Assembly: GCA_018394295.1 (NCBI GenBank)
Contig: CP074573.1
Location: 2,425,156-2,489,155 of the forward strand
Reading direction: 5' to 3'
Source of the DNA: Mycoplasmatota bacterium
Lineage (GTDB): Bacteria; Bacillota_I; Bacilli_A; Haloplasmatales; Haloplasmataceae
Length of the DNA stretch: 64,000 nt
Shown: piece by piece, positions 1-64,000 of the stretch
Layout: the number at the start of each line of letters is the position of its first letter
How positions within the stretch are numbered: the stretch's first letter is position 1
The notes under the pieces: generated by a model
What the model was told of the DNA's origin: nothing
Seen by the model: the letters and a program-made list of their open reading frames with translations, nothing else
Database searches by the model: none
Position numbers and translations under genes: made by a program

Positions 1-2
1 TG

Positions 3-542
3 ATTTGGAGTATGTTGTTAAAGAAACCATTTGCGGAGAAATTACTTGTAATGAAAAGATTATTAACTAAATTATCAGCGGGTATTCGTCCTAATCATTT
101 AGATATACCAAATTTAAATTTAGATAATCTTACTTCATTTGATTTATACATTATCATATATGCTTATTTTCAAGCATTAGATAAAAATTATGATGATAAA
201 ATATTTTTATATGCTAACTTATTAGAAGAAAACATTGATAACTTTCCCACTCCAACATTACCTGTGGTATACTATGAACTCTGTTATGTAGGATGTATTA
301 CGAATGATATAGATAGAGCTAAGAAATATTATAAGCATGGTGGAAATATCTTAAAAAAAGATAAAGATATTAATGGTTGTCGTGTAAAAGCATATTACGA
401 GTTTTATGTGAATCATAACCCTGATACTGCATTAGAGTTATGTTATAAAGGGTTAGCTGTTTTAGATAAATTTCCGATTAAGGGTCAAGCCTTTATGGAA
501 AAAGATTTGATACACTCATTGATTCGGTTAATTAACCTTTAA
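3..542 (+). CDS. C-terminal part of an unidentified protein (5' end outside window)
   Basis: The frame is open from the first bases of the window. The first ATG at 12 has no ribosome binding site in front of it, so this is most likely the end of a longer gene. The visible ~180 residues are helical and soluble-looking, with repeated Tyr/Leu-rich helices (Y-x-x-A/L patterns around residues 45-70, 85-110 and 125-150) that resemble TPR-like helical pairs. No catalytic motif is visible. A C-terminal helical tail like this occurs on some M50-type membrane peptidases, but that is only a guess. No function is assigned. Confidence 0.6.
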   Translation: MWSMLLKKPFAEKLLVMKRLLTKLSAGIRPNHLDIPNLNLDNLTSFDLYIIIYAYFQALDKNYDDKIFLYANLLEENIDNFPTPTLPVVYYELCYVGCITNDIDRAKKYYKHGGNILKKDKDINGCRVKAYYEFYVNHNPDTALELCYKGLAVLDKFPIKGQAFMEKDLIHSLIRLINL

Positions 543-697
543 CCACAGTAGGTATCCAAGAAGAGTTTCAATTGGAAAGAGATGAATTAATGGTTATGAG
601 ATGTTCGGTTAGGAAATGTACTGTGTTTTAAGAGAACCATAATAAAAGTAACACATTTGAAATTAATTTGTTGAGAAAAATATTATGAGGTGATATA

Positions 698-1243
698 ATG
701 GCAATTTTCAAGTTTTATCAAATTTATCGTAGTATTAAAGAAGTTTTAGGAGAAGAGATGGTTAAAGAAATTTTTCCTGAATATGCTGATCTTCCAGATA
801 AAATGCCTGCGAAAGAACAAGCAGAATTAGGAAAAATTATCATGGATAGAATGGATATATTACTTGATGAAAACACTATCAAAAAAATAAGGCAAATGCA
901 TACTTGTAATCCATCAAAAGAACAAGTCGCTAAAATAAATGAGCTAAAAGAAAAGACTAATAACCTAGATGAATTTTTACATGAATACTCAAAGTTCTTA
1001 GCACCTGGATACGTTAAAAGAGATGGTGATACACTCTATGTATCCTTTGGATTAGAAAAATGTGTTTGTGGAATGTTTCGAAAGTTGGAAACATATGAAC
1101 CTGTGTCTAAAACATGGTGTGAATGTTGTAATGGACATGTAATTAAAATGTATCGTATGATTTGTGAAAATATTAAATCTTCTGAGATTGTAGAAGCTGT
1201 AGCTTGTGGAGGAAATGACTGTATATTTAAAATAACAATCTAA
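698..1243 (+). CDS. Small cysteine-containing protein with V4R-like C-terminal domain (DUF6144-like)
   Basis: Soluble protein of 181 residues with AGGTGATATA before the ATG. The first ~110 residues are charged and helical. The last ~70 carry a WCECCNGH motif and end in GGNDCIFKI. That ending matches the general pattern of 4-vinyl-reductase (V4R)/methanogen-output-type domains, where a CxC..GW/H stretch is followed by a G-(G)-x-x-C-x-F-x-I strand and binds hydrophobic ligands or metal. Cysteines at about residues 70, 126, 128, 144, 146, 147, 159 and 173 could bind a metal. It stands alone, followed by a terminator. The domain resemblance is by eye and the role is unknown. Confidence 0.65.
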   Translation: MAIFKFYQIYRSIKEVLGEEMVKEIFPEYADLPDKMPAKEQAELGKIIMDRMDILLDENTIKKIRQMHTCNPSKEQVAKINELKEKTNNLDEFLHEYSKFLAPGYVKRDGDTLYVSFGLEKCVCGMFRKLETYEPVSKTWCECCNGHVIKMYRMICENIKSSEIVEAVACGGNDCIFKITI

Positions 1244-1290
1244 TATAAACATGATTTTATCATTATTTGGATAATACTATTAATATGTAC

Positions 1291-1333
1291 AAAAAGACTA
1301 TTGTTGGAATACCTATCCTTCAATAGTCTTTTA
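1291..1333 (+). terminator. Rho-independent terminator
   Basis: A 12-bp stem (AAAAGACTATTG at 1292-1303 with its complement at 1321-1332) has a 17-nt loop and ends in T residues. It lies about 50 bp after the V4R-like gene and would end its transcript. Confidence 0.8.
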
Positions 1334-1451
1334 TATACAATCAAACCATTATTATTTTAAACTAGCTTTGTCAGAAACTAGAGATCTTAATATATATAAT
1401 CATACTTTAATATAGTTTTTATTACCAAATGGTATCCATAGTCATATATTA

Positions 1452-2210
1452 TTAATCAAACCATTTTTTAACTAATTCATCTATCTTACCATTTTCTTGT
1501 AATTTAACAATTGCTTTATTAAATTCTTCTACATATTCGCTTCCTTTAGTAAAGGCAATTGCGTTTCCATATTTTGAATCTAAGGTATAATCAAAAATTT
1601 CCTTACTTAAATTATCATTTACTTCTAAAATTGATTCAGCAACAAGACTCTCAACAACTAATACATCTATTCTTCCAGCGTTAATCTCTTCTACTATTTG
1701 TGTATTATAATTTCTTAGATCAACTGTAAAATTATATTTACTAGCTAATTCGCTTATTAAATTGGCTTGAACAGTACCAAGTTGGGCACCAACTACTAAC
1801 CCATCTAAATCCTCTAAAGATTTTATTGGATTTGATGATTTAGAAACAAAATAATTAACAAGTCCATCTTCACTATTATAATATATTTCACTAAAATCAA
1901 CATATAAAGCTCTTTTAGGACTTGGTGTTATACCAGCAATCGCTATTTCAGCTTGACCGGATTGTAAAGAAGCACGAATTCCATCAAAATCAACATCCTT
2001 CCATTTAATTTTAATTCCAACTTCATGAGCTAAAGCTTCCATTAATTCAATATCAAATCCAGTTAACTTTCCGTCGGTTCCAACCATTTCATATGGTTCA
2101 TACCCACTTGAAGTTAGAACTGTAACTGTTTCTCCCTTTTTTCCACATCCAACTAATCCTAATACTGTAATAATAAATAATACTAATACACTTATCTTTT
2201 TCATTTTCAT
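1452..2210 (-). CDS. Amino-acid ABC transporter substrate-binding lipoprotein (probably arginine)
   Basis: Extracytoplasmic solute-binding protein, 252 residues, of the polar amino acid family (SBP_bac_3 fold). It has a lipoprotein signal: positively charged start, hydrophobic stretch, and lipobox LVGC with the lipidated Cys near residue 22. Family-typical segments follow: YEPYEMVG...GKLTGFDIELMEAL near residues 38-62, then the VVGAQLGT hinge. It is the third gene of a three-gene unit, 5 bp after the ATPase gene, behind a T-box leader whose specifier reads as an Arg codon. Arginine is therefore the inferred ligand; cystine, histidine or lysine remain possible. Confidence 0.9.
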   Translation of the reverse strand: MKMKKISVLVLFIITVLGLVGCGKKGETVTVLTSSGYEPYEMVGTDGKLTGFDIELMEALAHEVGIKIKWKDVDFDGIRASLQSGQAEIAIAGITPSPKRALYVDFSEIYYNSEDGLVNYFVSKSSNPIKSLEDLDGLVVGAQLGTVQANLISELASKYNFTVDLRNYNTQIVEEINAGRIDVLVVESLVAESILEVNDNLSKEIFDYTLDSKYGNAIAFTKGSEYVEEFNKAIVKLQENGKIDELVKKWFD

Positions 2211-2215
2211 TTCTC

Positions 2216-2932
2216 CTATAATATTTTATTTAAGAACGCGATAGCACGTTCACTTTTTGGATTTTCAAAGAAGTCTTTACATGGCTTATATTCAACAATT
2301 TCTCCATCATTCATGAAAATTATATAATCAGCGACTTCCTTAGCAAATCCCATTTCATGAGTAACAATTATACTCGTATAACCTTTAGTTGTTAAATCTT
2401 TAATCACATCTAATACTTCATTTACCATTTCTGGGTCAAGTGCACTTGTTGGTTCATCAAATAGTAACACTTTAGGTTCCATCGCTAGTGCTCTTGCAAT
2501 TGCCACTCGCTGTTTTTGACCACCACTTAGTTTCCTTGGGTATTCATTTTCTTTTTCACTAAGACCTACTGTATTAAGTAAAAATCTAGCATTCTTGATA
2601 GCCTGTTCTATTTCTATATGACGTACTTTCCTTTGTGCGTATATCACATTAGCAATCACACACATATTTGAAAAAAGATTAAACGATTGAAATACCATTC
2701 CCATCTCTTTTCGATGTTCGATAATATTTTTTTTATCTAGCAATTCACCTTCAAAATAGATATTACCACTTGTTGGTGTTTCTAGATGATTTAAACATCG
2801 TAATAATGTAGACTTTCCACTCCCACTACTACCAAGAATTACTGTAGTTTTACCTTTTTCAAAACTAACATTTATATTTTTTAAAACTTGATTATCATCA
2901 AAGTTTTTATATAATTTCTCTACTTTAATCAT
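2216..2932 (-). CDS. Polar amino-acid ABC transporter ATP-binding protein
   Basis: Cytoplasmic ATPase of 238 residues that powers the import system. Walker A GSSGSGKST lies at residues 34-42, the ABC signature LSGGQKQR near 135, Walker B LLFDEPTSALDPE near 155-167 and the switch His in VTHE near 192. Length and motifs match the GlnQ/ArtR group. The gene overlaps the permease gene by 8 bp and is followed 5 bp later by the binding-protein gene, so all three share one mRNA. All catalytic residues are present. Confidence 0.95.
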   Translation of the reverse strand: MIKVEKLYKNFDDNQVLKNINVSFEKGKTTVILGSSGSGKSTLLRCLNHLETPTSGNIYFEGELLDKKNIIEHRKEMGMVFQSFNLFSNMCVIANVIYAQRKVRHIEIEQAIKNARFLLNTVGLSEKENEYPRKLSGGQKQRVAIARALAMEPKVLLFDEPTSALDPEMVNEVLDVIKDLTTKGYTSIIVTHEMGFAKEVADYIIFMNDGEIVEYKPCKDFFENPKSERAIAFLNKIL

Positions 2933-3617
2933 AATTTAACCTCTTTTCTACCTTACGTCCTACATAACTCAATACCTTAATCACAACATAATAAATAACC
3001 CCAACCACAAGTAATGGTTCAAAGTATAAATAAGTTTGTGATGTTACAATTTGTTGTCTTCTCATTAAGTCTTTCAACCCGATCACTGATACAATTGATG
3101 ATTCTTTTACTAAAGTAATAAATTCATTCATTAGAGCTGGAAATGAGTTCTTAAACGCAATTGGGAGTATGATATCTTTGTAAATGTGCCGTTTTTTTAC
3201 ACCTAGGGAAATCGCTGCTTCAATCTCACCCTTATCAACACTGTTTATTCCTGATCTTATAACCTCAGATATATAAGCACCTGAATTTAAACTAAATGTG
3301 ATAACACTTGCCATAAAGGCACTAATTGTAAATTCAATTCCTAAGTTAAGAAACCTATTTAAAATGATATTTACAACTTGTGGAAAAGCAAAGTAAATGA
3401 TACTTAACTGTAAAATAAGCGGTGTTCCCCTTAATATATCAACATAAAAGAAAGCAACTTTACTTAATTTCTTATTATTATTTATTAATGTCACAATTAT
3501 CCCAATTACAACACCAATGACAGCTGCGAATAAAGCGATTAATAATGTAATTCCTAACCCTTTACTAATAAAAGGGATCCAATCTTTAATCGAATTGTAA
3601 TTAAATAATTTCTCCAT
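2925..3617 (-). CDS. Polar amino-acid ABC transporter permease
   Basis: Membrane channel subunit of 230 residues, His/Glu/Gln/Arg permease type. It has about five hydrophobic segments and the EAA loop (EIEAAISLGVKKRHIYKDIILP, around residues 132-153, containing the conserved EAA---G) that docks on the ATPase. The N-terminal GLGITLLIAL helix is typical. It is the first gene of the operon, with AAGGAGTGAG before its ATG and the T-box terminator ending just upstream. A single permease gene implies a homodimeric channel. Confidence 0.95.
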   Translation of the reverse strand: MEKLFNYNSIKDWIPFISKGLGITLLIALFAAVIGVVIGIIVTLINNNKKLSKVAFFYVDILRGTPLILQLSIIYFAFPQVVNIILNRFLNLGIEFTISAFMASVITFSLNSGAYISEVIRSGINSVDKGEIEAAISLGVKKRHIYKDIILPIAFKNSFPALMNEFITLVKESSIVSVIGLKDLMRRQQIVTSQTYLYFEPLLVVGVIYYVVIKVLSYVGRKVEKRLNYD

Positions 3618-3639
3618 AATCTCACTCCTTTATAAATAT

Positions 3640-3880
3640 AAAAAAAGCCATCCTTAAAATAAGGACGACTTATCAAAATCGCGGTACCACCTTGATTCTT
3701 ATATCACAAAAAGGATATAAGGTCTCTAATCTTTAACGCAGACATACGTAATTACCTCAAATCTTCGATAATCCAACTCCAAAACACGTTCAGCAAATAT
3801 ATCTTCTACTTCACACCAACCAGTAGATCTCTTAAAAATAGTGATTCGCTTACTACTTTTCTTCAACGTTTTGTTACATT
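3640..3880 (-). promoter_or_regulatory. T-box riboswitch leader, specifier reads as Arg CGU
   Basis: Reading the minus strand, Stem I runs from about 3868. The specifier loop is at about 3786-3788 (GAA-CGT-G). The AG-rich and GGTTGGTG apical elements lie around 3815-3830. The 14-nt T-box AAGGTGGTACCGCG is at 3680-3693, followed by a terminator stem (GTCGTCCTTA.../...TAAGGATGGC with seven T) at 3640-3669. Laying it by eye against my recollection of a glycyl T-box leader puts CGT in the specifier position with a purine after it. The T-box TGGT allows an A or G discriminator base. Uncharged tRNA would favour the antiterminator and switch on the transporter. The T-box call is firm; the Arg assignment is an inference. 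Confidence 0.93.
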
Positions 3881-3906
3881 AAATCATAAAAAAAAGTTAA
3901 TTTCAA
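3878..3906 (-). promoter_or_regulatory. Promoter of the T-box/ABC operon
   Basis: On the minus strand, TTGAAA (3901-3906) and TTTAAT (3878-3883) are 17 bp apart. The expected start near 3871 lies right at the base of T-box Stem I. Each box differs from consensus by one base. Confidence 0.55.
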
Positions 3907-4132
3907 TGCTTTTTTTTAATAAAACGTTTTCAGTATTTTCATCGTAAATTCAACAAGTGATAACTAATCCTTATTAAATAATAGTATAGCTTATTTTTTT
4001 ATGAAATGAAGAAGAGTTATGAAGGATAATAAAAAAATTGTTCATAATATTACCATCTGTTACATTTGGTGAAACTAATATAAAGTAAAAAAATCGATGA
4101 AAATGTCCTTTGAAATAAATCATCAAATGTTA
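3907..4132. other. AT-rich intergenic stretch, no gene seen
   Basis: Between the ABC operon promoter and the IS1595-type element I see no open frame with a ribosome binding site and no strong hairpin. Confidence 0.5.
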
Positions 4133-4140
4133 ATTATTTT

Positions 4141-5310
4141 CGCTAAATTCAATTTAAGTGTTGATATTTTTTTATTGTTACATCTATGATGTAATAAGTC
4201 ACTTTATAATGAAATTATAAAGTGAGGTAATTAGAATGATAAATAAAATAGATTTAATTAATGAATTAAATAAACTATCTATAAAGAATTATGAAGATGT
4301 TTTTAGTTTCATTATGTCTTTCAATAACCCTATAGAATCTAAAAGCGATATTTGTTTGAATTGTCCACATTGTGGTTCAGTTGAGTTTGTTAAAAATGGA
4401 AAAACAAACAAAGGAATTCAAAGATACATTTGTCGCGAGTGTAATAAATCATTTTGTGATACATCTAACACTCTTCTTTATAGAAGTAGATGTACTGAAG
4501 ATATATGGTTAAAATTTATTGATTGTGAAATATCAGGATTATCTTTAAAAGAAACTGCTTATTATACTAATTTAAGTGTCACAACTTGTTTTTATATGCG
4601 ACATAAGCTTTATAAAGCAATCAGAAACTTAAAGATGAAAGAAACTTTATCTAGTAAAGTTGAATTAGATTGTATTTATACAAAGATAAATCTTAAAGGA
4701 ACCAAACCATCAAATATGCCTAGACATAGTAAAAAGAGAGGTAATAACTGCATATTCAGGTATATCTCATCACAAAGTATGTATTGTCGCTGCAATCGAT
4801 GAAAATGATAATATGTTGCTTGAGATAGCTGGAGTTGGATCGGAATCAATGGAAAAATACACTAAATATACCGATAAATTTATGGATACAACTTTAATTA
4901 TTTCTGACAGTAAACCATGTATTCAACAATTTGCGAATAATTTAGGTGTTAAGAATGATAAAGTTCCTGTGATAGCTAATAAAAAACGTTATACTACTAA
5001 TCTAGGTAATAGTTTAGGTGATATTAATCAATTGGCTACCGGGATTACTAAGATTATAAAAAATAGTCATGGTGTATCTATAAGACATTTACAAGATTAC
5101 TTATCATTTTACCTATATAAAAAACAATTACATTATAGAACTAATCGAAAAGATCATGCAAATATAATGTATAACTTATTAAAATACAATCATCATTTAT
5201 CTAATAAGGATACGTTAAATTTTGATTATCCAATATCTTTAAAAGATGCTTATTATGAATATCGATATGGGATTTTTGCATAATCATCAACACTTAAATT
5301 GAAAAGAACG
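4141..5310 (+). mobile_element. IS1595-type insertion sequence, 1170 bp
   Basis: The ends are inverted repeats of about 25 bp. An inner 18-bp core, TTCAATTTAAGTGTTGAT (4148-4165), is repeated exactly in inverted form at 5286-5303. Outer bases start CG at both ends. The element is flanked by an 8-bp direct repeat ATTATTTT (4133-4140 and 5311-5318), the duplication size expected for the IS1595 family. It holds one transposase gene, frameshifted. Confidence 0.88.
4236..5283 (+). pseudogene. IS1595-family transposase, frameshifted
   Basis: The first part (4236 to about 4742) has the N-terminal zinc ribbon of this family, CPHCGS...CREC near residues 43-70, then an HTH-like region. The second part (about 4742 to 5283, whose first in-frame ATG is at 4813) continues the DDE core in another frame: GITAYSGISHHKVCIVAAID can be read across the break, then SDSKPCIQQF. 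The span is one base longer than a multiple of three, and the break lies near 4740-4745 (AAAAGAGAGGTAAT). A single-base insertion is the simplest cause. Programmed frameshifting is not usual for this family. Probably inactive unless recoded. Confidence 0.85.
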
Positions 5311-5412
5311 ATTATTTTTAACATTAACCCCAAAAAACACTATTAATAGTTAAATATTTGGTTGTATTAGAATATCTATACTTTATCTCTAATGAATTAA
5401 ATTCCTAATTAT

Positions 5413-5428
5413 ATCCCAATATTGGGAT
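5413..5428. other. 16-bp perfect palindrome
   Basis: ATCCCAATATTGGGAT lies in the gap between the IS and the WD40 gene, followed by a T-rich run. It could be a weak terminator or a protein-binding site. Confidence 0.4.
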
Positions 5429-5497
5429 TTGTTTTACCTATATTACTATGTATATTATAAATTTCGACATTATTTGACACTGATTTATGAAGAATCA

Positions 5498-5506
5498 TGC
5501 TATATT
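5498..5506 (+). promoter_or_regulatory. Possible extended -10 promoter of the WD40 gene
   Basis: TGCTATATT at 5498-5506 is an extended -10 element about 65 bp before the gene. A TTGACA at 5474-5479 lies 21 bp upstream, too far for an ideal -35, so the extended -10 would have to carry recognition. Confidence 0.35.
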
Positions 5507-5573
5507 TACTCTTGTATAAAAATTATTTTTAAATCTTAAATCTATAAATACTATCACCATAAAGGGGAATTAT

Positions 5574-6425
5574 ATGACAAGATTAGAATTGATTAACAAA
5601 AGAATTTCAAGTATAGCTATTGATAACAAACACATCTATACAACTAGTGAGGACAAAATATTTGAATGGAATAAAGATAGTAAAGAATGCATTAAAATTC
5701 TTGATGACTTAGAAAAAGGCATTCAAGTTACTGTGGATCAACATAATATTTATTGTACAAGCAATTATCATTTCTATGTGATTGATAAAATAAACTTCAA
5801 ACAAATTTATAAATGTAGATACGGACAAGACCTAAGTTCTGACCTTGGAAAACCACTAAATGATAAAGAACATGTTTACTTCTCAATCAGAAATGGTAAA
5901 CTTGTTGTTATAAGTAAAAATAATTTTGACAATCCAACAATACTAGAAAAACATGGTGGTACTATTTGGGGAATGTGTTATGATGAAAATTATCTATATA
6001 CAGCTTCTGTGGATAAGTCGATAATGATCTGGGATAAGAAGAATTTTGAAGTTGTTAATATATTAACTGGTCATAAAAGAAACGTTCAAAGAGTATGTGT
6101 AACTGATAAGTATATTATATCTGGTTCTTCTGATTTATCGATTATTATATGGGATAAAAAAACAGGGAATCTATTAAATAGGTTTAAAAATGTACATAAG
6201 AAAGCAATAAATGGGCTTTTTTACTGGAACCATTATCTACTTACATCAAGTCAAGCTGAAGGTAAAGCAATTATATGGGATATGAATAGTTGGGATAAAG
6301 TAAAAGAACTAGAAATATCTATTGATGAAGGAGGCGGACTATTATTTGACAAGGACAATGTATACATTGCTTTAAAAAAAACGCCTGGTATAAAAATAGA
6401 TACAGTAAAAAATATTTTCCTATAA
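5574..6425 (+). CDS. WD40-repeat protein
   Basis: A soluble 283-residue protein with AAAGGGGAATT before the ATG. At least four to five blades are visible, ending in IFEWNKDS (~residue 30), IMIWDKKN (~151), IIIWDKKTG (~191) and IIWDMNSW (~235). Typical linking strands such as LTGHKRNVQRVCV and YIISGSSDLS lie between them. A full propeller normally has seven blades, so the N-terminal blades may be diverged or the protein may dimerise. No signal peptide or enzymatic domain is fused to it. Such stand-alone repeats serve as binding scaffolds; the partner is unknown. Confidence 0.85.
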   Translation: MTRLELINKRISSIAIDNKHIYTTSEDKIFEWNKDSKECIKILDDLEKGIQVTVDQHNIYCTSNYHFYVIDKINFKQIYKCRYGQDLSSDLGKPLNDKEHVYFSIRNGKLVVISKNNFDNPTILEKHGGTIWGMCYDENYLYTASVDKSIMIWDKKNFEVVNILTGHKRNVQRVCVTDKYIISGSSDLSIIIWDKKTGNLLNRFKNVHKKAINGLFYWNHYLLTSSQAEGKAIIWDMNSWDKVKELEISIDEGGGLLFDKDNVYIALKKTPGIKIDTVKNIFL

Positions 6426-6442
6426 TTCATTTTTATAAGATT

Positions 6443-6480
6443 AAAAAAACAGAGTATTTATAGTTATATTCTGTTTTTCT
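6443..6480 (+). terminator. Terminator of the WD40 gene
   Basis: The stem AAAAACAGAGTAT/ATATTCTGTTTTT with a short AT-rich loop and trailing T run lies 20 bp after the stop codon. Confidence 0.7.
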
Positions 6481-6600
6481 TATGTATAATCAAATTAAGA
6501 TTATTAATTATTCTAAATAATTCATTTTACACACTTGTATAGATAACTTTTTCATTATAAAATGAAATCAGAATAAATAATAAAGGGATGGTTAATAAAA

Positions 6601-8454
6601 ATGTATTTTATCGTACCTCAAGTTAAAAGTTTGAAAATTACTGAAGGATATTTCTCAATCAATACTGAAATTAATGTGAAGTATAAAAAACAATTTGAAG
6701 AAGTCTATCAAGTATTGAACAAATTATTTATTGTTGATTTTAAAAATGAAAATAATAATCTCATTTTTATCCAAAATACTGATTTAAATAATGAAGGATA
6801 CATACTTGAAATTAACAATGATATCATTACAATTAGTTATCATACTGTAAACGGTGCATTTTATGCATTAAAAACACTTAAACAAATTATCAATCAACAA
6901 GAAAATAATAAGATTCATAACTTAATCATTCATGACTATCCTAGTTTAAAAACACGTGGTTTTATGCTTGATATTAGTCGTGATAAGATTCCAACGATGG
7001 AAACATTATATGAATTTATCAACAAATTGAGTGACTTAAAATATAATCATTTTGAATTATATGTTGAAGGTTTTTCTTTTGGATACCCTAGTTTCTCGCA
7101 ATATACAGAAGGGAATACACCAGTAACGATCGAAGAATATCAGACATTAGAAAAATACTGTAATGACCTATTTATTGATATGGTTCCAAATCAAAATGGT
7201 TTTGGTCATATGGCCCCTTGGCTTGCTCAAGATGAATTTAAAGATTTAGCTGAATGTCCAGATGGATTTACAATTTGGGGAGGAAACAGACCTGCATCAA
7301 CGCTTAATCCTTTAGATGAAAAAAGTATAGAGTTAGTTAAAAAAATGTATGATGATATGTTACCTTATAGTAATTCTAAATACTTCAATATGAACTTTGA
7401 TGAACCATTTGAATTAGGTTATGGTAGAAGTAAAGAAGTATGTGAGCAATTTGGTGAAGGAAAAGTATATATTGAATATATGAAAAAATTATATGAACAT
7501 ATCAAATCCTATAATAAAACCCCATTAATTTGGGCTGATGTATTAAATAAACATCTTGATTTAATTGATGAAATACCCGATGATATGATTTTCCTAGATT
7601 GGGGTTATGATATCAATTCTCCATTTAGTAAATCACTTAAAAATTTAGCTAATTGTAATACTAAATTTATGGCTTGTCCGGGAACATCTAGCTGGTGCTC
7701 AATAACAGGTAGAACAATGGACATGTTAGAAAATATTAAAAATGCTTCATACTATTCCTACTTATACAAAGGAGAAGGAATAATACTAACTGATTGGGGA
7801 GATGTTGGACATCTTCAATACTTACCCTTTACCTATCCTGGTTTAGTCTATGGGGCCATGACATCCTGGGGTGTTGAAGAAGGTCTTTATAAAAACCTTG
7901 CAGAGTCACTTAATATTATGTTTAAAGATAAATCAAAATTAATCGGTGATATTCTCTTAGATTTAGGCAATTATTATCGTTATGAAGGAACTTATACTTC
8001 TAATGGAACTAAAACATTTCATTCGTTAATTTGGGCATTAAATGCTTCTAATGGTATGAATGGAGACCCATTAACTTATTACATTAATAAAATGAAAAAA
8101 AATGTATTCCCGACTAAAAATTATCAAACATTAGTTAATTACTTAAATTTTATCTCTAGTAGAATTGAATTAGTTGAATTAGAATGTGAGGATGGAGAAC
8201 TTGTAATTAGTGAAATTAAACAAAGTATCTTCTTCTTACACACCTTATTAAAAGTTAATCAAATGTTAAGTGAACAATTAAATAAAGAAGAAAAAGCCAC
8301 TTTAATAAATGAAATTATTACTGAATTAGACATGACCATAAAAAATCATCAACTAATTTGGTTTCAAAGAAATCGTTTAGGTGGGTTAAAACATAGTGTT
8401 CAAGTAATCGAATATCTTAAACAAATTGTTGTTTTGTATAAAAATTCTTTATAA
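6601..8454 (+). CDS. Family 20 glycoside hydrolase (beta-N-acetylhexosaminidase-like)
   Basis: A cytoplasmic 617-residue enzyme; no signal peptide. Residues 1-115 form the non-catalytic GH20b-like domain (GYILEI...ISYHTVNGAFYALKTLKQII). The TIM barrel starts at SLKTRGFMLDISRDKIP (~residue 117). The adjacent Asp267-Glu268 pair in NFDEPFELG is at the position of the catalytic D-E pair of GH20, with Glu as acid/base and Asp orienting the substrate N-acetyl group. The extra C-terminal ~150 residues are helical. Family function is removal of terminal GlcNAc/GalNAc from glycans. The intracellular location suggests it works on imported oligosaccharides or muropeptides. It stands alone. Confidence 0.85.
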   Translation: MYFIVPQVKSLKITEGYFSINTEINVKYKKQFEEVYQVLNKLFIVDFKNENNNLIFIQNTDLNNEGYILEINNDIITISYHTVNGAFYALKTLKQIINQQENNKIHNLIIHDYPSLKTRGFMLDISRDKIPTMETLYEFINKLSDLKYNHFELYVEGFSFGYPSFSQYTEGNTPVTIEEYQTLEKYCNDLFIDMVPNQNGFGHMAPWLAQDEFKDLAECPDGFTIWGGNRPASTLNPLDEKSIELVKKMYDDMLPYSNSKYFNMNFDEPFELGYGRSKEVCEQFGEGKVYIEYMKKLYEHIKSYNKTPLIWADVLNKHLDLIDEIPDDMIFLDWGYDINSPFSKSLKNLANCNTKFMACPGTSSWCSITGRTMDMLENIKNASYYSYLYKGEGIILTDWGDVGHLQYLPFTYPGLVYGAMTSWGVEEGLYKNLAESLNIMFKDKSKLIGDILLDLGNYYRYEGTYTSNGTKTFHSLIWALNASNGMNGDPLTYYINKMKKNVFPTKNYQTLVNYLNFISSRIELVELECEDGELVISEIKQSIFFLHTLLKVNQMLSEQLNKEEKATLINEIITELDMTIKNHQLIWFQRNRLGGLKHSVQVIEYLKQIVVLYKNSL

Positions 8455-8611
8455 AAAATTAAGTCAAATTTTTGATATACATCTTTACACTGAATTTATG
8501 AAATTAGTAATTACTTTCACTAAATTGTTTATTAAGATGATACATATAATAGGATTTAAAAATAAATCAATTTATGATATCATATGAATATAATATACTG
8601 GAGGATATAAA

Positions 8612-9523
8612 ATGAGTAAATTTCGCACAATTATAACTTTGTTAGTTCTCGTAACCTTAGTTGGTTGTAACGTATCAATTAATTCAACTACTTCTACTAG
8701 TACAACAACTACTACTGCGCAAACGACGACTGATCAGACAACAACTACTGAAGAACAAACGACAACTACTGAAGAAACAACGACGACAACTGAAGAAACG
8801 ACGACAACAACTGAATCTAATAGTTCATCGCTTGATAATTCCTACTATAAAGATGCTATTGGAAAAACAGGTGATCAATTAAAACGAGCATTAAATGACA
8901 TTATTGATAATCACACGAAATTAACCTATGACGAGGTTAAATACGCGCTTAGAGATACAGATGAAGATCCAAATAATTCAAATAATGTAATCTTATTATA
9001 TACAGGACGTTCACAAGCCAAATCTACTTTTGGTGGTGACAGAGATGATTGGAATAGAGAACACGTTTGGGCCAAATCTCATGGTGATTTTGGAAAATCA
9101 ATGGGGCCAGGAACAGATCTTCATCATTTAAGACCAACTGATGCTTCTGTTAATAGTACAAGAGGCAATAAAGATTTTGATTATGGCGGAAATTATGATA
9201 AAGAATGTAAACAATGTAAAACAGATAGTGATTCTTGGGAACCAAGCGATAATGTTAAAGGTGATGTTGCACGTATGATTTTTTATATGGCAGTCCGTTA
9301 TGAAGGAGAACATGGTGAAGTTGACCTAGAACTTAACGATCATGTTAATAATGGTTCAAGACCTTATATGGGAAGATTATCTGTATTATTAGAATGGAAT
9401 CGATTAGACCCAGTAGATGAATTTGAGATGAATAGAAACAATGTTATTTATGAAGACTATCAAGGTAATAGAAATCCATTTATCGACCATCCTGAATGGG
9501 CAGAATTAATATGGAATAATTAA
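8612..9523 (+). CDS. Surface endonuclease I lipoprotein with Thr/Glu-rich linker
   Basis: A 303-residue secreted nuclease. The lipoprotein signal has lipobox LVGC with Cys near residue 19. Residues ~24-70 are almost pure Thr with regular Glu-Glu pairs, a low-complexity stalk. The rest is an EndA/NucM-type endonuclease I domain: NREHVWAKSHGDFG around residue 149, and LHHLRPTDASVNSTRGN with His171/His172, the His-Me finger region that binds a divalent metal and cleaves DNA and RNA. Likely role: digesting external nucleic acids for nucleotide uptake. TGGAGGATATAAA precedes the ATG, and a strong terminator follows. Confidence 0.9.
   Translation: MSKFRTIITLLVLVTLVGCNVSINSTTSTSTTTTTAQTTTDQTTTTEEQTTTTEETTTTTEETTTTTESNSSSLDNSYYKDAIGKTGDQLKRALNDIIDNHTKLTYDEVKYALRDTDEDPNNSNNVILLYTGRSQAKSTFGGDRDDWNREHVWAKSHGDFGKSMGPGTDLHHLRPTDASVNSTRGNKDFDYGGNYDKECKQCKTDSDSWEPSDNVKGDVARMIFYMAVRYEGEHGEVDLELNDHVNNGSRPYMGRLSVLLEWNRLDPVDEFEMNRNNVIYEDYQGNRNPFIDHPEWAELIWNN
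8690..8815 (+). repeat. Low-complexity ACA/ACG-ACT-GAA repeat inside the endonuclease gene
   Basis: Imperfect tandem copies of ACAACGACGACTGAAGAA-like units encode the Thr/Glu stalk. Such tracts can change length by slippage without shifting the frame, because the unit is a multiple of three. Confidence 0.8.
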
Positions 9524-9528
9524 ATACT

Positions 9529-9560
9529 AAGAGCACTTGAAAAATCAAGTGCTCTTTTTT
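9529..9560 (+). terminator. Terminator between endonuclease and nitroreductase genes
   Basis: The 12-bp stem AAGAGCACTTGA with an AAAA loop and its complement is followed by T residues on the plus strand. A-rich bases on the other side make it usable for the converging minus-strand operon as well. Confidence 0.85.
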
Positions 9561-9914
9561 TACCAGTGATTATAATGAATTCTATTTTCATCATAAATAT
9601 CTCTTGCTGGTTTATCCTCAGCTTTGTATCCAACCGCAATTAATCCTATCGGTATAATTCTATCTGGTAGATTTAATATTTCCTCAGACATCTTAATTAA
9701 CTCAGGTGTAGGATATAAACCACACCAAACTGCACCATAATTAAGTGCATGTGCAGCTAACAATATATTTTCTATCGCTGCTGAACAATCAGAAACAGAA
9801 AAACCAATTTCATCGAGGCTGCTGAAAAAGTCTCATCAAATTATGAATTGGGAAGAGTATATTAATTATTCTTCCTTTTTTCATATAAATACAACGAAAA
9901 GAAAGTGAAAAATG

Positions 9915-9920
9915 ATATAA
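9915..9920 (+). promoter_or_regulatory. -10 box of the IS1182-type transposase
   Basis: TATAAT lies 35 bp before the transposase ATG, inside the element. No clear -35 is seen. Confidence 0.5.
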
Positions 9921-9954
9921 TGAAGGTAGAAAATAATTTGAAATTGGTGATAGT

Positions 9955-11421
9955 ATGCTACCTAATAAAGAACTTGTCTTAAGTCCATACAGTAAGTTGT
10001 ATGATATTGTGGTTCCAAAGAATCATATATTAAGAAAATTTAAAGAATTAGTGGATTTTGAATTTGTTTATGAAGAATTAAAAGATAAATATACAAAGGA
10101 TAATGGAGCGACAGCGAAATGTCCTATTTTTATGTTTAAATTATTATTATTAAAAGTAATGTATCCAATGTCTGACCGAGATTTAGTTGAGCAAGCACAA
10201 TTAAATATGGCATATAAGTATTTTTTAGAAATAGCTCCAGAAGAAACAGATATTATCCATCCAACAAGTTTAACAAAGTTTAGAAAGTTACGATTAAAAG
10301 ATGGAGAATTATTAGATAAACTAATTTCAAAAACAGTAGAGCTAGCACTAAACTTAGGATTAATAAAATCAAAACAAATAATAGTAGACTCAACACATAC
10401 AAATAGTATGTTTAATTATAAATCACCACTTGAAATCTTAGAAGAGAAATCAAAAAATTTACGAAAAGTAGTATATAAGACTGATGAAAGTTATAAAGAT
10501 AAGATGCCTGAAAAGCCAATATCAAAGAATATAGACGATCATATAAAATACTGTAATGAATTAGTTGAATTAATTAGAAATGATGAAAATTTACTAATCA
10601 GAGAAAATATTAGATTAAAAACAAACTTATTAGAAGAAATAGTAAATGATAATATTGAAGAAATAAATTCAATGGTAGAAAAGGATGCAAAAGTAGGACA
10701 TAAATCAGCTGATACATCATTCTTTGGATATAAAACACATATCGCGATGGTGCCAGAACGAATTATCACAGCGGCAGTTGTGACAAGTGGAGATAAACAC
10801 GATGGAAAGCAAGCAAGAGAATTATATGTGAAATCAAAAGAAAATGGAATTGAAGTTGATGCTTTTATAGGGGATGGAGCGTATTCAGAAAAAGAACTAA
10901 TAGAATATGCGAAAAAAAATGAATTTAAATTAGTTTCAAAATTGAGTAAAACAGTATCTAAAGGAAATAAAAGAAAATGTGAGGATTTTGAATATAATAA
11001 AGATGCGAAAAGATATGTATGTAAAGCAGGTCATATGGGAGTTAGAGTTGCACTACATGGTAAAAAGAAACATGAGATAGAAGGAACTCCATTGCGAGAA
11101 ACGCATTATTTTGATGTAGAAAAATGTAAAACGTGTCCATTTAAAGAAGAATGTGGATATAAAGAAGGACAAGATAGTAGATCTTATACAGTTACATTAA
11201 AGAAGGATAATGTTCATGCAGAACATGAAAAATTTCAAGAAAGTAAAGAATTCAAAGAATTAGCAAAAGAAAGGTATAAGATAGAAGCTAAAAATTCTGA
11301 ATTGAAAAATAGTCATGGATATAAAAGATGTCAATCCCATGGCCTTTTAGGTATGCAGATACAATCAGCAATGACAATATTCGCAGTAAACTTGAAAAGA
11401 ATTGTAACACTAATGGGATAG
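9955..11421 (+). CDS. IS1182-family transposase
   Basis: A full-length 488-residue DDE transposase. The N-terminal ~100 residues are the InsH/DUF772-type DNA-binding region. DDE motifs follow: IIVDSTHTNS (~residue 143, first Asp), the KTHIA segment (~262), FIGDGAYSEKE (~304, second Asp) and ERYKIEAKNSELKNSHGYKR (~441, third acidic residue in the Y-x(2)-R-like block). A cysteine cluster (CKTCPFKEECGY ~390) is typical of this family. It catalyses cut or copy movement of its own element. No frameshift or stop is present, so it may be active. Confidence 0.95.
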   Translation: MLPNKELVLSPYSKLYDIVVPKNHILRKFKELVDFEFVYEELKDKYTKDNGATAKCPIFMFKLLLLKVMYPMSDRDLVEQAQLNMAYKYFLEIAPEETDIIHPTSLTKFRKLRLKDGELLDKLISKTVELALNLGLIKSKQIIVDSTHTNSMFNYKSPLEILEEKSKNLRKVVYKTDESYKDKMPEKPISKNIDDHIKYCNELVELIRNDENLLIRENIRLKTNLLEEIVNDNIEEINSMVEKDAKVGHKSADTSFFGYKTHIAMVPERIITAAVVTSGDKHDGKQARELYVKSKENGIEVDAFIGDGAYSEKELIEYAKKNEFKLVSKLSKTVSKGNKRKCEDFEYNKDAKRYVCKAGHMGVRVALHGKKKHEIEGTPLRETHYFDVEKCKTCPFKEECGYKEGQDSRSYTVTLKKDNVHAEHEKFQESKEFKELAKERYKIEAKNSELKNSHGYKRCQSHGLLGMQIQSAMTIFAVNLKRIVTLMG

Positions 11422-11450
11422 AATATATCTCATTCTTTAATAGAAACAAT

Positions 11451-11493
11451 AAAAAAGTTAGAAAATGAAGTTAAATCATTTCTAACTTTTTTT
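11451..11493 (+). terminator. Terminator inside the IS1182-type element
   Basis: The stem AAAAAAGTTAGAAA with complement TTTCTAACTTTTTT and a T run follows the transposase gene and keeps its transcript from leaving the element. Confidence 0.8.
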
Positions 11494-11804
11494 ATTTAAT
11501 ATTAGTTATCTGAAAATAGACTAGATTTTCAGCACCCTCATTTCATCTTGCTTTTCATTATCGCTACAGACAACAATTCCACAGCCTGCTTGTGGTAACA
11601 TTTTAGCATAAGGATGATGACTTGCTAAATCATTTAATATTTTTTCATCCTTAACCACAATGAAATCAAAGGGTTGTCTATTATGCGCTGATGGCGCAGC
11701 AAATCCAGCTCTTAATAATAACGATAAATCTTCATCCTTAATTATTTGACTAGTAAATTTACGTATACTTCGTCTTGTTAAAATTGCTTCTAATGCATCC
11801 ATTT

Positions 11805-12563
11805 TTAATCCTCCTTGATGTATTGATTACTAATAACAAAAGCATATAATGAGATAACTAATAATGGAATATGCACTATTCCCATTAAAGTCATCTTAGG
11901 ATTTAAGATAAACCAGGTAATCATATTTATTATTCCAAAAATTATTCCAATAAAACCAGTTACTCTTAAAGTATAAAAATTTATTTTATTAATCAAAAAT
12001 AAATTAATCGTTAAGGCAACTGGTGTTATCATACAGAAAGTAACCATTGAATTATTAATCAATAGATTCTTTAATGAAAAGTCAATATTTATTCCACTAC
12101 TATTAACAGGGAAATAAAAAGCAATAAACGCTAAGAATATTAATCCATACTTCAAATTACTCTTACTTTTTTTAATTTGATTAGGTTTTGACTTAACTGC
12201 TTGTATATACCAAAATATACAAACAATTAAATTCAAAATCGCATTTCCAGTTAATATCACAAATCCAAAGTTTTCTGTATAAGCAGTTGTTTGAAATAAT
12301 GCTGTTACTAGAAATAATAATATGAAATAACCATTTAATATTTTTTGATATTTAGTATTGTAAATACTTAATAATAAAATAAAAATAAATATTATCTTAA
12401 TCATTCCATATATCCAATTATTATTATAAATCAATGGAGAACTCAAAACCTCTTTTATCACATCTTGTGTGTTTTCTGGATTATAGGCTATTGTTGAATA
12501 ACTCGGTATAAATAAGATTAAAACGATAATAACATAACTCCACCATTTATTGAAATATTTCAC
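11805..12563 (-). CDS. Unknown eight-helix membrane protein
   Basis: A 252-residue protein with about eight hydrophobic segments (near residues 8-26, 48-66, 74-92, 98-120, 138-156, 170-190, 198-216 and 222-244). It has a WW pair after the start and a short charged C-terminus. No motif points to transport or catalysis. It begins 19 bp after the kinase/phosphatase gene and ends 2 bp before the nitroreductase start, so it is cotranscribed with the NAD-salvage genes. A role linked to pyridine or flavin metabolism is possible but unsupported by sequence. Confidence 0.7.
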   Translation of the reverse strand: MKYFNKWWSYVIIVLILFIPSYSTIAYNPENTQDVIKEVLSSPLIYNNNWIYGMIKIIFIFILLLSIYNTKYQKILNGYFILLFLVTALFQTTAYTENFGFVILTGNAILNLIVCIFWYIQAVKSKPNQIKKSKSNLKYGLIFLAFIAFYFPVNSSGINIDFSLKNLLINNSMVTFCMITPVALTINLFLINKINFYTLRVTGFIGIIFGIINMITWFILNPKMTLMGIVHIPLLVISLYAFVISNQYIKED

Positions 12564-12582
12564 AGTTCCCCCTTTTCTCTTT

Positions 12583-13854
12583 TTATTTCATTGGTCTTGC
12601 TGGTACAGAATACTGTTTTAAAGCTTTCACAGAAACGAAATCTTCTTCAGGATAACGATAAGCAGTTAATTTATTACCAAATACACAACCTGTATCAATA
12701 TTAATTGCTTCGTTTAAACTAAATGCATCTAAATTAGGTGTATGTCCATATAAAATCCGAGGTTTTCCTTTATAGTCTTTAGCCCATAAATAACGTTTCG
12801 GCAAACCAAATTCATCCATTTCATTAGAAGTTTCACCATATAATGTAAAACTTCTTATGCGCTTTGAAGTTCTACCAATGAATTCTTCTTTAATTCCAGC
12901 ATGTGCAACTACTAATTGACCATTATCAAATATTAAATGACTTTCTAAATGTTTTAGGAAGTTTCTCACTTTATCAATAAAATTTTGTGATTCCTTTGAT
13001 AACTGTTGAATAGAATCCTCAAGCCCATTCTTCACTTGAACGTTTCGCCCTTCAAGTTTACGATACAATTTATTATCATGATTCCCTTGTACGCAATAGG
13101 CATTCTCAGATTTAACCATAGACATTACTAACTTTAAAACTTCGACAATTTTAGGACCTCTATCAACTAAATCACCTAAAAAAATTACCTTCCTTCCTTC
13201 AGGATGGTATATCTCATACTTATCATCTTGTATATCTATTTGATATCCTAATTTTTGTAGTAAACTAACTAATTCATCGTAACAACCATGTATATCTCCA
13301 ATAATATCAAAAGGTCCCTTCTCATCACTTTTATCACAATATAATGGCGTTTCATATATTTTTGTTTTCATAACATCATCTATTGAGTTCATAATATACA
13401 CATAATTTAACCCTTCTTTTTTTAGATTCATTAAGGAATACTGCATCTGATTATATTGATACTTAATAATTTTTTCTTCTAAATCACGATCTTTCCGCAA
13501 TTTGTTTCTGTGATAACATATCCATTCTGACATATTAAAGACAATCGCAACCGTTAAACAATGATGCTTTTTAGCGAGTTCTAACAATTTATAACGTGTA
13601 TTTTCTAACACATTTGTGGCATCTACGACTGTTAATTTTCGTAAACTTAAACGTTTATCAATCAAATACAACATCAATTCAAACGCTTCTTTACTCACCG
13701 TTTGATTATTTTCATCATCTGATAATAAATAACGACAATAACCTGAAGAAATTATTTCACTATCTTTAAAATGGTTTTTCGCAAATGTAGTTTTTCCACT
13801 ACTTGATGGACCGATTAAGATCACCAAAGAGAATTTTGGTATTTTTATTCGCAT
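12583..13854 (-). CDS. Polynucleotide kinase / metallophosphoesterase fusion (Pnkp-like, no ligase domain)
   Basis: A 423-residue two-domain protein. Residues 1-170 are a P-loop kinase: GPSSSGKTT at 15-23, DATN with a following Arg near 80, and an Arg-rich lid (RNKLRKDRD near 115), as in bacterial Pnkp 5'-OH kinases. Residues ~180-400 are a PPP-type phosphoesterase: GDIHG, GDLVDRG, GNHD, AHAG and GHTP, so all metal ligands are present. Full bacterial Pnkp has a third, ligase domain and is about twice as long; that domain is absent. The likely role is healing RNA or DNA ends, or Ap4A-type hydrolysis by the phosphatase. It lies 19 bp after pncB in the NrtR operon. Confidence 0.85.
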   Translation of the reverse strand: MRIKIPKFSLVILIGPSSSGKTTFAKNHFKDSEIISSGYCRYLLSDDENNQTVSKEAFELMLYLIDKRLSLRKLTVVDATNVLENTRYKLLELAKKHHCLTVAIVFNMSEWICYHRNKLRKDRDLEEKIIKYQYNQMQYSLMNLKKEGLNYVYIMNSIDDVMKTKIYETPLYCDKSDEKGPFDIIGDIHGCYDELVSLLQKLGYQIDIQDDKYEIYHPEGRKVIFLGDLVDRGPKIVEVLKLVMSMVKSENAYCVQGNHDNKLYRKLEGRNVQVKNGLEDSIQQLSKESQNFIDKVRNFLKHLESHLIFDNGQLVVAHAGIKEEFIGRTSKRIRSFTLYGETSNEMDEFGLPKRYLWAKDYKGKPRILYGHTPNLDAFSLNEAINIDTGCVFGNKLTAYRYPEEDFVSVKALKQYSVPARPMK

Positions 13855-13873
13855 GTTTTATCCACCTTTATTT

Positions 13874-15319
13874 TTATTTTAGTGAATATTCATGAATCAT
13901 CCCTTGTTTTAAATCCCACAACTTTTGTGATAAATCTACATAATACTCATGGGGATTCTCAAAACGTAAAATGGTATCCCAAAGCGTTTCGATTTGTTTT
14001 TCACATCGACTTCTTATTTCTGACAATGATGGAAGTTTATAGACACATTTTCCATCTTCAAATATGGGAACTAACAATTTCTTCACATAATAATTAGATA
14101 ATTTTTTTCGCTTCCATATGTTGTTAGGATCAAAAATTTCATATTCACCATCATCTTGAATGATTTCTTCATTTAATGTTATGACGTCTGCTAGTGCTTT
14201 ATTTGTTTTCTTATCAAAAAATCGATAAATTTGCTTAAATCCTGGGTTTGTTATTTTAGCGACATTTTCACTAATTTTTATTTTAGGAATAATTTTATCT
14301 TTTTCCTCTATCGCTACTAATTTATAAACCCCACCAAAAACTGGTTCTGATTTTGAGGTGATTAAGCGTTCTCCAACCCCAAACATATCAATTTCAGCAC
14401 CTTGCATTAATAAATCTCGAATGATATATTCATCTAATGAGTTAGACGCTACAATTTTACAATCAGAAAATCCCGCGTCATCTAACATTTTCCTTGCTGT
14501 TTTAGATAGATAAGTTATATCTCCACTATCGATTCTAACGCCTCTTGGTCTATACCCTAATGGGATAAGAACTTCATTAAAAGTCTTAATGGCATTAGGA
14601 ATTCCTGATTTTATCACATTGTATGTATCAACTAATAGCGTACAATTATCAGGATAGATACGTGCATAAGCTTTAAATGCATCTAACTCAGTAGGATACA
14701 GTTGTACGAAACTATGTGCCATCGTTCCTAATGCTGGAACCTTGAATGCTTGATCGGCTAATGTACAAGCAGTTCCCACACAACCGCCAATATAAGCCGC
14801 TCTAGCGCCATAAACTGCTCCATCATAACCTTGTGCTCGTCTACTTCCAAATTCCATTACTGCACGGTTTTTCGCTGCTCTTACAATACGATTTGTTTTT
14901 GTGGCTATCAAACTTTGATGATTAACCGTTAATAAAATCATCGTTTCAATGAGTTGGGTTTGTATAACAGGTCCTTTAACAACAACAATCGGTTCATTAG
15001 GAAATATTGGCATTCCTTCTTCAACTGCCCAAATACTACAAGAAAAATTAAAGTTTTTTAGATAATCTAAAAAATCTTCACTAAACATGTTTTTGTTTTT
15101 TAAAAATTGAATATCCTCATCAGTAAAATGTAAATTACGGATATATTCTATAACTTGTTCTATTCCTGCCATAATCGCAAATCCACCATTATCTGGCACT
15201 TTACGAAAAAACATATCAAAATAAGCGATTGTGTCTTTTTTATTATCTTCAAAAAATCCATTTACCATCGTGAATTCATAAAAATCTGTAAGTAATGTTA
15301 AATTTCTTTTTATATCCAT
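13874..15319 (-). CDS. pncB: Nicotinate phosphoribosyltransferase
   Basis: A 481-residue enzyme joining nicotinate and PRPP to give nicotinate mononucleotide, the entry step of the Preiss-Handler NAD salvage route. Family signatures visible: LLTDFYEFTM at the start, FGSRRAQGYDGAVYGARAAYIGGC (~155-180, carrying the phosphate-binding and active-site residues), ALGTMAHSFVQ with the catalytic His near 202, and VRIDSGD near 263 for ribose phosphate binding. Length is normal. It follows pncA by 10 bp and uses that enzyme's product. Confidence 0.95.
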   Translation of the reverse strand: MDIKRNLTLLTDFYEFTMVNGFFEDNKKDTIAYFDMFFRKVPDNGGFAIMAGIEQVIEYIRNLHFTDEDIQFLKNKNMFSEDFLDYLKNFNFSCSIWAVEEGMPIFPNEPIVVVKGPVIQTQLIETMILLTVNHQSLIATKTNRIVRAAKNRAVMEFGSRRAQGYDGAVYGARAAYIGGCVGTACTLADQAFKVPALGTMAHSFVQLYPTELDAFKAYARIYPDNCTLLVDTYNVIKSGIPNAIKTFNEVLIPLGYRPRGVRIDSGDITYLSKTARKMLDDAGFSDCKIVASNSLDEYIIRDLLMQGAEIDMFGVGERLITSKSEPVFGGVYKLVAIEEKDKIIPKIKISENVAKITNPGFKQIYRFFDKKTNKALADVITLNEEIIQDDGEYEIFDPNNIWKRKKLSNYYVKKLLVPIFEDGKCVYKLPSLSEIRSRCEKQIETLWDTILRFENPHEYYVDLSQKLWDLKQGMIHEYSLK

Positions 15320-15329
15320 TTTTCTACCT

Positions 15330-15998
15330 CTATATAATTATTTCTTTTACTATTTCTATACTGTTTATCATCATAAAATATAATCCTATCAAATGCATTA
15401 AATCACCATTATGAGTCTCAAAATCATAAGTATCAACAGCATTCATCGGAATAATAATTCGACTATCTTCATTAATACGATTAAAATGTGTTTTTAACGT
15501 TAAAGCAAATTGTAAAACACAGATATCGGTACAATCCCCTACAACAATAAAATTATTAATTTCTTTATTTTCTATCAACCATTTTTGAAATACTGGTTCT
15601 ATAAAACCATTAGTCGAATTTTTTTCAATTAATAAATAATTACCTATTGTTTTTATTTCATTAACGACTTCTGCTTCTTCTGTTCCTTTGACACAATGAC
15701 AAGGGTATGATTTAAATTCAGGTGTATTTTCAGGATGACTATCCGCTAAAACTACCTTTTTTATCTGTAATTCATCACACCATTTAGCTATTTTAACCAC
15801 TTCAGGCACTAAACTAGCGATTCTATCACTCTGTAAAGCACCTTTTTTAACAAATCCATTAACCATATCCACTATAACAACTGCCGTTTTATTTTTATCT
15901 AATGTCTTTAAATCAACCGCTTCTAAATTATCTAATTGTTCTACTATTTTACCTAAAATCGCTTCACTGTTCTTTAAAAACATTTCCTTATTTTTCAT
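15330..15998 (-). CDS. pncA: Nicotinamidase (isochorismatase-family cysteine hydrolase)
   Basis: A 222-residue enzyme of the nicotinamidase group, converting nicotinamide to nicotinate. Triad candidates are visible: Asp in VVIVDMVNGF (~residue 45), Lys in CHCVKGT (~112) and Cys in VVGDCTDICVLQ (~162); the S/D-x-H metal pair is DSHPE. I chose the ATG at 15998, with AAGGAGAAATTAAA in front; a longer frame from 16028 has no such site and overlaps nrtR. It sits 1 bp after nrtR and directly before pncB, giving a two-step nicotinamide-to-NaMN path. Confidence 0.85.
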   Translation of the reverse strand: MKNKEMFLKNSEAILGKIVEQLDNLEAVDLKTLDKNKTAVVIVDMVNGFVKKGALQSDRIASLVPEVVKIAKWCDELQIKKVVLADSHPENTPEFKSYPCHCVKGTEEAEVVNEIKTIGNYLLIEKNSTNGFIEPVFQKWLIENKEINNFIVVGDCTDICVLQFALTLKTHFNRINEDSRIIIPMNAVDTYDFETHNGDLMHLIGLYFMMINSIEIVKEIII

Positions 15999-15999
15999 T

Positions 16000-16893
16000 T
16001 TAATTTCTCCTTTCGATATGTAAATCAACCCAATTAGGATTATATCGGTATAATTTAGATGGACGATGCCCTTTATCTTTTCTATAATTGTTCGTTTCTA
16101 TGACCATGTCTGCAATTTTTCTTCTAAAATTAGCTTTTAATAATTCTTTATCCAATATAACCTCATACACTTGTTGTAATTCAGTCAATGTAAACTCTTC
16201 TGGCATTAAATTAAACACAATGTCTGTATATTCAATCTTATTTCTTAATCTCTCTATTCCATAAGAAATCGCTAAACCATGATCAAAAGCAATTTTATTT
16301 GATGAAACAATCTCTCTTTTAATAGAAACATTACTACCTTGTGCTTCTATAATCACATTAATTAAAGCATCTAATTCAATATCATTATTGATTAATGTTA
16401 ATTGATAAGTTTTTCGTTTAATATAACCCTTATTACTTATATTTTTTTGTTCTTCTTTTAATTTATACTGAATTTCAAACCATCTCGCATCTAAAGCATC
16501 ATCACTTGCTTTCACATTAAAATTAGAACTATCCACTAATGACATATAACAACAACTAATAACCCTCGTTCTAGGATCACGTCCTACATCACCATAGGTA
16601 TATAACTGTTCAAGGTAGATATTATCAATATTCGTTTCTTCTTTTAATTCTCTTTTTGCTGCATCTTCTAAATTCTCATCCATGTTAACAAAACCACCTG
16701 GTATTGCCCAATTATCTTTGAAGGGATGCTGTTTTCTGTTAATTAGTAATACTTTAAACACTTTTCTCGGAAGTTTTCTGTAGTTAGAACTTTCTTCTTT
16801 CGTAACTGTATAAACTAATGTATCAACTGTAACAGAGGGTCTAGCATATTTTGTCACATCATAGTTCTTTAAAAATGTTTGTTCATTATCCAT
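16000..16893 (-). CDS. nrtR: NrtR-type Nudix-winged-helix regulator of NAD metabolism
   Basis: A 297-residue protein. Residues ~15-150 are a Nudix domain with box GFVNMDENLEDAAKREL...EE (67-88). The conserved Gly near the end of the box is Asn here, so hydrolysis is probably lost and the domain senses ADP-ribose or a related nucleotide. Residues ~210-297 form a winged helix (FTLTELQQVYEVIL, NFRRKIAD) as in NrtR. Family members repress NAD-salvage genes until the ligand binds. First gene of the pncA-pncB operon, with a palindrome inside its own promoter, so autoregulation is likely. Confidence 0.88.
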   Translation of the reverse strand: MDNEQTFLKNYDVTKYARPSVTVDTLVYTVTKEESSNYRKLPRKVFKVLLINRKQHPFKDNWAIPGGFVNMDENLEDAAKRELKEETNIDNIYLEQLYTYGDVGRDPRTRVISCCYMSLVDSSNFNVKASDDALDARWFEIQYKLKEEQKNISNKGYIKRKTYQLTLINNDIELDALINVIIEAQGSNVSIKREIVSSNKIAFDHGLAISYGIERLRNKIEYTDIVFNLMPEEFTLTELQQVYEVILDKELLKANFRRKIADMVIETNNYRKDKGHRPSKLYRYNPNWVDLHIERRN

Positions 16894-16925
16894 AACTTCC
16901 TCCTTATTATCATTATGTTATTATT

Positions 16926-16955
16926 AATATATTACTATCATTAGTAATTTGTCAA
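16926..16955 (-). promoter_or_regulatory. Promoter of the nrtR operon
   Basis: On the minus strand, TTGACA (16950-16955) and TATATT (16926-16931) are separated by 18 bp, about 35 bp before the nrtR start. AAGGAGGAAG lies just before the ATG. Confidence 0.75.
16931..16948. promoter_or_regulatory. Probable NrtR operator palindrome
   Basis: A perfect 7-bp inverted repeat ATTACTA-ATGA-TAGTAAT fills the spacer between the -35 and -10 boxes. Binding there would block RNA polymerase. The position fits NrtR-type repression, but the sequence is not a known match I can cite. Confidence 0.65.
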
Positions 16956-16969
16956 GAACTATTCACAAA

Positions 16970-16999
16970 AAAAAGAAAAAACCTCAAAATTTTGAGGTT
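16970..16999 (-). terminator. rsgA terminator
   Basis: AAACCTCAAAATTTTGAGGTTT stem at about 16978-17001 with a T-rich tail on the minus strand, right at the rsgA stop codon. Confidence 0.85.
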
Positions 17000-18067
17000 T
17001 TATTTAGCTCTTTGTTTTTGTTTAAAATTGTGAAATTTGGCTAGTTCTTTCCCGCGACGTTTTTGTTCAGCACGAAGTCTTTGATCAGATTTCATCTGTA
17101 CATAAGCCGTTTTTTTTTTTAGTTTTATATAACTATTAAATCGTTTTATATCTAAGGTTCCATTGTCTATAGCTTCTCTAACAGCACAACCTGGTTCTGT
17201 CATATGTTGGCAATCATTAAAGCGACAAGATTGGGCGATTTCATCGATATCACTAAAAGTTTCACTTAACCCCTCGCTTCCTTGCCATAAACCAAGTTCA
17301 CGCATTCCTGGGGTATCAACAATCATACTACCATTTGGTAATAAAACTAATTCCCGATGAGTTGTTGTATGTCTTCCTCTATCATCTTGCTCTCTTATCT
17401 CTTGAACTTTTAATATCTCTTCTCCAACTAAATTATTCACAAGTGATGATTTACCAACACCAGAAGAACCTAATAAAGCAATTGTTTTTCCTGGTTTAAA
17501 GTATTTTCTAATTGCATCTAATCCATATCCTGTAAGAGAACTAACAGCATAGACATCAACACCTGGTGCACTGTTTCTAACCTCATATATTTTTCTTTCT
17601 ACATCATCACATAAATCTGATTTACTAAGGATAATAACAGGAACTGCTCCACTTTCCCATGCTAATACTAAATACCTTTCGATACGTCTTAAATTATAAT
17701 TACTGTTTAGGGAATTAAATATAAACATTGTATCAAAATTTGCGACGACTACCTGTTCAATCGTTTCTTGACCCGCCACTTTACGTGAAAATTTTGATTG
17801 TCTAGGTAAAACATCTTGAATAATACCTTTATCTTCATTTGGTAACTTCTCTAATGTAATCCAATCTCCCACTGCGGGAATAAATTCACTTCTTAATTCA
17901 CGTTTGTATTTTCCAGATAATTCTGTCTGTAAAACACCTAATTCTGTTACCACTTTAAAATATTTACCATGTTCTTCAATAACTCTCCCTGGCAAAAGGT
18001 TTTTATTATTTTTATCGTTATATGATTTCTCAAAAAAAAGATTGTAACCGTACTGGTTTAAATTCAT
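17000..18067 (-). CDS. rsgA: Ribosome small-subunit GTPase RsgA
   Basis: A 355-residue circularly permuted GTPase that aids late 30S maturation. The N-terminal OB fold (~30-95) precedes a G domain whose motifs come in order G4 (ILSKSD), G1 (GSSGVGKSS, residues 200-208), then G3 (DTPGM). The C-terminal zinc motif C-x4-C-x-H-x5-C (CRFNDCQH...C) is complete. The ATG at 18067 is preceded by GGAGGAGACA; an upstream in-frame ATG at 18100 lacks a site. A small frame and terminator-like hairpin lie upstream. Confidence 0.95.
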   Translation of the reverse strand: MNLNQYGYNLFFEKSYNDKNNKNLLPGRVIEEHGKYFKVVTELGVLQTELSGKYKRELRSEFIPAVGDWITLEKLPNEDKGIIQDVLPRQSKFSRKVAGQETIEQVVVANFDTMFIFNSLNSNYNLRRIERYLVLAWESGAVPVIILSKSDLCDDVERKIYEVRNSAPGVDVYAVSSLTGYGLDAIRKYFKPGKTIALLGSSGVGKSSLVNNLVGEEILKVQEIREQDDRGRHTTTHRELVLLPNGSMIVDTPGMRELGLWQGSEGLSETFSDIDEIAQSCRFNDCQHMTEPGCAVREAIDNGTLDIKRFNSYIKLKKKTAYVQMKSDQRLRAEQKRRGKELAKFHNFKQKQRAK

Positions 18068-18099
18068 TGTCTCCTCCATTAAATTAAAATAAAAGTGCA

Positions 18100-18128
18100 C
18101 AAAAAACGAATAACCTATTCATAGGTTA
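18100..18128 (-). terminator. Attenuator-like terminator ahead of rsgA
   Basis: The perfect stem AACCTAT-TC-ATAGGTT (18112-18127) is followed on the minus strand by CGTTTTTT (18101-18108). It lies between a tiny open frame and rsgA, so it could end the leader transcript early. Confidence 0.55.
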
Positions 18129-18152
18129 AACCAATTTTGTCTATTAACTAAA

Positions 18153-18188
18153 TTAAACTAAAATCACCTTTACATGTTTTTCAATCAT
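18153..18188 (-). CDS. Possible 11-residue leader peptide upstream of rsgA
   Basis: AGGAGTGATGTATT precedes an ATG and ten more codons (MIEKHVKVILV), ending in TAA. It is followed about 25 bp later by the terminator-like hairpin before rsgA. The spacing suits a translated leader controlling attenuation, but so short a frame can arise by chance. Confidence 0.35.
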   Translation of the reverse strand: MIEKHVKVILV

Positions 18189-18287
18189 AATACATCACTC
18201 CTTTTGCCTAAATTAAATACAAATAAATTATATAAGAAATTGAACTAATAGTCAATAACTTATCTATAAGTAAATGTTTTATTTGTT

Positions 18288-18920
18288 CTATATCATATTA
18301 TCTTCAATTTCCCACTCAATGAAAACTGTATCTGTTCCTGTAACATCTTCTGGATAAATATCTAAACTCGTTGAATTTAACATTGCTTTCTCTAACACAA
18401 CCCCTGAGCGATAGACAATATCTCTGTAATCATAGTCTATATTCATAATTTTACCTAATTTAACTGATGCTGCATTTGATATCACTGAAGCATTTTGTTT
18501 GGCGTTATTTACTGCATCAACCAGTATCTCATCTTTAAACGCTCTTTTATCTTTAACTTCAAATACAATTTTATATTCTGGATCTGCTTCACTTGTTGAG
18601 AGAGTTCTTAACAGATTATTTAATATAATTTGATTAAAATCAAATTCAAGTTTCAATTCATGTACCGCTTTATATCCAGTAAAAATATTTTCTCCATCTT
18701 TATACTTATATTCAGTATCAATTGTAAAATTCGTTGTTTTTAAATCCTCTTTAGCAAATCCTGCTTTAACAATATCATTTCTTAGAATAGCTGTTCTTTC
18801 ATTTAAATCATTTATCACTTTATCATAATCATAACCTTTACTTATTATTTTAAATAAAATAACTACGGAATCAGGTGTCTTGGTACTTTTTCCAACACCT
18901 TTTACCTTTAATATTCGCAT
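18288..18920 (-). CDS. SIMPL-domain (DUF541) protein
   Basis: A 210-residue protein with the SIMPL domain layout: opening strand LKVKGVGKSTKTPDSVVI, GYDYDKVINDLNERTAILRNDIVKAGFAKEDLKTTNFTI (~28-67), YKAVHELKLEF, then ...AFKDEILVDAVNNAKQNASVISNAASVKLGKI (~128-160). Many family members are secreted; this one has no signal peptide, so it is cytoplasmic. The biochemical role is not established. It is monocistronic, with its start backed by GGAGGAAATT. Confidence 0.85.
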   Translation of the reverse strand: MRILKVKGVGKSTKTPDSVVILFKIISKGYDYDKVINDLNERTAILRNDIVKAGFAKEDLKTTNFTIDTEYKYKDGENIFTGYKAVHELKLEFDFNQIILNNLLRTLSTSEADPEYKIVFEVKDKRAFKDEILVDAVNNAKQNASVISNAASVKLGKIMNIDYDYRDIVYRSGVVLEKAMLNSTSLDIYPEDVTGTDTVFIEWEIEDNMI

Positions 18921-19113
18921 AATTTCCTCCTCTTATCTTTTTATTTTGTTATATACTTCCATCAATATTATATTCTATTTTATACTACATGTATCCAATA
19001 AACAAATTTTTCTTTAATTATAATTTTTAACCTTCATTTTCCTTTTTTTGTAATGTTATAGGTTCTAAAAAATGCAGATAATATAATTATGAATTAATAA
19101 GGAGAATGAAGAT

Positions 19114-20316
19114 ATGAAATTTGGACTACCGAAAATAGCATTTAGAAAACATCTCTCTACTTTATTCATCGCTGTTTGTATTATGCATTTAGCTGATTTT
19201 GTCATTATTCCAATACTTCCAGTTATATTAAAAATTGATAAAGGATTAACCCCAGCTCAAATTGGATACATCATCGGAGCTGGTGCTTTATCTTTTCAAA
19301 TCGGAAGTATTGGCGGTGGACTAATTTCAGATAAAATTGGTCGTAAATTCACCTTAATCACTGGTGCAATTATTGAAATCATCGCTTTAATTGGTTTTGG
19401 TTTAAGTAATACTTATTCTATGTTTCATTTGTTTCAAATCCTTAATGGAATTGGGGCTGGATTTTTCGCTCCAACAATTAAAGCAGCCATTAGTGAATAT
19501 TCAAAAGATTCAGAAGATACAAGAACAACCGCTTTTTCTTTGAGAGGGATGTCAGCTAATTTAGGAATTGCGATTGGTGGATTAATACCTCTCTTAGTTG
19601 TTGGACTAACCTTTTCTACCTTCTTTTTTATTTCTGCATTCTTTTATGTAGGATTATTATTGTTATCATTATTCATTCCTAATAGTGTTGATGAAAATCA
19701 AAACCATAATATTACTATAAAACGTTATGTTGAAATATTAAAGAATAAACCCTTTATGGTCGTTAGTATCTTATTTATATTTGTTTGGGCAATTTATGCT
19801 CAATTAAGTCTTTTATTACCTTTACGAGCAATAACTATATTTAAAAACGCAAAACTAGTGGGTAGTATTTGGACATTAACTAGTCTTTTTGTAGTTCTAC
19901 TTCAAACATCAATTGAATCTCGCATTATTAGAAAAATTCATATTATAACATCTATCGCCTATGGAACACTCATTATGGGAATAGGTATATTTTTAATTGG
20001 ATTTTCATATTCTTATTTTATTTTACTACTTAGTGGCTTTATTTTTATTATTGGAGAAATGTTAATGACACCAACAATCGATAGTACTACAAGTATGCTT
20101 GCCAATAAAGATATTATCGCAGGTTATTTTAGTGTTGGTAATATTATTTATGGCCTTGGTACAGCACTCGGTAGTTTCGTTGGAGGAAAGTTGATAAATA
20201 ATTATGGCATTAATAGTTTAATTCCTTGGTTTATAATATTAATTGCTTCATTTTTCATTGCCTTAATCGTTTATATTGTTGGTAAAACAGCACTAATAAA
20301 AAAAGTTTTAAATTAA
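19114..20316 (+). CDS. Major facilitator superfamily transporter
   Basis: A 400-residue, 12-helix transporter. The MFS motif between helices 2 and 3 is clear (GGGLISDKIGRKFTL, near residue 67), and an R-rich segment follows helix 4/5 (AFSLRGMSANLGIAIGG near 145). This looks like a drug-efflux or general metabolite exporter of the DHA1-like type, but the substrate cannot be read from the sequence. AAGGAGAATGAAGAT precedes the ATG. A converging gene shares its terminator. Confidence 0.88.
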   Translation: MKFGLPKIAFRKHLSTLFIAVCIMHLADFVIIPILPVILKIDKGLTPAQIGYIIGAGALSFQIGSIGGGLISDKIGRKFTLITGAIIEIIALIGFGLSNTYSMFHLFQILNGIGAGFFAPTIKAAISEYSKDSEDTRTTAFSLRGMSANLGIAIGGLIPLLVVGLTFSTFFFISAFFYVGLLLLSLFIPNSVDENQNHNITIKRYVEILKNKPFMVVSILFIFVWAIYAQLSLLLPLRAITIFKNAKLVGSIWTLTSLFVVLLQTSIESRIIRKIHIITSIAYGTLIMGIGIFLIGFSYSYFILLLSGFIFIIGEMLMTPTIDSTTSMLANKDIIAGYFSVGNIIYGLGTALGSFVGGKLINNYGINSLIPWFIILIASFFIALIVYIVGKTALIKKVLN

Positions 20317-20320
20317 AAAA

Positions 20321-20343
20321 AATCCGTAGAGTTCCTACGGATT
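20321..20343. terminator. Shared terminator between converging genes
   Basis: AATCCGTAG-AGTTC-CTACGGATT hairpin. The T run is strong on the minus strand and weaker on the plus strand. It overlaps the stop codon of the WG-repeat gene. Confidence 0.8.
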
Positions 20344-21736
20344 AATCTTTATATACTTTCCACAACAATTCTCCTTTATGAATATATGTATAATATTCTA
20401 AATTTGATGCTTCTTCATAAGCAACCAAACTAATATATGGACCATTATTGTAATAAAATTGTTCATAGTATTTTGAAGTTATTTCATTATAAACTCTTTG
20501 TCCTTGCAGATTTAAAATGACATAAGTCTTATCATCACCACCTTCATCAGATGCAAAAACAACTCTACAATCGGTCATATCATCCCCTAGATAGTAATTA
20601 ATTGTGACAAATTCATCTAAATTGTCAATTCGATGATATTTACTATGCCCATTATCAATGGTTAAAATCACCCCTTGATTTACAGTTCCTACATAATCAT
20701 ACTCATTATTAATTATCATCTCTCCCATATGGTTAATCATACCTTCTTGACCTATACCTAAACTAACCATCGCATATCCATTATAAAAATCATTGGCTTC
20801 TACATAATCATGGGTTGAAAGTACATGCCCATTTTTGAATATGAAATTATATTTTCCACTTGTTAATTTAACTCTTGCATGATGATTATCAGTAAATGGA
20901 TAAGCTTCTAAAAATTGTGGTTCAATACAGATTGTTCCATCATGTTTCATATATCCCCATAAATCACCAGAACGATAAGGAATCATATCATAGTTAACAA
21001 AATGTTCTTTTTGATAATCAAATTGTATTATATAGTCATTTAAAACTTCATCTTGTTGTGGTGTTAAGACCACTTCATTATTTTTATTAATAATTCCGAA
21101 TTTATTATTTTGATAAATAAAAGCAAATCCATCATAAAAATTAAAATCAAAGTCTGGATAAAAATCATATAATAACTCAATTTCTACTTCACCATTAAGA
21201 TTAATGTAACCTAATTTATTATCAGCAGTAACATATGCCAATGAATCAGTAAAATAACCTACTTCATCATAAGTGACATCTTTAAGTTTAATCATAATAT
21301 CACTATTATTATCATACCTAGCGATATGACCAGATGTTTCATCTTGATAATAATAAATATTACTACCCATATATTTTATTGTCTCATATTCAATTGGCAA
21401 GATTTTGGTTTCAACTGTATTAATTAATCCAAACTTTTCATCTTTTTTAACAACCGCTAAGTAATTTTCATCAAAAAAATACGTTTCATCATAGGTAAGA
21501 GAAATCGCAACTTCCCCATCTAAATCAATATAGCCCCAATATCCAACGCCTTGATCATATTCTAAATACCCAACAGGAAGAAGGGTTTCATCTCGACCTC
21601 TAGGTTTATTTGTTTTAGTGATATTATTTTTTTCAATATAAATTATTTCATAACCTTGAGTTAAATAATGATTAAGGGTAATTCCTAAAAATACTAAAAA
21701 CACAACTAAACTTATTATTATATATCTATTCTTCAT
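20342..21736 (-). CDS. Membrane-anchored WG-repeat protein
   Basis: A 464-residue protein with an N-terminal hydrophobic anchor (about residues 3-22) and a long outer part built of repeated ~30-40 residue units. Each has a strand such as WGYIDLDGEVAI, LGYINLNGEVEI, FGIINKNNEVVL or WGYMKHDGTICI, the WG/KWG beta-repeat pattern. The repeats are probably ligand- or cell-wall-binding. I chose ATG 21736 because AGGTGATAAAA lies right before it; the longer frame would need a GTG inside that site. It lies 21 bp after a small DUF6054-like gene and likely shares its mRNA. Confidence 0.85.
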   Translation of the reverse strand: MKNRYIIISLVVFLVFLGITLNHYLTQGYEIIYIEKNNITKTNKPRGRDETLLPVGYLEYDQGVGYWGYIDLDGEVAISLTYDETYFFDENYLAVVKKDEKFGLINTVETKILPIEYETIKYMGSNIYYYQDETSGHIARYDNNSDIMIKLKDVTYDEVGYFTDSLAYVTADNKLGYINLNGEVEIELLYDFYPDFDFNFYDGFAFIYQNNKFGIINKNNEVVLTPQQDEVLNDYIIQFDYQKEHFVNYDMIPYRSGDLWGYMKHDGTICIEPQFLEAYPFTDNHHARVKLTSGKYNFIFKNGHVLSTHDYVEANDFYNGYAMVSLGIGQEGMINHMGEMIINNEYDYVGTVNQGVILTIDNGHSKYHRIDNLDEFVTINYYLGDDMTDCRVVFASDEGGDDKTYVILNLQGQRVYNEITSKYYEQFYYNNGPYISLVAYEEASNLEYYTYIHKGELLWKVYKD

Positions 21737-21757
21737 TTTTATCACCTATTTCTTTAC

Positions 21758-22096
21758 TTAACTATTACTACTTCTGAGGGTTTCATTAAATAATCTTTCA
21801 ACCTCATTTTCAAAACTATCGGAAGCTCCCCAATCAAAATCTGTAAAAAAGCTTCTTCCACCACCACTACCTATTGCCTTAACTTTAGTGTATCCATCAA
21901 TATTATCTATGATAACCACTAGTGAAACACGATTTTTGACTCTCATATAATATTTTCCAAAAATCAAAATCCCTAATTGCTTTCCATCACCTAATTCTTT
22001 AAATTCAGTATCGACAAGATCAGCGATATCGCTGCCTTCTAATAAATCAAAAGCTTCTTTCACACTAATATTAACTTCAAATTCAGTGTTTTTCAT
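21758..22096 (-). CDS. Small DUF6054-like protein
   Basis: A 112-residue soluble protein with strands VKNRVSLVVIIDN and VKAIGSGGGRSFFTDFDWGASDSFENEVERLF. The Gly-rich I-x-S-G-G-G followed by a phenylalanine-rich strand is what I recall from the DUF6054 family, so the match is tentative. GGAGGTTAATA precedes the ATG. It is the first gene of a two-gene unit with the WG-repeat protein. Function unknown. Confidence 0.65.
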   Translation of the reverse strand: MKNTEFEVNISVKEAFDLLEGSDIADLVDTEFKELGDGKQLGILIFGKYYMRVKNRVSLVVIIDNIDGYTKVKAIGSGGGRSFFTDFDWGASDSFENEVERLFNETLRSSNS

Positions 22097-22206
22097 TATT
22101 AACCTCCCAAATAAACTATCAATATCTTAATTATATTATAATATTAACAATTAAACTACCATTATTTGTATTTTTGTTAATTTAATGTATTATCACTGCT
22201 TATAAA

Positions 22207-22380
22207 TCATCGGTTAATAAATAATACCACAATTACCAAAAAAGGACACGCCATTGATAAACCTCCCAATAGCAATTTTCTCCAGTGAGGTAGATTAGGT
22301 TTTTCAATACCAAGTTTACTTATAGATAAAAAAATTTTACCTCTTTTAACAAATGATATTGTAGCAAATATTAGATAATC
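22207..22380 (-). pseudogene. Remnant of a small membrane protein
   Basis: A 57-codon open stretch begins directly after a stop and has no usable start codon. Its translation reads as real protein: FVKRGKIFLSISKLGIEKPN, then a hydrophobic helix (LSMACPFLVIVVLFINR). This suggests the end of a decayed membrane protein gene. The rest of the 22097-22598 gap holds only short broken frames on the same strand, which may be the missing front part. Confidence 0.45.
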
Positions 22381-22598
22381 CTAATTTAGAATTATGTACA
22401 GAAACACACTTTTACCATTGTTTTACATAATTTGCATCGATTTTTCAATACTTATAATTTTCTCCTAATATATATATAAGTTCATACATTAATTCATCTA
22501 TGCAGTTTTTAGATTTCCCATAATCCCATTTTGCAGTTAGTTGCATTTAGGATTATCTTAGCACACTGATACTTACAATAGCAGAAAGCCATTGAGAA

Positions 22599-22934
22599 TT
22601 AAGGTGTAAGAGAGTTAACCCTATTTTCAGATTTGGTTTTTTCTTCTGAAAGAAATTTTTCTTGATCTATAATAGCAATATGGGCTATACAAAACATAGT
22701 TAAATACAAAGAAACAAAATAAAGTAGTTGAATTATAATTTCCGAAGCGCCAAGAAAGTACACTATAATTCTAGGTAAGTTTACAATAAAGATGCCAGCA
22801 AATACTTTTAACAAGTTTTTTATAAATCTAGATGGTTTCGTTATATGTCTATAATAAGCTCCTATCCATATGAACATAATAAGAAAATTAACTATAGGTA
22901 TATATTTTAATATTTTTTGTGTTTTTATTGACAT
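22599..22934 (-). CDS. Small membrane protein, three helices, unknown
   Basis: A 111-residue protein with hydrophobic segments near residues 11-28, 43-60 and 65-88, and a charged tail. AAAGGAGCTG lies before the ATG. It stands alone between a decayed region and an IS6 relic. No family is recognised. Confidence 0.6.
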   Translation of the reverse strand: MSIKTQKILKYIPIVNFLIMFIWIGAYYRHITKPSRFIKNLLKVFAGIFIVNLPRIIVYFLGASEIIIQLLYFVSLYLTMFCIAHIAIIDQEKFLSEEKTKSENRVNSLTP

Positions 22935-23042
22935 TAAAAACAGCTCCTTTCATAACGTAATATCATACCACAAATCCTAATCCCTATCAGATAGCACCTT
23001 CTAAAGAAAATCCTCCAAATGTTATTGAATCACTAGTAAATG

Positions 23043-23322
23043 GGCTCTGTTTAAAATATTTTACTAATAAAAAGATTATCTTATACTTTAGATTATACAT
23101 CATTGTCCATCAAGGGTAAAGAATATGAACGAAAATCTATTTATGTAGAAACATTATCAACCTGAAATTATTTTATGTGTTAGTTGGTATTAAAATATAG
23201 TTTATGACGTAGAGATTTATAAGAAATAATGGAAGAACGTGGATTATTTCATCATCACAGGACCATTAATAGATGGGTAGTTCAATATTATAGTATTCTT
23301 ATTCCACTGTTAAAGGTCTAAG
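23043..23322 (+). pseudogene. Decayed IS6-family element with transposase fragment
   Basis: GGCTCTGTTTAAAAT at 23043 resembles the GGCTCTGTTGCAAA end of IS6/IS26 elements. Downstream, pieces in shifting frames give LKYSLSYRDLEEIMEERGLF and HHHRTINRWVVQYYSILIP, the conserved N-terminal block of IS6 transposases. Stops and frameshifts break it, and the DDE core is missing. It is a relic filling most of the 22935-23372 gap. Confidence 0.7.
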
Positions 23323-23342
23323 CAAAAAATTGCTTAGACCTC
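23313..23342 (-). terminator. ald terminator
   Basis: AGGTCTAAGCAA stem with its complement and an A/T loop lies 31 bp after the ald stop on the minus strand. Confidence 0.75.
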
Positions 23343-23372
23343 AATACTTCAGTATATTTATAAAGAACACTA

Positions 23373-24488
23373 TTATTTTAGTAGGTCTTTAACATCACCA
23401 TATTCTAAATTCAATGAATCACTAACTGCTTTATAAGTGACATAACCTTTACAAGTATTAATTCCTTTTAATAATCCTTCATCTTTCTTACAAGCTCCGA
23501 TTAATCCATTGTTTGCTAAACTAATTGCATATTTCATTGTAGCGTTTGTAAGTGCAAATGTAGAAGTTCTACTAGCAGCACCAGGCATATTAGCTACTGA
23601 ATAATGAACAACATCATGTTTAGTATAAACTGGATTATCATGAGTTGTAGGACGATCAATTGTTGCAATACATCCACCTTGGTCAATTGCGATATCAACT
23701 ATTACAGAGCCTGGTTTCATTTGTGCAACCATATCATCAGTCACTAATTTAGGAGCTTTAGCACCTGGAATTAAAACTGCACCGACTAATAAATCTGCCT
23801 CTTTAACAGCTTGTTCAAGATTAAATCTATTTGAATATAATGTATTTATATCATTTCCAAATACATCATCTAAATAGCGTAAACGATCAATATTAATATC
23901 TAATATCGTTACATTAGCACCAAGGCCAATTGCCATTTTAGCAGCATTAACACCAGCTACACCACCACCAACAATCACTACATTTCCTTTAGGTGTTCCT
24001 GGAACACCACTTAATAAAATACCTTTCCCTCCATTATATTTTAATAAGTAATTTGATCCAACAACAACTGACATTCTTCCTGCCACTTCACTCATTGGTG
24101 TTAAAAGTGGTAATTTACCATCACTTGATTCAACTGTTTCATAAGCTACTGTAGTCATTTTAGATTTCACTAATTCATGTGTTAGTGTTTCATCAGCCGC
24201 TAAGTGAAGATAAGTAAATAATAATAAATCTTCTCTAAAGAACTTATACTCTGGAGCGATTGGTTCTTTTACTTTCATAACCATATCACATGCCCAGGCT
24301 TCTTCTGCCGTATTTACTATTGTAGCACCAGCTTTAATGTACTCCTCATTAGTAAATCCAGAACCTAATCCACCATTTGTTTCTACAAAAACTTGATGAC
24401 CATTAGCGATAAACTGCATTACTCCTGCAGGTGTTACTGCAATACGATTTTCATTATTTTTTATTTCTTTTGGTACGCCTATTCTCAT
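23373..24488 (-). CDS. ald: Alanine dehydrogenase
   Basis: A 371-residue NAD-dependent enzyme interconverting L-alanine with pyruvate and ammonia. The start MRIGVPKEIKNNENRIAVTP and the substrate-binding residues in KVKEP (Lys near 74) and YLHLA (His near 95) are present. The Rossmann fold has VIVGGGVAGVNAAKMAIGLGANV near 170-192, and the catalytic Asp region VDIAIDQGGC lies near 268. Length is exactly typical. It is monocistronic, with AGGGAGAGAT before the ATG. It can serve alanine catabolism or NADH balance in fermentation. Confidence 0.97.
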   Translation of the reverse strand: MRIGVPKEIKNNENRIAVTPAGVMQFIANGHQVFVETNGGLGSGFTNEEYIKAGATIVNTAEEAWACDMVMKVKEPIAPEYKFFREDLLLFTYLHLAADETLTHELVKSKMTTVAYETVESSDGKLPLLTPMSEVAGRMSVVVGSNYLLKYNGGKGILLSGVPGTPKGNVVIVGGGVAGVNAAKMAIGLGANVTILDINIDRLRYLDDVFGNDINTLYSNRFNLEQAVKEADLLVGAVLIPGAKAPKLVTDDMVAQMKPGSVIVDIAIDQGGCIATIDRPTTHDNPVYTKHDVVHYSVANMPGAASRTSTFALTNATMKYAISLANNGLIGACKKDEGLLKGINTCKGYVTYKAVSDSLNLEYGDVKDLLK

Positions 24489-24706
24489 ATTATCTCTCCC
24501 TCTTAAATTTATTTTACAAATCTATTTTAACATTAACTTTTTAAAATTGATAGTAAAAATCGTTATTTTTTTTATTTTATGATAGCGTTTTTACGACCTT
24601 ATAAGGTAATCATTTGTATCACAACTCTATTTTGTTTTAATTATTTAATCATAATTTGATTTTTAAACAATAGTATTAAAATAGTAATGTTATTGGGGGG
24701 ATATAA

Positions 24707-25474
24707 ATGGTTTCTTTCAGAGAAATTTTTCATAAAATGATATTTATTATTACTCATAAGTTTTATCATCTCTTTTTCGTCTTTATCATAAATGCCTTTA
24801 TCCTAATGTTTATCTACCTTCATATTGGGGAAAACCTAGTACAACTTAATGAAACAGAACCATTTAATATAACGAAGGTTTTTAACCAACAACTGATATA
24901 CATCTATGCTATTTCTTTACCAATATCTCTTCTTATAAATACCTACTTAATACTTCTAGTAAAAGATGCTTTATTAAATCAACAGAATGATCAAATTACA
25001 ATTATCAAAAACACAATCGTAAAACTTAAATATTATCTCTTTGGTTCAATTTTACTATTATTTTCATTTTTAGGTTTTTTTCTACTATTATCCCTAGTAA
25101 TTTTTTCCCCATTTTTAAAATCTATAATTTTTTTAGGTGTAATTATTTTATTTCTTATATTTGTTATCTATTTTCGTTTCCTTCCAATAACTGCCGTCCT
25201 TACTGATAGTTTTTCACATTTATATAAAAACACCTTATTTCTTTTAACTAAACATGCCTGTAAATCATTATTACTTTTAATCCTTTTTGGATTCTTAATT
25301 ACTATATTAAGTTCATCAAAATATGAGTCAATGATAAATTTTTTTCTGAACCAATCATCCTATTTTAAAATGTTTAGTTTATTTATGATTTATGAATTAA
25401 TTAATTTTTTATCGATGCTATCAGATATTGTCTTTGTCACATTACTTTACACAAAAAAGAACCACTTACATTAA
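24707..25474 (+). CDS. Unknown membrane protein, six helices
   Basis: A 255-residue protein with about six long hydrophobic segments (near residues 20-40, 65-88, 103-128, 132-155, 180-200 and 220-245). The arrangement (early FREIFHKM, then paired helices, ending after a short tail) is reminiscent of YesL/DUF624-type proteins, but no motif settles it. GGGGGGATATAA gives an unusually G-rich ribosome binding site. It shares a terminator with the converging gene. Confidence 0.65.
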   Translation: MVSFREIFHKMIFIITHKFYHLFFVFIINAFILMFIYLHIGENLVQLNETEPFNITKVFNQQLIYIYAISLPISLLINTYLILLVKDALLNQQNDQITIIKNTIVKLKYYLFGSILLLFSFLGFFLLLSLVIFSPFLKSIIFLGVIILFLIFVIYFRFLPITAVLTDSFSHLYKNTLFLLTKHACKSLLLLILFGFLITILSSSKYESMINFFLNQSSYFKMFSLFMIYELINFLSMLSDIVFVTLLYTKKNHLH

Positions 25475-25488
25475 CGTAAATGGTTTCT
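25458..25488. terminator. Shared terminator between converging genes
   Basis: GAACCA-CTTAC/GTAAA-TGGTTTC hairpin with A-rich and T-rich flanks lies between the ends of the genes at 24707 and 25860. It overlaps both coding ends by a few bases. Confidence 0.7.
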
Positions 25489-25860
25489 TCTTTTTATTTT
25501 ATTCCGATAGATTATTAGTTCCATTTGATCATCTTTGATATTAACTTCGAAATCATCAATCATCATTCCTACAATACTTAATTCAGTATCTGTATCACAT
25601 TCACCAGTTAATTCCCAATAATATTCTTCCATTTCTTCTAATTTTTGGCAGTTTAAACATTTAACTAATATATCTATATCATCTTGTTTTATATCTTTAA
25701 TATTGCTTTGAAAGATAACTTTAAATTGATTATTTTCTTCTATAACATCAATATGAATTTGTGTAGCACCTATCTTAAAAAAATAATTAATTAATTCCTC
25801 AGTAATTTTAGATATTCTTTTTTTTCTATGTTTCACTTGATTCATCCCTTCTAAATGCAT
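25471..25860 (-). CDS. Unknown small protein linked to the DUF1576 gene
   Basis: A soluble protein of up to 129 residues: a basic N-terminus, then helix-strand-strand-helix (ITEELINYFFKIGATQIHID, VIEENNQFKVIFQSNI) and a run of acidic residues. It overlaps the DUF1576 gene end by 35 bp and is surely cotranscribed. The start is unsettled: the ATG at 25860, an ATG five codons in, or a GTG nine codons in that has AGAAGGG at good spacing. No function recognised. Confidence 0.65.
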   Translation of the reverse strand: MHLEGMNQVKHRKKRISKITEELINYFFKIGATQIHIDVIEENNQFKVIFQSNIKDIKQDDIDILVKCLNCQKLEEMEEYYWELTGECDTDTELSIVGMMIDDFEVNIKDDQMELIIYRNKIKRRNHLR

Positions 25861-27112
25861 CGATAATTGGTACTAAAAATGTAGCTACTAAACCAGCAGA
25901 AAAACCATTATTGTATAAATTCAATCCTCCATGTAAGGAAACAACACTTAAGGTAACCGAAAGATGAATATATGCAGCTAATGCTCCTATAATAATACCG
26001 AATTCACCAGCTATAGGGGCTAAAGAGGTCCCAAATAAAGCAGCTAATATAATAGATGGATTGTTTATATCCCAAATTTTGGTCAAAGCACCTAAATAAA
26101 CACCTAAAAAGATAGGTAGGATGTTCTTTGGATGTTTTCCAAAAGCACTAAATCCCACAACAACTAAAATACCACCGATTGTTGGTCCACTCAATTCTCC
26201 ACCAACCAAAAGCACATAACTTGTAGAAATTAAACCAGTTAATCCCATATTAATTAGGGTTAAATTAAGTCCTTCTAATGTAATATAGTCTGTAACAAGT
26301 CGTCCTGTGTATGTCCATATTTTAAGATAATTTTTAAATGATTTATTATTCCCTATAAAGCCAATAATTATCATTATAATAAATAGACTCATTAAGAAAA
26401 CACTAAATAAAAAATTATTTCCTTCAGAATAGATTAATCTTCTGTTAGGGATATATCCATATGATTTTAATATTGATACGACGACTGTTGAAACTAACCC
26501 TGCGGTAAAACCAATATTGTAAAGATTATACCCTTGATGCATCTTTAATAGGTGCGTTGATAGTGGAGCAATAATAAATCCGATTAAGATACCTAAAAAA
26601 ATACCCAAGAAGAGTCCTGTATACCAAGGTAAATATTCAGCAAAAATAAATTCCGTTGCGATTGGTGCCATCGCTGTACCAAATAATGCAATATAAACAT
26701 ATCTTGAAAACTTTTCTTTTTGAAATTTGGCATATAGATACACACCAATTATCACAAACCATACATTAAATATATTCTTCCCAAATAAAGCAAATCCAGT
26801 AATTGAGAATATTGCAGCATAACTAACACCATTTATGTTAATTTTCATTCGATATAACATATAAATAAAAATGAGGGTTAATAATCCGGAATTTACAAAC
26901 GCTGCTCCTATCCCTCCAACTTGAATATAATCGGTTATTAATGTATCACGGTCTAGAATAATTTTTTTCATTCCCAATAATATGTTTTCTGGGGTATCGA
27001 CCACTAACCCAAATAGGACAAAAGAACATGCAAAAATAAGTAATACTAGAAGTTTCTTTTTATTTTCAATATGAGATTGTGTTATTCTTTTTCCCTTTAA
27101 CTTATACCTCAT
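25826..27112 (-). CDS. DUF1576 membrane protein with internal duplication
   Basis: A 428-residue protein with about 12 hydrophobic segments. The two halves repeat each other: LITDYIQVGGIGAAFVNSGL (~60) against LVTDYITLEGLNLTLINMGL (~275), GFALFGKN against GFSAFGKH, LFGTAMAPIATEF against LFGTSLAPIAGEF, and LYNIGFTAGLVST against LYNNGFSAGLVAT. Such duplicated halves are usual in transport folds, so an uncharacterised transporter is likely. AGGAGTGAATAC precedes the ATG. Family identity is from the repeat pattern; the substrate is unknown. Confidence 0.85.
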   Translation of the reverse strand: MRYKLKGKRITQSHIENKKKLLVLLIFACSFVLFGLVVDTPENILLGMKKIILDRDTLITDYIQVGGIGAAFVNSGLLTLIFIYMLYRMKININGVSYAAIFSITGFALFGKNIFNVWFVIIGVYLYAKFQKEKFSRYVYIALFGTAMAPIATEFIFAEYLPWYTGLFLGIFLGILIGFIIAPLSTHLLKMHQGYNLYNIGFTAGLVSTVVVSILKSYGYIPNRRLIYSEGNNFLFSVFLMSLFIIMIIIGFIGNNKSFKNYLKIWTYTGRLVTDYITLEGLNLTLINMGLTGLISTSYVLLVGGELSGPTIGGILVVVGFSAFGKHPKNILPIFLGVYLGALTKIWDINNPSIILAALFGTSLAPIAGEFGIIIGALAAYIHLSVTLSVVSLHGGLNLYNNGFSAGLVATFLVPIIDAFRRDESSET

Positions 27113-27242
27113 GTATTCACTCCTATCTTAATTTTAAAAAGTTCACTATATTACTTTTTAGTTAAATCAAGGATTTATGTAAACCACTGAGATTTACTAA
27201 GTCATATGCAAAAACTTCACTCATTATAACATTATTTTTAAT

Positions 27243-27270
27243 AAAAAAGGCACTTAAATAAGTGTCTTTA
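27243..27270 (-). terminator. degV-family gene terminator
   Basis: AAGGCACTTA/TAAGTGTCTT hairpin with a T run on the minus strand, just beyond the DegV stop codon. Confidence 0.75.
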
Positions 27271-28107
27271 TTAAAAAGCAATAACTATACCACCATCATC
27301 AGCATAAGTTGAGCTTAAGCCCTGCATTTCAACAATAAAGATATCTTTGAAATTGTATTTTTCAAGAACCTTATCTTTTAGCGCAATCGCTTTATCTAAA
27401 CAGTTGCAATGAGCAATACCTAATATACGGTCACTAAAGTCATGAATTTCTTCACTAATTGTATCAACTAACTTTGAAAAAGCTTTTTTATACCCTCTCA
27501 CTTTATGAACCAAGCGAATCGAACCATCTGAATTTGCTCCCATAATCGGTTTAATCTTAAGTAATGTCGCAATCACTGCCACGTATGATTTTAATCTTCC
27601 AGCTTTCGCTAAATGTTCAAGGCTTTCTAATAGAAAGTAAGTTTTCATTCCTTTTATAAATTCATCAACTTTTTCAACAATTTCTTCTTTAGATATGCCA
27701 GATTTTACGAGTTCATCAATTTTTAAAGCGATAAGGGTTTCTCCAACAGATGCACTTTTTGAATTAAATACATGAATAAACTTTTCTTTATGTTCTTCTA
27801 AATAGATCTTTCTTGCGATTTCAGCACTATTATAAGTTCCACTTAACTCTTGTGATAAAGTTACCACAAAAGTATCCTCGTCACGTTGATAACGATTTAT
27901 GAAATCTTGAGGTGATGGGCAAGCTGTCTTAGGTGCTATAGGACATGCCTTCATTTCTTTAACATAATCTAATACATTTAATGACTCATCATCCACAAAA
28001 ACTTTATCTTCTAATTGTAAACTTAAAGGTACTAACTCAATATTCATATTCTTTTTCATATCTTCATTTATATCACAACAACTATCAGCTATTATTTTAT
28101 ACTTCAT
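27271..28107 (-). CDS. DegV-family fatty-acid-binding protein
   Basis: A 278-residue protein with the DegV start (KIIADSCCDINEDM), the TACPSPQDF substrate segment (~80), VTLSQELSGTYNSAEIA (~104-121), the SKSASVGETLI block (~147) and LAKAGRLKSYVA (~192). Characterised DegV/FakB proteins hold a fatty acid while a kinase phosphorylates it for phospholipid synthesis. No kinase gene is nearby, so that role is by family. Length is normal. Confidence 0.9.
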   Translation of the reverse strand: MKYKIIADSCCDINEDMKKNMNIELVPLSLQLEDKVFVDDESLNVLDYVKEMKACPIAPKTACPSPQDFINRYQRDEDTFVVTLSQELSGTYNSAEIARKIYLEEHKEKFIHVFNSKSASVGETLIALKIDELVKSGISKEEIVEKVDEFIKGMKTYFLLESLEHLAKAGRLKSYVAVIATLLKIKPIMGANSDGSIRLVHKVRGYKKAFSKLVDTISEEIHDFSDRILGIAHCNCLDKAIALKDKVLEKYNFKDIFIVEMQGLSSTYADDGGIVIAF

Positions 28108-28238
28108 AGTATACCTCCACTTTAATCTATATATCTTAGAATATCATGTTTTCATAGATTAATAAAGTAAAAATTGTAAAAATATTTTGACTATCAAACA
28201 ATTTATTATTCTATACTAGTATTTTAACTATTTTATCA

Positions 28239-28973
28239 TTAATTATTATTATTTGTTAATCTTTTTTTTATACTATCTATTTGATTAGTTGTAATTTCAT
28301 GATAGTGAGTAATCGCTTTAATTCCTTCTTCTGATATATCATATATGCCAGTTTTTACTCGGTAAAACCAGTGATTAAAGTTTTTAATTAAGATAGAATT
28401 CGTTTTTTTAGAATGTGATCCTAATTCTTTCAACTTCTTCGGAGATAAAGGTCCTAACAAATGGATGCAACAGGCGATATATAATGATTGTTCTTTATAA
28501 GCTGTCATAATCTTTTTCTTTGAACTTCCACCTATATTTAAATCATAACTTCTTCCATTAAATTCTTTAATCAATTTTTTTCGTTTTATTTTAGCTTGTT
28601 TTTGACTCTTAATAATATCAAATAACATGGGTTCAATTAACACTTCTGCATAGGGTTCTTCCTTAAAGCGAACCACAATAAGTCCTAATCCTAATCGCTT
28701 GATTAATAAAATTATATCTTTCCATTTCTTAGTTTTCATTAATTTTGATTCTGGTATTGCAACAAAGACATAGTCTGTTAATCTCTGTCTTTTCACAGCC
28801 TGTAGCAACAAATTTAGGGTTAAACTAGTTTTTAATTCAACAATAACTAATTGATCATCTTTCATTGCGGCAATATCACAATATTGTATCTCACTACATA
28901 TACTGAAATTATTTTTTATAAGTAGTGTCTTAACAGGGGGAAATAACTCTGTTTCATAAATCTTATTCATCAT
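28239..28973 (-). CDS. DUF2161-type PD-(D/E)XK nuclease-like protein
   Basis: A 244-residue protein. Residues ~25-50 read CDIAAMKDDQLVIVELKTSL: an Asp, then E-L-K, the metal-binding D...ExK of PD-(D/E)XK enzymes. A Gln-containing helix follows (LLLQAVKRQRL), also usual for the fold. The C-terminal ~90 residues look like a basic winged helix (LSPKKLKELGSHSKKTNSILIKNFNHWFYRV). It is the last gene of a three-gene unit and overlaps the GNAT gene by 4 bp. The partner genes carry DUF2087 domains, so it may act with them on nucleic acid. Confidence 0.8.
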   Translation of the reverse strand: MMNKIYETELFPPVKTLLIKNNFSICSEIQYCDIAAMKDDQLVIVELKTSLTLNLLLQAVKRQRLTDYVFVAIPESKLMKTKKWKDIILLIKRLGLGLIVVRFKEEPYAEVLIEPMLFDIIKSQKQAKIKRKKLIKEFNGRSYDLNIGGSSKKKIMTAYKEQSLYIACCIHLLGPLSPKKLKELGSHSKKTNSILIKNFNHWFYRVKTGIYDISEEGIKAITHYHEITTNQIDSIKKRLTNNNN

Positions 28974-29773
28974 ATACTCTCATCAATTAATCTTTCAAGG
29001 ATGATGAGGCTAAAATGGTTTTCACTATATTCTTTGTCACCATAAAAACCTGCTATCTTATCAAAACCATTTTTAACCCAAAAACGTAATCCCTGCCAAT
29101 TTTTTAAATGTACTCCCAAACTAATCTTTTTAAACTGACTATTATTCAATTGTGCATATAATGCTTGCACAACTTCTGAACCCTGTCCTTTATGTTGTTG
29201 ATTTTTATGGATTGCAAAGAAGCTTATCCATAACGTTTGATTTGTGGGATAGCCACGATAATAATCAAAAAAGCCAATTATTTTTTTTGTATCTTTTTCT
29301 ATGATGGTTTTACACTGATAAAACTCTTTTTGCCCATAAGGTGGTAAATCACCCTCAACTAATCTATTATGAATCAAAACATCTTCAAATTCCTCATTTG
29401 TATATTGTTTTAAGTATGAACATGACTGACCAATCCCTATTAAACTTTCTTCATCATCTATTGTACTATCACGTACAATTAAATTATTTGTTTCAAAATA
29501 TTCTGGCAAAAGATCTTCACGCCAATATTTAGCTCCATTTCTTGTCCGCGCTAAGTATTTATGCTCAATCAGTTCTCTTCGCAATAAAAAGTAATCATTA
29601 AAGCCATGATTTTCATCAATAATTTTATTAACTTCTTTTTCAGTATAAATCCTGTTATATTCAAATTTACTTACAAGATAGGATAAAACTATCTTTTTTC
29701 TTTTTTGTTTTGAAGGATAGACTTTTATTTTACCTTCATTATTTAAATAATTTAAAATATCATTTTTCATCAT
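28970..29773 (-). CDS. DUF2087-GNAT acetyltransferase fusion
   Basis: A 267-residue protein. The N-terminal ~85 residues are a DUF2087 domain (FPSKQKRKKI-like VYPSKQKRKKIVLSYLVSKFE, YTEKEVNKII, RRELIEHKYLARTRNG). The rest is a GNAT domain with the acetyl-CoA loop near HKNQQHKGQGSEVVQALYAQ (~188-207). The start at 29773 forms an ATGA overlap with the previous gene. The longer frame would need a TTG. It is the middle gene of the operon. Substrate unknown. Confidence 0.85.
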   Translation of the reverse strand: MMKNDILNYLNNEGKIKVYPSKQKRKKIVLSYLVSKFEYNRIYTEKEVNKIIDENHGFNDYFLLRRELIEHKYLARTRNGAKYWREDLLPEYFETNNLIVRDSTIDDEESLIGIGQSCSYLKQYTNEEFEDVLIHNRLVEGDLPPYGQKEFYQCKTIIEKDTKKIIGFFDYYRGYPTNQTLWISFFAIHKNQQHKGQGSEVVQALYAQLNNSQFKKISLGVHLKNWQGLRFWVKNGFDKIAGFYGDKEYSENHFSLIILERLIDESI

Positions 29774-30522
29774 TTCACCCAATACTCACTTCCATCAATT
29801 CTTCTACCTAAAAATCCATATTCAATAAGATATCTTCTAATTGTCACATAATCATGATAGATTTCTTTTAAGATATCGTTCACTTCTTTTTCACTATATC
29901 GTCTTTTATGTTCAAAATAACTAATTATATGTTGAAGTACTATAATGATTCGCTTTTGTTTGGTAGGAAAACTAATTAGTTTATGATTTTTAAAATATGT
30001 CTTTAAATAAGATTCTCTTTCACTTTCTGTAATGGCATAACGTTCATCAATACTAGTTGCAGATCTATGAATTGGAATAAACTTCTCTTCACTTGACTGA
30101 CCCATTTTATTTTCTAACAATTCCATTAATGATAAAAATATTTTAGCTTGTTTTGCTTTCTCGCGTAATGAGAAACGTTGATTTCTAACAGTAGAGGTAC
30201 TCCCGCTCATTTCTTTTGCGATATCCTTATCACTAAGCCCATTATAAAATTTTAAAATCAGTTGTTTCTGATGTTCTGTTAAGGATGTATACTTTTTATC
30301 CATTTCTAATAAATAATGAAACATTGATTGATGTTTATCAACAAGATGTATTTCCACTGCTTTTTTTGCATCCATGAATGCATTGTCTTTTTGATATATC
30401 ATTCCCTCTTCAAATACTTCATTACAACATAAACAGATATAGATACCTTCTTTTTTTAAATACACATAACCTCTTTTAATTTCATCTATCGATGAGCCCC
30501 AAAATATTTCTTCAAAATTCAT
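29770..30522 (-). CDS. DUF2087-type transcriptional regulator with LuxR-like HTH
   Basis: A 250-residue protein. The N-terminus has a CLCCNEVF motif (~32-35) with a later His pair in VEIHLVDKHQ, which could form a zinc finger. An HTH follows near residues 80-112 (LTEHQKQLILKFYNGLSDKDIAKEMSGSTSTVRNQRFSLREKA pattern, split here in description only). The C-terminal ~80 residues are DUF2087 (FPTKQKRIIIVLQHII, YSEKEVNDIL, RRYLIEYGFLGRR). It is the first gene of the unit and is probably the regulator of the two downstream genes. Confidence 0.85.
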   Translation of the reverse strand: MNFEEIFWGSSIDEIKRGYVYLKKEGIYICLCCNEVFEEGMIYQKDNAFMDAKKAVEIHLVDKHQSMFHYLLEMDKKYTSLTEHQKQLILKFYNGLSDKDIAKEMSGSTSTVRNQRFSLREKAKQAKIFLSLMELLENKMGQSSEEKFIPIHRSATSIDERYAITESERESYLKTYFKNHKLISFPTKQKRIIIVLQHIISYFEHKRRYSEKEVNDILKEIYHDYVTIRRYLIEYGFLGRRIDGSEYWVK

Positions 30523-30620
30523 AGATAACCACTTCCTTTGTTTGTAGTTTATATAGACATTATATATTATTGTTTATATTTTGTCCATGGTTTATTATAA
30601 ATAATACTTTTTTTTTGAAA

Positions 30621-31814
30621 TTAGTCATATTTTCCATCTATTTTACATATATATTGTATATTAGATGCGTTTAAATATTTCGCAAACCGATTAATGGCTT
30701 CATCTATTTTCTTATATAGTTCTTGTGATGGTTTGACATCTTTTTCAAACCACCAGTTAACAATTTGTAAGGTTTTAGTCGATTTATTAAATACTGGTTC
30801 AAATCGAGCAATAAATTGTTCTCCATATAAAACTGGCAAAACATAATACCCATAAACTCTTTCTTCTTTGGGTTTATATACTTCCCATGTATAATCAAAA
30901 TTAAAAAGTTCCTTGATCAATTTTCTGTCCCACATTAAATTATCAAGTGGTGCGATAAAAGATACTTCTTTTCTATAACTAATCCCACTTAATACTTTGT
31001 CTAATATCCACTCATCACTTTTCCTAATAAAAAATGACGTATTAATCCCTTCTACTTCTATTTCAATAATTTCCTTATTATTTAATAATTGATTAAATGC
31101 ACGGTTTCTATCCTTACTTTTCATAAAATAAATACCTAAAAAAGCATCACTTGCTTTATTCCATAAAAGACCAATACTACCTATTCTTCTTTTAACATTC
31201 CATCTTATAAAATCTTCTAGGGATTGATTTGGTTCCTTCATTTGATAAATTTCTTCAGGGAGTACTTTTTCAGTCAAATCATAGTATTTTCGAATGCCCT
31301 TCTTATGATGAATAACAACCTCTCCCCAATAATAAAGACTTTCTAGTGCCACCTTAGATATTTTTGTATCTCCCCAAAACCAATTTATCTTTTCATCATA
31401 GTTTAAATCTTTAGAAGATATAGGACCTTTTTCTTTGACTAATGTTTTAACTTTCTGAATTATTTCATGTTCACTTAAATCTACCTTCGTATGACTTCTT
31501 AAGCCCTTTTCTCTGTACCTTCGAAAATAAGGCCAATCCTCTATTGGATAAATACATTGATTTTTATCCCAATCATCGATTAACAAACGATTTTTATATA
31601 ATAAATCAGTTAAATCCTTTGACTGATAATTTTTAATCCGTGATTGTAGGACAAGATTAGGGTTTGTATCAATAATACTTAAGGGATCATATTGAATAGA
31701 ACCTACTTGACGAATGTAGGTCATTATCCCCTCTTTATCATTTAATCGTTGTGGGGTAAGCAATTTTTGATATTCTAATAAATGTAATCTCGCTTGTTTT
31801 TTTGTAATTTTCAT
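30621..31814 (-). CDS. YcaQ/AlkZ-type DNA glycosylase
   Basis: A 397-residue winged-helix protein of the HTH_42 (YcaQ/AlkZ) family. These enzymes remove alkylated or cross-linked bases. The catalytic motif Q-x-D is visible as QYD at residues 41-43 in VGSIQYDPLSI, the variant usual for the YcaQ branch (AlkZ has Q-x-Q). Further family blocks: LLIDDWDKNQCIYPIEDWPYFRR (~80) and FIAPLDNLMWDR (~292). ATG 31814 is preceded by AAGGAGTGG; an upstream GTG overlaps that site. It diverges from the DUF1905 gene. Confidence 0.88.
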   Translation of the reverse strand: MKITKKQARLHLLEYQKLLTPQRLNDKEGIMTYIRQVGSIQYDPLSIIDTNPNLVLQSRIKNYQSKDLTDLLYKNRLLIDDWDKNQCIYPIEDWPYFRRYREKGLRSHTKVDLSEHEIIQKVKTLVKEKGPISSKDLNYDEKINWFWGDTKISKVALESLYYWGEVVIHHKKGIRKYYDLTEKVLPEEIYQMKEPNQSLEDFIRWNVKRRIGSIGLLWNKASDAFLGIYFMKSKDRNRAFNQLLNNKEIIEIEVEGINTSFFIRKSDEWILDKVLSGISYRKEVSFIAPLDNLMWDRKLIKELFNFDYTWEVYKPKEERVYGYYVLPVLYGEQFIARFEPVFNKSTKTLQIVNWWFEKDVKPSQELYKKIDEAINRFAKYLNASNIQYICKIDGKYD

Positions 31815-31888
31815 TTTGATTACCACTCCTTGTTAAAATTTTATCAGTTAAATTTATTATTAATAAATAAAACGAAAGGGGACTAAAA

Positions 31889-32338
31889 ATGATTTATGAA
31901 TTTGATACGGAATTAATAAAATTGGAAGGGAGGATGCACTGGACAGTCTTTTATGTTCCAATATCAGTTGAAGAAGCCTTTGGTACGAACGGAAGGGTCT
32001 ATGTAAAAACAATGATTGATGGATATCAATTTGAAGGGATTCTAATGCCAAGTAAAAAAGGCCATTATATGGTCTTTAACAGAGAATTTCAAAATATCTG
32101 TCATAAGAAAATTGGAGATATAATCCATGTAAAACTTGAAAAAAATGATGAGATTAAAACATTGAGAATCCCAGATATTATGATTAAGAAAATGAAAAAC
32201 AACTCTCTATTACTACAAGCATTTAACGCCCTACCTCATCAAATTAAACAAGAAGAAATCCATAAAATTATGAGTGTAAAAACTGAAGAAACAAGAATAA
32301 AAAGGTTAGACGCTCTAATAAATAAGTTGCTAAATTAA
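31889..32338 (+). CDS. DUF1905 / YdeI-like small protein
   Basis: A 149-residue protein. The first ~100 residues are a DUF1905 beta-barrel (WTVFYVPISVEEAFG, NGRVYVKTMIDGYQFEGILMP, VFNREFQNICHKKIGDIIHVKLE). The last ~40 form the short helical YdeI/OmpD-type tail (ALPHQIKQEEIHKIM, EETRIKRLDALINKLL), trimmed compared with larger relatives. GAAAGGGGACT precedes the ATG. It diverges from the YcaQ-type gene and shares its 75-bp promoter region. Role unclear. Confidence 0.85.
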   Translation: MIYEFDTELIKLEGRMHWTVFYVPISVEEAFGTNGRVYVKTMIDGYQFEGILMPSKKGHYMVFNREFQNICHKKIGDIIHVKLEKNDEIKTLRIPDIMIKKMKNNSLLLQAFNALPHQIKQEEIHKIMSVKTEETRIKRLDALINKLLN

Positions 32339-32351
32339 TAACGATATATAA

Positions 32352-32384
32352 TAAAAAGCTGTAATAATTACAGCTTTTTATTAT
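32352..32384. terminator. Bidirectional terminator
   Basis: AAAAAGCTGTAA-TAA-TTACAGCTTTTTA hairpin lies between converging genes, with A/T tails on both sides. Confidence 0.85.
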
Positions 32385-32389
32385 TCTAT

Positions 32390-33292
32390 TTAATTATTTT
32401 CATTCCATACTCTTTTCCAAACATTTCGTTTAAAGATAGGTTTAAATCCAATCGCTTGATAAAATGGTAGTCCTGATTCAACATACACCACATTTGCTCC
32501 TAATTTTTGAGCACGTCTTATACACTCTAAAACAACAATTCTCCCAAACCCTTTCTTACGATAATCAGGGTCTATACAAACAGGTTCTATATAACCTACT
32601 TTATTAATAGAATCAAACCATATACCACTATAAGCAATATAATTCCCCTCAGGTGACTCTAGAACAACGTTTAATGTAAAATTGTATTTAGGGGCACTTT
32701 GCATTTTTTCTCTCCAAACAATTCCTTCTATTGGTGCTTCTCCTTCATGATTAAAACCACGCCACATAATACGATGAAATTTAAAAATATCACTTTTACC
32801 TGATAAATTTTTCAAGGTAAACCCAGTAGGCACCTGTAATTCATCATCTTTTATATCATCTGTAAATTGACAGATTGTTTCTTTATACTCAATTTTTTGA
32901 TAGCCTTTTTCTATTACTATATTCTCTAAATCTTTATCAAAATCGTTCACATAAACATATAGGGATTTTTTATTATCTTCACTCTTTTTACTTATATTAG
33001 CTTCAGCAAATTGAATCATTTCCTTTTTTAGATAACCATGTGTCTCATCTACCATGATAAAAACTTCGCCTAAATTCCCTTCATGAGTCGCTAGACCAAC
33101 TATTTCTCCATTTTCTTTCCATACACCAATTGTCTTATAGCATTCTTCTTCTGTATTAGGATGATAATGAAAATATTCCCATCTAGGTTGTAACCAATTT
33201 GGATATTTTTCTTTTTTATATGTATGATACAAAAACTCATTAACTAACTCATAGTCATTTTTATGATTATAAATATTAAATATAGTTCCCAC
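32390..33292 (-). CDS. GNAT acetyltransferase (two-domain)
   Basis: A 300-residue protein. A diverged N-terminal GNAT-like half (to ~150) is followed by a C-terminal half with a good acetyl-CoA site: PVCIDPDYRKKGFGRIVVLECIRRA (~242-266, containing the R-x2-G-x-G/A loop) and VYVESGLPFYQAIGFKPIF at the end. The start is a GTG with AGGAGTTGAGATAAA before it. It follows the methyltransferase gene by 13 bp, so the two are probably cotranscribed. Confidence 0.87.
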   Translation of the reverse strand: MGTIFNIYNHKNDYELVNEFLYHTYKKEKYPNWLQPRWEYFHYHPNTEEECYKTIGVWKENGEIVGLATHEGNLGEVFIMVDETHGYLKKEMIQFAEANISKKSEDNKKSLYVYVNDFDKDLENIVIEKGYQKIEYKETICQFTDDIKDDELQVPTGFTLKNLSGKSDIFKFHRIMWRGFNHEGEAPIEGIVWREKMQSAPKYNFTLNVVLESPEGNYIAYSGIWFDSINKVGYIEPVCIDPDYRKKGFGRIVVLECIRRAQKLGANVVYVESGLPFYQAIGFKPIFKRNVWKRVWNENN

Positions 33293-33305
33293 TTTATCTC
33301 AACTC

Positions 33306-33950
33306 CTATAATTTACTCGCTTTTATAAAATAGCCTAATTTATACCAATCTAAATATTCTAAATACACCTTCCATCCTCTTTTTTCTAGTTCTATTTTAA
33401 TGTCATTAGGTTCTAATTGGTTTTCCATCCTTGAATTTCCTTTTAAAAACCACCCCATCTGATATATTCCTTTTCTAACAATGTTTGTGACATCATCAAA
33501 ATATTGTTTAGTATCAGATACAAACATAAAAACATCACGATGAACTAAATAGTCGATTGAATCTTTTTTAAAGTGTTTAGAAAGATTCTTTAAATCATCC
33601 TTAATAAAAGTTACCTTATCCAAACTATCAACAGAGGAATCAAGTACATCTAGTCCATATACTTCATTAACTTCTTCAATATTATTAATATGCTGTGTTA
33701 AAAAACCTTTACCACATCCTAAATCAAGGACAGTTCCATCAATCCCCTTATAATAGGAAAATAACTTTTTATTATAATAATTTTGTGCATCTTTTTGATT
33801 CACTTCAAAATTCTCCCCACACTTAGGACAAGTCATTTTTACTATAAAATCTGTTTCACTCCAAGGATGAAATTTATTTTGTAGTATAAAACAATCATTC
33901 CCACAATCACAACTTTTCCCCCAAATATAATTTTGATTTTCTACCAACAC
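33306..33950 (-). CDS. Class I SAM-dependent methyltransferase with zinc-ribbon start
   Basis: A 214-residue protein. The N-terminus has Cys pairs CDCGNDC and CPKCG (~14-43) that could bind zinc. The methyltransferase motif I is VLDLGCGKGFLTQHI (~74-88) and the acidic strand end VYGLDVLD follows. The start is non-ATG: GTG at 33950, or TTG next to it, behind AGGAGG. Small ribbon-plus-methyltransferase proteins often act on RNA bases or small molecules. The substrate cannot be read. Confidence 0.85.
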   Translation of the reverse strand: MLVENQNYIWGKSCDCGNDCFILQNKFHPWSETDFIVKMTCPKCGENFEVNQKDAQNYYNKKLFSYYKGIDGTVLDLGCGKGFLTQHINNIEEVNEVYGLDVLDSSVDSLDKVTFIKDDLKNLSKHFKKDSIDYLVHRDVFMFVSDTKQYFDDVTNIVRKGIYQMGWFLKGNSRMENQLEPNDIKIELEKRGWKVYLEYLDWYKLGYFIKASKL

Positions 33951-34162
33951 TCTACCTCCTCCTAACTCTTCTATTAATTATTTATCCCACAATAAAAAAG
34001 AACTTATCATGTTCCTTATTATCAATCATATTATACCATAAAGTGATGCTATTTAATAAAGTTTAATAACTATATTTATCTAATTTATGCATAAACCATC
34101 TGTTTATATTAAGAAACTAAAAGTAACAATAATATTATATTTTTATCCAATTAGGTAATTTA

Positions 34163-34171
34163 TGATATAAT
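34163..34171 (+). promoter_or_regulatory. Extended -10 of the DUF3137 gene
   Basis: TGATATAAT lies about 30 bp before the ATG. No consensus -35 is visible. Confidence 0.5.
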
Positions 34172-34200
34172 AAACTTATTAACAATGGGGAGGAAATAAT

Positions 34201-35076
34201 ATGGATAAAAATTTAGATTATTTTACACAAAAAAAGCTATTATATGAACTAATATCTGTAATAGGATATATTATTATAGGCATAAGTTTTTTCTTATGGA
34301 TACCACTCGGCACATCATCTGGTGGAAAGGCAATTCCGATTCTATTAATCGGCATTATTGGTGGAGGTATTATATCTGGAATATCTACAAAATATTTTAA
34401 AAATTTAAGTAATGAGTTTAAATCAAAATACTTACCTGCTGAAATTAAAAAAATATATCCTAACTGCATTTATAATGTAACCAAGGGATTTACTAAAGAA
34501 GAAATCTATCACTCAAAAGTGTTACGACAACAAGATCGTTATCATTCAGAAGATTTTATGAGTGGTGAGTTTGAAGGTGTTCAATTTGAATCAGCAGATG
34601 TTAACCTTCAAGATGTCCGAAGTAACGGTAAATCTACAACTGTTGTTACTGTCTTTTTAGGAAGGGTCTACAAATTTGAATTTAATAAACCTTTTAAATC
34701 AAATATTCTCATTAATCAACCTAGCTTTTTTTATCATCTTTTTGGATGGAATCGAATCAAAACTGAATCAAAGAAATTCAATTCTGAATTATCAATTTAT
34801 TCTGATAATGAACATGATGCTTTTTATATTTTAACTCCTCATTTTATGGAAAGATTACTCGTTCTTGATAGAAAATATCATGATAAAATTAGTTTTTCAT
34901 TTATAAACAATCAATTATATATCGCCATTAATACAAATAGAGATACATTCGATTTAAAAATGTTTCATCCTCTTGATTTATCGATATTACAGGAATATCG
35001 AAATGAACTAAATGATATCAAAGAATTTGTTTATCAATTAAACTTAGATAAAACACTTTTTTTGGATAATAAGTAA
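34201..35076 (+). CDS. DUF3137-like membrane protein
   Basis: A 291-residue protein. Two hydrophobic helices near residues 18-36 and 44-62 are followed by a cytoplasmic beta-rich region: the F-x-G-x-F/Y strand VFLGRVYKFEFNKPF (~154-168) and FYILTPHFMERLLVLDRK (~218-235). This matches the DUF3137 layout I know (two helices, then a Galpha-like F-x-G repeat region). GGGGAGGAAATA precedes the ATG. Function unknown. Confidence 0.75.
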   Translation: MDKNLDYFTQKKLLYELISVIGYIIIGISFFLWIPLGTSSGGKAIPILLIGIIGGGIISGISTKYFKNLSNEFKSKYLPAEIKKIYPNCIYNVTKGFTKEEIYHSKVLRQQDRYHSEDFMSGEFEGVQFESADVNLQDVRSNGKSTTVVTVFLGRVYKFEFNKPFKSNILINQPSFFYHLFGWNRIKTESKKFNSELSIYSDNEHDAFYILTPHFMERLLVLDRKYHDKISFSFINNQLYIAINTNRDTFDLKMFHPLDLSILQEYRNELNDIKEFVYQLNLDKTLFLDNK

Positions 35077-35084
35077 CAAACAAC

Positions 35085-35118
35085 AAAAGACCTTACTTAA
35101 TTAGTAAGATCTTTTTTT
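35085..35118. terminator. Bidirectional terminator
   Basis: AAAAGACCTTACTTAATTAGTAAGATCTTTT hairpin described by its arms at 35085-35098 and 35102-35117. It ends with seven T and lies between converging genes. Confidence 0.8.
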
Positions 35119-35122
35119 AATC

Positions 35123-35605
35123 TTATAATGATTTAGACATGATTAATAAATTATGATAACCTTTATTAGTTTTGATATAATTTTCTTTTTTCCCATCAAC
35201 CTCAAAACCAAATTTCCTATAAAGTTTTAAAGCAGATATATTTTTTTCAAAAACTTCTAATTCAATTCTTTCAATTCCATTTTTCTTTGCGTGTTTTATC
35301 ATATAATTAAGTATTTGAGTTCCAATACCACTATTCGTATATTCATTTAATATTGTAATTCCAAATAAAGCAGTGTGTGCAGTTTTCTTATATTTGCCAC
35401 GAATCAAAGTACTAGAACCAACTAGATCTCCATTAATTTCACACACTAAGAATAATTCTGTATTTTCAATAAATTCAATTTCTGCTTCTACAGTAAAGTC
35501 AAAATCTTCTGCTTCTAAAGGAAAATAATCAACTTCCTTAATAACTTTTTTTACTAAATGAATTATCTCTTCAGCATCTTCTTTTTTTGCGATTCTTATT
35601 TTCAT
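35123..35605 (-). CDS. GNAT N-acetyltransferase
   Basis: A 160-residue single-domain GNAT. The start KIRIAKKEDAEEIIHLVKKV, the strand LVCEINGDLVGSSTLI (~53-68), the acetyl-CoA loop (NEYTNSGIGTQILNYMI ~91-107) and IERIELEVFEKNISALKLYRKFGFE (~113-137) are all typical. It resembles RimI/PhnO-like enzymes. Substrate unknown. It sits alone between two converging/diverging plus-strand genes. Confidence 0.9.
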   Translation of the reverse strand: MKIRIAKKEDAEEIIHLVKKVIKEVDYFPLEAEDFDFTVEAEIEFIENTELFLVCEINGDLVGSSTLIRGKYKKTAHTALFGITILNEYTNSGIGTQILNYMIKHAKKNGIERIELEVFEKNISALKLYRKFGFEVDGKKENYIKTNKGYHNLLIMSKSL

Positions 35606-35687
35606 CTAATCCCACCTTGTATAAATTAGTTATTTAATATATAAATTATATTATATAATAAAAAATCAAATTTTTATATAAAAAGGG

Positions 35688-35715
35688 TTGCATAATTTAA
35701 AATTGATGTTATAAT
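35688..35715 (+). promoter_or_regulatory. Promoter of the M1-type peptidase gene
   Basis: TTGCAT (35688-35693), a 16-bp spacer and TATAAT (35710-35715), 40 bp before the ATG. GGAGGGG lies just before the start codon. Confidence 0.65.
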
Positions 35716-35754
35716 AACCGTAACAAAACATTGTTATAATTAGGAGGGGTTATT

Positions 35755-36948
35755 ATGTTATTGAATCATTACCAATCAAAAATAAATATTAATCCAAAAA
35801 CTAAATTTTTTTCAAGTGATTTGTCCTTTACTTATTACGTAAAAGAAAATAAAACAACTAAGCTTGAATTCTATTTATACAAAAATTTTAGTTTACAATC
35901 AATCCAAAGTGACGATATCTTAAATTATCAATTGGGTGAAGAAATAATTGATTGGTGTCCTTCTGTATTAGAATCTAAATTACTTATTATTAATTTAAAA
36001 CGAATCTATCATAAAGGGGAACAGATCAATGTTCATATGATTTATCAAGGTCAAGTTGACATTGTTTCAAAATGGGAAATTAACCGGATAACTGAACCGT
36101 TTATTGAATTAAGCCTATATTCACCTTATTTTCCTTTAACGAAAGATTTACAACTATCTACATTTAGTATAGAAGTTAACTTACCAGAAGACTATTACTT
36201 AATAAATGGTCAAAAGCATATAGACTATCGGCGTATAGAACAACGCGAACCGACTAATGATTGTACATTAATTGCTTCAAACCAATTTAAACAGATTAAA
36301 ACAGAAGATTATTTAACCGTTTATTACATAAACAATGAATCAAAGCATGTCGCAAAAAAAATCAATGATGACTGTCTTTGGCTTATAAATTATTTTACCG
36401 ATGCATTTACAGAAACAGAACTATCACAAGAACTATCAATTGTCATCTTACCACGTAAAATTGGAGGAGCGTATTGTCGACCTGGTCTTATTGTCTTTCC
36501 AGATATGATTGATGAAGACGATGTCAGCATTCGATTTCTAGCACATGAAATAAGTCACCTATGGTGGAATAAATCAATTAATACAAATTCATGGGAGGAC
36601 TGGTTAAATGAATCATTCGCTGAATTCTCATCACTGATGGTTTATAGAGATCATTATGGTGAAACAAAATTCAATCAATTAATCGCAAAATATAAAGAAA
36701 AAGCCAAAAACACACCACCAATCTATAAAATCAATCGAAGTGATGAAGCAGCACATACTGTATTATATATCAAAGGTGCGGTTATCTTATATCAATTAGA
36801 AAATAAACTTGGTAAAGAACGTTTTATTCAATTTTTAAAACAAGTTCACCAAAATAAAATTAAAGAAACAAAACAATTGCTAAGATTATTAGCTTCCATA
36901 GAAAGAAAAACCTATTCTAAATATATCAATAAGGCGTTAAAAGAATAG
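35755..36948 (+). CDS. Short M1-family (gluzincin) metallopeptidase
   Basis: A 397-residue protein. Beta-rich N-terminal ~210 residues are followed by a catalytic domain with zinc motif HEISH at 264-268 and the third ligand Glu286 in WLNESFAEF. The distance from the second His to this Glu is 17 residues between, one fewer than the usual 18. In place of the aminopeptidase G-x-M-E-N motif there is GGAYCRPG (~240), so the N-terminus-binding Glu is missing. No signal peptide or C-terminal HEAT domain. It may therefore not be a classical aminopeptidase. Confidence 0.85.
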   Translation: MLLNHYQSKININPKTKFFSSDLSFTYYVKENKTTKLEFYLYKNFSLQSIQSDDILNYQLGEEIIDWCPSVLESKLLIINLKRIYHKGEQINVHMIYQGQVDIVSKWEINRITEPFIELSLYSPYFPLTKDLQLSTFSIEVNLPEDYYLINGQKHIDYRRIEQREPTNDCTLIASNQFKQIKTEDYLTVYYINNESKHVAKKINDDCLWLINYFTDAFTETELSQELSIVILPRKIGGAYCRPGLIVFPDMIDEDDVSIRFLAHEISHLWWNKSINTNSWEDWLNESFAEFSSLMVYRDHYGETKFNQLIAKYKEKAKNTPPIYKINRSDEAAHTVLYIKGAVILYQLENKLGKERFIQFLKQVHQNKIKETKQLLRLLASIERKTYSKYINKALKE

Positions 36949-36963
36949 ATGCCTTAACACAAG

Positions 36964-37011
36964 AAAAAGACTGTGTAAATTACTTTAAAGTATTTTACAC
37001 AATCTTTTTTT
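36964..37011. terminator. Bidirectional terminator
   Basis: Arms AAAAGACTGTGTAAA and TTTACACAATCTTTTT enclose a shorter inner hairpin. It ends in a T run between converging genes. Confidence 0.8.
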
Positions 37012-37034
37012 ATATGAGAAAATATATTTTATGT

Positions 37035-37982
37035 CTATTCCATCTCATAATTTGTTGATAATATCACTTGACCAGGTTTTCTTATACCACTAATAACTTC
37101 TTGGACATAGGTATTAACTAAATCATTCTCTTTATCTAATATACATATCATACAAGCACCCCAAGTAGTATTAACAAATGAAGCATCATATTCCTTAAAC
37201 ATTTCTTTCGCGAATTCTGTTTCATAGATTGGTAAGATTACATTAGAAGCATTCAATTCTTTTTTGAAATATCTTAATATTAAATCCGTCGATTCCTTAT
37301 CTTTACTTAAAAACATTTTTACATTTTCTAAATGATCCTTCTCATAACGGATATACCCAATGATTTCATTATCTTTTTCGATTATTCGAGATCTTACATT
37401 GGTATAATTACTAATCCAATCTAGTAGTAATTCACTTGGTTGTACCGCTAAATCAACAGTTTTAAACCATTTTTCCCACATCTTTACTAATACAGGTGTA
37501 TCTTTTGTTTCAACCTGTCTAAATTGTAAATTGGTATCTTCTTCTATCGTTTCTAGATTAATCTTAATTATCGACTCACCAAACATATTCGTTACATAAC
37601 CAAATCTAGGGTAATAGGTATCATGTCCCCATAAAAATGAATATTTATATCCTTTTTCAAAAGCAATCCGATGTCCTTCCTCAATTAGTAATTTACCAAT
37701 CCCCTTTTTTTGATATTCCGGTAAAACACTAATAGGACCTAATAAAACAGAAGGTATTTCTATCTCATTAATAAATGATTTTTGTGGATAAAACAATGCA
37801 TGTCCAACTACCTTATCTTCACATAAAGCTACTAATGATAATTCTGGATCAAAAAAACTTCCTCTTCTTAATGCATCAACTAAGGCAACTTCTCCAATAA
37901 AATTTTGATCTGTAAATGCTTGAGCATTTACCTCAGCGATATCTTTATAATCCTTTACTTGTTCCTGTCTAATGGTAATCAT
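37035..37982 (-). CDS. GNAT acetyltransferase, YhbS-like N-terminal half
   Basis: A 315-residue protein. Residues 1-150 are a YhbS-type GNAT: VALVDALRRG, VGHALFYP, LGPISVLPEYQKKGIGKLLIEEG (~81-103, CoA loop) and YPRFGYV. The remaining ~160 residues form a second, weaker GNAT-like fold (VETKDTPVLVKMWEKWFKTV). AAGGAGGGATGAGATAAAT precedes the ATG. Probably monocistronic. Acceptor unknown. Confidence 0.88.
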   Translation of the reverse strand: MITIRQEQVKDYKDIAEVNAQAFTDQNFIGEVALVDALRRGSFFDPELSLVALCEDKVVGHALFYPQKSFINEIEIPSVLLGPISVLPEYQKKGIGKLLIEEGHRIAFEKGYKYSFLWGHDTYYPRFGYVTNMFGESIIKINLETIEEDTNLQFRQVETKDTPVLVKMWEKWFKTVDLAVQPSELLLDWISNYTNVRSRIIEKDNEIIGYIRYEKDHLENVKMFLSKDKESTDLILRYFKKELNASNVILPIYETEFAKEMFKEYDASFVNTTWGACMICILDKENDLVNTYVQEVISGIRKPGQVILSTNYEME

Positions 37983-38072
37983 ATTTATCTCATCCCTCCT
38001 TGTAATAAGTATACTATAAATTTAGAACTAGTTAAATATAAATATCTAAAATATAGTTTAAATACATAACAA

Positions 38073-38648
38073 CTATTCTTTTATTTTTAAGTCTTTATAC
38101 CAAATAAGCATGACCTCATCATCATATTCACCATAGTAGGCGTACTCATTAATTTCACCTAGAGCACATCCATTACGAACATAGAATTGACAAGCGCTTG
38201 GATTGTTATTTTGTGATTCAATTTTCAACTGTGAACAGTTTCTTGATTTTGCCCATTCTTCACATCTTTTAAATAAAGATTTTCCTATCCCTTGGTACTT
38301 ATAATCTGGGTGAACACGTATATCCCATAAAACACACAAATCACTACGATTTTTCAACATATTGACACCTTTTGTATTATATGCTAGTGTCGCTGCACCA
38401 ACAGGTATTTCTTTGTCATATACAATGAAAAATGCCCAGTTCTTTACATCAAATTCTTTTTCCCATGATAAAGGATTTTCACCTAAATCTTTTAAATAGG
38501 GCTTTACTTTCTTTTCTTCCAAACAGATGCCACCAAGACCCTTGTTAATTTTTTTCAATTGATAAATAGAGGATACCTTAATAATCATTGGTATTTTACT
38601 ATAATCAATTAAATTATCCTTACTTACTTCTTTAACCTCCCAAATCAA
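38073..38648 (-). CDS. GNAT N-acetyltransferase
   Basis: A 191-residue GNAT with VLWDIRVHPDYKYQGIGKSLFKRCEEWA (~105-132: strand and CoA loop) and LKIESQNNNPSACQFYVRNGCALG (~139-162). These are the full motif set of streptothricin/aminoglycoside-type acetyltransferases, though resistance cannot be claimed. The start is TTG, backed by GAGGTGATAAG. It follows another GNAT gene by 20 bp in what looks like one transcript from the ABC exporter downward. Confidence 0.88.
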   Translation of the reverse strand: MIWEVKEVSKDNLIDYSKIPMIIKVSSIYQLKKINKGLGGICLEEKKVKPYLKDLGENPLSWEKEFDVKNWAFFIVYDKEIPVGAATLAYNTKGVNMLKNRSDLCVLWDIRVHPDYKYQGIGKSLFKRCEEWAKSRNCSQLKIESQNNNPSACQFYVRNGCALGEINEYAYYGEYDDEVMLIWYKDLKIKE

Positions 38649-38668
38649 CTTATCACCTCGTATAATTT

Positions 38669-39214
38669 TTATTTATTAATTGTTCCTATTCGTTTAGCCA
38701 TCATTATATCAGGTTTTCCATATCCATTGGCATCAGGAACAACACCAACAATTTTATAACCATTTTTTTGATAGAAAGAAAATGGATGATTATTTTTATT
38801 TTTAATATTTTCTAAATGATAGTATAAATTCTCATAAATATCTCGATTGGATAAACTTGTTAAATCATCCTCATCATCCGATCCAAGATAAATCGTCATT
38901 CCACCTCTACTATGGACTTCTTTCTCAAAGTAAGCCAATAGCTTAGAACCTATCCCTTGATGTTGATAAGCCTTTTTAATAACTAGTGGGTGTAGTTCCC
39001 AGACATTTCCAGAATAAGTAGGCTCACCACCAATCATTCCAATTACTTCATTTTCTTTAATCAAAACAATACATATTATTTCTGAATCAAGCAACTCATC
39101 CATTTCACTTAATGCAACATCACTTTTTTCATAACTCTTAAAATTTTCTTGTAGTAGTAATGCTGCTTGTTTCTTATAATTATCTTGTTCTCGCGATAAA
39201 TAGACAAATTCCAT
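38669..39214 (-). CDS. GNAT N-acetyltransferase
   Basis: A 181-residue GNAT: LLLQENF at the start, EVIGMIGGEPTYSGNVWELHPLVIKKAYQHQGIGSKLLAYFE (strand plus CoA loop; described from ~55 to 95) and PFSFYQKNGYKIVGVVPDANGYGKPDIMMAKRI at the end. The ending resembles AAC(6')-type enzymes. I chose ATG 39214 because GAAGGAGAT lies before it and it falls 4 bp after the ABC permease stop; the longer frame runs into that gene. It is cotranscribed with the ABC exporter. Confidence 0.88.
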   Translation of the reverse strand: MEFVYLSREQDNYKKQAALLLQENFKSYEKSDVALSEMDELLDSEIICIVLIKENEVIGMIGGEPTYSGNVWELHPLVIKKAYQHQGIGSKLLAYFEKEVHSRGGMTIYLGSDDEDDLTSLSNRDIYENLYYHLENIKNKNNHPFSFYQKNGYKIVGVVPDANGYGKPDIMMAKRIGTINK

Positions 39215-39218
39215 TTTA

Positions 39219-40868
39219 CTAAAATCTCCTTCTTCTAAAACTAAGTTTCCATGTAAAGAAATTGACAATAAACATGATGCCCAAATAAATATAAACACCA
39301 TTATTTATAGCGCTAAATATTCCATGAATTCCCGCAAATACCCCAATAATAAACATTAATAGGAGAAAAACTATTCCTTGACTATTCGTTACATTATCAA
39401 TTGATTGCGAGAATGGTAAACCTTTACCAACCAGTCTAAAGCAAATGACAAGGATGAGTAACATTGTCAAGAAAACAATGATTAGATCTAGTAGAATGTC
39501 AATATGAAATAAATAGATAAAAATACTACTTTCTATTAAATAAATCGGTAATAATAACTTAAAGACAAAGGCTTTTAAAGCACCTTTATAAATGAAATTT
39601 ATATCTTTAATTGGCGCCACCTCATAAATCCATGCCCCTTTGTAACTTCTTGAATACTTCAACATCGCAACAGCTGTAGGTAATAAAAAGGCGCAAAAAT
39701 AAATGAATAAATAGTATTTACTTCCAGGTAGTTCATCAATAGAAATCCCATAAGCAAATAGAAATATAAATGGAAATATTAAAGATAATCCTAAGGAGGG
39801 ATAAACTTTTAATTTAAAATCCCGCTCACTCTTCATCATCTGATAAGTAAATTGATAGAAAATCCGTTCATCTTTATTACGGATAAATAAATTAGATAAT
39901 CTTAACTTATTCTTTTTATATTTTCCTGTTTTTTGACTTTGATTTAATTTCAATAAATTATCTTCAAACGTAGGAATAAGTTTGATATATATAATAAATG
40001 TTAAAATTGGCACAATAAGAACAAGAAGTGATAAAATCACATACTGTTTTGATAAATTATTGTTAAAGAATACTTCAAATGGGGCACCAAACCAAATTGG
40101 AATGATTAAATATTGATACCACTTATCATGGAATTCAACCTTGCCTAATTCTCTAAATTGATAAATTCTTCCAATAAATTGATATCCAATAGTAATTGTT
40201 ATCATCATTAAAATCTGAACATAATTAATAATATCTTTTAATTTTTCACCACTAAAAAACTTTAGAATAAATAGATAAATAAGCGTTGTAATAACAACAA
40301 TAAATAAATCTAGTAATATCATTTCACCAATAAACAATAAAGTTATTAAAATACTAGAAACAAAATTGTAGAGGACAAGATACTTAATAAAAATCGCAAT
40401 GATACCTGGTCCAGCTAATATGATAGTCACTAGAAAAAGATAATGTACGATATGAATAAACTTTGCGATACTGATTGTTTTAGATTGAACTGGTTTTGTT
40501 GAAATAATTGTTTTATCTCTTATATCTAATAAAACAGAAGAAAAATCCGCAATAATGGTTGAGGAAATAAGAAACATGAGAATACCAAATATTATACTCA
40601 TTTGAGCAACAATATTATTAATCATAATTACAAAAGGGACAATTATCATTAACCCCATTAGAGCATATAACCATAATGAGGAGAGAAAATAATTTTTGTC
40701 TTCATTTTCATTTCTTTTTTTATAATTATTTATCATCGTTGGAACTCTTCTTCCATCCATGATTAATTTTACTTGTACGATTTTTCTTAACACTAAATAA
40801 TCAATTTTCAATTTTCTGAAAATAAATTGAAAACGATCCAATACTTTTAAAATAAAAAAGTCTTTCAT
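39219..40868 (-). CDS. ABC exporter membrane subunit
   Basis: A 549-residue protein with a cytoplasmic N-terminal ~60 residues and about 12 hydrophobic segments in two groups. It is the large single-chain permease paired with short ATPases in low-GC Gram-positives. ATG 40868 has GAGGGGATTTAG before it and follows the ATPase stop by 1 bp. Substrate unknown; together with the ATPase it likely exports a lipid, peptide or drug. The following GNAT gene could modify the same compound, but that is a guess. Confidence 0.85.
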   Translation of the reverse strand: MKDFFILKVLDRFQFIFRKLKIDYLVLRKIVQVKLIMDGRRVPTMINNYKKRNENEDKNYFLSSLWLYALMGLMIIVPFVIMINNIVAQMSIIFGILMFLISSTIIADFSSVLLDIRDKTIISTKPVQSKTISIAKFIHIVHYLFLVTIILAGPGIIAIFIKYLVLYNFVSSILITLLFIGEMILLDLFIVVITTLIYLFILKFFSGEKLKDIINYVQILMMITITIGYQFIGRIYQFRELGKVEFHDKWYQYLIIPIWFGAPFEVFFNNNLSKQYVILSLLVLIVPILTFIIYIKLIPTFEDNLLKLNQSQKTGKYKKNKLRLSNLFIRNKDERIFYQFTYQMMKSERDFKLKVYPSLGLSLIFPFIFLFAYGISIDELPGSKYYLFIYFCAFLLPTAVAMLKYSRSYKGAWIYEVAPIKDINFIYKGALKAFVFKLLLPIYLIESSIFIYLFHIDILLDLIIVFLTMLLILVICFRLVGKGLPFSQSIDNVTNSQGIVFLLLMFIIGVFAGIHGIFSAINNGVYIYLGIMFIVNFFTWKLSFRRRRF

Positions 40869-40869
40869 A

Positions 40870-41643
40870 CTAAATCCCCTCAATAACAGACATCATATTT
40901 TCAGCAATCTTCTGATGCTCTTTAAATCCAGTTAACTGATTAAAAATTTCCTCTAATGAACCTTCATGTAATTGTTCTTTCAAAGTATCAAAACTACCAT
41001 CAGCAACAATTTGTCCTTGATTTAATAAAATAATACGGCTACTAATTTTTTCTACCACATCCATAATATGAGAAGAATAAAAAATAGTTTTTCCTCGACT
41101 CGCTAAAAGAGCAAGTAATTCTTTCAAAATCATAACACTATTTGCGTCTAATCCAGCTAATGGTTCATCTAAAAATAATATATCTGGGTTATGTAGTAAA
41201 CTAGATATAATTAAAACCTTTTGTTTCATCCCTTTAGAGTAGGTATTTATCCTTAAATCTAAAGCATCTACAATACCAAAGTATCGCATTAACTGAATGG
41301 CCTTATCTTCTACACTTTTTATGCTTAAGCCATACAATTGTCCGGTAAAATTGAAGTATTCACGGGCTGTTAAACTATCATATATTTCAGCCAGTTCAGG
41401 AACATATCCAATTCTCCTTTTATATTCTACATTAGATGAAATATCTTCATCAAAAATCTTCACTTTTCCTGAATACCCATTGACTAATCCTAACATAATT
41501 TTGACTGTTGTTGATTTTCCTGCCCCATTTGGTCCGATATAACCGATGATTTGGCCTTCTTGTACCTCTAGGTTTATATCTTTTAGAACTTGTTTAGGAC
41601 CAAAATTCATTGATAAATTTGAAATAGTAAGTATTGAACTCAT
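40870..41643 (-). CDS. ABC exporter ATP-binding protein
   Basis: A 257-residue ATPase of the CcmA/export type: Walker A GPNGAGKST (~38-46), Q-loop YVPELAEIYDSLTAREYFNF, signature YSKGMKQKV (~140), Walker B LFLDEPLAGLD (~158) and switch His in SSHIMD (~197). It is the first gene of the exporter unit, with AAAGGAGTTATTT before the ATG. It pairs with the 12-helix permease directly downstream. Confidence 0.93.
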   Translation of the reverse strand: MSSILTISNLSMNFGPKQVLKDINLEVQEGQIIGYIGPNGAGKSTTVKIMLGLVNGYSGKVKIFDEDISSNVEYKRRIGYVPELAEIYDSLTAREYFNFTGQLYGLSIKSVEDKAIQLMRYFGIVDALDLRINTYSKGMKQKVLIISSLLHNPDILFLDEPLAGLDANSVMILKELLALLASRGKTIFYSSHIMDVVEKISSRIILLNQGQIVADGSFDTLKEQLHEGSLEEIFNQLTGFKEHQKIAENMMSVIEGI

Positions 41644-41840
41644 AAATAACTCCTTTACACCTTTTTTCTATTGCTAGTCATTTAATTTTACTTTTTTACC
41701 CATTATTTGTCAATATTCTTAATAATTCCAGAATATGATTGTACTATTTTTTTATTTATAATTATCCTTCTATTTTGCCCTTACCATAATGAATGAGGAA
41801 ACATAAATTATAATAAGAGTATATATAAAGGATGAGATAT

Positions 41841-42035
41841 ATGGATTTAAATATTAAAACCATTCTTTCAATTGTTGATTTAATTAATAATGTTAAAACT
41901 ACCTATAAAGGATTGACATATAAAAATAAACCACTTTATAATAATCGACCTCAATATCGGCAAATGAAACATCGATATCCACAAAATCATATAAATAGGC
42001 GTCCTCCCCCACAAAATCATAGGTTTTGGATATAA
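41841..42035 (+). CDS. Small basic, proline/asparagine-rich protein, unknown
   Basis: A 64-residue protein. A hydrophobic/amphipathic start (MDLNIKTILSIVDLINNV) is followed by a tail rich in Arg, His, Asn, Gln, Pro and Tyr ending INRRPPPQNHRFWI. AAAGGATGAGATAT precedes ATG 41841; the ATG at 41832 sits inside this site. A terminator follows at once, so it is a free-standing transcript. The tail looks disordered and could bind nucleic acid or membranes. No family recognised. Confidence 0.6.
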   Translation: MDLNIKTILSIVDLINNVKTTYKGLTYKNKPLYNNRPQYRQMKHRYPQNHINRRPPPQNHRFWI

Positions 42036-42037
42036 AT

Positions 42038-42067
42038 AAACAGAAGATTTTTATCTTCTGTTTATAT
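42038..42067. terminator. Bidirectional terminator
   Basis: AAACAGAAGAT-TTTT-ATCTTCTGTTT hairpin between converging genes, T-rich on both outer sides. Confidence 0.85.
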
Positions 42068-42497
42068 TTTTATAACTAATTGGAATATGTCCAATAGAAA
42101 ATAATAGTGTAAAAATCATTAATAAGTAAGACTCTGTTAATAGCGATAATAATAGAAAGTAAACAATAGGACTAATAGCAAGTGGAATAGGAATAAAACA
42201 AAGTGAAGCAAACAAATAACTATATTTTCTATCATTTATAAAAAAACGAATCCATCCAATATAATAAATTACAGCACAACAAATTAACCCTATGATTAGA
42301 TACAAATTATAGGAAACAGGATAAAAAATAGGGATTATAAATATTCCCATTTGACCCACTTTTTCTAAAAGTTCTAGGATTTTTTCCTTTTTACTTAAGG
42401 GCTGTACCGATATATCTTTTGGTGGAAAAAAAAGGATTAATAAATTGGGAAAAAGACTAATTAAGATAAATAGTAAATTAAGTAAATAAACTTCCAT
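42051..42497 (-). CDS. Small four-helix membrane protein, unknown
   Basis: A 148-residue protein with hydrophobic segments near residues 3-22, 47-66, 72-90 and 100-135. GGAGGAGATACG precedes ATG 42497; the longer frame lacks such a site. It follows the MFS gene by about 30 bp on the same strand and probably shares its transcript. No family recognised. Confidence 0.65.
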   Translation of the reverse strand: MEVYLLNLLFILISLFPNLLILFFPPKDISVQPLSKKEKILELLEKVGQMGIFIIPIFYPVSYNLYLIIGLICCAVIYYIGWIRFFINDRKYSYLFASLCFIPIPLAISPIVYFLLLSLLTESYLLMIFTLLFSIGHIPISYKNINRR

Positions 42498-42524
42498 CGT
42501 ATCTCCTCCAAAAATCAATCATAT

Positions 42525-43835
42525 TTATTGTATTTCATCAAAATCTGGTAAATCACCTTCAACATTTCGAATTGAACGAATAAAATAACCAGATAAACAA
42601 GTAATCGTTCCTAATACCCCACTAATTAAAAACATAAGTCCCATCCCAGAACCCAAGTTATTACCAACTAAAAACGTAAACACTGTCTGTTTCATAAACA
42701 TTGGTTCAAAAACGTAATCCGCTAAAAATCCTCCGAGAAGAAAACCTATAGGCATCATTGATAATGATAGCATCCCTTTAATGGAAAATATACGCCCTTG
42801 AATACTTGGTTCTATTTTCGATTGCCATAATGCACTTTCTGCTCCCATAAGAAGTGGTAAGAATAGAGAGGATAAAACCGATGCGATTATCCACATAAAA
42901 GCAGTTTGACCTAATCCCATTAAAATATCACCCAATAAAAATGAACTCATTCCAGTTAAAATAATTGTAATTATTTTTTTCTTAGGTATCCCATAAATAC
43001 TGACGAAAAGGCTTCCTATCACCCCGCCTACCCCTAAGGCAGTTTGTACCATTCCTAAAATCACTTCATTTTTATTCGTCCTAGCAAGGATATAAGCTGG
43101 TAATATTCCAAAGTAAGTAGTTGCAGCTAATAGATTAATCACCATGAACACCCCTAGTAGATAAAGCAATCCCCGTCTATCAAATAAATATTTTAGACTG
43201 AATTTTAAATCTTCTAACATATGTGATTTTTCACTTATATTATCTTTTAAAACTTTAGGAAAAGTGACCATAAGTAGCGTAGATACCGCAAATATAAATG
43301 TGATTATATCAATGACCATGATACCCATAAATCCAATTATTCCAAGCAAAGCACCCGTTAAAATTGGCGCTGCGATCAAAGATGCATTCGACGATAATGA
43401 ACGCATTCCACTAGCTTGTCCATATTTATCCTTTGGGATTAATACTGTTATTGAAGCAGAATATGCCGGAACTTGAAAAGCTTCCAATGCAGAAGAAAAA
43501 GCAACAAATACAAATAAATACCAAATAAGCATATTATTAGATAAATAAGTCATTAATAAGATAATGGTTAATAAACCTGAAAACAAATCAGATATAATCA
43601 TGATTTTTTTTCTATCCCATTTATCCACAATTATTCCTGCTAAGGGACTTAAAATAATATAAGGTAAGTAAGCAAAAAAACCTAGTAAAGCAGTGGTTGA
43701 AGCTTTACCTGTTTGTTCATAAGCCCAAATTAAAAACGCAAAACGAGTCATGGAGGAACCCATAACTGATAAAAATTGTCCAGACCAAATAAATGTAAAT
43801 TTCTGCATGCCAGTTAGATTTCTTATTTTTTTCAT
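42525..43835 (-). CDS. MFS transporter (MFS_3 / EntS-like)
   Basis: A 436-residue, 12-helix transporter starting MKKIRNLTGMQKFTFIWSGQFLSVMGSSMTRFAF, with motif A GIIVDKWDRKKIMI (~61-74) and a later PKDKYGQASGMRSLS segment (~138-152). This layout is typical of the enterobactin-exporter-like MFS_3 group, which also holds macrolide exporters. ATG 43835 is preceded by CGGAGAAATTAAA; the 20-codon longer frame has no site. Substrate unknown. Confidence 0.88.
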   Translation of the reverse strand: MKKIRNLTGMQKFTFIWSGQFLSVMGSSMTRFAFLIWAYEQTGKASTTALLGFFAYLPYIILSPLAGIIVDKWDRKKIMIISDLFSGLLTIILLMTYLSNNMLIWYLFVFVAFSSALEAFQVPAYSASITVLIPKDKYGQASGMRSLSSNASLIAAPILTGALLGIIGFMGIMVIDIITFIFAVSTLLMVTFPKVLKDNISEKSHMLEDLKFSLKYLFDRRGLLYLLGVFMVINLLAATTYFGILPAYILARTNKNEVILGMVQTALGVGGVIGSLFVSIYGIPKKKIITIILTGMSSFLLGDILMGLGQTAFMWIIASVLSSLFLPLLMGAESALWQSKIEPSIQGRIFSIKGMLSLSMMPIGFLLGGFLADYVFEPMFMKQTVFTFLVGNNLGSGMGLMFLISGVLGTITCLSGYFIRSIRNVEGDLPDFDEIQ

Positions 43836-43868
43836 TTTAATTTCTCCGTATATAATGATAATAATATT

Positions 43869-43903
43869 TAAATACCTTGTATAGAAGATATACAAGGTAT
43901 TTC
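43869..43903. terminator. Hairpin between MFS gene and upstream frameshifted gene
   Basis: AAATACCTTGTAT with complement ATACAAGGTATTT. The T-rich tail is on the plus strand and only moderate on the minus strand, so termination for the minus-strand gene upstream may be partial. Confidence 0.6.
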
Positions 43904-43904
43904 T

Positions 43905-44754
43905 TTATTTTTTATAATAATGATTAGTTGAAAAGATGTACTTAATCAATAATCCCATTCCACTTAAAATAGCTAAAATGCCACCCTTTAGCCTCTCTTC
44001 TAATACGAAATTTTTATACATCGTTTCATCGAGTCTATCATATTCTTTAAAAACCCATTCATTCACACTTTTTGTGGCATGGCTAATTGTGTATACACCA
44101 TAGATAAATACGATAAGTAAAATTAGTGTTATAAAATAATGGACAAATTGTTTTGTTTTTATATGTTTTACATCTTCAATCAATACACCTTTTAAATTAT
44201 TTAATACACTTTCACTATAAGTTAATCGCGAAAATAAAGTGTAGATAAATGGAAACGTTATAACGATAAAAAGATAATAATAATCTCCCACTCCATTTTG
44301 TGAATAAGGTAATTCATATAAGATAAGCAAACTCAAACATGAAGCCAATAGATAGGTGATTATATAAAATTGAATCTTTGAAAAAGATAGATGGAATAGT
44401 CGTTTTCCTAAGTATGGAACTAGGTAAAAAATGATAGGAAGTAAAAAAAATACTAAAATATATATCTTCTGGAAGTGCATAAATAACTGCATTGACAATA
44501 TATACGATCATAATTCCTATAATAATCAAATTACAAACGATAATTAAAATCCGTTTATTTTTAACCTGTTTAACTAATAAAGTCATACATAAAGTCACTA
44601 AATACAATAGTAGTGAAATAATAAGAGGTATTAATAATTTCCAACTAGATGTGTTAATCGAAATTACATCAAGTGCAAGAAATATTAATGTAAAAGTTAA
44701 ATAAAATAAATAAATCCATAAATAGTTGATCATACAGTTCAAAAATTTGTTCAT
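43905..44754 (-). pseudogene. Multi-helix membrane protein, frameshifted at an 8-T tract
   Basis: The front frame (ATG 44754, GGAGGGGTAAAT before it) and the back frame (to 43905) join into one membrane protein at a run of eight T on the minus strand (44443-44450). Front ...ALPEDIYFSIFF continues as LLPIIFYLVPYLGKRLF in the other frame. The span is one base over a multiple of three; seven T would give a 282-residue protein with about seven to eight helices. Either a recent knock-out, a phase-variable gene or a sequencing error. Confidence 0.7.
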
Positions 44755-44920
44755 ATTTACCCCTCCAATATTCTTCATAACATCTAACCTAATTATAGTA
44801 TTATAATTTCAATATGTAAAGTATACTTAGATAAAGCAAGTATAAATATGAGGAATAAAATTAAATCTTTTCCCAAGAAAGCCAATACTACCCTGAAGTT
44901 AAAAATATACTTACGCTATT

Positions 44921-44949
44921 AAATAAAAGATCAGCGGTTTCTTTTATTT
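44921..44949. other. 10-bp-stem hairpin in an otherwise empty gap
   Basis: AAATAAAAGA and TCTTTTATTT flank a 9-nt GC-containing loop. It lies in the 230-bp gap between hemolysin III and the frameshifted gene and could be a weak terminator for either strand. Confidence 0.4.
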
Positions 44950-45011
44950 ACGAAATTATATTTAATTATAAAAAAAAATAAAAAGAAGTCCTCTTTTTAT
45001 TTTTATAAATA

Positions 45012-45662
45012 TCATTTTAATATTATATATTTTAATATAGCCCAATAATGAAAACAACTTCCTAACATTACACAGATGTGGAATAATTCATGAGAACCAA
45101 ACCTGATAGATAAGTTCGGTTTTTTTAAACCATATATTACTCCTCCAATCGTATATACAATTCCACCTAAGACTAACCAAATTATTCCATAAAGCGAAAT
45201 TGATAAATACAATGGGTAAATAGCGAAAATAGCTAACCATCCCATGATAATATATAGTGTTGTCTTTATAAAACGAGGCATATCAATATAAAAAATAGAT
45301 AACATCACACCAACAATCGCAAAGGACCAAATTAACAATATAAATGTCCATTTCCAAGCCCCTTCTAAACCTAATAAACAAAATGGTGTGTAGGTTCCTG
45401 CAATCAAAACATAAATCATTGAATGATCAACTTTTTTAAGATGATAAATTAGTGAGTCGCTCCCTCTTACCATATGATAGATTCCACTGGCTGTATATAA
45501 CAATATCATGCTAATTCCAAATATAATTACTGATATAATGCTAGTTGATGTGTTTTTAACTACTATAGTTTCGATTAACAAGACTATTAAACCTATAACT
45601 GCTAGAAATGCACCTATTAAATGAGTTAATGCGTTAATCGGTTCACGAAATTTTGCCTTCAT
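45012..45662 (-). CDS. Hemolysin III-family (PAQR-like) membrane protein
   Basis: A 216-residue, seven-helix protein. Family motifs: EPINALTHLIG at the start, SGIYHM (~60), the KKVDHSMIYVLIAGTYTPF block (~76-94) and HELFHICVMLGSCFHYWAI at the end. The conserved His/Asp/Ser residues form a zinc site as in PAQR receptors, so a membrane hydrolase role is likely. It follows the short ABC ATPase gene by 10 bp and probably shares its mRNA. Confidence 0.92.
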   Translation of the reverse strand: MKAKFREPINALTHLIGAFLAVIGLIVLLIETIVVKNTSTSIISVIIFGISMILLYTASGIYHMVRGSDSLIYHLKKVDHSMIYVLIAGTYTPFCLLGLEGAWKWTFILLIWSFAIVGVMLSIFYIDMPRFIKTTLYIIMGWLAIFAIYPLYLSISLYGIIWLVLGGIVYTIGGVIYGLKKPNLSIRFGSHELFHICVMLGSCFHYWAILKYIILK

Positions 45663-45672
45663 ATTTTTCTCC

Positions 45673-46332
45673 TTACTTCAACAATAATGGCATAATTTGA
45701 TTTTCATATTGAATGGATGAATGAAATATATTTTTAATATGTCTTATTTTTCCACGATTTAAGATAAATAATTCATCTGCAATATCAAAACCAAAGTAAG
45801 TTAAATTAGTTGCGATAAGTACTGTTTTTCTTTCTTCCTTCAATATTTTAATTAATTTTATTACTAATAATTGTGATTTTCTATCCAGCCCACTAAAAGG
45901 GTTGTCAAGTAAAATAATATCACTATCAAGACATAAAGATGATAAAAGTACCAATACATTTCTAGTATATAAAGAAGTATTTTTAATGAGAAGTTCTAAA
46001 TTCTTCTTTACTCCAATACTATCAATTAACTTATAAACTAAATCATTTGTGTGATTACCACCTAAGGATAACAACATTTCTACATACTCTATCCCAGTAA
46101 GTTCTTCACAAAAAGTAGGTAATTCTTTAATATAACGACAATTATCTTCTACTTTAATTGCTCCATTGTAATGAGTTAAATTCTTTCCAATACATTTTAG
46201 AAGCGTTGTTTTACCACAACCATTTAAACCTAATAAAACACCAATATGACCGGTTGGGAGATTGAAATTAATATTTTTTAAAATCTTTTTATTCTTTTCA
46301 TATTCAAAAGATACATTCTTACAATTTATCAT
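45673..46332 (-). CDS. ABC ATPase with degenerate signature and Walker B
   Basis: A 219-residue ABC-type protein. Walker A GLNGCGKTT (35-43) is intact. The signature LSGGQ is unrecognisable (LYTRNVLVLLSS at its place). Walker B reads IILLDNPFSGLD (~138-149), so the catalytic Glu after the Asp is Asn, and the switch His is lost (ATNLTY). It probably binds ATP but hydrolyses poorly. No permease gene is adjacent; the cotranscribed partner is hemolysin III. It may be a regulatory or inactive ATPase. Confidence 0.8.
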   Translation of the reverse strand: MINCKNVSFEYEKNKKILKNINFNLPTGHIGVLLGLNGCGKTTLLKCIGKNLTHYNGAIKVEDNCRYIKELPTFCEELTGIEYVEMLLSLGGNHTNDLVYKLIDSIGVKKNLELLIKNTSLYTRNVLVLLSSLCLDSDIILLDNPFSGLDRKSQLLVIKLIKILKEERKTVLIATNLTYFGFDIADELFILNRGKIRHIKNIFHSSIQYENQIMPLLLK

Positions 46333-46359
46333 TGTTATCCTCCTTAAAAAGGTATTGAG

Positions 46360-46378
46360 TTTACAATTTGTTTACAAT
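46360..46378. repeat. Tandem TTTACAAT motifs before the ABC/hemolysin III unit
   Basis: TTTACAATTTGTTTACAAT is two direct copies of TTTACAAT lying about 30 bp before the ATPase start. On the transcribed strand they read ATTGTAAA. Confidence 0.5.
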
Positions 46379-46487
46379 ACAAGAGTGATTTTGTCAATAA
46401 ATGTCATATTTATTACATAGTATTTATTGTATTTATATTATATGCTTGATATAGTAAATAATTACAAATCATAAATATTATTTACAC

Positions 46488-46509
46488 AAATGTAAAATAC
46501 TTTACATTT
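46488..46509. promoter_or_regulatory. Operator-like palindrome AAATGTAAA-N4-TTTACATTT
   Basis: Two perfect 9-bp arms with a 4-bp centre. The TGTAAA core recurs downstream at 46360-46378, which suggests a protein-binding site in the 320-bp gap before the ABC/hemolysin III unit. No gene was found in this gap. Confidence 0.5.
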
Positions 46510-46550
46510 ATTATGTCATATTTCACTTAGCATGTCAATCATTTTATATT

Positions 46551-46593
46551 AAAAAGAGTGATTTCCTTTCCTTTACACAAATCGCTCTTTTTA
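46551..46593. terminator. Terminator-like hairpin
   Basis: Arms AAAAAGAGTGATTT and AAATCGCTCTTTTT pair with one G-T. T residues follow on both strands. It lies just beyond the pmbA terminator, and its client gene is unclear. Confidence 0.5.
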
Positions 46594-46607
46594 ATATCTC
46601 CTTATGT

Positions 46608-46650
46608 AAAAAAAAATAGGATTATCTGTCAAAGACAGTTAATCCTACTA
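46608..46650 (-). terminator. pmbA terminator
   Basis: TAGGATTA-CTGTC/GACAG-ATAATCCTA hairpin followed by nine T on the minus strand, just after the pmbA stop. Confidence 0.85.
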
Positions 46651-46655
46651 TTATT

Positions 46656-47948
46656 TTATTTACCTGATACTAATACATCTTTAATCTTAACATAAGGGAA
46701 TATATGACTACCAAAATCAACATTTTCTTTTGAAATTTCAATAATATTGTTAAATGCTTCTTTTAAATTTAGTGCAATCATTGTTTCATTTAATGGATAT
46801 TTAATCTCCCCATCTTCAATGTAGTAACTATTTTTTAAAACAACAGATAAATCGCCATTTTCATTTGGGTGACCACCAGATACACGATTAACTAGCACAC
46901 CTTTTTCTATAGATTTAATCATATCTTTAAGGTCTTGTTCACCTGGTTCAAGAATATAACATCCACCCATGTTATTTGATCTTTCTAACCCTGTTTTATT
47001 AGCACCATATTGAGATAAAGCATAAGATTTTAAAATTCCTTTATCAATGATTGTCATATTCTTAGCTTCAAAACCATCGTTTGTGATATGATAACCATTT
47101 GCGATTTTTTCACTTCTTGGTGCAGCATGTAATGTTAATTTTGGGCTAGCTACTTGTTCATTTAATTTATCTTTTAATAAACTAGTTCCAGACATTAATG
47201 ATATATCAGTTAAGTAAGTATTTACATAATTTGAAATAATTGATGATAAACAATCCGGTGTAAAAATCACATCACCATTGAATTTACCTTCTATTCCTTT
47301 TGTTTCTATTTGTCCAATTGTTTCATCTAATACTTGTTTTAAAGAACCATAACTTAATAAATTATTTTCTAATTTTCTCAAATAATAGCCTGAATAATTA
47401 AATGAAGAACTTTTTGTTCCTTCTTTAGCCGCAAATACACTTGAGAAATCATAAATTCCTTTTGTTTCTTTAAAATCTACATCATTAGAATTCATTATAA
47501 ACCTTGTAGTCAAAGTAAAAGAAATCGCTGTATCCATTAATTTAATTGTCGGATAGATTGATTTAATATCTTTTACATATTGAGCTAACAAGTCATACAT
47601 TTTATCTAAATCTGGTTCATTATCACCAATAATAAACGCCTTTTTGTCTTGAACTGAAGCAATATCAAATGCTTCATCTTTCTCTGAATTTTCACATATT
47701 TCTATAACTGAAGTTAATGCTTCATCAACTGTTTTTTTATCAGTTTTATTAATCGAGATAGAACCTTTTTTGTTATCATTAATAACAATAACATGATATG
47801 TATTGTTTATTGTTGTTCTTAATAGAGAAATTTCGCCATTATCAAGATTCAATTCATATTTTCGACTTTGTGATACGCTACATTGACATTTATCAACTTT
47901 GTCTTTCATTTCATTAATGGTATATTTTAAAATTTCATTATCAAACAT
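46656..47948 (-). CDS. pmbA: TldE/PmbA metalloprotease subunit
   Basis: A 430-residue partner subunit of the TldD/TldE protease. It lacks the HExxxH motif, as expected for TldE. Family features: the N-terminal repeat of charged beta strands, GVLVNRVSGGHPNENGDLSVVLKNSYYIEDGEIKYP region near 345-380 (described by position), and LTLHAAPRSEKIANG near 258. It starts 1 bp after tldD, so both are made together. The complex degrades unfolded peptides and matures some peptide natural products; no such peptide gene is seen nearby. Confidence 0.92.
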   Translation of the reverse strand: MFDNEILKYTINEMKDKVDKCQCSVSQSRKYELNLDNGEISLLRTTINNTYHVIVINDNKKGSISINKTDKKTVDEALTSVIEICENSEKDEAFDIASVQDKKAFIIGDNEPDLDKMYDLLAQYVKDIKSIYPTIKLMDTAISFTLTTRFIMNSNDVDFKETKGIYDFSSVFAAKEGTKSSSFNYSGYYLRKLENNLLSYGSLKQVLDETIGQIETKGIEGKFNGDVIFTPDCLSSIISNYVNTYLTDISLMSGTSLLKDKLNEQVASPKLTLHAAPRSEKIANGYHITNDGFEAKNMTIIDKGILKSYALSQYGANKTGLERSNNMGGCYILEPGEQDLKDMIKSIEKGVLVNRVSGGHPNENGDLSVVLKNSYYIEDGEIKYPLNETMIALNLKEAFNNIIEISKENVDFGSHIFPYVKIKDVLVSGK

Positions 47949-47949
47949 T

Positions 47950-49335
47950 TTATTCGCCCCCTATATTAACTTTACATTTAATTGAAGGACCGCCCATTCC
48001 AACAGGAATAGGTTGCTTTTTACCACACATACCACCTGCACCAGCCCATATCATTTCATCAGAAATAGCAGTTATACTTTTTAAGACATCAAAAGCATTA
48101 CCTGATATCGTAGAATCTTTAATTGCTTTTCCTAATTTTCCATTTTTAATTTCATATCCCATTGTTACAGCGAAAGTAAATTCACTGGTTGTATCTGCTT
48201 GTCCATTAGATGTTTTTGTTAGATAGTAACCATCTTCAATTGATGCAATCATATCTTCTAGTTTGCTCTCACCAGGTAATATAGCAGTATTACGCATTCT
48301 AATTAATGGTTCATCACTAAATTGCCAAGCTCTAGCATTACCTTTAGGGACTGTATTAAACAATCGTGCGGATTCTTTATTATGCATATAATTCTTTAAA
48401 ATTCCATTTTCAATTATTACAACATCTTCAGCAACGGTTCCTTCATCATCCATATAGATAGGAATTGTTAAAGTTTTACCTTCATAAGTATGAGCAAAGT
48501 CAACCAAAGAAACAAGTGGACTTGCAACTTGTTTATTCATATATTCAGAAGCAATAGATCCACCTAATACAAGATCAGCCTCAGTAGTGTGTCCAATTGC
48601 CTCATGAGCCAAAATACCAGAAATATTAGTATCTAAGATAATTTCTCTTAATCCAGCTTTAGGGTAAACCCCTTCACTTTTATCAGCTAACTGTTTATAA
48701 AGTTTATCAATATCTTCATAAAAATCACTTGGATTATTGAGTTGATCTTGAATTTCACCTGCTCCACCAAATACTTCGTAAATATTAACTGGTGCACCAT
48801 CTTTCATCATGACAAGTTGTACAACAACAGAAGTTGTCGGTACAAAAGAATAAAAATTAGAATTATCAGATGTGATGAGTGATTTTTCCATTGATAATCC
48901 TCTAACACCAACATATCTTTGAGTTAAATTTGGATATTTTTCTGCGATATAATTATCAATTGTTTTAATATAATCTTTAATTTCTCCCTGCGTTAACGGA
49001 TGTTTATTTGATCTAAAATCTTTTTCCATATTCCCAATTGTTTTCGGAAAGAATTCTTTATCTAAACTCAAGCGTGAATTAAGGAATAAAGCATTATTAC
49101 TTGCTGCTTTCAATACTTCTTTTACACTAGCATCATCTATCTCAGAGTTAGAAGCAAAACCCCAAGATCCATTTTTATAGACTCTAGCACCAACACCATT
49201 ATTACTAGTCTTAGTGTTTGAAACCATGTTCCCATTTAAAAAGCCCATGTTCAATGTTTTGTTTTCTTGAACCCTCAATTCAGTGTATTGAGTCAGTTCA
49301 TCTAAATACTTTTTTAATGATCTTGTTATCATCAA
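47950..49335 (-). CDS. tldD: TldD metalloprotease catalytic subunit
   Basis: A 461-residue catalytic subunit. The zinc-binding HEAIGH (HExxxH) is visible in ISGILAHEAIGHTTEADLV near residue 243. The C-terminal Cys-containing segment WAGAGGMCGKKQPIPVGMGGPSI is typical. It forms a heterodimer with PmbA encoded right downstream and cleaves short unfolded peptides in the cytoplasm. Starts with ATG 49335 behind GAGGGGGATTTG and a good promoter. Confidence 0.95.
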   Translation of the reverse strand: MMITRSLKKYLDELTQYTELRVQENKTLNMGFLNGNMVSNTKTSNNGVGARVYKNGSWGFASNSEIDDASVKEVLKAASNNALFLNSRLSLDKEFFPKTIGNMEKDFRSNKHPLTQGEIKDYIKTIDNYIAEKYPNLTQRYVGVRGLSMEKSLITSDNSNFYSFVPTTSVVVQLVMMKDGAPVNIYEVFGGAGEIQDQLNNPSDFYEDIDKLYKQLADKSEGVYPKAGLREIILDTNISGILAHEAIGHTTEADLVLGGSIASEYMNKQVASPLVSLVDFAHTYEGKTLTIPIYMDDEGTVAEDVVIIENGILKNYMHNKESARLFNTVPKGNARAWQFSDEPLIRMRNTAILPGESKLEDMIASIEDGYYLTKTSNGQADTTSEFTFAVTMGYEIKNGKLGKAIKDSTISGNAFDVLKSITAISDEMIWAGAGGMCGKKQPIPVGMGGPSIKCKVNIGGE

Positions 49336-49375
49336 ATCCCCCTCAAATAATTTTTTTGTGTTTATCCACTAATAC

Positions 49376-49404
49376 ATTATAACAAATTTACTAATATTAT
49401 CCAA
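49376..49404 (-). promoter_or_regulatory. Promoter of tldD-pmbA
   Basis: TTGGAT (49399-49404), a 17-bp spacer and TATAAT (49376-49381) on the minus strand, about 40 bp before tldD. Confidence 0.7.
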
Positions 49405-49649
49405 TATATAGCGAGTATAGTTATTAAATTTATTAACTATATTAAACAAAATTTTTGATAATAATGATATTTTCCAAAAATCATGGTGAAATATAGATAA
49501 CATAAATAAGCAGATCAATTTCAATACAACCTGATTTTGATAATTATCTTATAAAGTTTCAATATCAATTTAAGGTGATTTCTGTAAAACCTAACTAATA
49601 TTTAGCTTTTGATGTTATAATTTACCTATACTATATCGTGGAGGATAAT
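49405..49649. other. Divergent gap with an extended -10 for the methyltransferase gene
   Basis: The 314-bp region between tldD and the plus-strand methyltransferase holds TGTTATAAT at 49613-49621 as an extended -10 for the latter. No further open frame or strong hairpin is seen in the rest. Confidence 0.5.
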
Positions 49650-50405
49650 ATGATTAAGAGGGATGCCCTAACTTATTTAGATCTTGATGAATGTGTATTA
49701 AAATTAGAAAAATATGATTATACAAAAGATGAAATGATTACCTTTATTAAACAAGGAAAATTAAAAGGAGAAAAGATTGACAACAAGTGGTATGTTAATC
49801 AATGTGATTTAAGATACTTTACCTATTGCATAGAACAACCTGAAATTCTTAAACAAGCAGTATATAGTGGTGCAATTGGTGTTGATTTATCACAATTGTC
49901 TTTAAATGGAAAAATATTAGATATAGGTGGTGGAGGCGAAGGAATAATAGGACAACTTAAAAGCGATGAAGTTATTGCGATTGACCCACTTAAACAAGAA
50001 TTAATTGAAGCACCAAGTGGCCCAATTAAAATAGTGATGAACGCGAAAGAATTATTATTCCTAGATCATTCTTTTGAGACGGTTACTTCATTTTTTACAC
50101 TAATGTATATTAAGAATGAAGAACATAAACAAGTCTTTGAAGAAATCTATCGTGTTCTAAAACCTAATGGACACTTTATACTATGGGATGTTGTTATACC
50201 AAAAACCATCAATAATACTCTTTTTATTGCTTTTTTAGAAGTAACATTACCAAATAAAACTGTATCCACTGGTTATGGTCAGAAACGGAATGATAAAACA
50301 CAAACTAGTGATTACTTCATAGACCTTGGAAAAGAAGTTGGTTTTCAGGTAGAAAGTGTAGAGGATATCAACAATAACGCTTATTGTCTTAAATTTACTA
50401 AATAA
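49650..50405 (+). CDS. SAM-dependent methyltransferase with N-terminal DNA-binding-like segment
   Basis: A 251-residue protein. The first ~60 residues (YLDLDECVLKLEKYDYTKDEMITFIKQGKLKGEKIDNKWYVN, by description a helix-turn-helix/excisionase-like fold) precede a class I methyltransferase with motif I ILDIGGGGEGIIG (~89-101), VIAIDP and the post-I block SFETVTSFFTLMYIKN. ATG 49650 is preceded by GGAGGATAAT; an upstream GTG is part of that site. Substrate unknown. A strong terminator follows. Confidence 0.85.
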   Translation: MIKRDALTYLDLDECVLKLEKYDYTKDEMITFIKQGKLKGEKIDNKWYVNQCDLRYFTYCIEQPEILKQAVYSGAIGVDLSQLSLNGKILDIGGGGEGIIGQLKSDEVIAIDPLKQELIEAPSGPIKIVMNAKELLFLDHSFETVTSFFTLMYIKNEEHKQVFEEIYRVLKPNGHFILWDVVIPKTINNTLFIAFLEVTLPNKTVSTGYGQKRNDKTQTSDYFIDLGKEVGFQVESVEDINNNAYCLKFTK

Positions 50406-50426
50406 AACAATTTACCTAAAAATACA

Positions 50427-50459
50427 AAAAGTCCTGTTTATATGAACAGGACTTTTTTA
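50427..50459 (+). terminator. Methyltransferase gene terminator
   Basis: AAAAAGTCCTGTT-TATATG-AACAGGACTTTTTT hairpin (arms 50427-50439 and 50445-50458) with a T run. Confidence 0.9.
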
Positions 50460-50575
50460 ACTAGTTCTGATTCTAAATTAGATAATCCTAATCAAGAATG
50501 ATCTAGCTATTAATATTATTTTATTTATTTTTCTCTATATTATTCCTTATTTGGTTCGAATTAACACAAAAAAAC

Positions 50576-51601
50576 TTAATGTTTTGATCTAGCATAGGCT
50601 TTTAATGCATCAATTAGTATATTATCTTCTTCAATTGATTTTATAGTGATTCGAACATATTTCCCATTCAGACTTGGAAAATTACGAGTGTGACGAATAA
50701 CAATTCCTTTTGTAAGTAAAAACCTAATTAATTCTTCATCATCTTCAATTTTCATCACAAAGAAATTAACTACACTATCAAAAACTTCATACCCAAGTTC
50801 TTTTAATTGTTTAAATAAACGATTTCTTTCTTTTTCATAATATTCTTTTGTTTTTTCTATAAAATCAAAATCATTTAAATAGGCTAAACTAACAACTTGT
50901 GCAATAGAATTGACACTCCATGTTGGTTGTCTATTTTTTATTTCTTCAATATTATCTCTATGGGATAAAACATAACCAATTCTTAAACCAGATAAGTGGT
51001 AAAATTTAGTAAGCGAACGTAATATATAAACATAATTAAACTGTTTTATATCAAGCGTTTGATGCTTTTTCTTCATGAAATCAATATATGCTTCATCAAT
51101 AATTAAATCAATATTTTTTGCTTCTAGCTTTTTCGCTAATTTAGTCATGGTGTCATAATTAAAGTAACGTCCTGTTGGATTATTTGGATTACATACAAAT
51201 AAAGCAACATGCTTTTCTTTCACCTCTTCAAAATTATATATATAGTCTACGTTTACATTATTTACCTTCAAAGCTTTTTCATATTCTGAATAAGTAGGAT
51301 GTAATATAGCAACCGTTTTATTTTGATAAAAAGAGGCTAATATATATATCAATTCATTAGTCCCATTTGAAAATAAGATATTTTCAATCGGAATATTTTC
51401 TCTCTCACTAATCAATCTTCTTAACTCAATGACTTCATCATCAGGATATTGATCAAAATAGGCTTCATAATTTATATTTAACACTTTGTCTTGTTTAATC
51501 GCATTCCCATTATCACTAAAATCAATTACTTTTTTGGGCATTGTTATGCCAAATTGTTGATATAATTTTTCAGGGTTAGCTCCATGCATACGCCATTTCA
51601 T
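50576..51601 (-). CDS. PLP-dependent aminotransferase (HisC/CobD-like)
   Basis: A 341-residue fold-type I enzyme. The start HGANPEKLY resembles threonine-phosphate decarboxylase (CobD); NPNNPTG (~136-142) and DEAYIDF (~167) bind PLP, and SLTKFYHLSGLRIGY (~193-207) carries the PLP-binding Lys. C-terminal VRITIKS binds the substrate carboxylate/phosphate. No histidine or cobalamin genes lie nearby, so HisC-like, CobD-like or another amino-acid specificity cannot be separated. Probably monocistronic. Confidence 0.85.
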   Translation of the reverse strand: MKWRMHGANPEKLYQQFGITMPKKVIDFSDNGNAIKQDKVLNINYEAYFDQYPDDEVIELRRLISERENIPIENILFSNGTNELIYILASFYQNKTVAILHPTYSEYEKALKVNNVNVDYIYNFEEVKEKHVALFVCNPNNPTGRYFNYDTMTKLAKKLEAKNIDLIIDEAYIDFMKKKHQTLDIKQFNYVYILRSLTKFYHLSGLRIGYVLSHRDNIEEIKNRQPTWSVNSIAQVVSLAYLNDFDFIEKTKEYYEKERNRLFKQLKELGYEVFDSVVNFFVMKIEDDEELIRFLLTKGIVIRHTRNFPSLNGKYVRITIKSIEEDNILIDALKAYARSKH

Positions 51602-51687
51602 TAAATGCCACCACCTTTATATTTTTATTTTATCTAAAATAATCTAACTCATTCCTCTAAATTTATTGATGATATAAACAAAAAATA

Positions 51688-51714
51688 ATACTAGGCATAA
51701 AATATACCTAGTAT
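51688..51714 (-). terminator. DUF1189 gene terminator
   Basis: ATACTAGG/CCTAGTAT arms with an AT-rich loop, followed on the minus strand by TATTTTTTG, just after the stop codon. Confidence 0.75.
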
Positions 51715-51723
51715 AATTCATAT

Positions 51724-52500
51724 TTATTCAACATCTAATTGAAGTTCAGTATTATTTTCTTCAGTTTTATTGAATCCTACCTTAACTGCAAGGTAAGTTA
51801 ATGCAAATATAATTGTGTAATCAATTATTACACGTAGGAATCCACCTAATGGTACAAATGATGTTATATATCCAAATAGAGATTCATGAAAAATCATTCT
51901 TGTTAACGCATTAAAAGTTACATATGGTAAAGAAGTATAAATTGTTAACTTAAACATCTGGTCATACTTGAAGTATGTTTTCATAGAAGCATTGATTATC
52001 CCCATCATGACTAGTGCTAGTATTGTATTAGCGATAATAAAGAAAATTGTCGCTCCTACAAATGCACCTAAAAAACCGAATATATAGATTAGGGCAGAAA
52101 AAGCACCTAAAAAGTCAATAAAATCATTCGCATTCATATAAGGTCCATGGTTTAAACCTGTTAATAATTGTTCATAACTATTAATTCTGTTTTCAAAGAG
52201 TATTTTATCTCTTGTCAGTATTACTTTATCATTAAATAGACTATCATCATCCCAATTTAAATCAATAATAAGATCATCATACTCGTAATAGTCCTCATTA
52301 CATGTTAATTGATAATTAACAATTTTACACCCTGTTTCATCAGCAAACTTCTTAATAGTAGAGTCATCTAATTTAGATATATATCTTACTGATATTACTA
52401 ATACTGATAATGCAAAGATAAATCCTAGTAATATTGAAAATAAAAATGCTTTTCCTAGTCCTTTTTCTGATTGTTTAAATAGATAACGAAAAAATGCCAT
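51724..52500 (-). CDS. DUF1189-like membrane protein
   Basis: A 258-residue protein with a first helix near 20-40, an outer loop with Cys/Asp/Glu-rich stretch (CKIVNYQLTCNEDYYEYDDL near 60-80, possibly disulfide-bonded) and four helices near 135-250 (FFIIANTILALVMMGIINASMKTYFKYDQMFKLTIYTSLPY, seen around 155-195). The shape and K/F-T-x-Y-x-x-x-P pattern match DUF1189, uncharacterised proteins that in some bacteria affect maltodextrin use. ATG 52500 is backed by AGGAGGGATTAT. Confidence 0.78.
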   Translation of the reverse strand: MAFFRYLFKQSEKGLGKAFLFSILLGFIFALSVLVISVRYISKLDDSTIKKFADETGCKIVNYQLTCNEDYYEYDDLIIDLNWDDDSLFNDKVILTRDKILFENRINSYEQLLTGLNHGPYMNANDFIDFLGAFSALIYIFGFLGAFVGATIFFIIANTILALVMMGIINASMKTYFKYDQMFKLTIYTSLPYVTFNALTRMIFHESLFGYITSFVPLGGFLRVIIDYTIIFALTYLAVKVGFNKTEENNTELQLDVE

Positions 52501-52629
52501 ATAATCCCTCCTATTATAATATAAATTCATTATATAACATAATTTTTATTTTTAATATATAATTTTCATTAAAACCTAAAATATTTTAACCAAAATTACA
52601 TTATTGTGAGAATACTAATAAACATTTCT

Positions 52630-53589
52630 TTATAATAACCTCTTAATTTTGGCAAGATGATACCAATGTGCAAATGACTCTATTAATGATTTATACTCCT
52701 TTTGCGTCCTCCTCCATATTAGTAGATTTTCTAATTGCATTCCTTTTACAAATGGGTCTTCTAATAAATTTGGTATTAAACGTGGTTTACGATAACAAAC
52801 TTCAGTTTCAATTAACTTTATCATACTAAAATAATCATTTTTCATAATATTGGAAGTTAAGGGGTGTTCTGATAAAGTTTTTAACCCCAGATACCGTACT
52901 CCCACTTCATGTACTAAAGTATTCTTCATCATCGACCATTTATATTTATCTCCAAATACAATTTGCTGAGGACCTAAACTACTAGCAGTTGTAGGATTTT
53001 CAGGACATATAATTAGATTAAATTCATCGTATGGATAATTTATCCCTAATTCTTCATTCCATTTTTTAAATACCTGTACCTGTTTACAATCGTTTTCCCA
53101 GGATAATAAATCATAATTAATTATTTTAGACCTATAGATATCTTGATAAATAGGCCATAATTTATTAATAAACTTAAAAAAATAATCAACTACTTTTATT
53201 ACCTTCTTAGGATTTCTACTAATAGATTTAAAAAGATAAGTCATCCATGATGAATTATACCAGTCATCCCAATATTTTGTCTCACTAGGCCAGCTATTTT
53301 TAAATACTTCGATAGATTGGCTACAAACAAAATGGTTAATTGCTTCCTGAATTTTAATTAACTTATCAACTGAATTAGGATTAAGATAGGATGGAATTTG
53401 ATAAACAAGAGTAAAAATCGGTCCACCTGCAGCTGGAGCACAAAAAGCAAACTCAGTACCAAACTTTTCTAATTTTTCTGCCTCATGTTGATACTTTTCA
53501 TTAACTTTTCCCCCAATAAAACCTAATTGTTTTAATCCGTAATAACATAGAGAGGCATAATAGGACTTCTTAACATATACTTTAGACAT
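52630..53589 (-). CDS. Unknown protein with HEVGVR motif, paired with an ArsR regulator
   Basis: A 319-residue, mainly helical soluble protein, rich in Trp and Tyr. A zinc-protease-like motif LVHEVGVRYLG places His227-Glu228 followed by Arg where a second His would be expected; a later Glu in LIETEVCYRKPR (~262) could be a third ligand. ICPENPTTASSLGPQQIVFGDKYKW lies just before (by position ~195-218). No known family recognised. The gene overlaps the regulator gene by 8 bp, so the pair is one unit under the palindromic operator. Confidence 0.7.
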   Translation of the reverse strand: MSKVYVKKSYYASLCYYGLKQLGFIGGKVNEKYQHEAEKLEKFGTEFAFCAPAAGGPIFTLVYQIPSYLNPNSVDKLIKIQEAINHFVCSQSIEVFKNSWPSETKYWDDWYNSSWMTYLFKSISRNPKKVIKVVDYFFKFINKLWPIYQDIYRSKIINYDLLSWENDCKQVQVFKKWNEELGINYPYDEFNLIICPENPTTASSLGPQQIVFGDKYKWSMMKNTLVHEVGVRYLGLKTLSEHPLTSNIMKNDYFSMIKLIETEVCYRKPRLIPNLLEDPFVKGMQLENLLIWRRTQKEYKSLIESFAHWYHLAKIKRLL

Positions 53590-54478
53590 TATTCTCCCCC
53601 TTGTTCATTGAGTTAAGGAAAAATACCAACTCTTGAAGCCGCGAGATTTCAGGAGAAAACCGGACGATACGACCTGATTTTGAACGAGATACTAAACCTG
53701 CTTGTCTTAAAATTGTGAAATGATGAGATACTGTTGCTGGTGTTATGTTTAATTGTGAAGCTAATTCAATTCCCTCAATACTCCCACCATTTAGTAATAA
53801 CTTTTTCATGATAGCCAGTCGATTCTTTTCTCCTAAAGCAGCTAAACACCTAACATATAGATCATTATTTTCATAAGCACTCAAATTATCCCTTATATTT
53901 CTTGTACCAAATAAAATAATTAGATTGTCATTAACATTGTTAAATCCTAATTGAGTATCTAAAAATAATAATGGAATTAGTATGATTGACTTGGCATTCT
54001 CAATAATTAATTGATGTTCTAATGAAATTTTCTGTTTACATTGCCCTTCTAAGAATCTTATCACCTGATCAATATTATTTATTTCTACATTATCCCATCT
54101 GTCATATCGTTTCTTTATTTTTGTCCAATATTTAGAAAAACCTAGTTCCCAAACACTTCTAGCAATCTCCATTATAGACTTTATTTGATTTGAGGTATTT
54201 ATTTCATTTAAATCTTTATCATTTAAAACGATATCACCATGTTCTAAAAAAATTTTTATTATAGGTTCTATTTGTTCTTCAATTGAATCTAAATCTTCTT
54301 CTGGAAACGCATATTTTAGTACATCTGAATTATTAATTTTGTATTCTTTATGATATTTTAAATAATCACAGTCACTAGGAAATATTCCAGGGTTTTGTAT
54401 CGCAACAAATCCCATAAATATCTCCATAGTAGCGTATTCTTGAATTTTTATTCGTACATTACTTCTTTTAATAAACAT
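53582..54478 (-). CDS. ArsR-type transcriptional regulator with large N-terminal domain
   Basis: A 298-residue protein. Residues ~1-205 form a helical domain without known motif (DUF5937-like in general layout). Residues ~212-295 are an ArsR-type winged helix: CLAALGEKNRLAIMKKLLLNGGSIEG, LASQLNITPATVSHHFTILRQAGLVSRSKSGRIVRFS (recognition helix near 255). No metal-binding Cys pair is seen in the helix usually used. ATG 54478 chosen; GTG/TTG codons 9-12 bp upstream are possible. First gene of a two-gene unit. Confidence 0.88.
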   Translation of the reverse strand: MFIKRSNVRIKIQEYATMEIFMGFVAIQNPGIFPSDCDYLKYHKEYKINNSDVLKYAFPEEDLDSIEEQIEPIIKIFLEHGDIVLNDKDLNEINTSNQIKSIMEIARSVWELGFSKYWTKIKKRYDRWDNVEINNIDQVIRFLEGQCKQKISLEHQLIIENAKSIILIPLLFLDTQLGFNNVNDNLIILFGTRNIRDNLSAYENNDLYVRCLAALGEKNRLAIMKKLLLNGGSIEGIELASQLNITPATVSHHFTILRQAGLVSRSKSGRIVRFSPEISRLQELVFFLNSMNKGENNV

Positions 54479-54500
54479 CTCATTCACCAACCTTTTCTAT

Positions 54501-54530
54501 AGATTAGATAATTATCTAATTGTCTAATCT
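54501..54530. promoter_or_regulatory. Nested palindromic operator of the ArsR unit
   Basis: The perfect palindrome ATTAGATAATTATCTAAT (54503-54520) sits in a wider inverted pair AGATTAGA (54501-54508) and TCTAATCT (54523-54530). It lies right after the -10 box, over the expected start of transcription and before the regulator gene, as expected for autorepression. Confidence 0.75.
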
Positions 54531-54531
54531 A

Positions 54532-54560
54532 ATTATATAACATATATAATTAAACATCAA
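54532..54560 (-). promoter_or_regulatory. Promoter of the ArsR unit
   Basis: TTGATG (54555-54560), 17-bp spacer and TATAAT (54532-54537) on the minus strand, with the operator directly downstream. Confidence 0.75.
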
Positions 54561-54592
54561 TGAAAAAACTGTACTAATCAATAGTACAGTCA
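54561..54592 (-). terminator. HD-domain gene terminator
   Basis: ACTGTACT-AATCAAT-AGTACAGT hairpin (54568-54590) followed by six T on the minus strand, 4 bp after the HD gene stop. Confidence 0.85.
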
Positions 54593-54595
54593 ATT

Positions 54596-55195
54596 TTAAG
54601 AAAGTGTGTTCTCTATTATATTTGGTAGTAAATTATATATCGATTGGTTAATACTTTTTTCTATTTCTTGTTTTAGAGAAAACACCTTTTTCCACTTTCC
54701 AATCGTCAAATCATTAACACCTCTTCTTAAAGCAACATCTATCATCCTTTTTTCTAATATACAAAAACCATTTGGTAAAGCAAGGTAATCACAGACTTGA
54801 ATCAATTTATCATAATCATCATAAGTCACCTTTTCAATATATGATTTCAAAAATCTTAATTCTTCTTCTGTACAATCAAAATTTCCATTAAAATCAGAAA
54901 TATCATGATGAACAAATGAATGCGTTAGGCTTATTCTTCCTACTTCTTCATAACCTAAATCTTTTAAATACTTATACCCATAAATCGTATGATGTAAATC
55001 ATATATCCCTTCTCTTCTACCTATATCATGGAGTAACCCACAAATATAGGCTTTCTCAGAATCTAGATTCGGGTGTTTCTGTGCGATTAATTCAGCAGCT
55101 AAAGCAGTATAATAAACATGCTTTACCCATGGACCAGGATTCAATTTTTCTGCCTCTAAAATCATATCCTGTGCTTCTTTTCTAGATGGTAACAT
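54596..55195 (-). CDS. HD-domain phosphohydrolase
   Basis: A 199-residue protein with His in VKHVYYTALAAELIA (~25), HD pair LLHDIGRREG (~55-56) and further His residues in LHHTIYGYKYL, LTHSFVHHDI and Asp in QVCDYLALP (~133). These are the H...HD...D ligands of HD hydrolases, acting on nucleotides or cyclic nucleotides. GTGGGGATT precedes the ATG. Substrate unknown. Its terminator separates it from the ArsR unit. Confidence 0.88.
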   Translation of the reverse strand: MLPSRKEAQDMILEAEKLNPGPWVKHVYYTALAAELIAQKHPNLDSEKAYICGLLHDIGRREGIYDLHHTIYGYKYLKDLGYEEVGRISLTHSFVHHDISDFNGNFDCTEEELRFLKSYIEKVTYDDYDKLIQVCDYLALPNGFCILEKRMIDVALRRGVNDLTIGKWKKVFSLKQEIEKSINQSIYNLLPNIIENTLS

Positions 55196-55273
55196 AATAA
55201 TCCCCACTTTCTCCTAAACTCTTAAAAATAACAATAAAACTATTATATCATATAACTTAAATTATTAATATTT

Positions 55274-55951
55274 TTAAACAATTGACTTTAAACAATCTGA
55301 TGTTTCATTTCGAGGATTATTTACAATTGGATTCACTTTAAAACAATCCATATTGATAGATTGATAGGGAACTAATAATGACTCTAATATATCAACATCT
55401 GATATTAAAGGATTTAGCCATGTTTTTTCAGTTTCTAGTGTTAAAATAACGGGCATTCTATCATGTATGGGTTTCATAATTTCATTAGGTTCAGTCGTAA
55501 TAACAGTACAAGTATAAATATTTGATCCATCTTCTTTAGTATAAGCACTCCATAGACCAGCTAAAGGCAATATCGATTGATCCGTTACTTTAAAGTGATA
55601 AGGAATTTTATTCTTATTTTCTTTTTTCCATTCATAGAAACCATCTGCCAATATGACACATCTTTTATGTTTAAAGGAATCTTTAAACATTGGCTTAGAT
55701 GAAATTGTTTCTGCCTTAGCATTAATCGAATAAAATTTCTCATCTTTAGCCCAAAAAGGAATAAACCCCCAACGTAATGAACCAACACGATATTTCTTCC
55801 CATCACTTATAACTGATAAAACTTTTGTTGATGGCGCAACATTATATCTTGGTAATTCAAAATCTATGTTTTCTTCATCAATATCATATCTTTCTCTAAG
55901 TACCTGTATCATATCTTCTGTACTTAAAGCAACACTAATTCGTCCACACAT
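55274..55951 (-). CDS. SRAP (YedK/HMCES) protein for abasic-site protection
   Basis: A 225-residue protein with the catalytic Cys2 in MCGRISV, YNVAPS (~35-40), the WGFIPFWAKD and INAKAET blocks (~63-83, Asn and Glu), DGFYEWKK with catalytic Glu (~107) and HDRMPVIL (~167). Every SRAP landmark is present. The family covalently captures abasic sites in single-stranded DNA through Cys2 and shields them from breakage. The start must be this Met because Cys2 has to follow. Monocistronic. Confidence 0.95.
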   Translation of the reverse strand: MCGRISVALSTEDMIQVLRERYDIDEENIDFELPRYNVAPSTKVLSVISDGKKYRVGSLRWGFIPFWAKDEKFYSINAKAETISSKPMFKDSFKHKRCVILADGFYEWKKENKNKIPYHFKVTDQSILPLAGLWSAYTKEDGSNIYTCTVITTEPNEIMKPIHDRMPVILTLETEKTWLNPLISDVDILESLLVPYQSINMDCFKVNPIVNNPRNETSDCLKSIV

Positions 55952-56068
55952 AGGTATTCTCCATTCTTAAATATCTATCTTATTATCTATTTTATTCTAT
56001 AATACATTCATTAAAATATCAATTGTATATATTATTCATAGTATCATAAACTATTAATGGTGATTAAT

Positions 56069-56242
56069 ATGAATAGATCTCATAAATTAGAACTAGAAAG
56101 ATTAAAATCAAAAAACGAATACACGAATGCAGATTTAGAAATCGCAAAAGAACTATTAAAACAAGAAGACCCGCCTTTTCATGAAGAAGTAGCTTCTGTT
56201 GTAGAAAAAATTACAAAAATATTAAATCACGATAAAAAATAA
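56069..56242 (+). CDS. Small charged helical protein, unknown
   Basis: A 57-residue protein of highly charged helix (LELERLKSKNEYTNADLEIAKELL, EEVASVVEKITKIL by position 4-27 and 36-50). AATGGTGATTAAT precedes ATG 56069; a further ATG at 56057 is possible. A clear terminator follows, supporting a real transcript. It lies between SRAP and the radical SAM gene. No family recognised. Confidence 0.55.
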   Translation: MNRSHKLELERLKSKNEYTNADLEIAKELLKQEDPPFHEEVASVVEKITKILNHDKK

Positions 56243-56265
56243 CCTTCTCGGGTTATTTTTTTTCA
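56238..56265 (+). terminator. Terminator of the small helical protein gene
   Basis: AATAACC-TTCTC-GGGTTATT hairpin followed by eight T. Confidence 0.85.
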
Positions 56266-56270
56266 TTATC

Positions 56271-57161
56271 TTATTCATCAAATAAAGATAATTGTTTTAT
56301 CCTCTTAGTTTTTCTGAGTTTAGATACGATATCTGACATTTTATAAGGTAAGCCAACCTTATTACATTCTTGCTTAAATACATTCCATAAATTACTATGA
56401 TTCGGTGATAGACATTCATATTGATTACCAAAAACATGTTTGTATCTTTGTTTTAGACCAGGAAAATGTAAATCTAATTTATCATAATAATAATCACGTT
56501 GGTTTTGTCTTAAAGTGACACCAAATGAAGGGATAACAAATGAAGCGCCACAATCCGAGGCTTTTTGAACAAGTTTCCTAATGTTATCTTCATTATCGTT
56601 TATAAAAGGTAATATTGGCCAAATTAATACCCCTGTAAATATCCCTTCATTTGACAATTCTTTTACTGCTTTAAATCTATCTGATGACAGAGATACATGG
56701 GGTTCTATTAATTTACATAAATTATCATCATAAGTTGTAATCGTAAAATTAACCATAGCTTCTGAATGTGTTCTTATCTTTTTTAATAGATCGACATCTC
56801 TTAAAACTAAAGTTGACTTCGTTAAAATGCCAACACCATATTGATATTTATTTATTAATTCTAATGCTCCTCTTGTTAACTGATACTCCTTTTCAAAAGG
56901 ATTATATGGATCACTCATTGCTCCTGTTCCAACAATCCCTTTATTTCGTTTTGATTTTAATTCATTATCTAATATCATTAAACAATTTTCTTTTCCCCTA
57001 ACTTCTTCAAAATGATCTACTTGATAACATTCACTTCTTGAATCACAATAAATACAACCATGAGAACATCCTTTATATATATTCATATTATAATTACAAC
57101 CAAACCAATGATTTCCACTCGACCAAGAAGACAAGATTTGTTTCGCTTTAATTAATCGCAT
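56271..57161 (-). CDS. Radical SAM protein (SPL-like, Rv2578c group)
   Basis: A 296-residue enzyme. The C-x3-C-x2-C cluster is at Cys32, Cys36 and Cys39 (KGCSHGCIYCDS) and binds the 4Fe-4S centre that cleaves SAM. Downstream blocks MSDPYNPFEKEYQLTRGALE (~93-112), LTKSTLVLRDVDLL and NFTITTYDDNLCKLIEPH fit the spore-photoproduct-lyase-like Rv2578c group. Unlike many members, the photoproduct-specific Cys is not clear, so substrate is open. ATG 57161 has AGGAGTTGAGGAT before it; the 25-codon longer frame does not. Confidence 0.88.
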   Translation of the reverse strand: MRLIKAKQILSSWSSGNHWFGCNYNMNIYKGCSHGCIYCDSRSECYQVDHFEEVRGKENCLMILDNELKSKRNKGIVGTGAMSDPYNPFEKEYQLTRGALELINKYQYGVGILTKSTLVLRDVDLLKKIRTHSEAMVNFTITTYDDNLCKLIEPHVSLSSDRFKAVKELSNEGIFTGVLIWPILPFINDNEDNIRKLVQKASDCGASFVIPSFGVTLRQNQRDYYYDKLDLHFPGLKQRYKHVFGNQYECLSPNHSNLWNVFKQECNKVGLPYKMSDIVSKLRKTKRIKQLSLFDE

Positions 57162-57434
57162 ATCCTCAACTCCTAACCCTAAAAAATCTTTATATATACT
57201 ATATTTTATTATAACAAACATTTGTTTGTTATTCAATTGAAATCTATAAGAAAAAGGTCTATTAACTGTTTTAAAACATATTTTTAGAATTTATCATTGC
57301 TTATTATTCAATAAAAAAATACTGAAAACTAAAATATACCCTATAGTGTGGACACTTTGAAAAAGAAAGTGTTCCCTCTATAGGGTATTTTTGTATGTTA
57401 TAATAATTTTAGTGTGTATTAAGGAGAAGAGGAT

Positions 57435-57998
57435 ATGAGCATTAATGTATTTAATGAAACAGAAATTGAACTAATAAAAAATAATCCAAATGTTAAGCGT
57501 GTGTCAAGTAAATCTATTACTTATACCCTTGAATTCAAGATTGACTTTATGCATGAATATAGAGGCGGAAAATTACCACGTCAAATATTTATTGAACATG
57601 GTTTTGATGTTGATATTATAGGGATGAAACGAATAGAACAATGTGCAACTAGATGGAAGAGACTTTATAATGACGGAGGCGTTGTTTCACTTGATGATTC
57701 CCGTAAAGATAATCGAGGAAGATATAAGCATGAAATTCAAACCGAAGAACAAGAGATTGAGAAATTAAAGGCTAAAATTGCTTTAATAGAAATGGAAAAT
57801 GATATGTTAAAAAAGCTCGACGAAAGCGAAAGGAGGAATGGGAAAGAAATAAGAAAAAGTGATAAATTTGAGATGATCAAAAAGTCATCCATAAATCTAG
57901 AAGACCAGGAATACAAGATTATTTATGTAGTGTGGCAGAAGTATCAAGAAGTGGTTACTATAACTACCATTCAGAAAAATCAAAGAAGAATAGAATGA
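57435..57998 (+). CDS. IS3-family OrfA (HTH and leucine zipper)
   Basis: A 187-residue open frame. Residues ~28-85 are the DNA-binding HTH (YTLEFKIDFMHEYRGGKLPRQIFIEHG, RIEQCATRWKRLY by position) and ~100-130 a coiled coil (EQEIEKLKAKIALIEMENDM). The frame probably stops being used near residue 150: a -1 shift at the A-rich AAAAAG (57879-57884) would join FEMIKK to VIHKSRRPG of OrfB. The last ~35 residues (VVWQKYQEVVTITT...) look like out-of-frame OrfB. AAGGAGAAGAGGAT precedes the ATG. Confidence 0.88.
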   Translation: MSINVFNETEIELIKNNPNVKRVSSKSITYTLEFKIDFMHEYRGGKLPRQIFIEHGFDVDIIGMKRIEQCATRWKRLYNDGGVVSLDDSRKDNRGRYKHEIQTEEQEIEKLKAKIALIEMENDMLKKLDESERRNGKEIRKSDKFEMIKKSSINLEDQEYKIIYVVWQKYQEVVTITTIQKNQRRIE

Positions 57999-58735
57999 AA
58001 AAGGAACAAAATGATAAGAAAAGATTTAAACTCATCAAGGAAGTATTTGAGGTTGGAAAGAAAAAGTATGGTGCTAAACAAATTAAGATGCATTTAAAGG
58101 AAAACATGAATTTGAAGTCCATTAGAAGAATTATGAGTAAATATGGTCTAGTATGTAAAATACGTAGACAGGATCCTTATAAGCAGATGTTAAAAGCAGA
58201 TCAAAACCATAGAGTACACAAGAATCATTTAAATAGAAACTTTGATCAGCAGTCTCCATATAAGGTGTTACTGACTGATATTACGTATATAAGGTATAAT
58301 AATAGATTCGCATATTTATCTACCATATTAGATGGTAGTACGAAAGAATTAGTTGCTTATAAGGTATCAAATAATCTTAAAATTGACTTTGTATTGGATA
58401 CAGTTAAAGAATTAGACAATATAAACTTACCCGAAAATGCCATTATACATTCGGACCAAGGAAGTCATTATACAAGTCCTAAATTCTCAAAAGAAGTGAG
58501 GTCAAGAAACTTACTTCAATCAATGTCTCGTAGAGGTAACTGTTGGGATAATGCACCTATAGAATCGTTCTTTGGCCATATGAAAGACTATATAGACTTT
58601 TCAGAATGTAAAACATTAAAAGATGTAGAACTAAAAATAGATGATTATATGTACTATTACAATCACCAAAGATATCAGTGGAAACTAAATAAGCTGACTC
58701 CTATTGAATTCAGGAATCAGCTTAAAGCAGCATAA
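57932..58735 (+). CDS. IS3-family OrfB integrase/transposase
   Basis: A 267-residue rve-type integrase core, full length. N-terminal AEVSRSGYYNY, HTH_21 region YGAKQIKMHLKENMNL, then DDE residues: Asp in LLTDITYI (~113), Asp in IIHSDQGSHYTS (~172) and Glu in NAPIESFFGHMK (~208), followed by the YYNHQRYQWKLNKLTPIEFR C-terminus. It is made alone or as an OrfAB fusion by -1 frameshifting; the fusion is the active transposase in this family. The open frame extends upstream of 57932 to about 57874. Confidence 0.93.
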   Translation: MAEVSRSGYYNYHSEKSKKNRMKKEQNDKKRFKLIKEVFEVGKKKYGAKQIKMHLKENMNLKSIRRIMSKYGLVCKIRRQDPYKQMLKADQNHRVHKNHLNRNFDQQSPYKVLLTDITYIRYNNRFAYLSTILDGSTKELVAYKVSNNLKIDFVLDTVKELDNINLPENAIIHSDQGSHYTSPKFSKEVRSRNLLQSMSRRGNCWDNAPIESFFGHMKDYIDFSECKTLKDVELKIDDYMYYYNHQRYQWKLNKLTPIEFRNQLKAA

Positions 58736-58851
58736 TATAATATATTCTTTTTTTCAATATGTCCTTGACATAGGGTACAGTTTAAACAGTTCAGTATTTT
58801 TTATTACGAAATGATATATTAAAATCAAAATATTCCTTTATAACTTCTTTC

Positions 58852-59460
58852 TTATTCACAGTCTAAATCTATCTCATATTGTCTAATCATTTGGTTAACT
58901 GTTTTATGAACCAACGAACTTCGGCATAATGAGTATATTGTTTCTTTACCAAATTTTGTATAAATAACATAAATAAAGTCCACCATCCCAATGAGTATGG
59001 GTTTACAAGTAATTTTATTTTGACTAGTAGTCAAAATTATTTGATGATTATTACTAACTGTTATATCAGTGATATCATCCCATCTAATTTCTTTCGTACT
59101 AAATGGTGTTTTCTTTGTAAGTAAAGTATTATTATAAGAAATCTTATACTTATAATAGTTGATAATAATCATTATACTTAAAATAAAACTAACGACTCCA
59201 AGAATAAAACAAATCAATAAATTATTATATTGTATATCCTGAAAATAAATCACCAATGAGTAGATTAACAAACCTAACCCTATTAGACACAAACATAATC
59301 CACATATTATGTAATTTTTGGCGTGTTTTAATTCATACTCAAATTTTTCGTTTATTTGTGCCTTCTTTTGACTAACTTTTTCACTCATTGATGTATTGAT
59401 TTTGTTTCCAATTTTACGAGTAATAATCTTAACTAATTTTTTAATAATTTCTTCTATCAT
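58852..59460 (-). CDS. Membrane protein with PH-like domain, unknown
   Basis: A 202-residue protein. The N-terminal ~45 residues are basic and helical. Two helices near residues 48-72 and 78-102 are followed by a beta-rich segment (TLLTKKTPFSTKEIRWDDITDITVSNNHQIILTTSQNKITC, at ~112-152), similar to the bacterial PH fold of YcxB/bPH proteins where W-D-D-I is common. No function known. Its terminator may be the A/T hairpin split by the neighbouring IS3-type element. Confidence 0.68.
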   Translation of the reverse strand: MIEEIIKKLVKIITRKIGNKINTSMSEKVSQKKAQINEKFEYELKHAKNYIICGLCLCLIGLGLLIYSLVIYFQDIQYNNLLICFILGVVSFILSIMIIINYYKYKISYNNTLLTKKTPFSTKEIRWDDITDITVSNNHQIILTTSQNKITCKPILIGMVDFIYVIYTKFGKETIYSLCRSSLVHKTVNQMIRQYEIDLDCE

Positions 59461-59573
59461 TTATATATCCCTATCCCTTTCATTAAAATTAATTCTATTA
59501 TATTTGAATAATTAATGAAAGTAAATATATATATAAGATTATTAATGTATTTAATAATAATTTTTGTATATGC

Positions 59574-60329
59574 TTACCTTAATCGTATTTCAACTTTCGC
59601 TTTAAATACAGATTTATTTTCTGTTTCATTAACTCCTTCGATATAAATCATTTGGTGGTTAACTTCAGATACATCTTTATACAATGTCACAAAATCACCT
59701 GGTAATGCTTCATGGATAAAATTCACTTCAAGTGACTTCATTTGATACATTTGATGATTTTCAAATGTAAAACAATCGGTGATAAAATCGATATATTTTG
59801 AATTATTTAAGTGACCATTAAAATCAATGTCACTATAACCTATCATTTTTTTATAGGCAATTTGTAACTCATTATATGGATTTAATTTACCTAATTTACA
59901 ATCAATCGCTCTTTTTGTGATTATTTCAGGATAATTTGTATTGATTACACTACTCTTTTTAATTCTTCTCGTTTTAATATCAAATATAATCCAAGTTGAA
60001 ATCGCTCTAATAATAATATTTCCTTCACTATCATAAACAAGAAAATCTCGTTCAAAATCAAGTGTCTTCGGTTCTTGCGGCCAAGTCTCAATCGTTATTT
60101 CTTCATTCCAAACTGGATGACGAATCACTTCAACACGCATACGTATCAGTATCCAAGCAACCCCATAATTCTTCTCTAAATCATTAATTCCTATTCCTAA
60201 GTTATCCACAGCATCACTAGCTACATCTTGAAAATGACTGAATAATGTACTCAACTTTAATTGTTTATTGAAATCTACGTCACTTATTTCTATATGATAT
60301 TTTTTACGATATACTGCTTTTCTTTCCAT
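59574..60329 (-). CDS. Acyl-ACP thioesterase
   Basis: A 251-residue double-hotdog protein of the FatA/FatB type. The N-terminal hotdog has VYRKKYHIEISDVDFN and LSTLFSHFQDVASDAVDNLGIG; the catalytic site is in the C-terminal one: YSDIDFNGHLNNSKYIDFITD (~161-181), with the Asn-x-His pair; the WILIRMRVEV, PVWNEEITIETWP and RDFLV strands are classic. It frees fatty acids from acyl carrier protein. The N-terminal site DVDFN also fits. Monocistronic. Confidence 0.93.
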   Translation of the reverse strand: MERKAVYRKKYHIEISDVDFNKQLKLSTLFSHFQDVASDAVDNLGIGINDLEKNYGVAWILIRMRVEVIRHPVWNEEITIETWPQEPKTLDFERDFLVYDSEGNIIIRAISTWIIFDIKTRRIKKSSVINTNYPEIITKRAIDCKLGKLNPYNELQIAYKKMIGYSDIDFNGHLNNSKYIDFITDCFTFENHQMYQMKSLEVNFIHEALPGDFVTLYKDVSEVNHQMIYIEGVNETENKSVFKAKVEIRLR

Positions 60330-60435
60330 TTTTCCTACTCCTTTTCTAATACAATATTAATTATCGCACATTAGTATAAATCATGCAACAAAGATTACCC
60401 TACTATAACTTTAACTTTGATACTAGTAATCATCA

Positions 60436-61005
60436 TTAAATATTTATGTTTCTATGATTCAATAGCCACTGTTTAAATTCTTCTAAGGTAGACACCTGAT
60501 CTTCTAATACTGATTGATAGATATCCACACTAAATATTTGACTACCATAGTAGCCTTCCTTAATTAGTAACCTTTTTAACATTAATATCAATTGCTTATT
60601 TTTAGGTGTTATCTTCTTTTTCAAATGCTCAATATATGTTAAATGATTTTCTATATATTCATTACTTGTAAACCAAATATCTACATTCCATAGCTTATTA
60701 TTAATAATTTTAGACTCAAACCCGATGAAATATCCTTTAGGACAACCTGATTCATCTAAAAAAGTATCTTTGGTCTCAAACCAAATAGGTTTATAGGCTT
60801 TAAATATTCGACAAGATATATCGTAAATATCAGATTGTTTTATATTTTCAACCTCTAAAAATATATCTAAATCCCTCCATGTCATTAAATCCAACGCATA
60901 ACTTCCTGTTATGATTACTTTTCCATAAGGATTTAATATTGACTTTAATAACGGGTTATAAAATATATTAGCTTCTTTTTTTAAGTTTTCATTATATTCT
61001 TCCAT
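60436..61005 (-). CDS. Nucleotidyltransferase-fold protein
   Basis: A 189-residue protein with the polymerase-beta-type signature GSYALDLMTWRDLDIFLE (~33-50: GS, then D-x-D) and a later Asp in LWNVDIWF (~107). These are the three carboxylates of nucleotidyltransferases such as antibiotic adenylyltransferases and MNT toxins' partners. GGAGTTAGTT precedes ATG 61005. It sits directly after the GNAT gene and is cotranscribed with it and tag. Substrate unknown. Confidence 0.8.
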   Translation of the reverse strand: MEEYNENLKKEANIFYNPLLKSILNPYGKVIITGSYALDLMTWRDLDIFLEVENIKQSDIYDISCRIFKAYKPIWFETKDTFLDESGCPKGYFIGFESKIINNKLWNVDIWFTSNEYIENHLTYIEHLKKKITPKNKQLILMLKRLLIKEGYYGSQIFSVDIYQSVLEDQVSTLEEFKQWLLNHRNINI

Positions 61006-61016
61006 AACTAACTCCA

Positions 61017-61796
61017 TTAACTTTTTTTAATATACCACCATTTGTCTTGACTTATAAAACCACACGTTTTATAAAATTCATCCGTTATGCCGGTTACTCT
61101 AATAATATTTGATTTATCAATGGATCTTCTAATTGTTTCATAAACCAATACTTTACCTAATCCTTTTTTTTGATGACTAGGTGATACCTGTATCCAATCT
61201 AAATAACTTTTTTTCACAGACGCTTGATAAGTACTAATAGCAAGTGCTGCTTTTTCATTTGAATTTTCCTCTTTAATCCAAAACCATAGGGATGGGTCAA
61301 AAGCAATATCATTCATCCATGATTTAATCTCATCTTCTGTATGATGATGGCCAGCATAAACCTCATTAATTAGTTTTGCAGCATCCACAAAATCAGCTCT
61401 ATTGTTAAAATCAAAATCTTTTATTAAGTAATCCTCATGAAGAGTTATAGATTCTTGATTACCTTTATATATCAAAGGATTCATTTGATCAATTTTATAT
61501 TGAACTAAATCATCTTTAATCAATTGATAAAAATTATCATGTAAAATTAAAATATCTAAATTTGAAATTTCATTCTTAGTCAAAATAAAATCATCTAATT
61601 GATTTGACCAATAGAAAATTAGATTATTATTACTTAATGCATATAAATAGATTTTATCTTGATCAATTACTTCATAAGTATTTGCTTCTTTTAACATCTT
61701 CTCAGTTTTCCACAACGCAATACTTGATAAATAACATGGATTTTGAATATATAATTTTTTTATTTTCTCAATAAACAAATCACTCTTTATTTTCAT
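61017..61796 (-). CDS. GNAT acetyltransferase with N-terminal extension
   Basis: A 259-residue protein. The first ~120 residues show a diverged GNAT-like fold. The second half has the motifs: KSYLDWIQVSPSHQKKGLGKVLVYETIRR (~195-223, CoA loop QKKGLG) and FYKTCGFISQDKWWYI at the end. It overlaps tag by 17 bp and is followed by the nucleotidyltransferase gene, forming one unit. Substrate unknown. Confidence 0.87.
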   Translation of the reverse strand: MKIKSDLFIEKIKKLYIQNPCYLSSIALWKTEKMLKEANTYEVIDQDKIYLYALSNNNLIFYWSNQLDDFILTKNEISNLDILILHDNFYQLIKDDLVQYKIDQMNPLIYKGNQESITLHEDYLIKDFDFNNRADFVDAAKLINEVYAGHHHTEDEIKSWMNDIAFDPSLWFWIKEENSNEKAALAISTYQASVKKSYLDWIQVSPSHQKKGLGKVLVYETIRRSIDKSNIIRVTGITDEFYKTCGFISQDKWWYIKKS

Positions 61797-62361
61797 TTAA
61801 CTTTATCTTTCTTCTATTTTTCATTATACATGTCTCAATATGATCATCAATTACACCAACTGCCTCTAAATATGAATAAATTATGGTAGACCCTAAAAAC
61901 TTAAATCCACGTTTTTTTAAATCAGAAGCAATTAAATCAGATAATTTTGAGGTAGTAGGAATGTCATCTATCTGTTGATAATGATTAATTATTTGTTTAT
62001 GGTTAACAAAACGCCATAAATAGGTAGAAAAACTTCCAAACTCTTTTTGTATTTCAATAAACATTTTCGCATTATTAATAGCGGCTTCAATTTTTCGCCT
62101 GTATCGTATAATTCCTGGATTATTCAATAACTCAAGTATTTTCGCCTCATCATATTGACTTACTTTTAATACATTAAAATAATCAAACGCCTTCCTAAAA
62201 TTTTCTCTTTTTCTTAATATAGTAATCCAACTAAGACCTGCCTGCATTGATTCTAAAACCAAAAATTCAAACAATGTTTGATCATCATAAACAGGCCTCC
62301 CCCATTCTTCATCATGATACTTAATGTATAATTCATCTCCTAAACACCAATCACACCTCAT
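61780..62361 (-). CDS. tag: DNA-3-methyladenine glycosylase I
   Basis: A 193-residue base-excision repair enzyme that removes 3-methyladenine. Zinc ligands Cys3 and His16 (RCDWCLGD, KYHDEEWG) and the C-terminal His and Cys in DDHIETC, plus catalytic-site Glu37 in VLESMQAGLSW, are all present. Length matches E. coli Tag. The first gene of a three-gene unit with GNAT and nucleotidyltransferase. GGAGGTGGTAAGTTC precedes the ATG. Confidence 0.97.
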   Translation of the reverse strand: MRCDWCLGDELYIKYHDEEWGRPVYDDQTLFEFLVLESMQAGLSWITILRKRENFRKAFDYFNVLKVSQYDEAKILELLNNPGIIRYRRKIEAAINNAKMFIEIQKEFGSFSTYLWRFVNHKQIINHYQQIDDIPTTSKLSDLIASDLKKRGFKFLGSTIIYSYLEAVGVIDDHIETCIMKNRRKIKLNENKE

Positions 62362-62447
62362 GAACTTACCACCTCCAAAACTTACAACTTCATCATTAAC
62401 TTAATAATATTCTATTTATGTCTTTATTTCAATAAATTTCCTTAATA

Positions 62448-62480
62448 AAGAAAAAACTGACTTAAAAGTCAGTTTTTATA
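62448..62480 (-). terminator. sodA terminator
   Basis: AAAAACTGACTT-TTA-AGTCAGTTTTTT hairpin (62452-62477) with a T run on the minus strand right after sodA. Confidence 0.85.
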
Positions 62481-62484
62481 TATA

Positions 62485-63102
62485 TTATTTTATTGCTTCT
62501 TCATATAGTCTTTCAATTTCATTCCAATTGAAGATATCCCAGATGGCATTAACATAATCAGGTCTTTTATTTTGGTAATTCAAGTAATAAGCATGTTCCC
62601 AAACATCTATAGCTAGAATTGGTGTTTTTCCATCACTTAATGGTGAATTTTGATTAGCTGATTTAACAACTTCTAATTCTTTATTTTTATTAACCACGAC
62701 AAATGCCCAACCAGATCCAAATAATGTGTTGGCTGACTGATTTACTTTTTCCTTAAACTCATCAAATGAACCAAATGTTGATTCAATCGCTTCTAATAAA
62801 ATACCGGTTGGTTTATTTTTACCATTCGGTGTTAATATAGACCAATATAGATTATGGTTATAGTATCCACCACCAGTATTTATTACTGCTTGACGAATAT
62901 CTTCAGGTATTTCGTTAACCTCTGATAATAATTCCTCAATTGATTTTCCACTTCCAAATTCTGAGTGTTTTTCTAATGCTGTATTTAATTTATTCTTATA
63001 TCCTCTATGATGTCTATCGTAATGAATTTCAACAGTTAACGCGTCAATGCTTGGTTCTAATGCATCATATGCATAAGGTAATTTTGGTAATTCAAACTTC
63101 AT
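62485..63102 (-). CDS. sodA: Superoxide dismutase (Mn/Fe)
   Basis: A 205-residue cytoplasmic enzyme turning superoxide into H2O2 and O2. Metal ligands: His27 in VEIHYDRHHRGY, His in YYNHNLYWSIL (~83), and Asp and His in LAIDVWEHAYYLNY (~163-168). FGSGWAFVVV is the usual signature. Mn or Fe use cannot be read with certainty. AAGGAGGAAATATA precedes the ATG. Its presence shows exposure to oxygen. Monocistronic. Confidence 0.97.
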   Translation of the reverse strand: MKFELPKLPYAYDALEPSIDALTVEIHYDRHHRGYKNKLNTALEKHSEFGSGKSIEELLSEVNEIPEDIRQAVINTGGGYYNHNLYWSILTPNGKNKPTGILLEAIESTFGSFDEFKEKVNQSANTLFGSGWAFVVVNKNKELEVVKSANQNSPLSDGKTPILAIDVWEHAYYLNYQNKRPDYVNAIWDIFNWNEIERLYEEAIK

Positions 63103-63196
63103 TATATTTCCTCCTTGTAATTTTAACTTACAATTTAATCATACCTTTATCAATTAAAATTTTCAAATAATATGCTTTTTTTAATGATATATATAA

Positions 63197-63224
63197 AAAC
63201 CTATTGTTCAAAAACAATAGGTTT
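63197..63224 (-). terminator. TetR gene terminator
   Basis: AAACCTATTGTT-CAAA-AACAATAGGTTT hairpin on the minus strand, 8 bp after the TetR stop. Confidence 0.85.
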
Positions 63225-63231
63225 AGTTTAT

Positions 63232-63819
63232 TTATGATACAAGTTTTAAAATTAACTGATACATTTTATCAATAAACTCATCTTTTTGATACTCATCTTT
63301 ATGATTGATAAAATACATAATATTTGTCACAATTAAATTACTAATTGAAATTGCGATAAAAGAATCCCTAATTGGATTAAATTTCCCTTCGTTAACCCCC
63401 TTATTAATAATAGACATTAAATACTGAATATAATCTTTCTTTAACTCCATTATTTTAACCATCATCTTTTGTTTTAATTGATGATTAATTAGTCCATAGA
63501 TTTCTTCTGACATTAAAATAGTATGTATATTTGTATTTTCAATAAGAATCTCAAAGGTTTTATTTATGAATAGAAGTAGCGAATCTTTAAAATTTAATGA
63601 GTCATTTGATAAATTTAATACTCTAGAATTATTTTTTTCTAACATGTAAATGATAGTTTCTGCGATTAATTCTTCTTTACTATTAAAATATTCATAGACT
63701 GTTCCTTTTCCAACATCAGCTTTTTTAGCGATTTTGGCTATCGTCAAATTCATAAGGAACCCTTCATTTTTTAGATGGTCAATCACTGCTTGAAAAATTC
63801 TATCTTTTTTACTGTTCAT
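63232..63819 (-). CDS. TetR-family transcriptional regulator
   Basis: A 195-residue repressor. The N-terminal HTH reads IFQAVIDHLKNEGF...TIAKIAKKADVGKGTVYEYFNSKEELIAETI (~8-55), a standard TetR domain. The C-terminal ~135 residues are the ligand-binding helices. It follows the RND exporter gene by 19 bp on the same strand, so it likely represses the exporter operon and itself, and is released by an exported compound. GAGGAAATAACTA precedes the ATG. Confidence 0.95.
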   Translation of the reverse strand: MNSKKDRIFQAVIDHLKNEGFLMNLTIAKIAKKADVGKGTVYEYFNSKEELIAETIIYMLEKNNSRVLNLSNDSLNFKDSLLLFINKTFEILIENTNIHTILMSEEIYGLINHQLKQKMMVKIMELKKDYIQYLMSIINKGVNEGKFNPIRDSFIAISISNLIVTNIMYFINHKDEYQKDEFIDKMYQLILKLVS

Positions 63820-63838
63820 TAGTTATTTCCTCATTATG

Positions 63839-64000
63839 TTATCTTTTAGGATTTAACACACGATACATAATTGGCACGATAATTAAGGTTAGTAAAGTTG
63901 CATAAATTAGTCCACCAACAGCGGTAATTCCTAATGGTTGTAATAATTCTCCACCTTCACCAAATCCTATCGCTAAAGGTATTAGTGCTAGAGAGGTGGT
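63839..64000 (-). CDS. RND-type exporter, C-terminal fragment (continues outside window)
   Basis: The last 53 residues of a transporter running off the window: LALIPLAIGFGEGGELLQPLG and ITAVGGLIYATLLTLIIVPIMYRVL, the last two helices of AcrB/RND-type permeases (typical G-G-x-x-x-x-x-L-x-T-L-x-x-V-P). Such exporters in Gram-positives move drugs or lipids. It precedes the TetR gene in the same unit. Confidence 0.85.
   Translation of the reverse strand, partial: TTSLALIPLAIGFGEGGELLQPLGITAVGGLIYATLLTLIIVPIMYRVLNPKR

Follow-up and report, generated by a model that had tools for sequence, protein, structure and literature searches.

Two genes on the minus strand of a Haloplasma genome raise the question of what a long ArsR-type regulator controls, and what a co-encoded protein without a known family could contribute to that control. 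Haloplasma is a salt-lagoon bacterium; the whole stretch of its DNA that was analysed, hereafter the window, is 64,000 nucleotides long. The regulator gene (53582-54478, minus strand; 298 aa from an ATG start) was defined from the ORF list, profile matches and an ortholog, and encodes a long, one-component-like ArsR protein termed here regulator A, whilst the partner gene (52630-53589, minus strand; 319 aa) was taken from the ORF list. An earlier reading of the sequence alone had described a 298-residue regulator and a 319-residue protein overlapping by 8 bp, and the ORF coordinates confirm this (53582-53589). The interpretation preferred here, to which a probability of roughly 60% is given, is that the pair forms a two-gene operon in which a long-ArsR repressor acts on a TTAGAT-N4-ATCTAA dyad, within an overlapping detoxification/efflux regulon of paralogous repressors, and in which the partner is co-expressed.

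The C-terminal part of regulator A (residues ~214-288; 53615-53839, minus strand) is an ArsR-family winged helix with the recognition segment TPATVSHH. It matches both HTH_5 (E 9e-9, 35.5 bits; cut-off 22) and the NCBIfam model HTH_metalloreg (NF033788; E 3.9e-15, 55.4 bits; cut-off 55) above their curated cut-offs, in agreement with the ArsR-type assignment made from the sequence alone. The ~200 residues that precede it (53879-54478, minus strand) constitute a putative sensor domain, for which no match was found in Pfam, DUF5937 (PF19361) included. Its final ~40 residues (IxxP...IILFG) can be aligned with the sensor domains of DUF5937 and other long ArsR proteins: when this pre-HTH hairpin was compared by hhalign with a combined profile of two sister regulators (B and C, described below), a score of 27.2 was obtained (p 0.0027), which none of 150 column shuffles reached. 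Regulator A thus appears to have a DUF5937-like architecture, a sensor region ending in IxxP and a β hairpin followed by a C-terminal ArsR HTH, with the ~40-residue segment weakly related. The AlphaFold model of regulator A (pLDDT 45) was too poor for a fold search.

The best family name for regulator A is metalloregulator ArsR/SmtB, and one explanation of the pair would be a metal-sensing repressor of this type with a metal-handling partner. Like the ArsR/SmtB proteins of NF033788, regulator A combines a winged helix with a short dyad operator over the promoter, and the ortholog of the partner retains five of its six cysteines together with two histidines. Membership of the ArsR/SmtB metalloregulators is, however, defined by ligands in α3 (CxC) or α5 (DxH...HxxE), and residues 214-298 of regulator A hold no α3 cysteine and no last-helix His/Asp set, that is, neither ELCVCDL-type cysteines nor D-x-H ligands. 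Regulator A further differs from these proteins in its 200 extra N-terminal residues and in the exporter-type genes that share its operator, since these are drug-type exporters and TldDE rather than metal pumps. Metal sensing is therefore considered very improbable.

Upstream of regulator A, the promoter TTGATG-17-TATAAT is present at 54560-54532 on the minus strand, and the ortholog carries TTGACA-17-TATACT in the same place. An intrinsic terminator (54567-54591, minus strand) sets the pair apart from the upstream HD-domain gene. The nested palindrome that the sequence-only reading had placed directly after the promoter was found as described. It contains a putative operator, ATTAGATAATTATCTAAT (54503-54520, minus strand), an 18-bp perfect palindrome with the core TTAGAT-N4-ATCTAA that lies 11 bp downstream of the -10 element. 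The outer arms of the nested palindrome are AGATTAGA and TCTAATCT (54530-54523 and 54508-54501), the former an extra half-site (54523-54530, minus strand) that is partly kept in the ortholog as AATTTGA. By itself such a palindrome is unremarkable, because 64 kb of the window's composition should contain about one perfect palindrome at least 18 bp long (0.95 expected, two observed). What makes it significant is where it lies, and that it recurs in the promoter of the ortholog and in those of sister operons: the ortholog retains ATTAGA-N6-TCTAAT, which stands at a fixed position 10-11 bp after the -10 element in both genomes.

The window is part of a 3.29-Mb genome. The orthologous pair is found in a metagenome-assembled genome (MAG) of the same genus, labelled Haloplasma contractile (G001; JAENYC010000011.1, locus L007), where the genes are adjacent, in the same order, and share with the window HisC and DUF1189 membrane protein genes on one side. 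Identity between the orthologs is 56% for the partner and 45% for regulator A. The 8-bp overlap is not kept, a 4-bp gap separating the two genes in the MAG. Nucleotide divergence (NG86) gave dN 0.48 and dS 1.09 for regulator A, and dN 0.36 and dS 1.25 for the partner; as dN lies well below dS in both genes, both are maintained proteins. The other flank of the pair in the window consists of HD-domain and SOS-peptidase-like genes, and an IS3-type two-ORF transposase lies close to this neighbourhood (57435-58735). In the MAG, regulator A and its partner are clustered with regulator B, an ABC exporter and an OppB/DppB-like permease, an arrangement in keeping with a common regulon. The permease, of the OppB/DppB type, is a lone gene (L007:9001-9954) that lies 38 bp 3′ of the partner in the MAG and is not at that place in the window.

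Conservation of the pair outside the window was among the checks proposed with the earlier reading, and it held in part: order and place are the same in the Haloplasma MAG, and that genome is the only other one found to have the pair. Beyond chance matches, no further pair was seen in ~150 relatives, 395 genomes of the class and 392 of the phylum (overlapping sets), and a peptide-pattern search of 85,000 species genomes, a plasmid collection and viral contigs likewise gave only chance matches for the pair. Candidate distant relatives of the partner from profile and pattern searches (an AAA-type ATPase frame, an HAD phosphatase and frames containing stops) were rejected as chance. As far as seen within the genomes searched, the pair appears to be restricted to one genus.

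The dyad has a wider distribution than the pair. It also precedes the genes of three further types of long ArsR regulator in Haloplasma and its relatives; for two of these types, this was seen in genomes in which no copy of the pair was found. Regulator B (344-348 aa) is DUF5937-like, with scores against PF19361 of 24.6 and 19.0 bits that lie below the cut-off of 27.1, and adjoins a DrrA-like ABC-2 exporter; regulator C (356-370 aa) overlaps a MefA-like MFS gene; and regulator D (359 aa) is the last gene of a GNAT-TldD-TldE operon. A TldD/TldE (PmbA) metallopeptidase gene pair is also present in the window itself (46656-49335), that of the regulator D operon being a second one elsewhere in the genome. 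The N-terminal regions of these regulators are very divergent, and of that of regulator A only the pre-HTH hairpin could be aligned with the combined B and C profile.

Seven exact copies of ATTAGA-N6-TCTAAT were counted in the window genome (one in the control): one each at the pair and the ABC exporter operon, three in IS copies and two within genes. Regulator B of the same genome has a copy with two mismatches. The six exact copies in the MAG (none in the control) lie at the pair, the ABC operon, regulator B, the MFS operon and two intragenic positions, so that promoter sites number two in the window genome and four in the MAG. The three IS66-like copies (L036, L037 and L038), which carry ATTAGAAAAAAGTCTAAT between transposase genes, were rejected as operators because they represent one repeated element, and the single-mismatch sites retrieved from other places in both Haloplasma genomes are mostly intragenic. 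Across genomes, three have the dyad in front of the DrrA-like ABC exporter and of the long ArsR gene that belongs to it, among them G003, in which no copy of the pair was found and where the dyad precedes both regulator B and the ABC operon. The dyad stands before the operon of the MefA-like MFS gene and its long ArsR regulator in three genomes as well (including G002 and G007, before the MFS-regulator C operon), and in addition in Acetoanaerobium noterae (Clostridia), whose MFS-regulator C operon (L094:2660-2740) has a dyad with one mismatch; this near-identity suggests an old specificity. In the window genome, two perfect TTAGAT-N4-ATCTAA cores precede the regulator D operon (L020:69-137; G000:C1 ~2945069), the first just after the -10 element and the second 51 bp downstream. 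For random 120-bp promoters matched in dinucleotide content, the probability of containing a copy with no more than one mismatch is ~0.001, a figure that serves as a guide only, the consensus having been drawn from these sites. On these sequence comparisons, the dyad is put forward as an operator class common to the operons of long one-component ArsR regulators.

The position of the dyad varies with the operon. In the ABC promoters it is found 10-11 bp after the -10 element, with a second, overlapping dyad that reaches into the -10 region in two of them, and in the regulator B promoters it is found 0-7 bp after the -10 element. The MFS promoters of Haloplasmataceae have it upstream of the -35 element, so activation would fit there too. 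At the pair, regulator A would act as a one-component repressor, with an N-terminal ligand-sensing domain and a C-terminal ArsR winged helix, which binds the dyad over the transcription start and blocks RNA polymerase; the ligand whose binding would lift the block is probably a toxic peptide or small molecule. Autoregulation by regulator A is plausible and considered likely. Most probably, the pair is part of a detoxification/efflux regulon in which several paralogous repressors overlap, a reading suggested by the presence of the dyad before the ABC exporter and regulator operon and the GNAT-TldD-TldE-regulator operon in the window genome, and before the MFS operon in sister genomes. The dyad of the pair could also be cross-bound by regulator B or D. 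It could even belong to one of these only, the pair being a target that is not autoregulated and regulator A acting elsewhere; the dyad does serve regulator B and regulator C operons in genomes in which no copy of the pair was found. Against this, each of the four long ArsR types is encoded in an operon whose promoter carries the dyad, an indication that their specificity is shared, and their recognition segments are alike (TPATVSHH in regulator A, and TTATISHH, SSATISYH and STATISYH in the others). Exclusive ownership of the dyad by regulator B or D is accordingly considered unlikely.

The partner is a new protein. The sequence-only reading had recognised no family for it, and profile searches of Pfam, NCBIfam, PHROG, PADLOC and PDB bear this out, none giving a credible match; the PDB search, part of the structure check that had been proposed, returned no match. 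Matches to DpnD_N, YraN and PHROG families were short, far below cut-off, and were discarded. The same reading had suggested that this could be a stress-sensing peptidase-like module, noting the His-Glu in HEVGVR (residues 227-232; 52894-52911, minus strand). A peptidase-like nature is not supported: the motif is not HEXXH and is invariant in the two orthologs, Arg included, for which reason an HEXXH zinc peptidase is not supported; no peptidase domain was matched in Pfam or NCBIfam with the whole protein or its halves, and no peptidase family even at E 10. The AlphaFold model of the partner, built from a two-sequence input (mean pLDDT 39.6), was too poor for a fold search or to show a metal site. 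Also invariant between the orthologs are H242, five of the six cysteines and the acidic pair E261-T-E263 (52801-52809, minus strand), which is followed by the invariant C265; if the partner binds metal, E261/E263 would be a possible third ligand.

Repressor-metallopeptidase pairs of the ImmR-ImmA and DdrO-IrrE type are encoded by tightly linked genes (PMC6540685, PMC8072749) and combine an XRE repressor with a COG2856 HEXXH peptidase (PMC8072749). The pair resembles them in the close linkage of a repressor gene to the partner gene behind it, whose product contains His-Glu, and in the AlphaFold model, poor as it is, the His-Glu segment is predicted to be helical with the invariant E261/E263 in the next helix. 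An antirepressor role, in which a zincin-like partner would cut the repressor or otherwise disable it in response to stress, is nevertheless a most improbable explanation. The HTH here is of the ArsR type and C-terminal, as opposed to the N-terminal XRE HTH; the partner is an HEVGVR orphan, with Arg instead of the second His in both orthologs; and the peptidase families are those that failed to match. From its co-location, the partner would instead be co-expressed as an effector or co-sensor, and not as an HEXXH protease that cuts the repressor.

Could the partner be a relative of the sensor domain itself? Residues 119-205 align by hhalign with the combined sensor-domain profile (p 0.027; three of 150 column shuffles scored at least as high), and the alignment is collinear, from NPKKV..LWP..Y to IICPE. 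A partner that is related to the long-ArsR sensor domain but lacks the HTH and stands alone, and that would assist the repressor as a co-sensor or by carrying a ligand, would account for this, but the score is weak, identity is 6%, the alignments are shallow, and hhalign of the partner directly against regulator A or D showed no relation; such a role is regarded as doubtful. A more specific proposal, in which the partner represents a new family, the long-ArsR sensor half split off as a co-encoded protein with an added His-Glu helix, acting as a split sensor-repressor in a shared-operator detoxification regulon, is less probable again.

For the preferred reading, a long-ArsR repressor in an efflux-type regulon, the closest functional parallel is offered by the DUF5937 regulators beside efflux genes on plasmids of Lactobacillaceae (e.g. 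NZ_CP113124.1, NZ_CP116750.1); the literature on DUF5937 and long ArsR regulators yielded nothing useful. These proteins also have an N-terminal sensor region and a C-terminal ArsR winged helix, although the N-terminal domain of regulator A falls below the DUF5937 model, and they adjoin a drug-type exporter, just as exporters stand beside long ArsR genes in Haloplasma. Some are followed or overlapped by a small second gene, as in the pair, but it encodes a short HTH-like protein unrelated to the partner, and the one plasmid operator region inspected is of a TTCGAA type that differs from TTAGAT-N4-ATCTAA. A parallel two-gene layout was observed at three loci on lactobacillus plasmids (L092:4425-5018, L096:5122-5748 and L097:5104-5676), in which the DUF5937 regulator is followed by a short 'transcriptional regulator' gene and accompanied by a divergent MFS pump.

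The regulator half of the pair is thus understandable, and its orphan partner defines a protein family whose function the regulon's inducers could reveal. TTAGAT-N4-ATCTAA offers a concrete DNA code that at least four long ArsR regulators of one bacterial family have in common at their operons, where each regulator is accompanied by an exporter, a protease or an orphan gene of its own, and the shared dyad makes cross-regulation among paralogous repressors directly testable.
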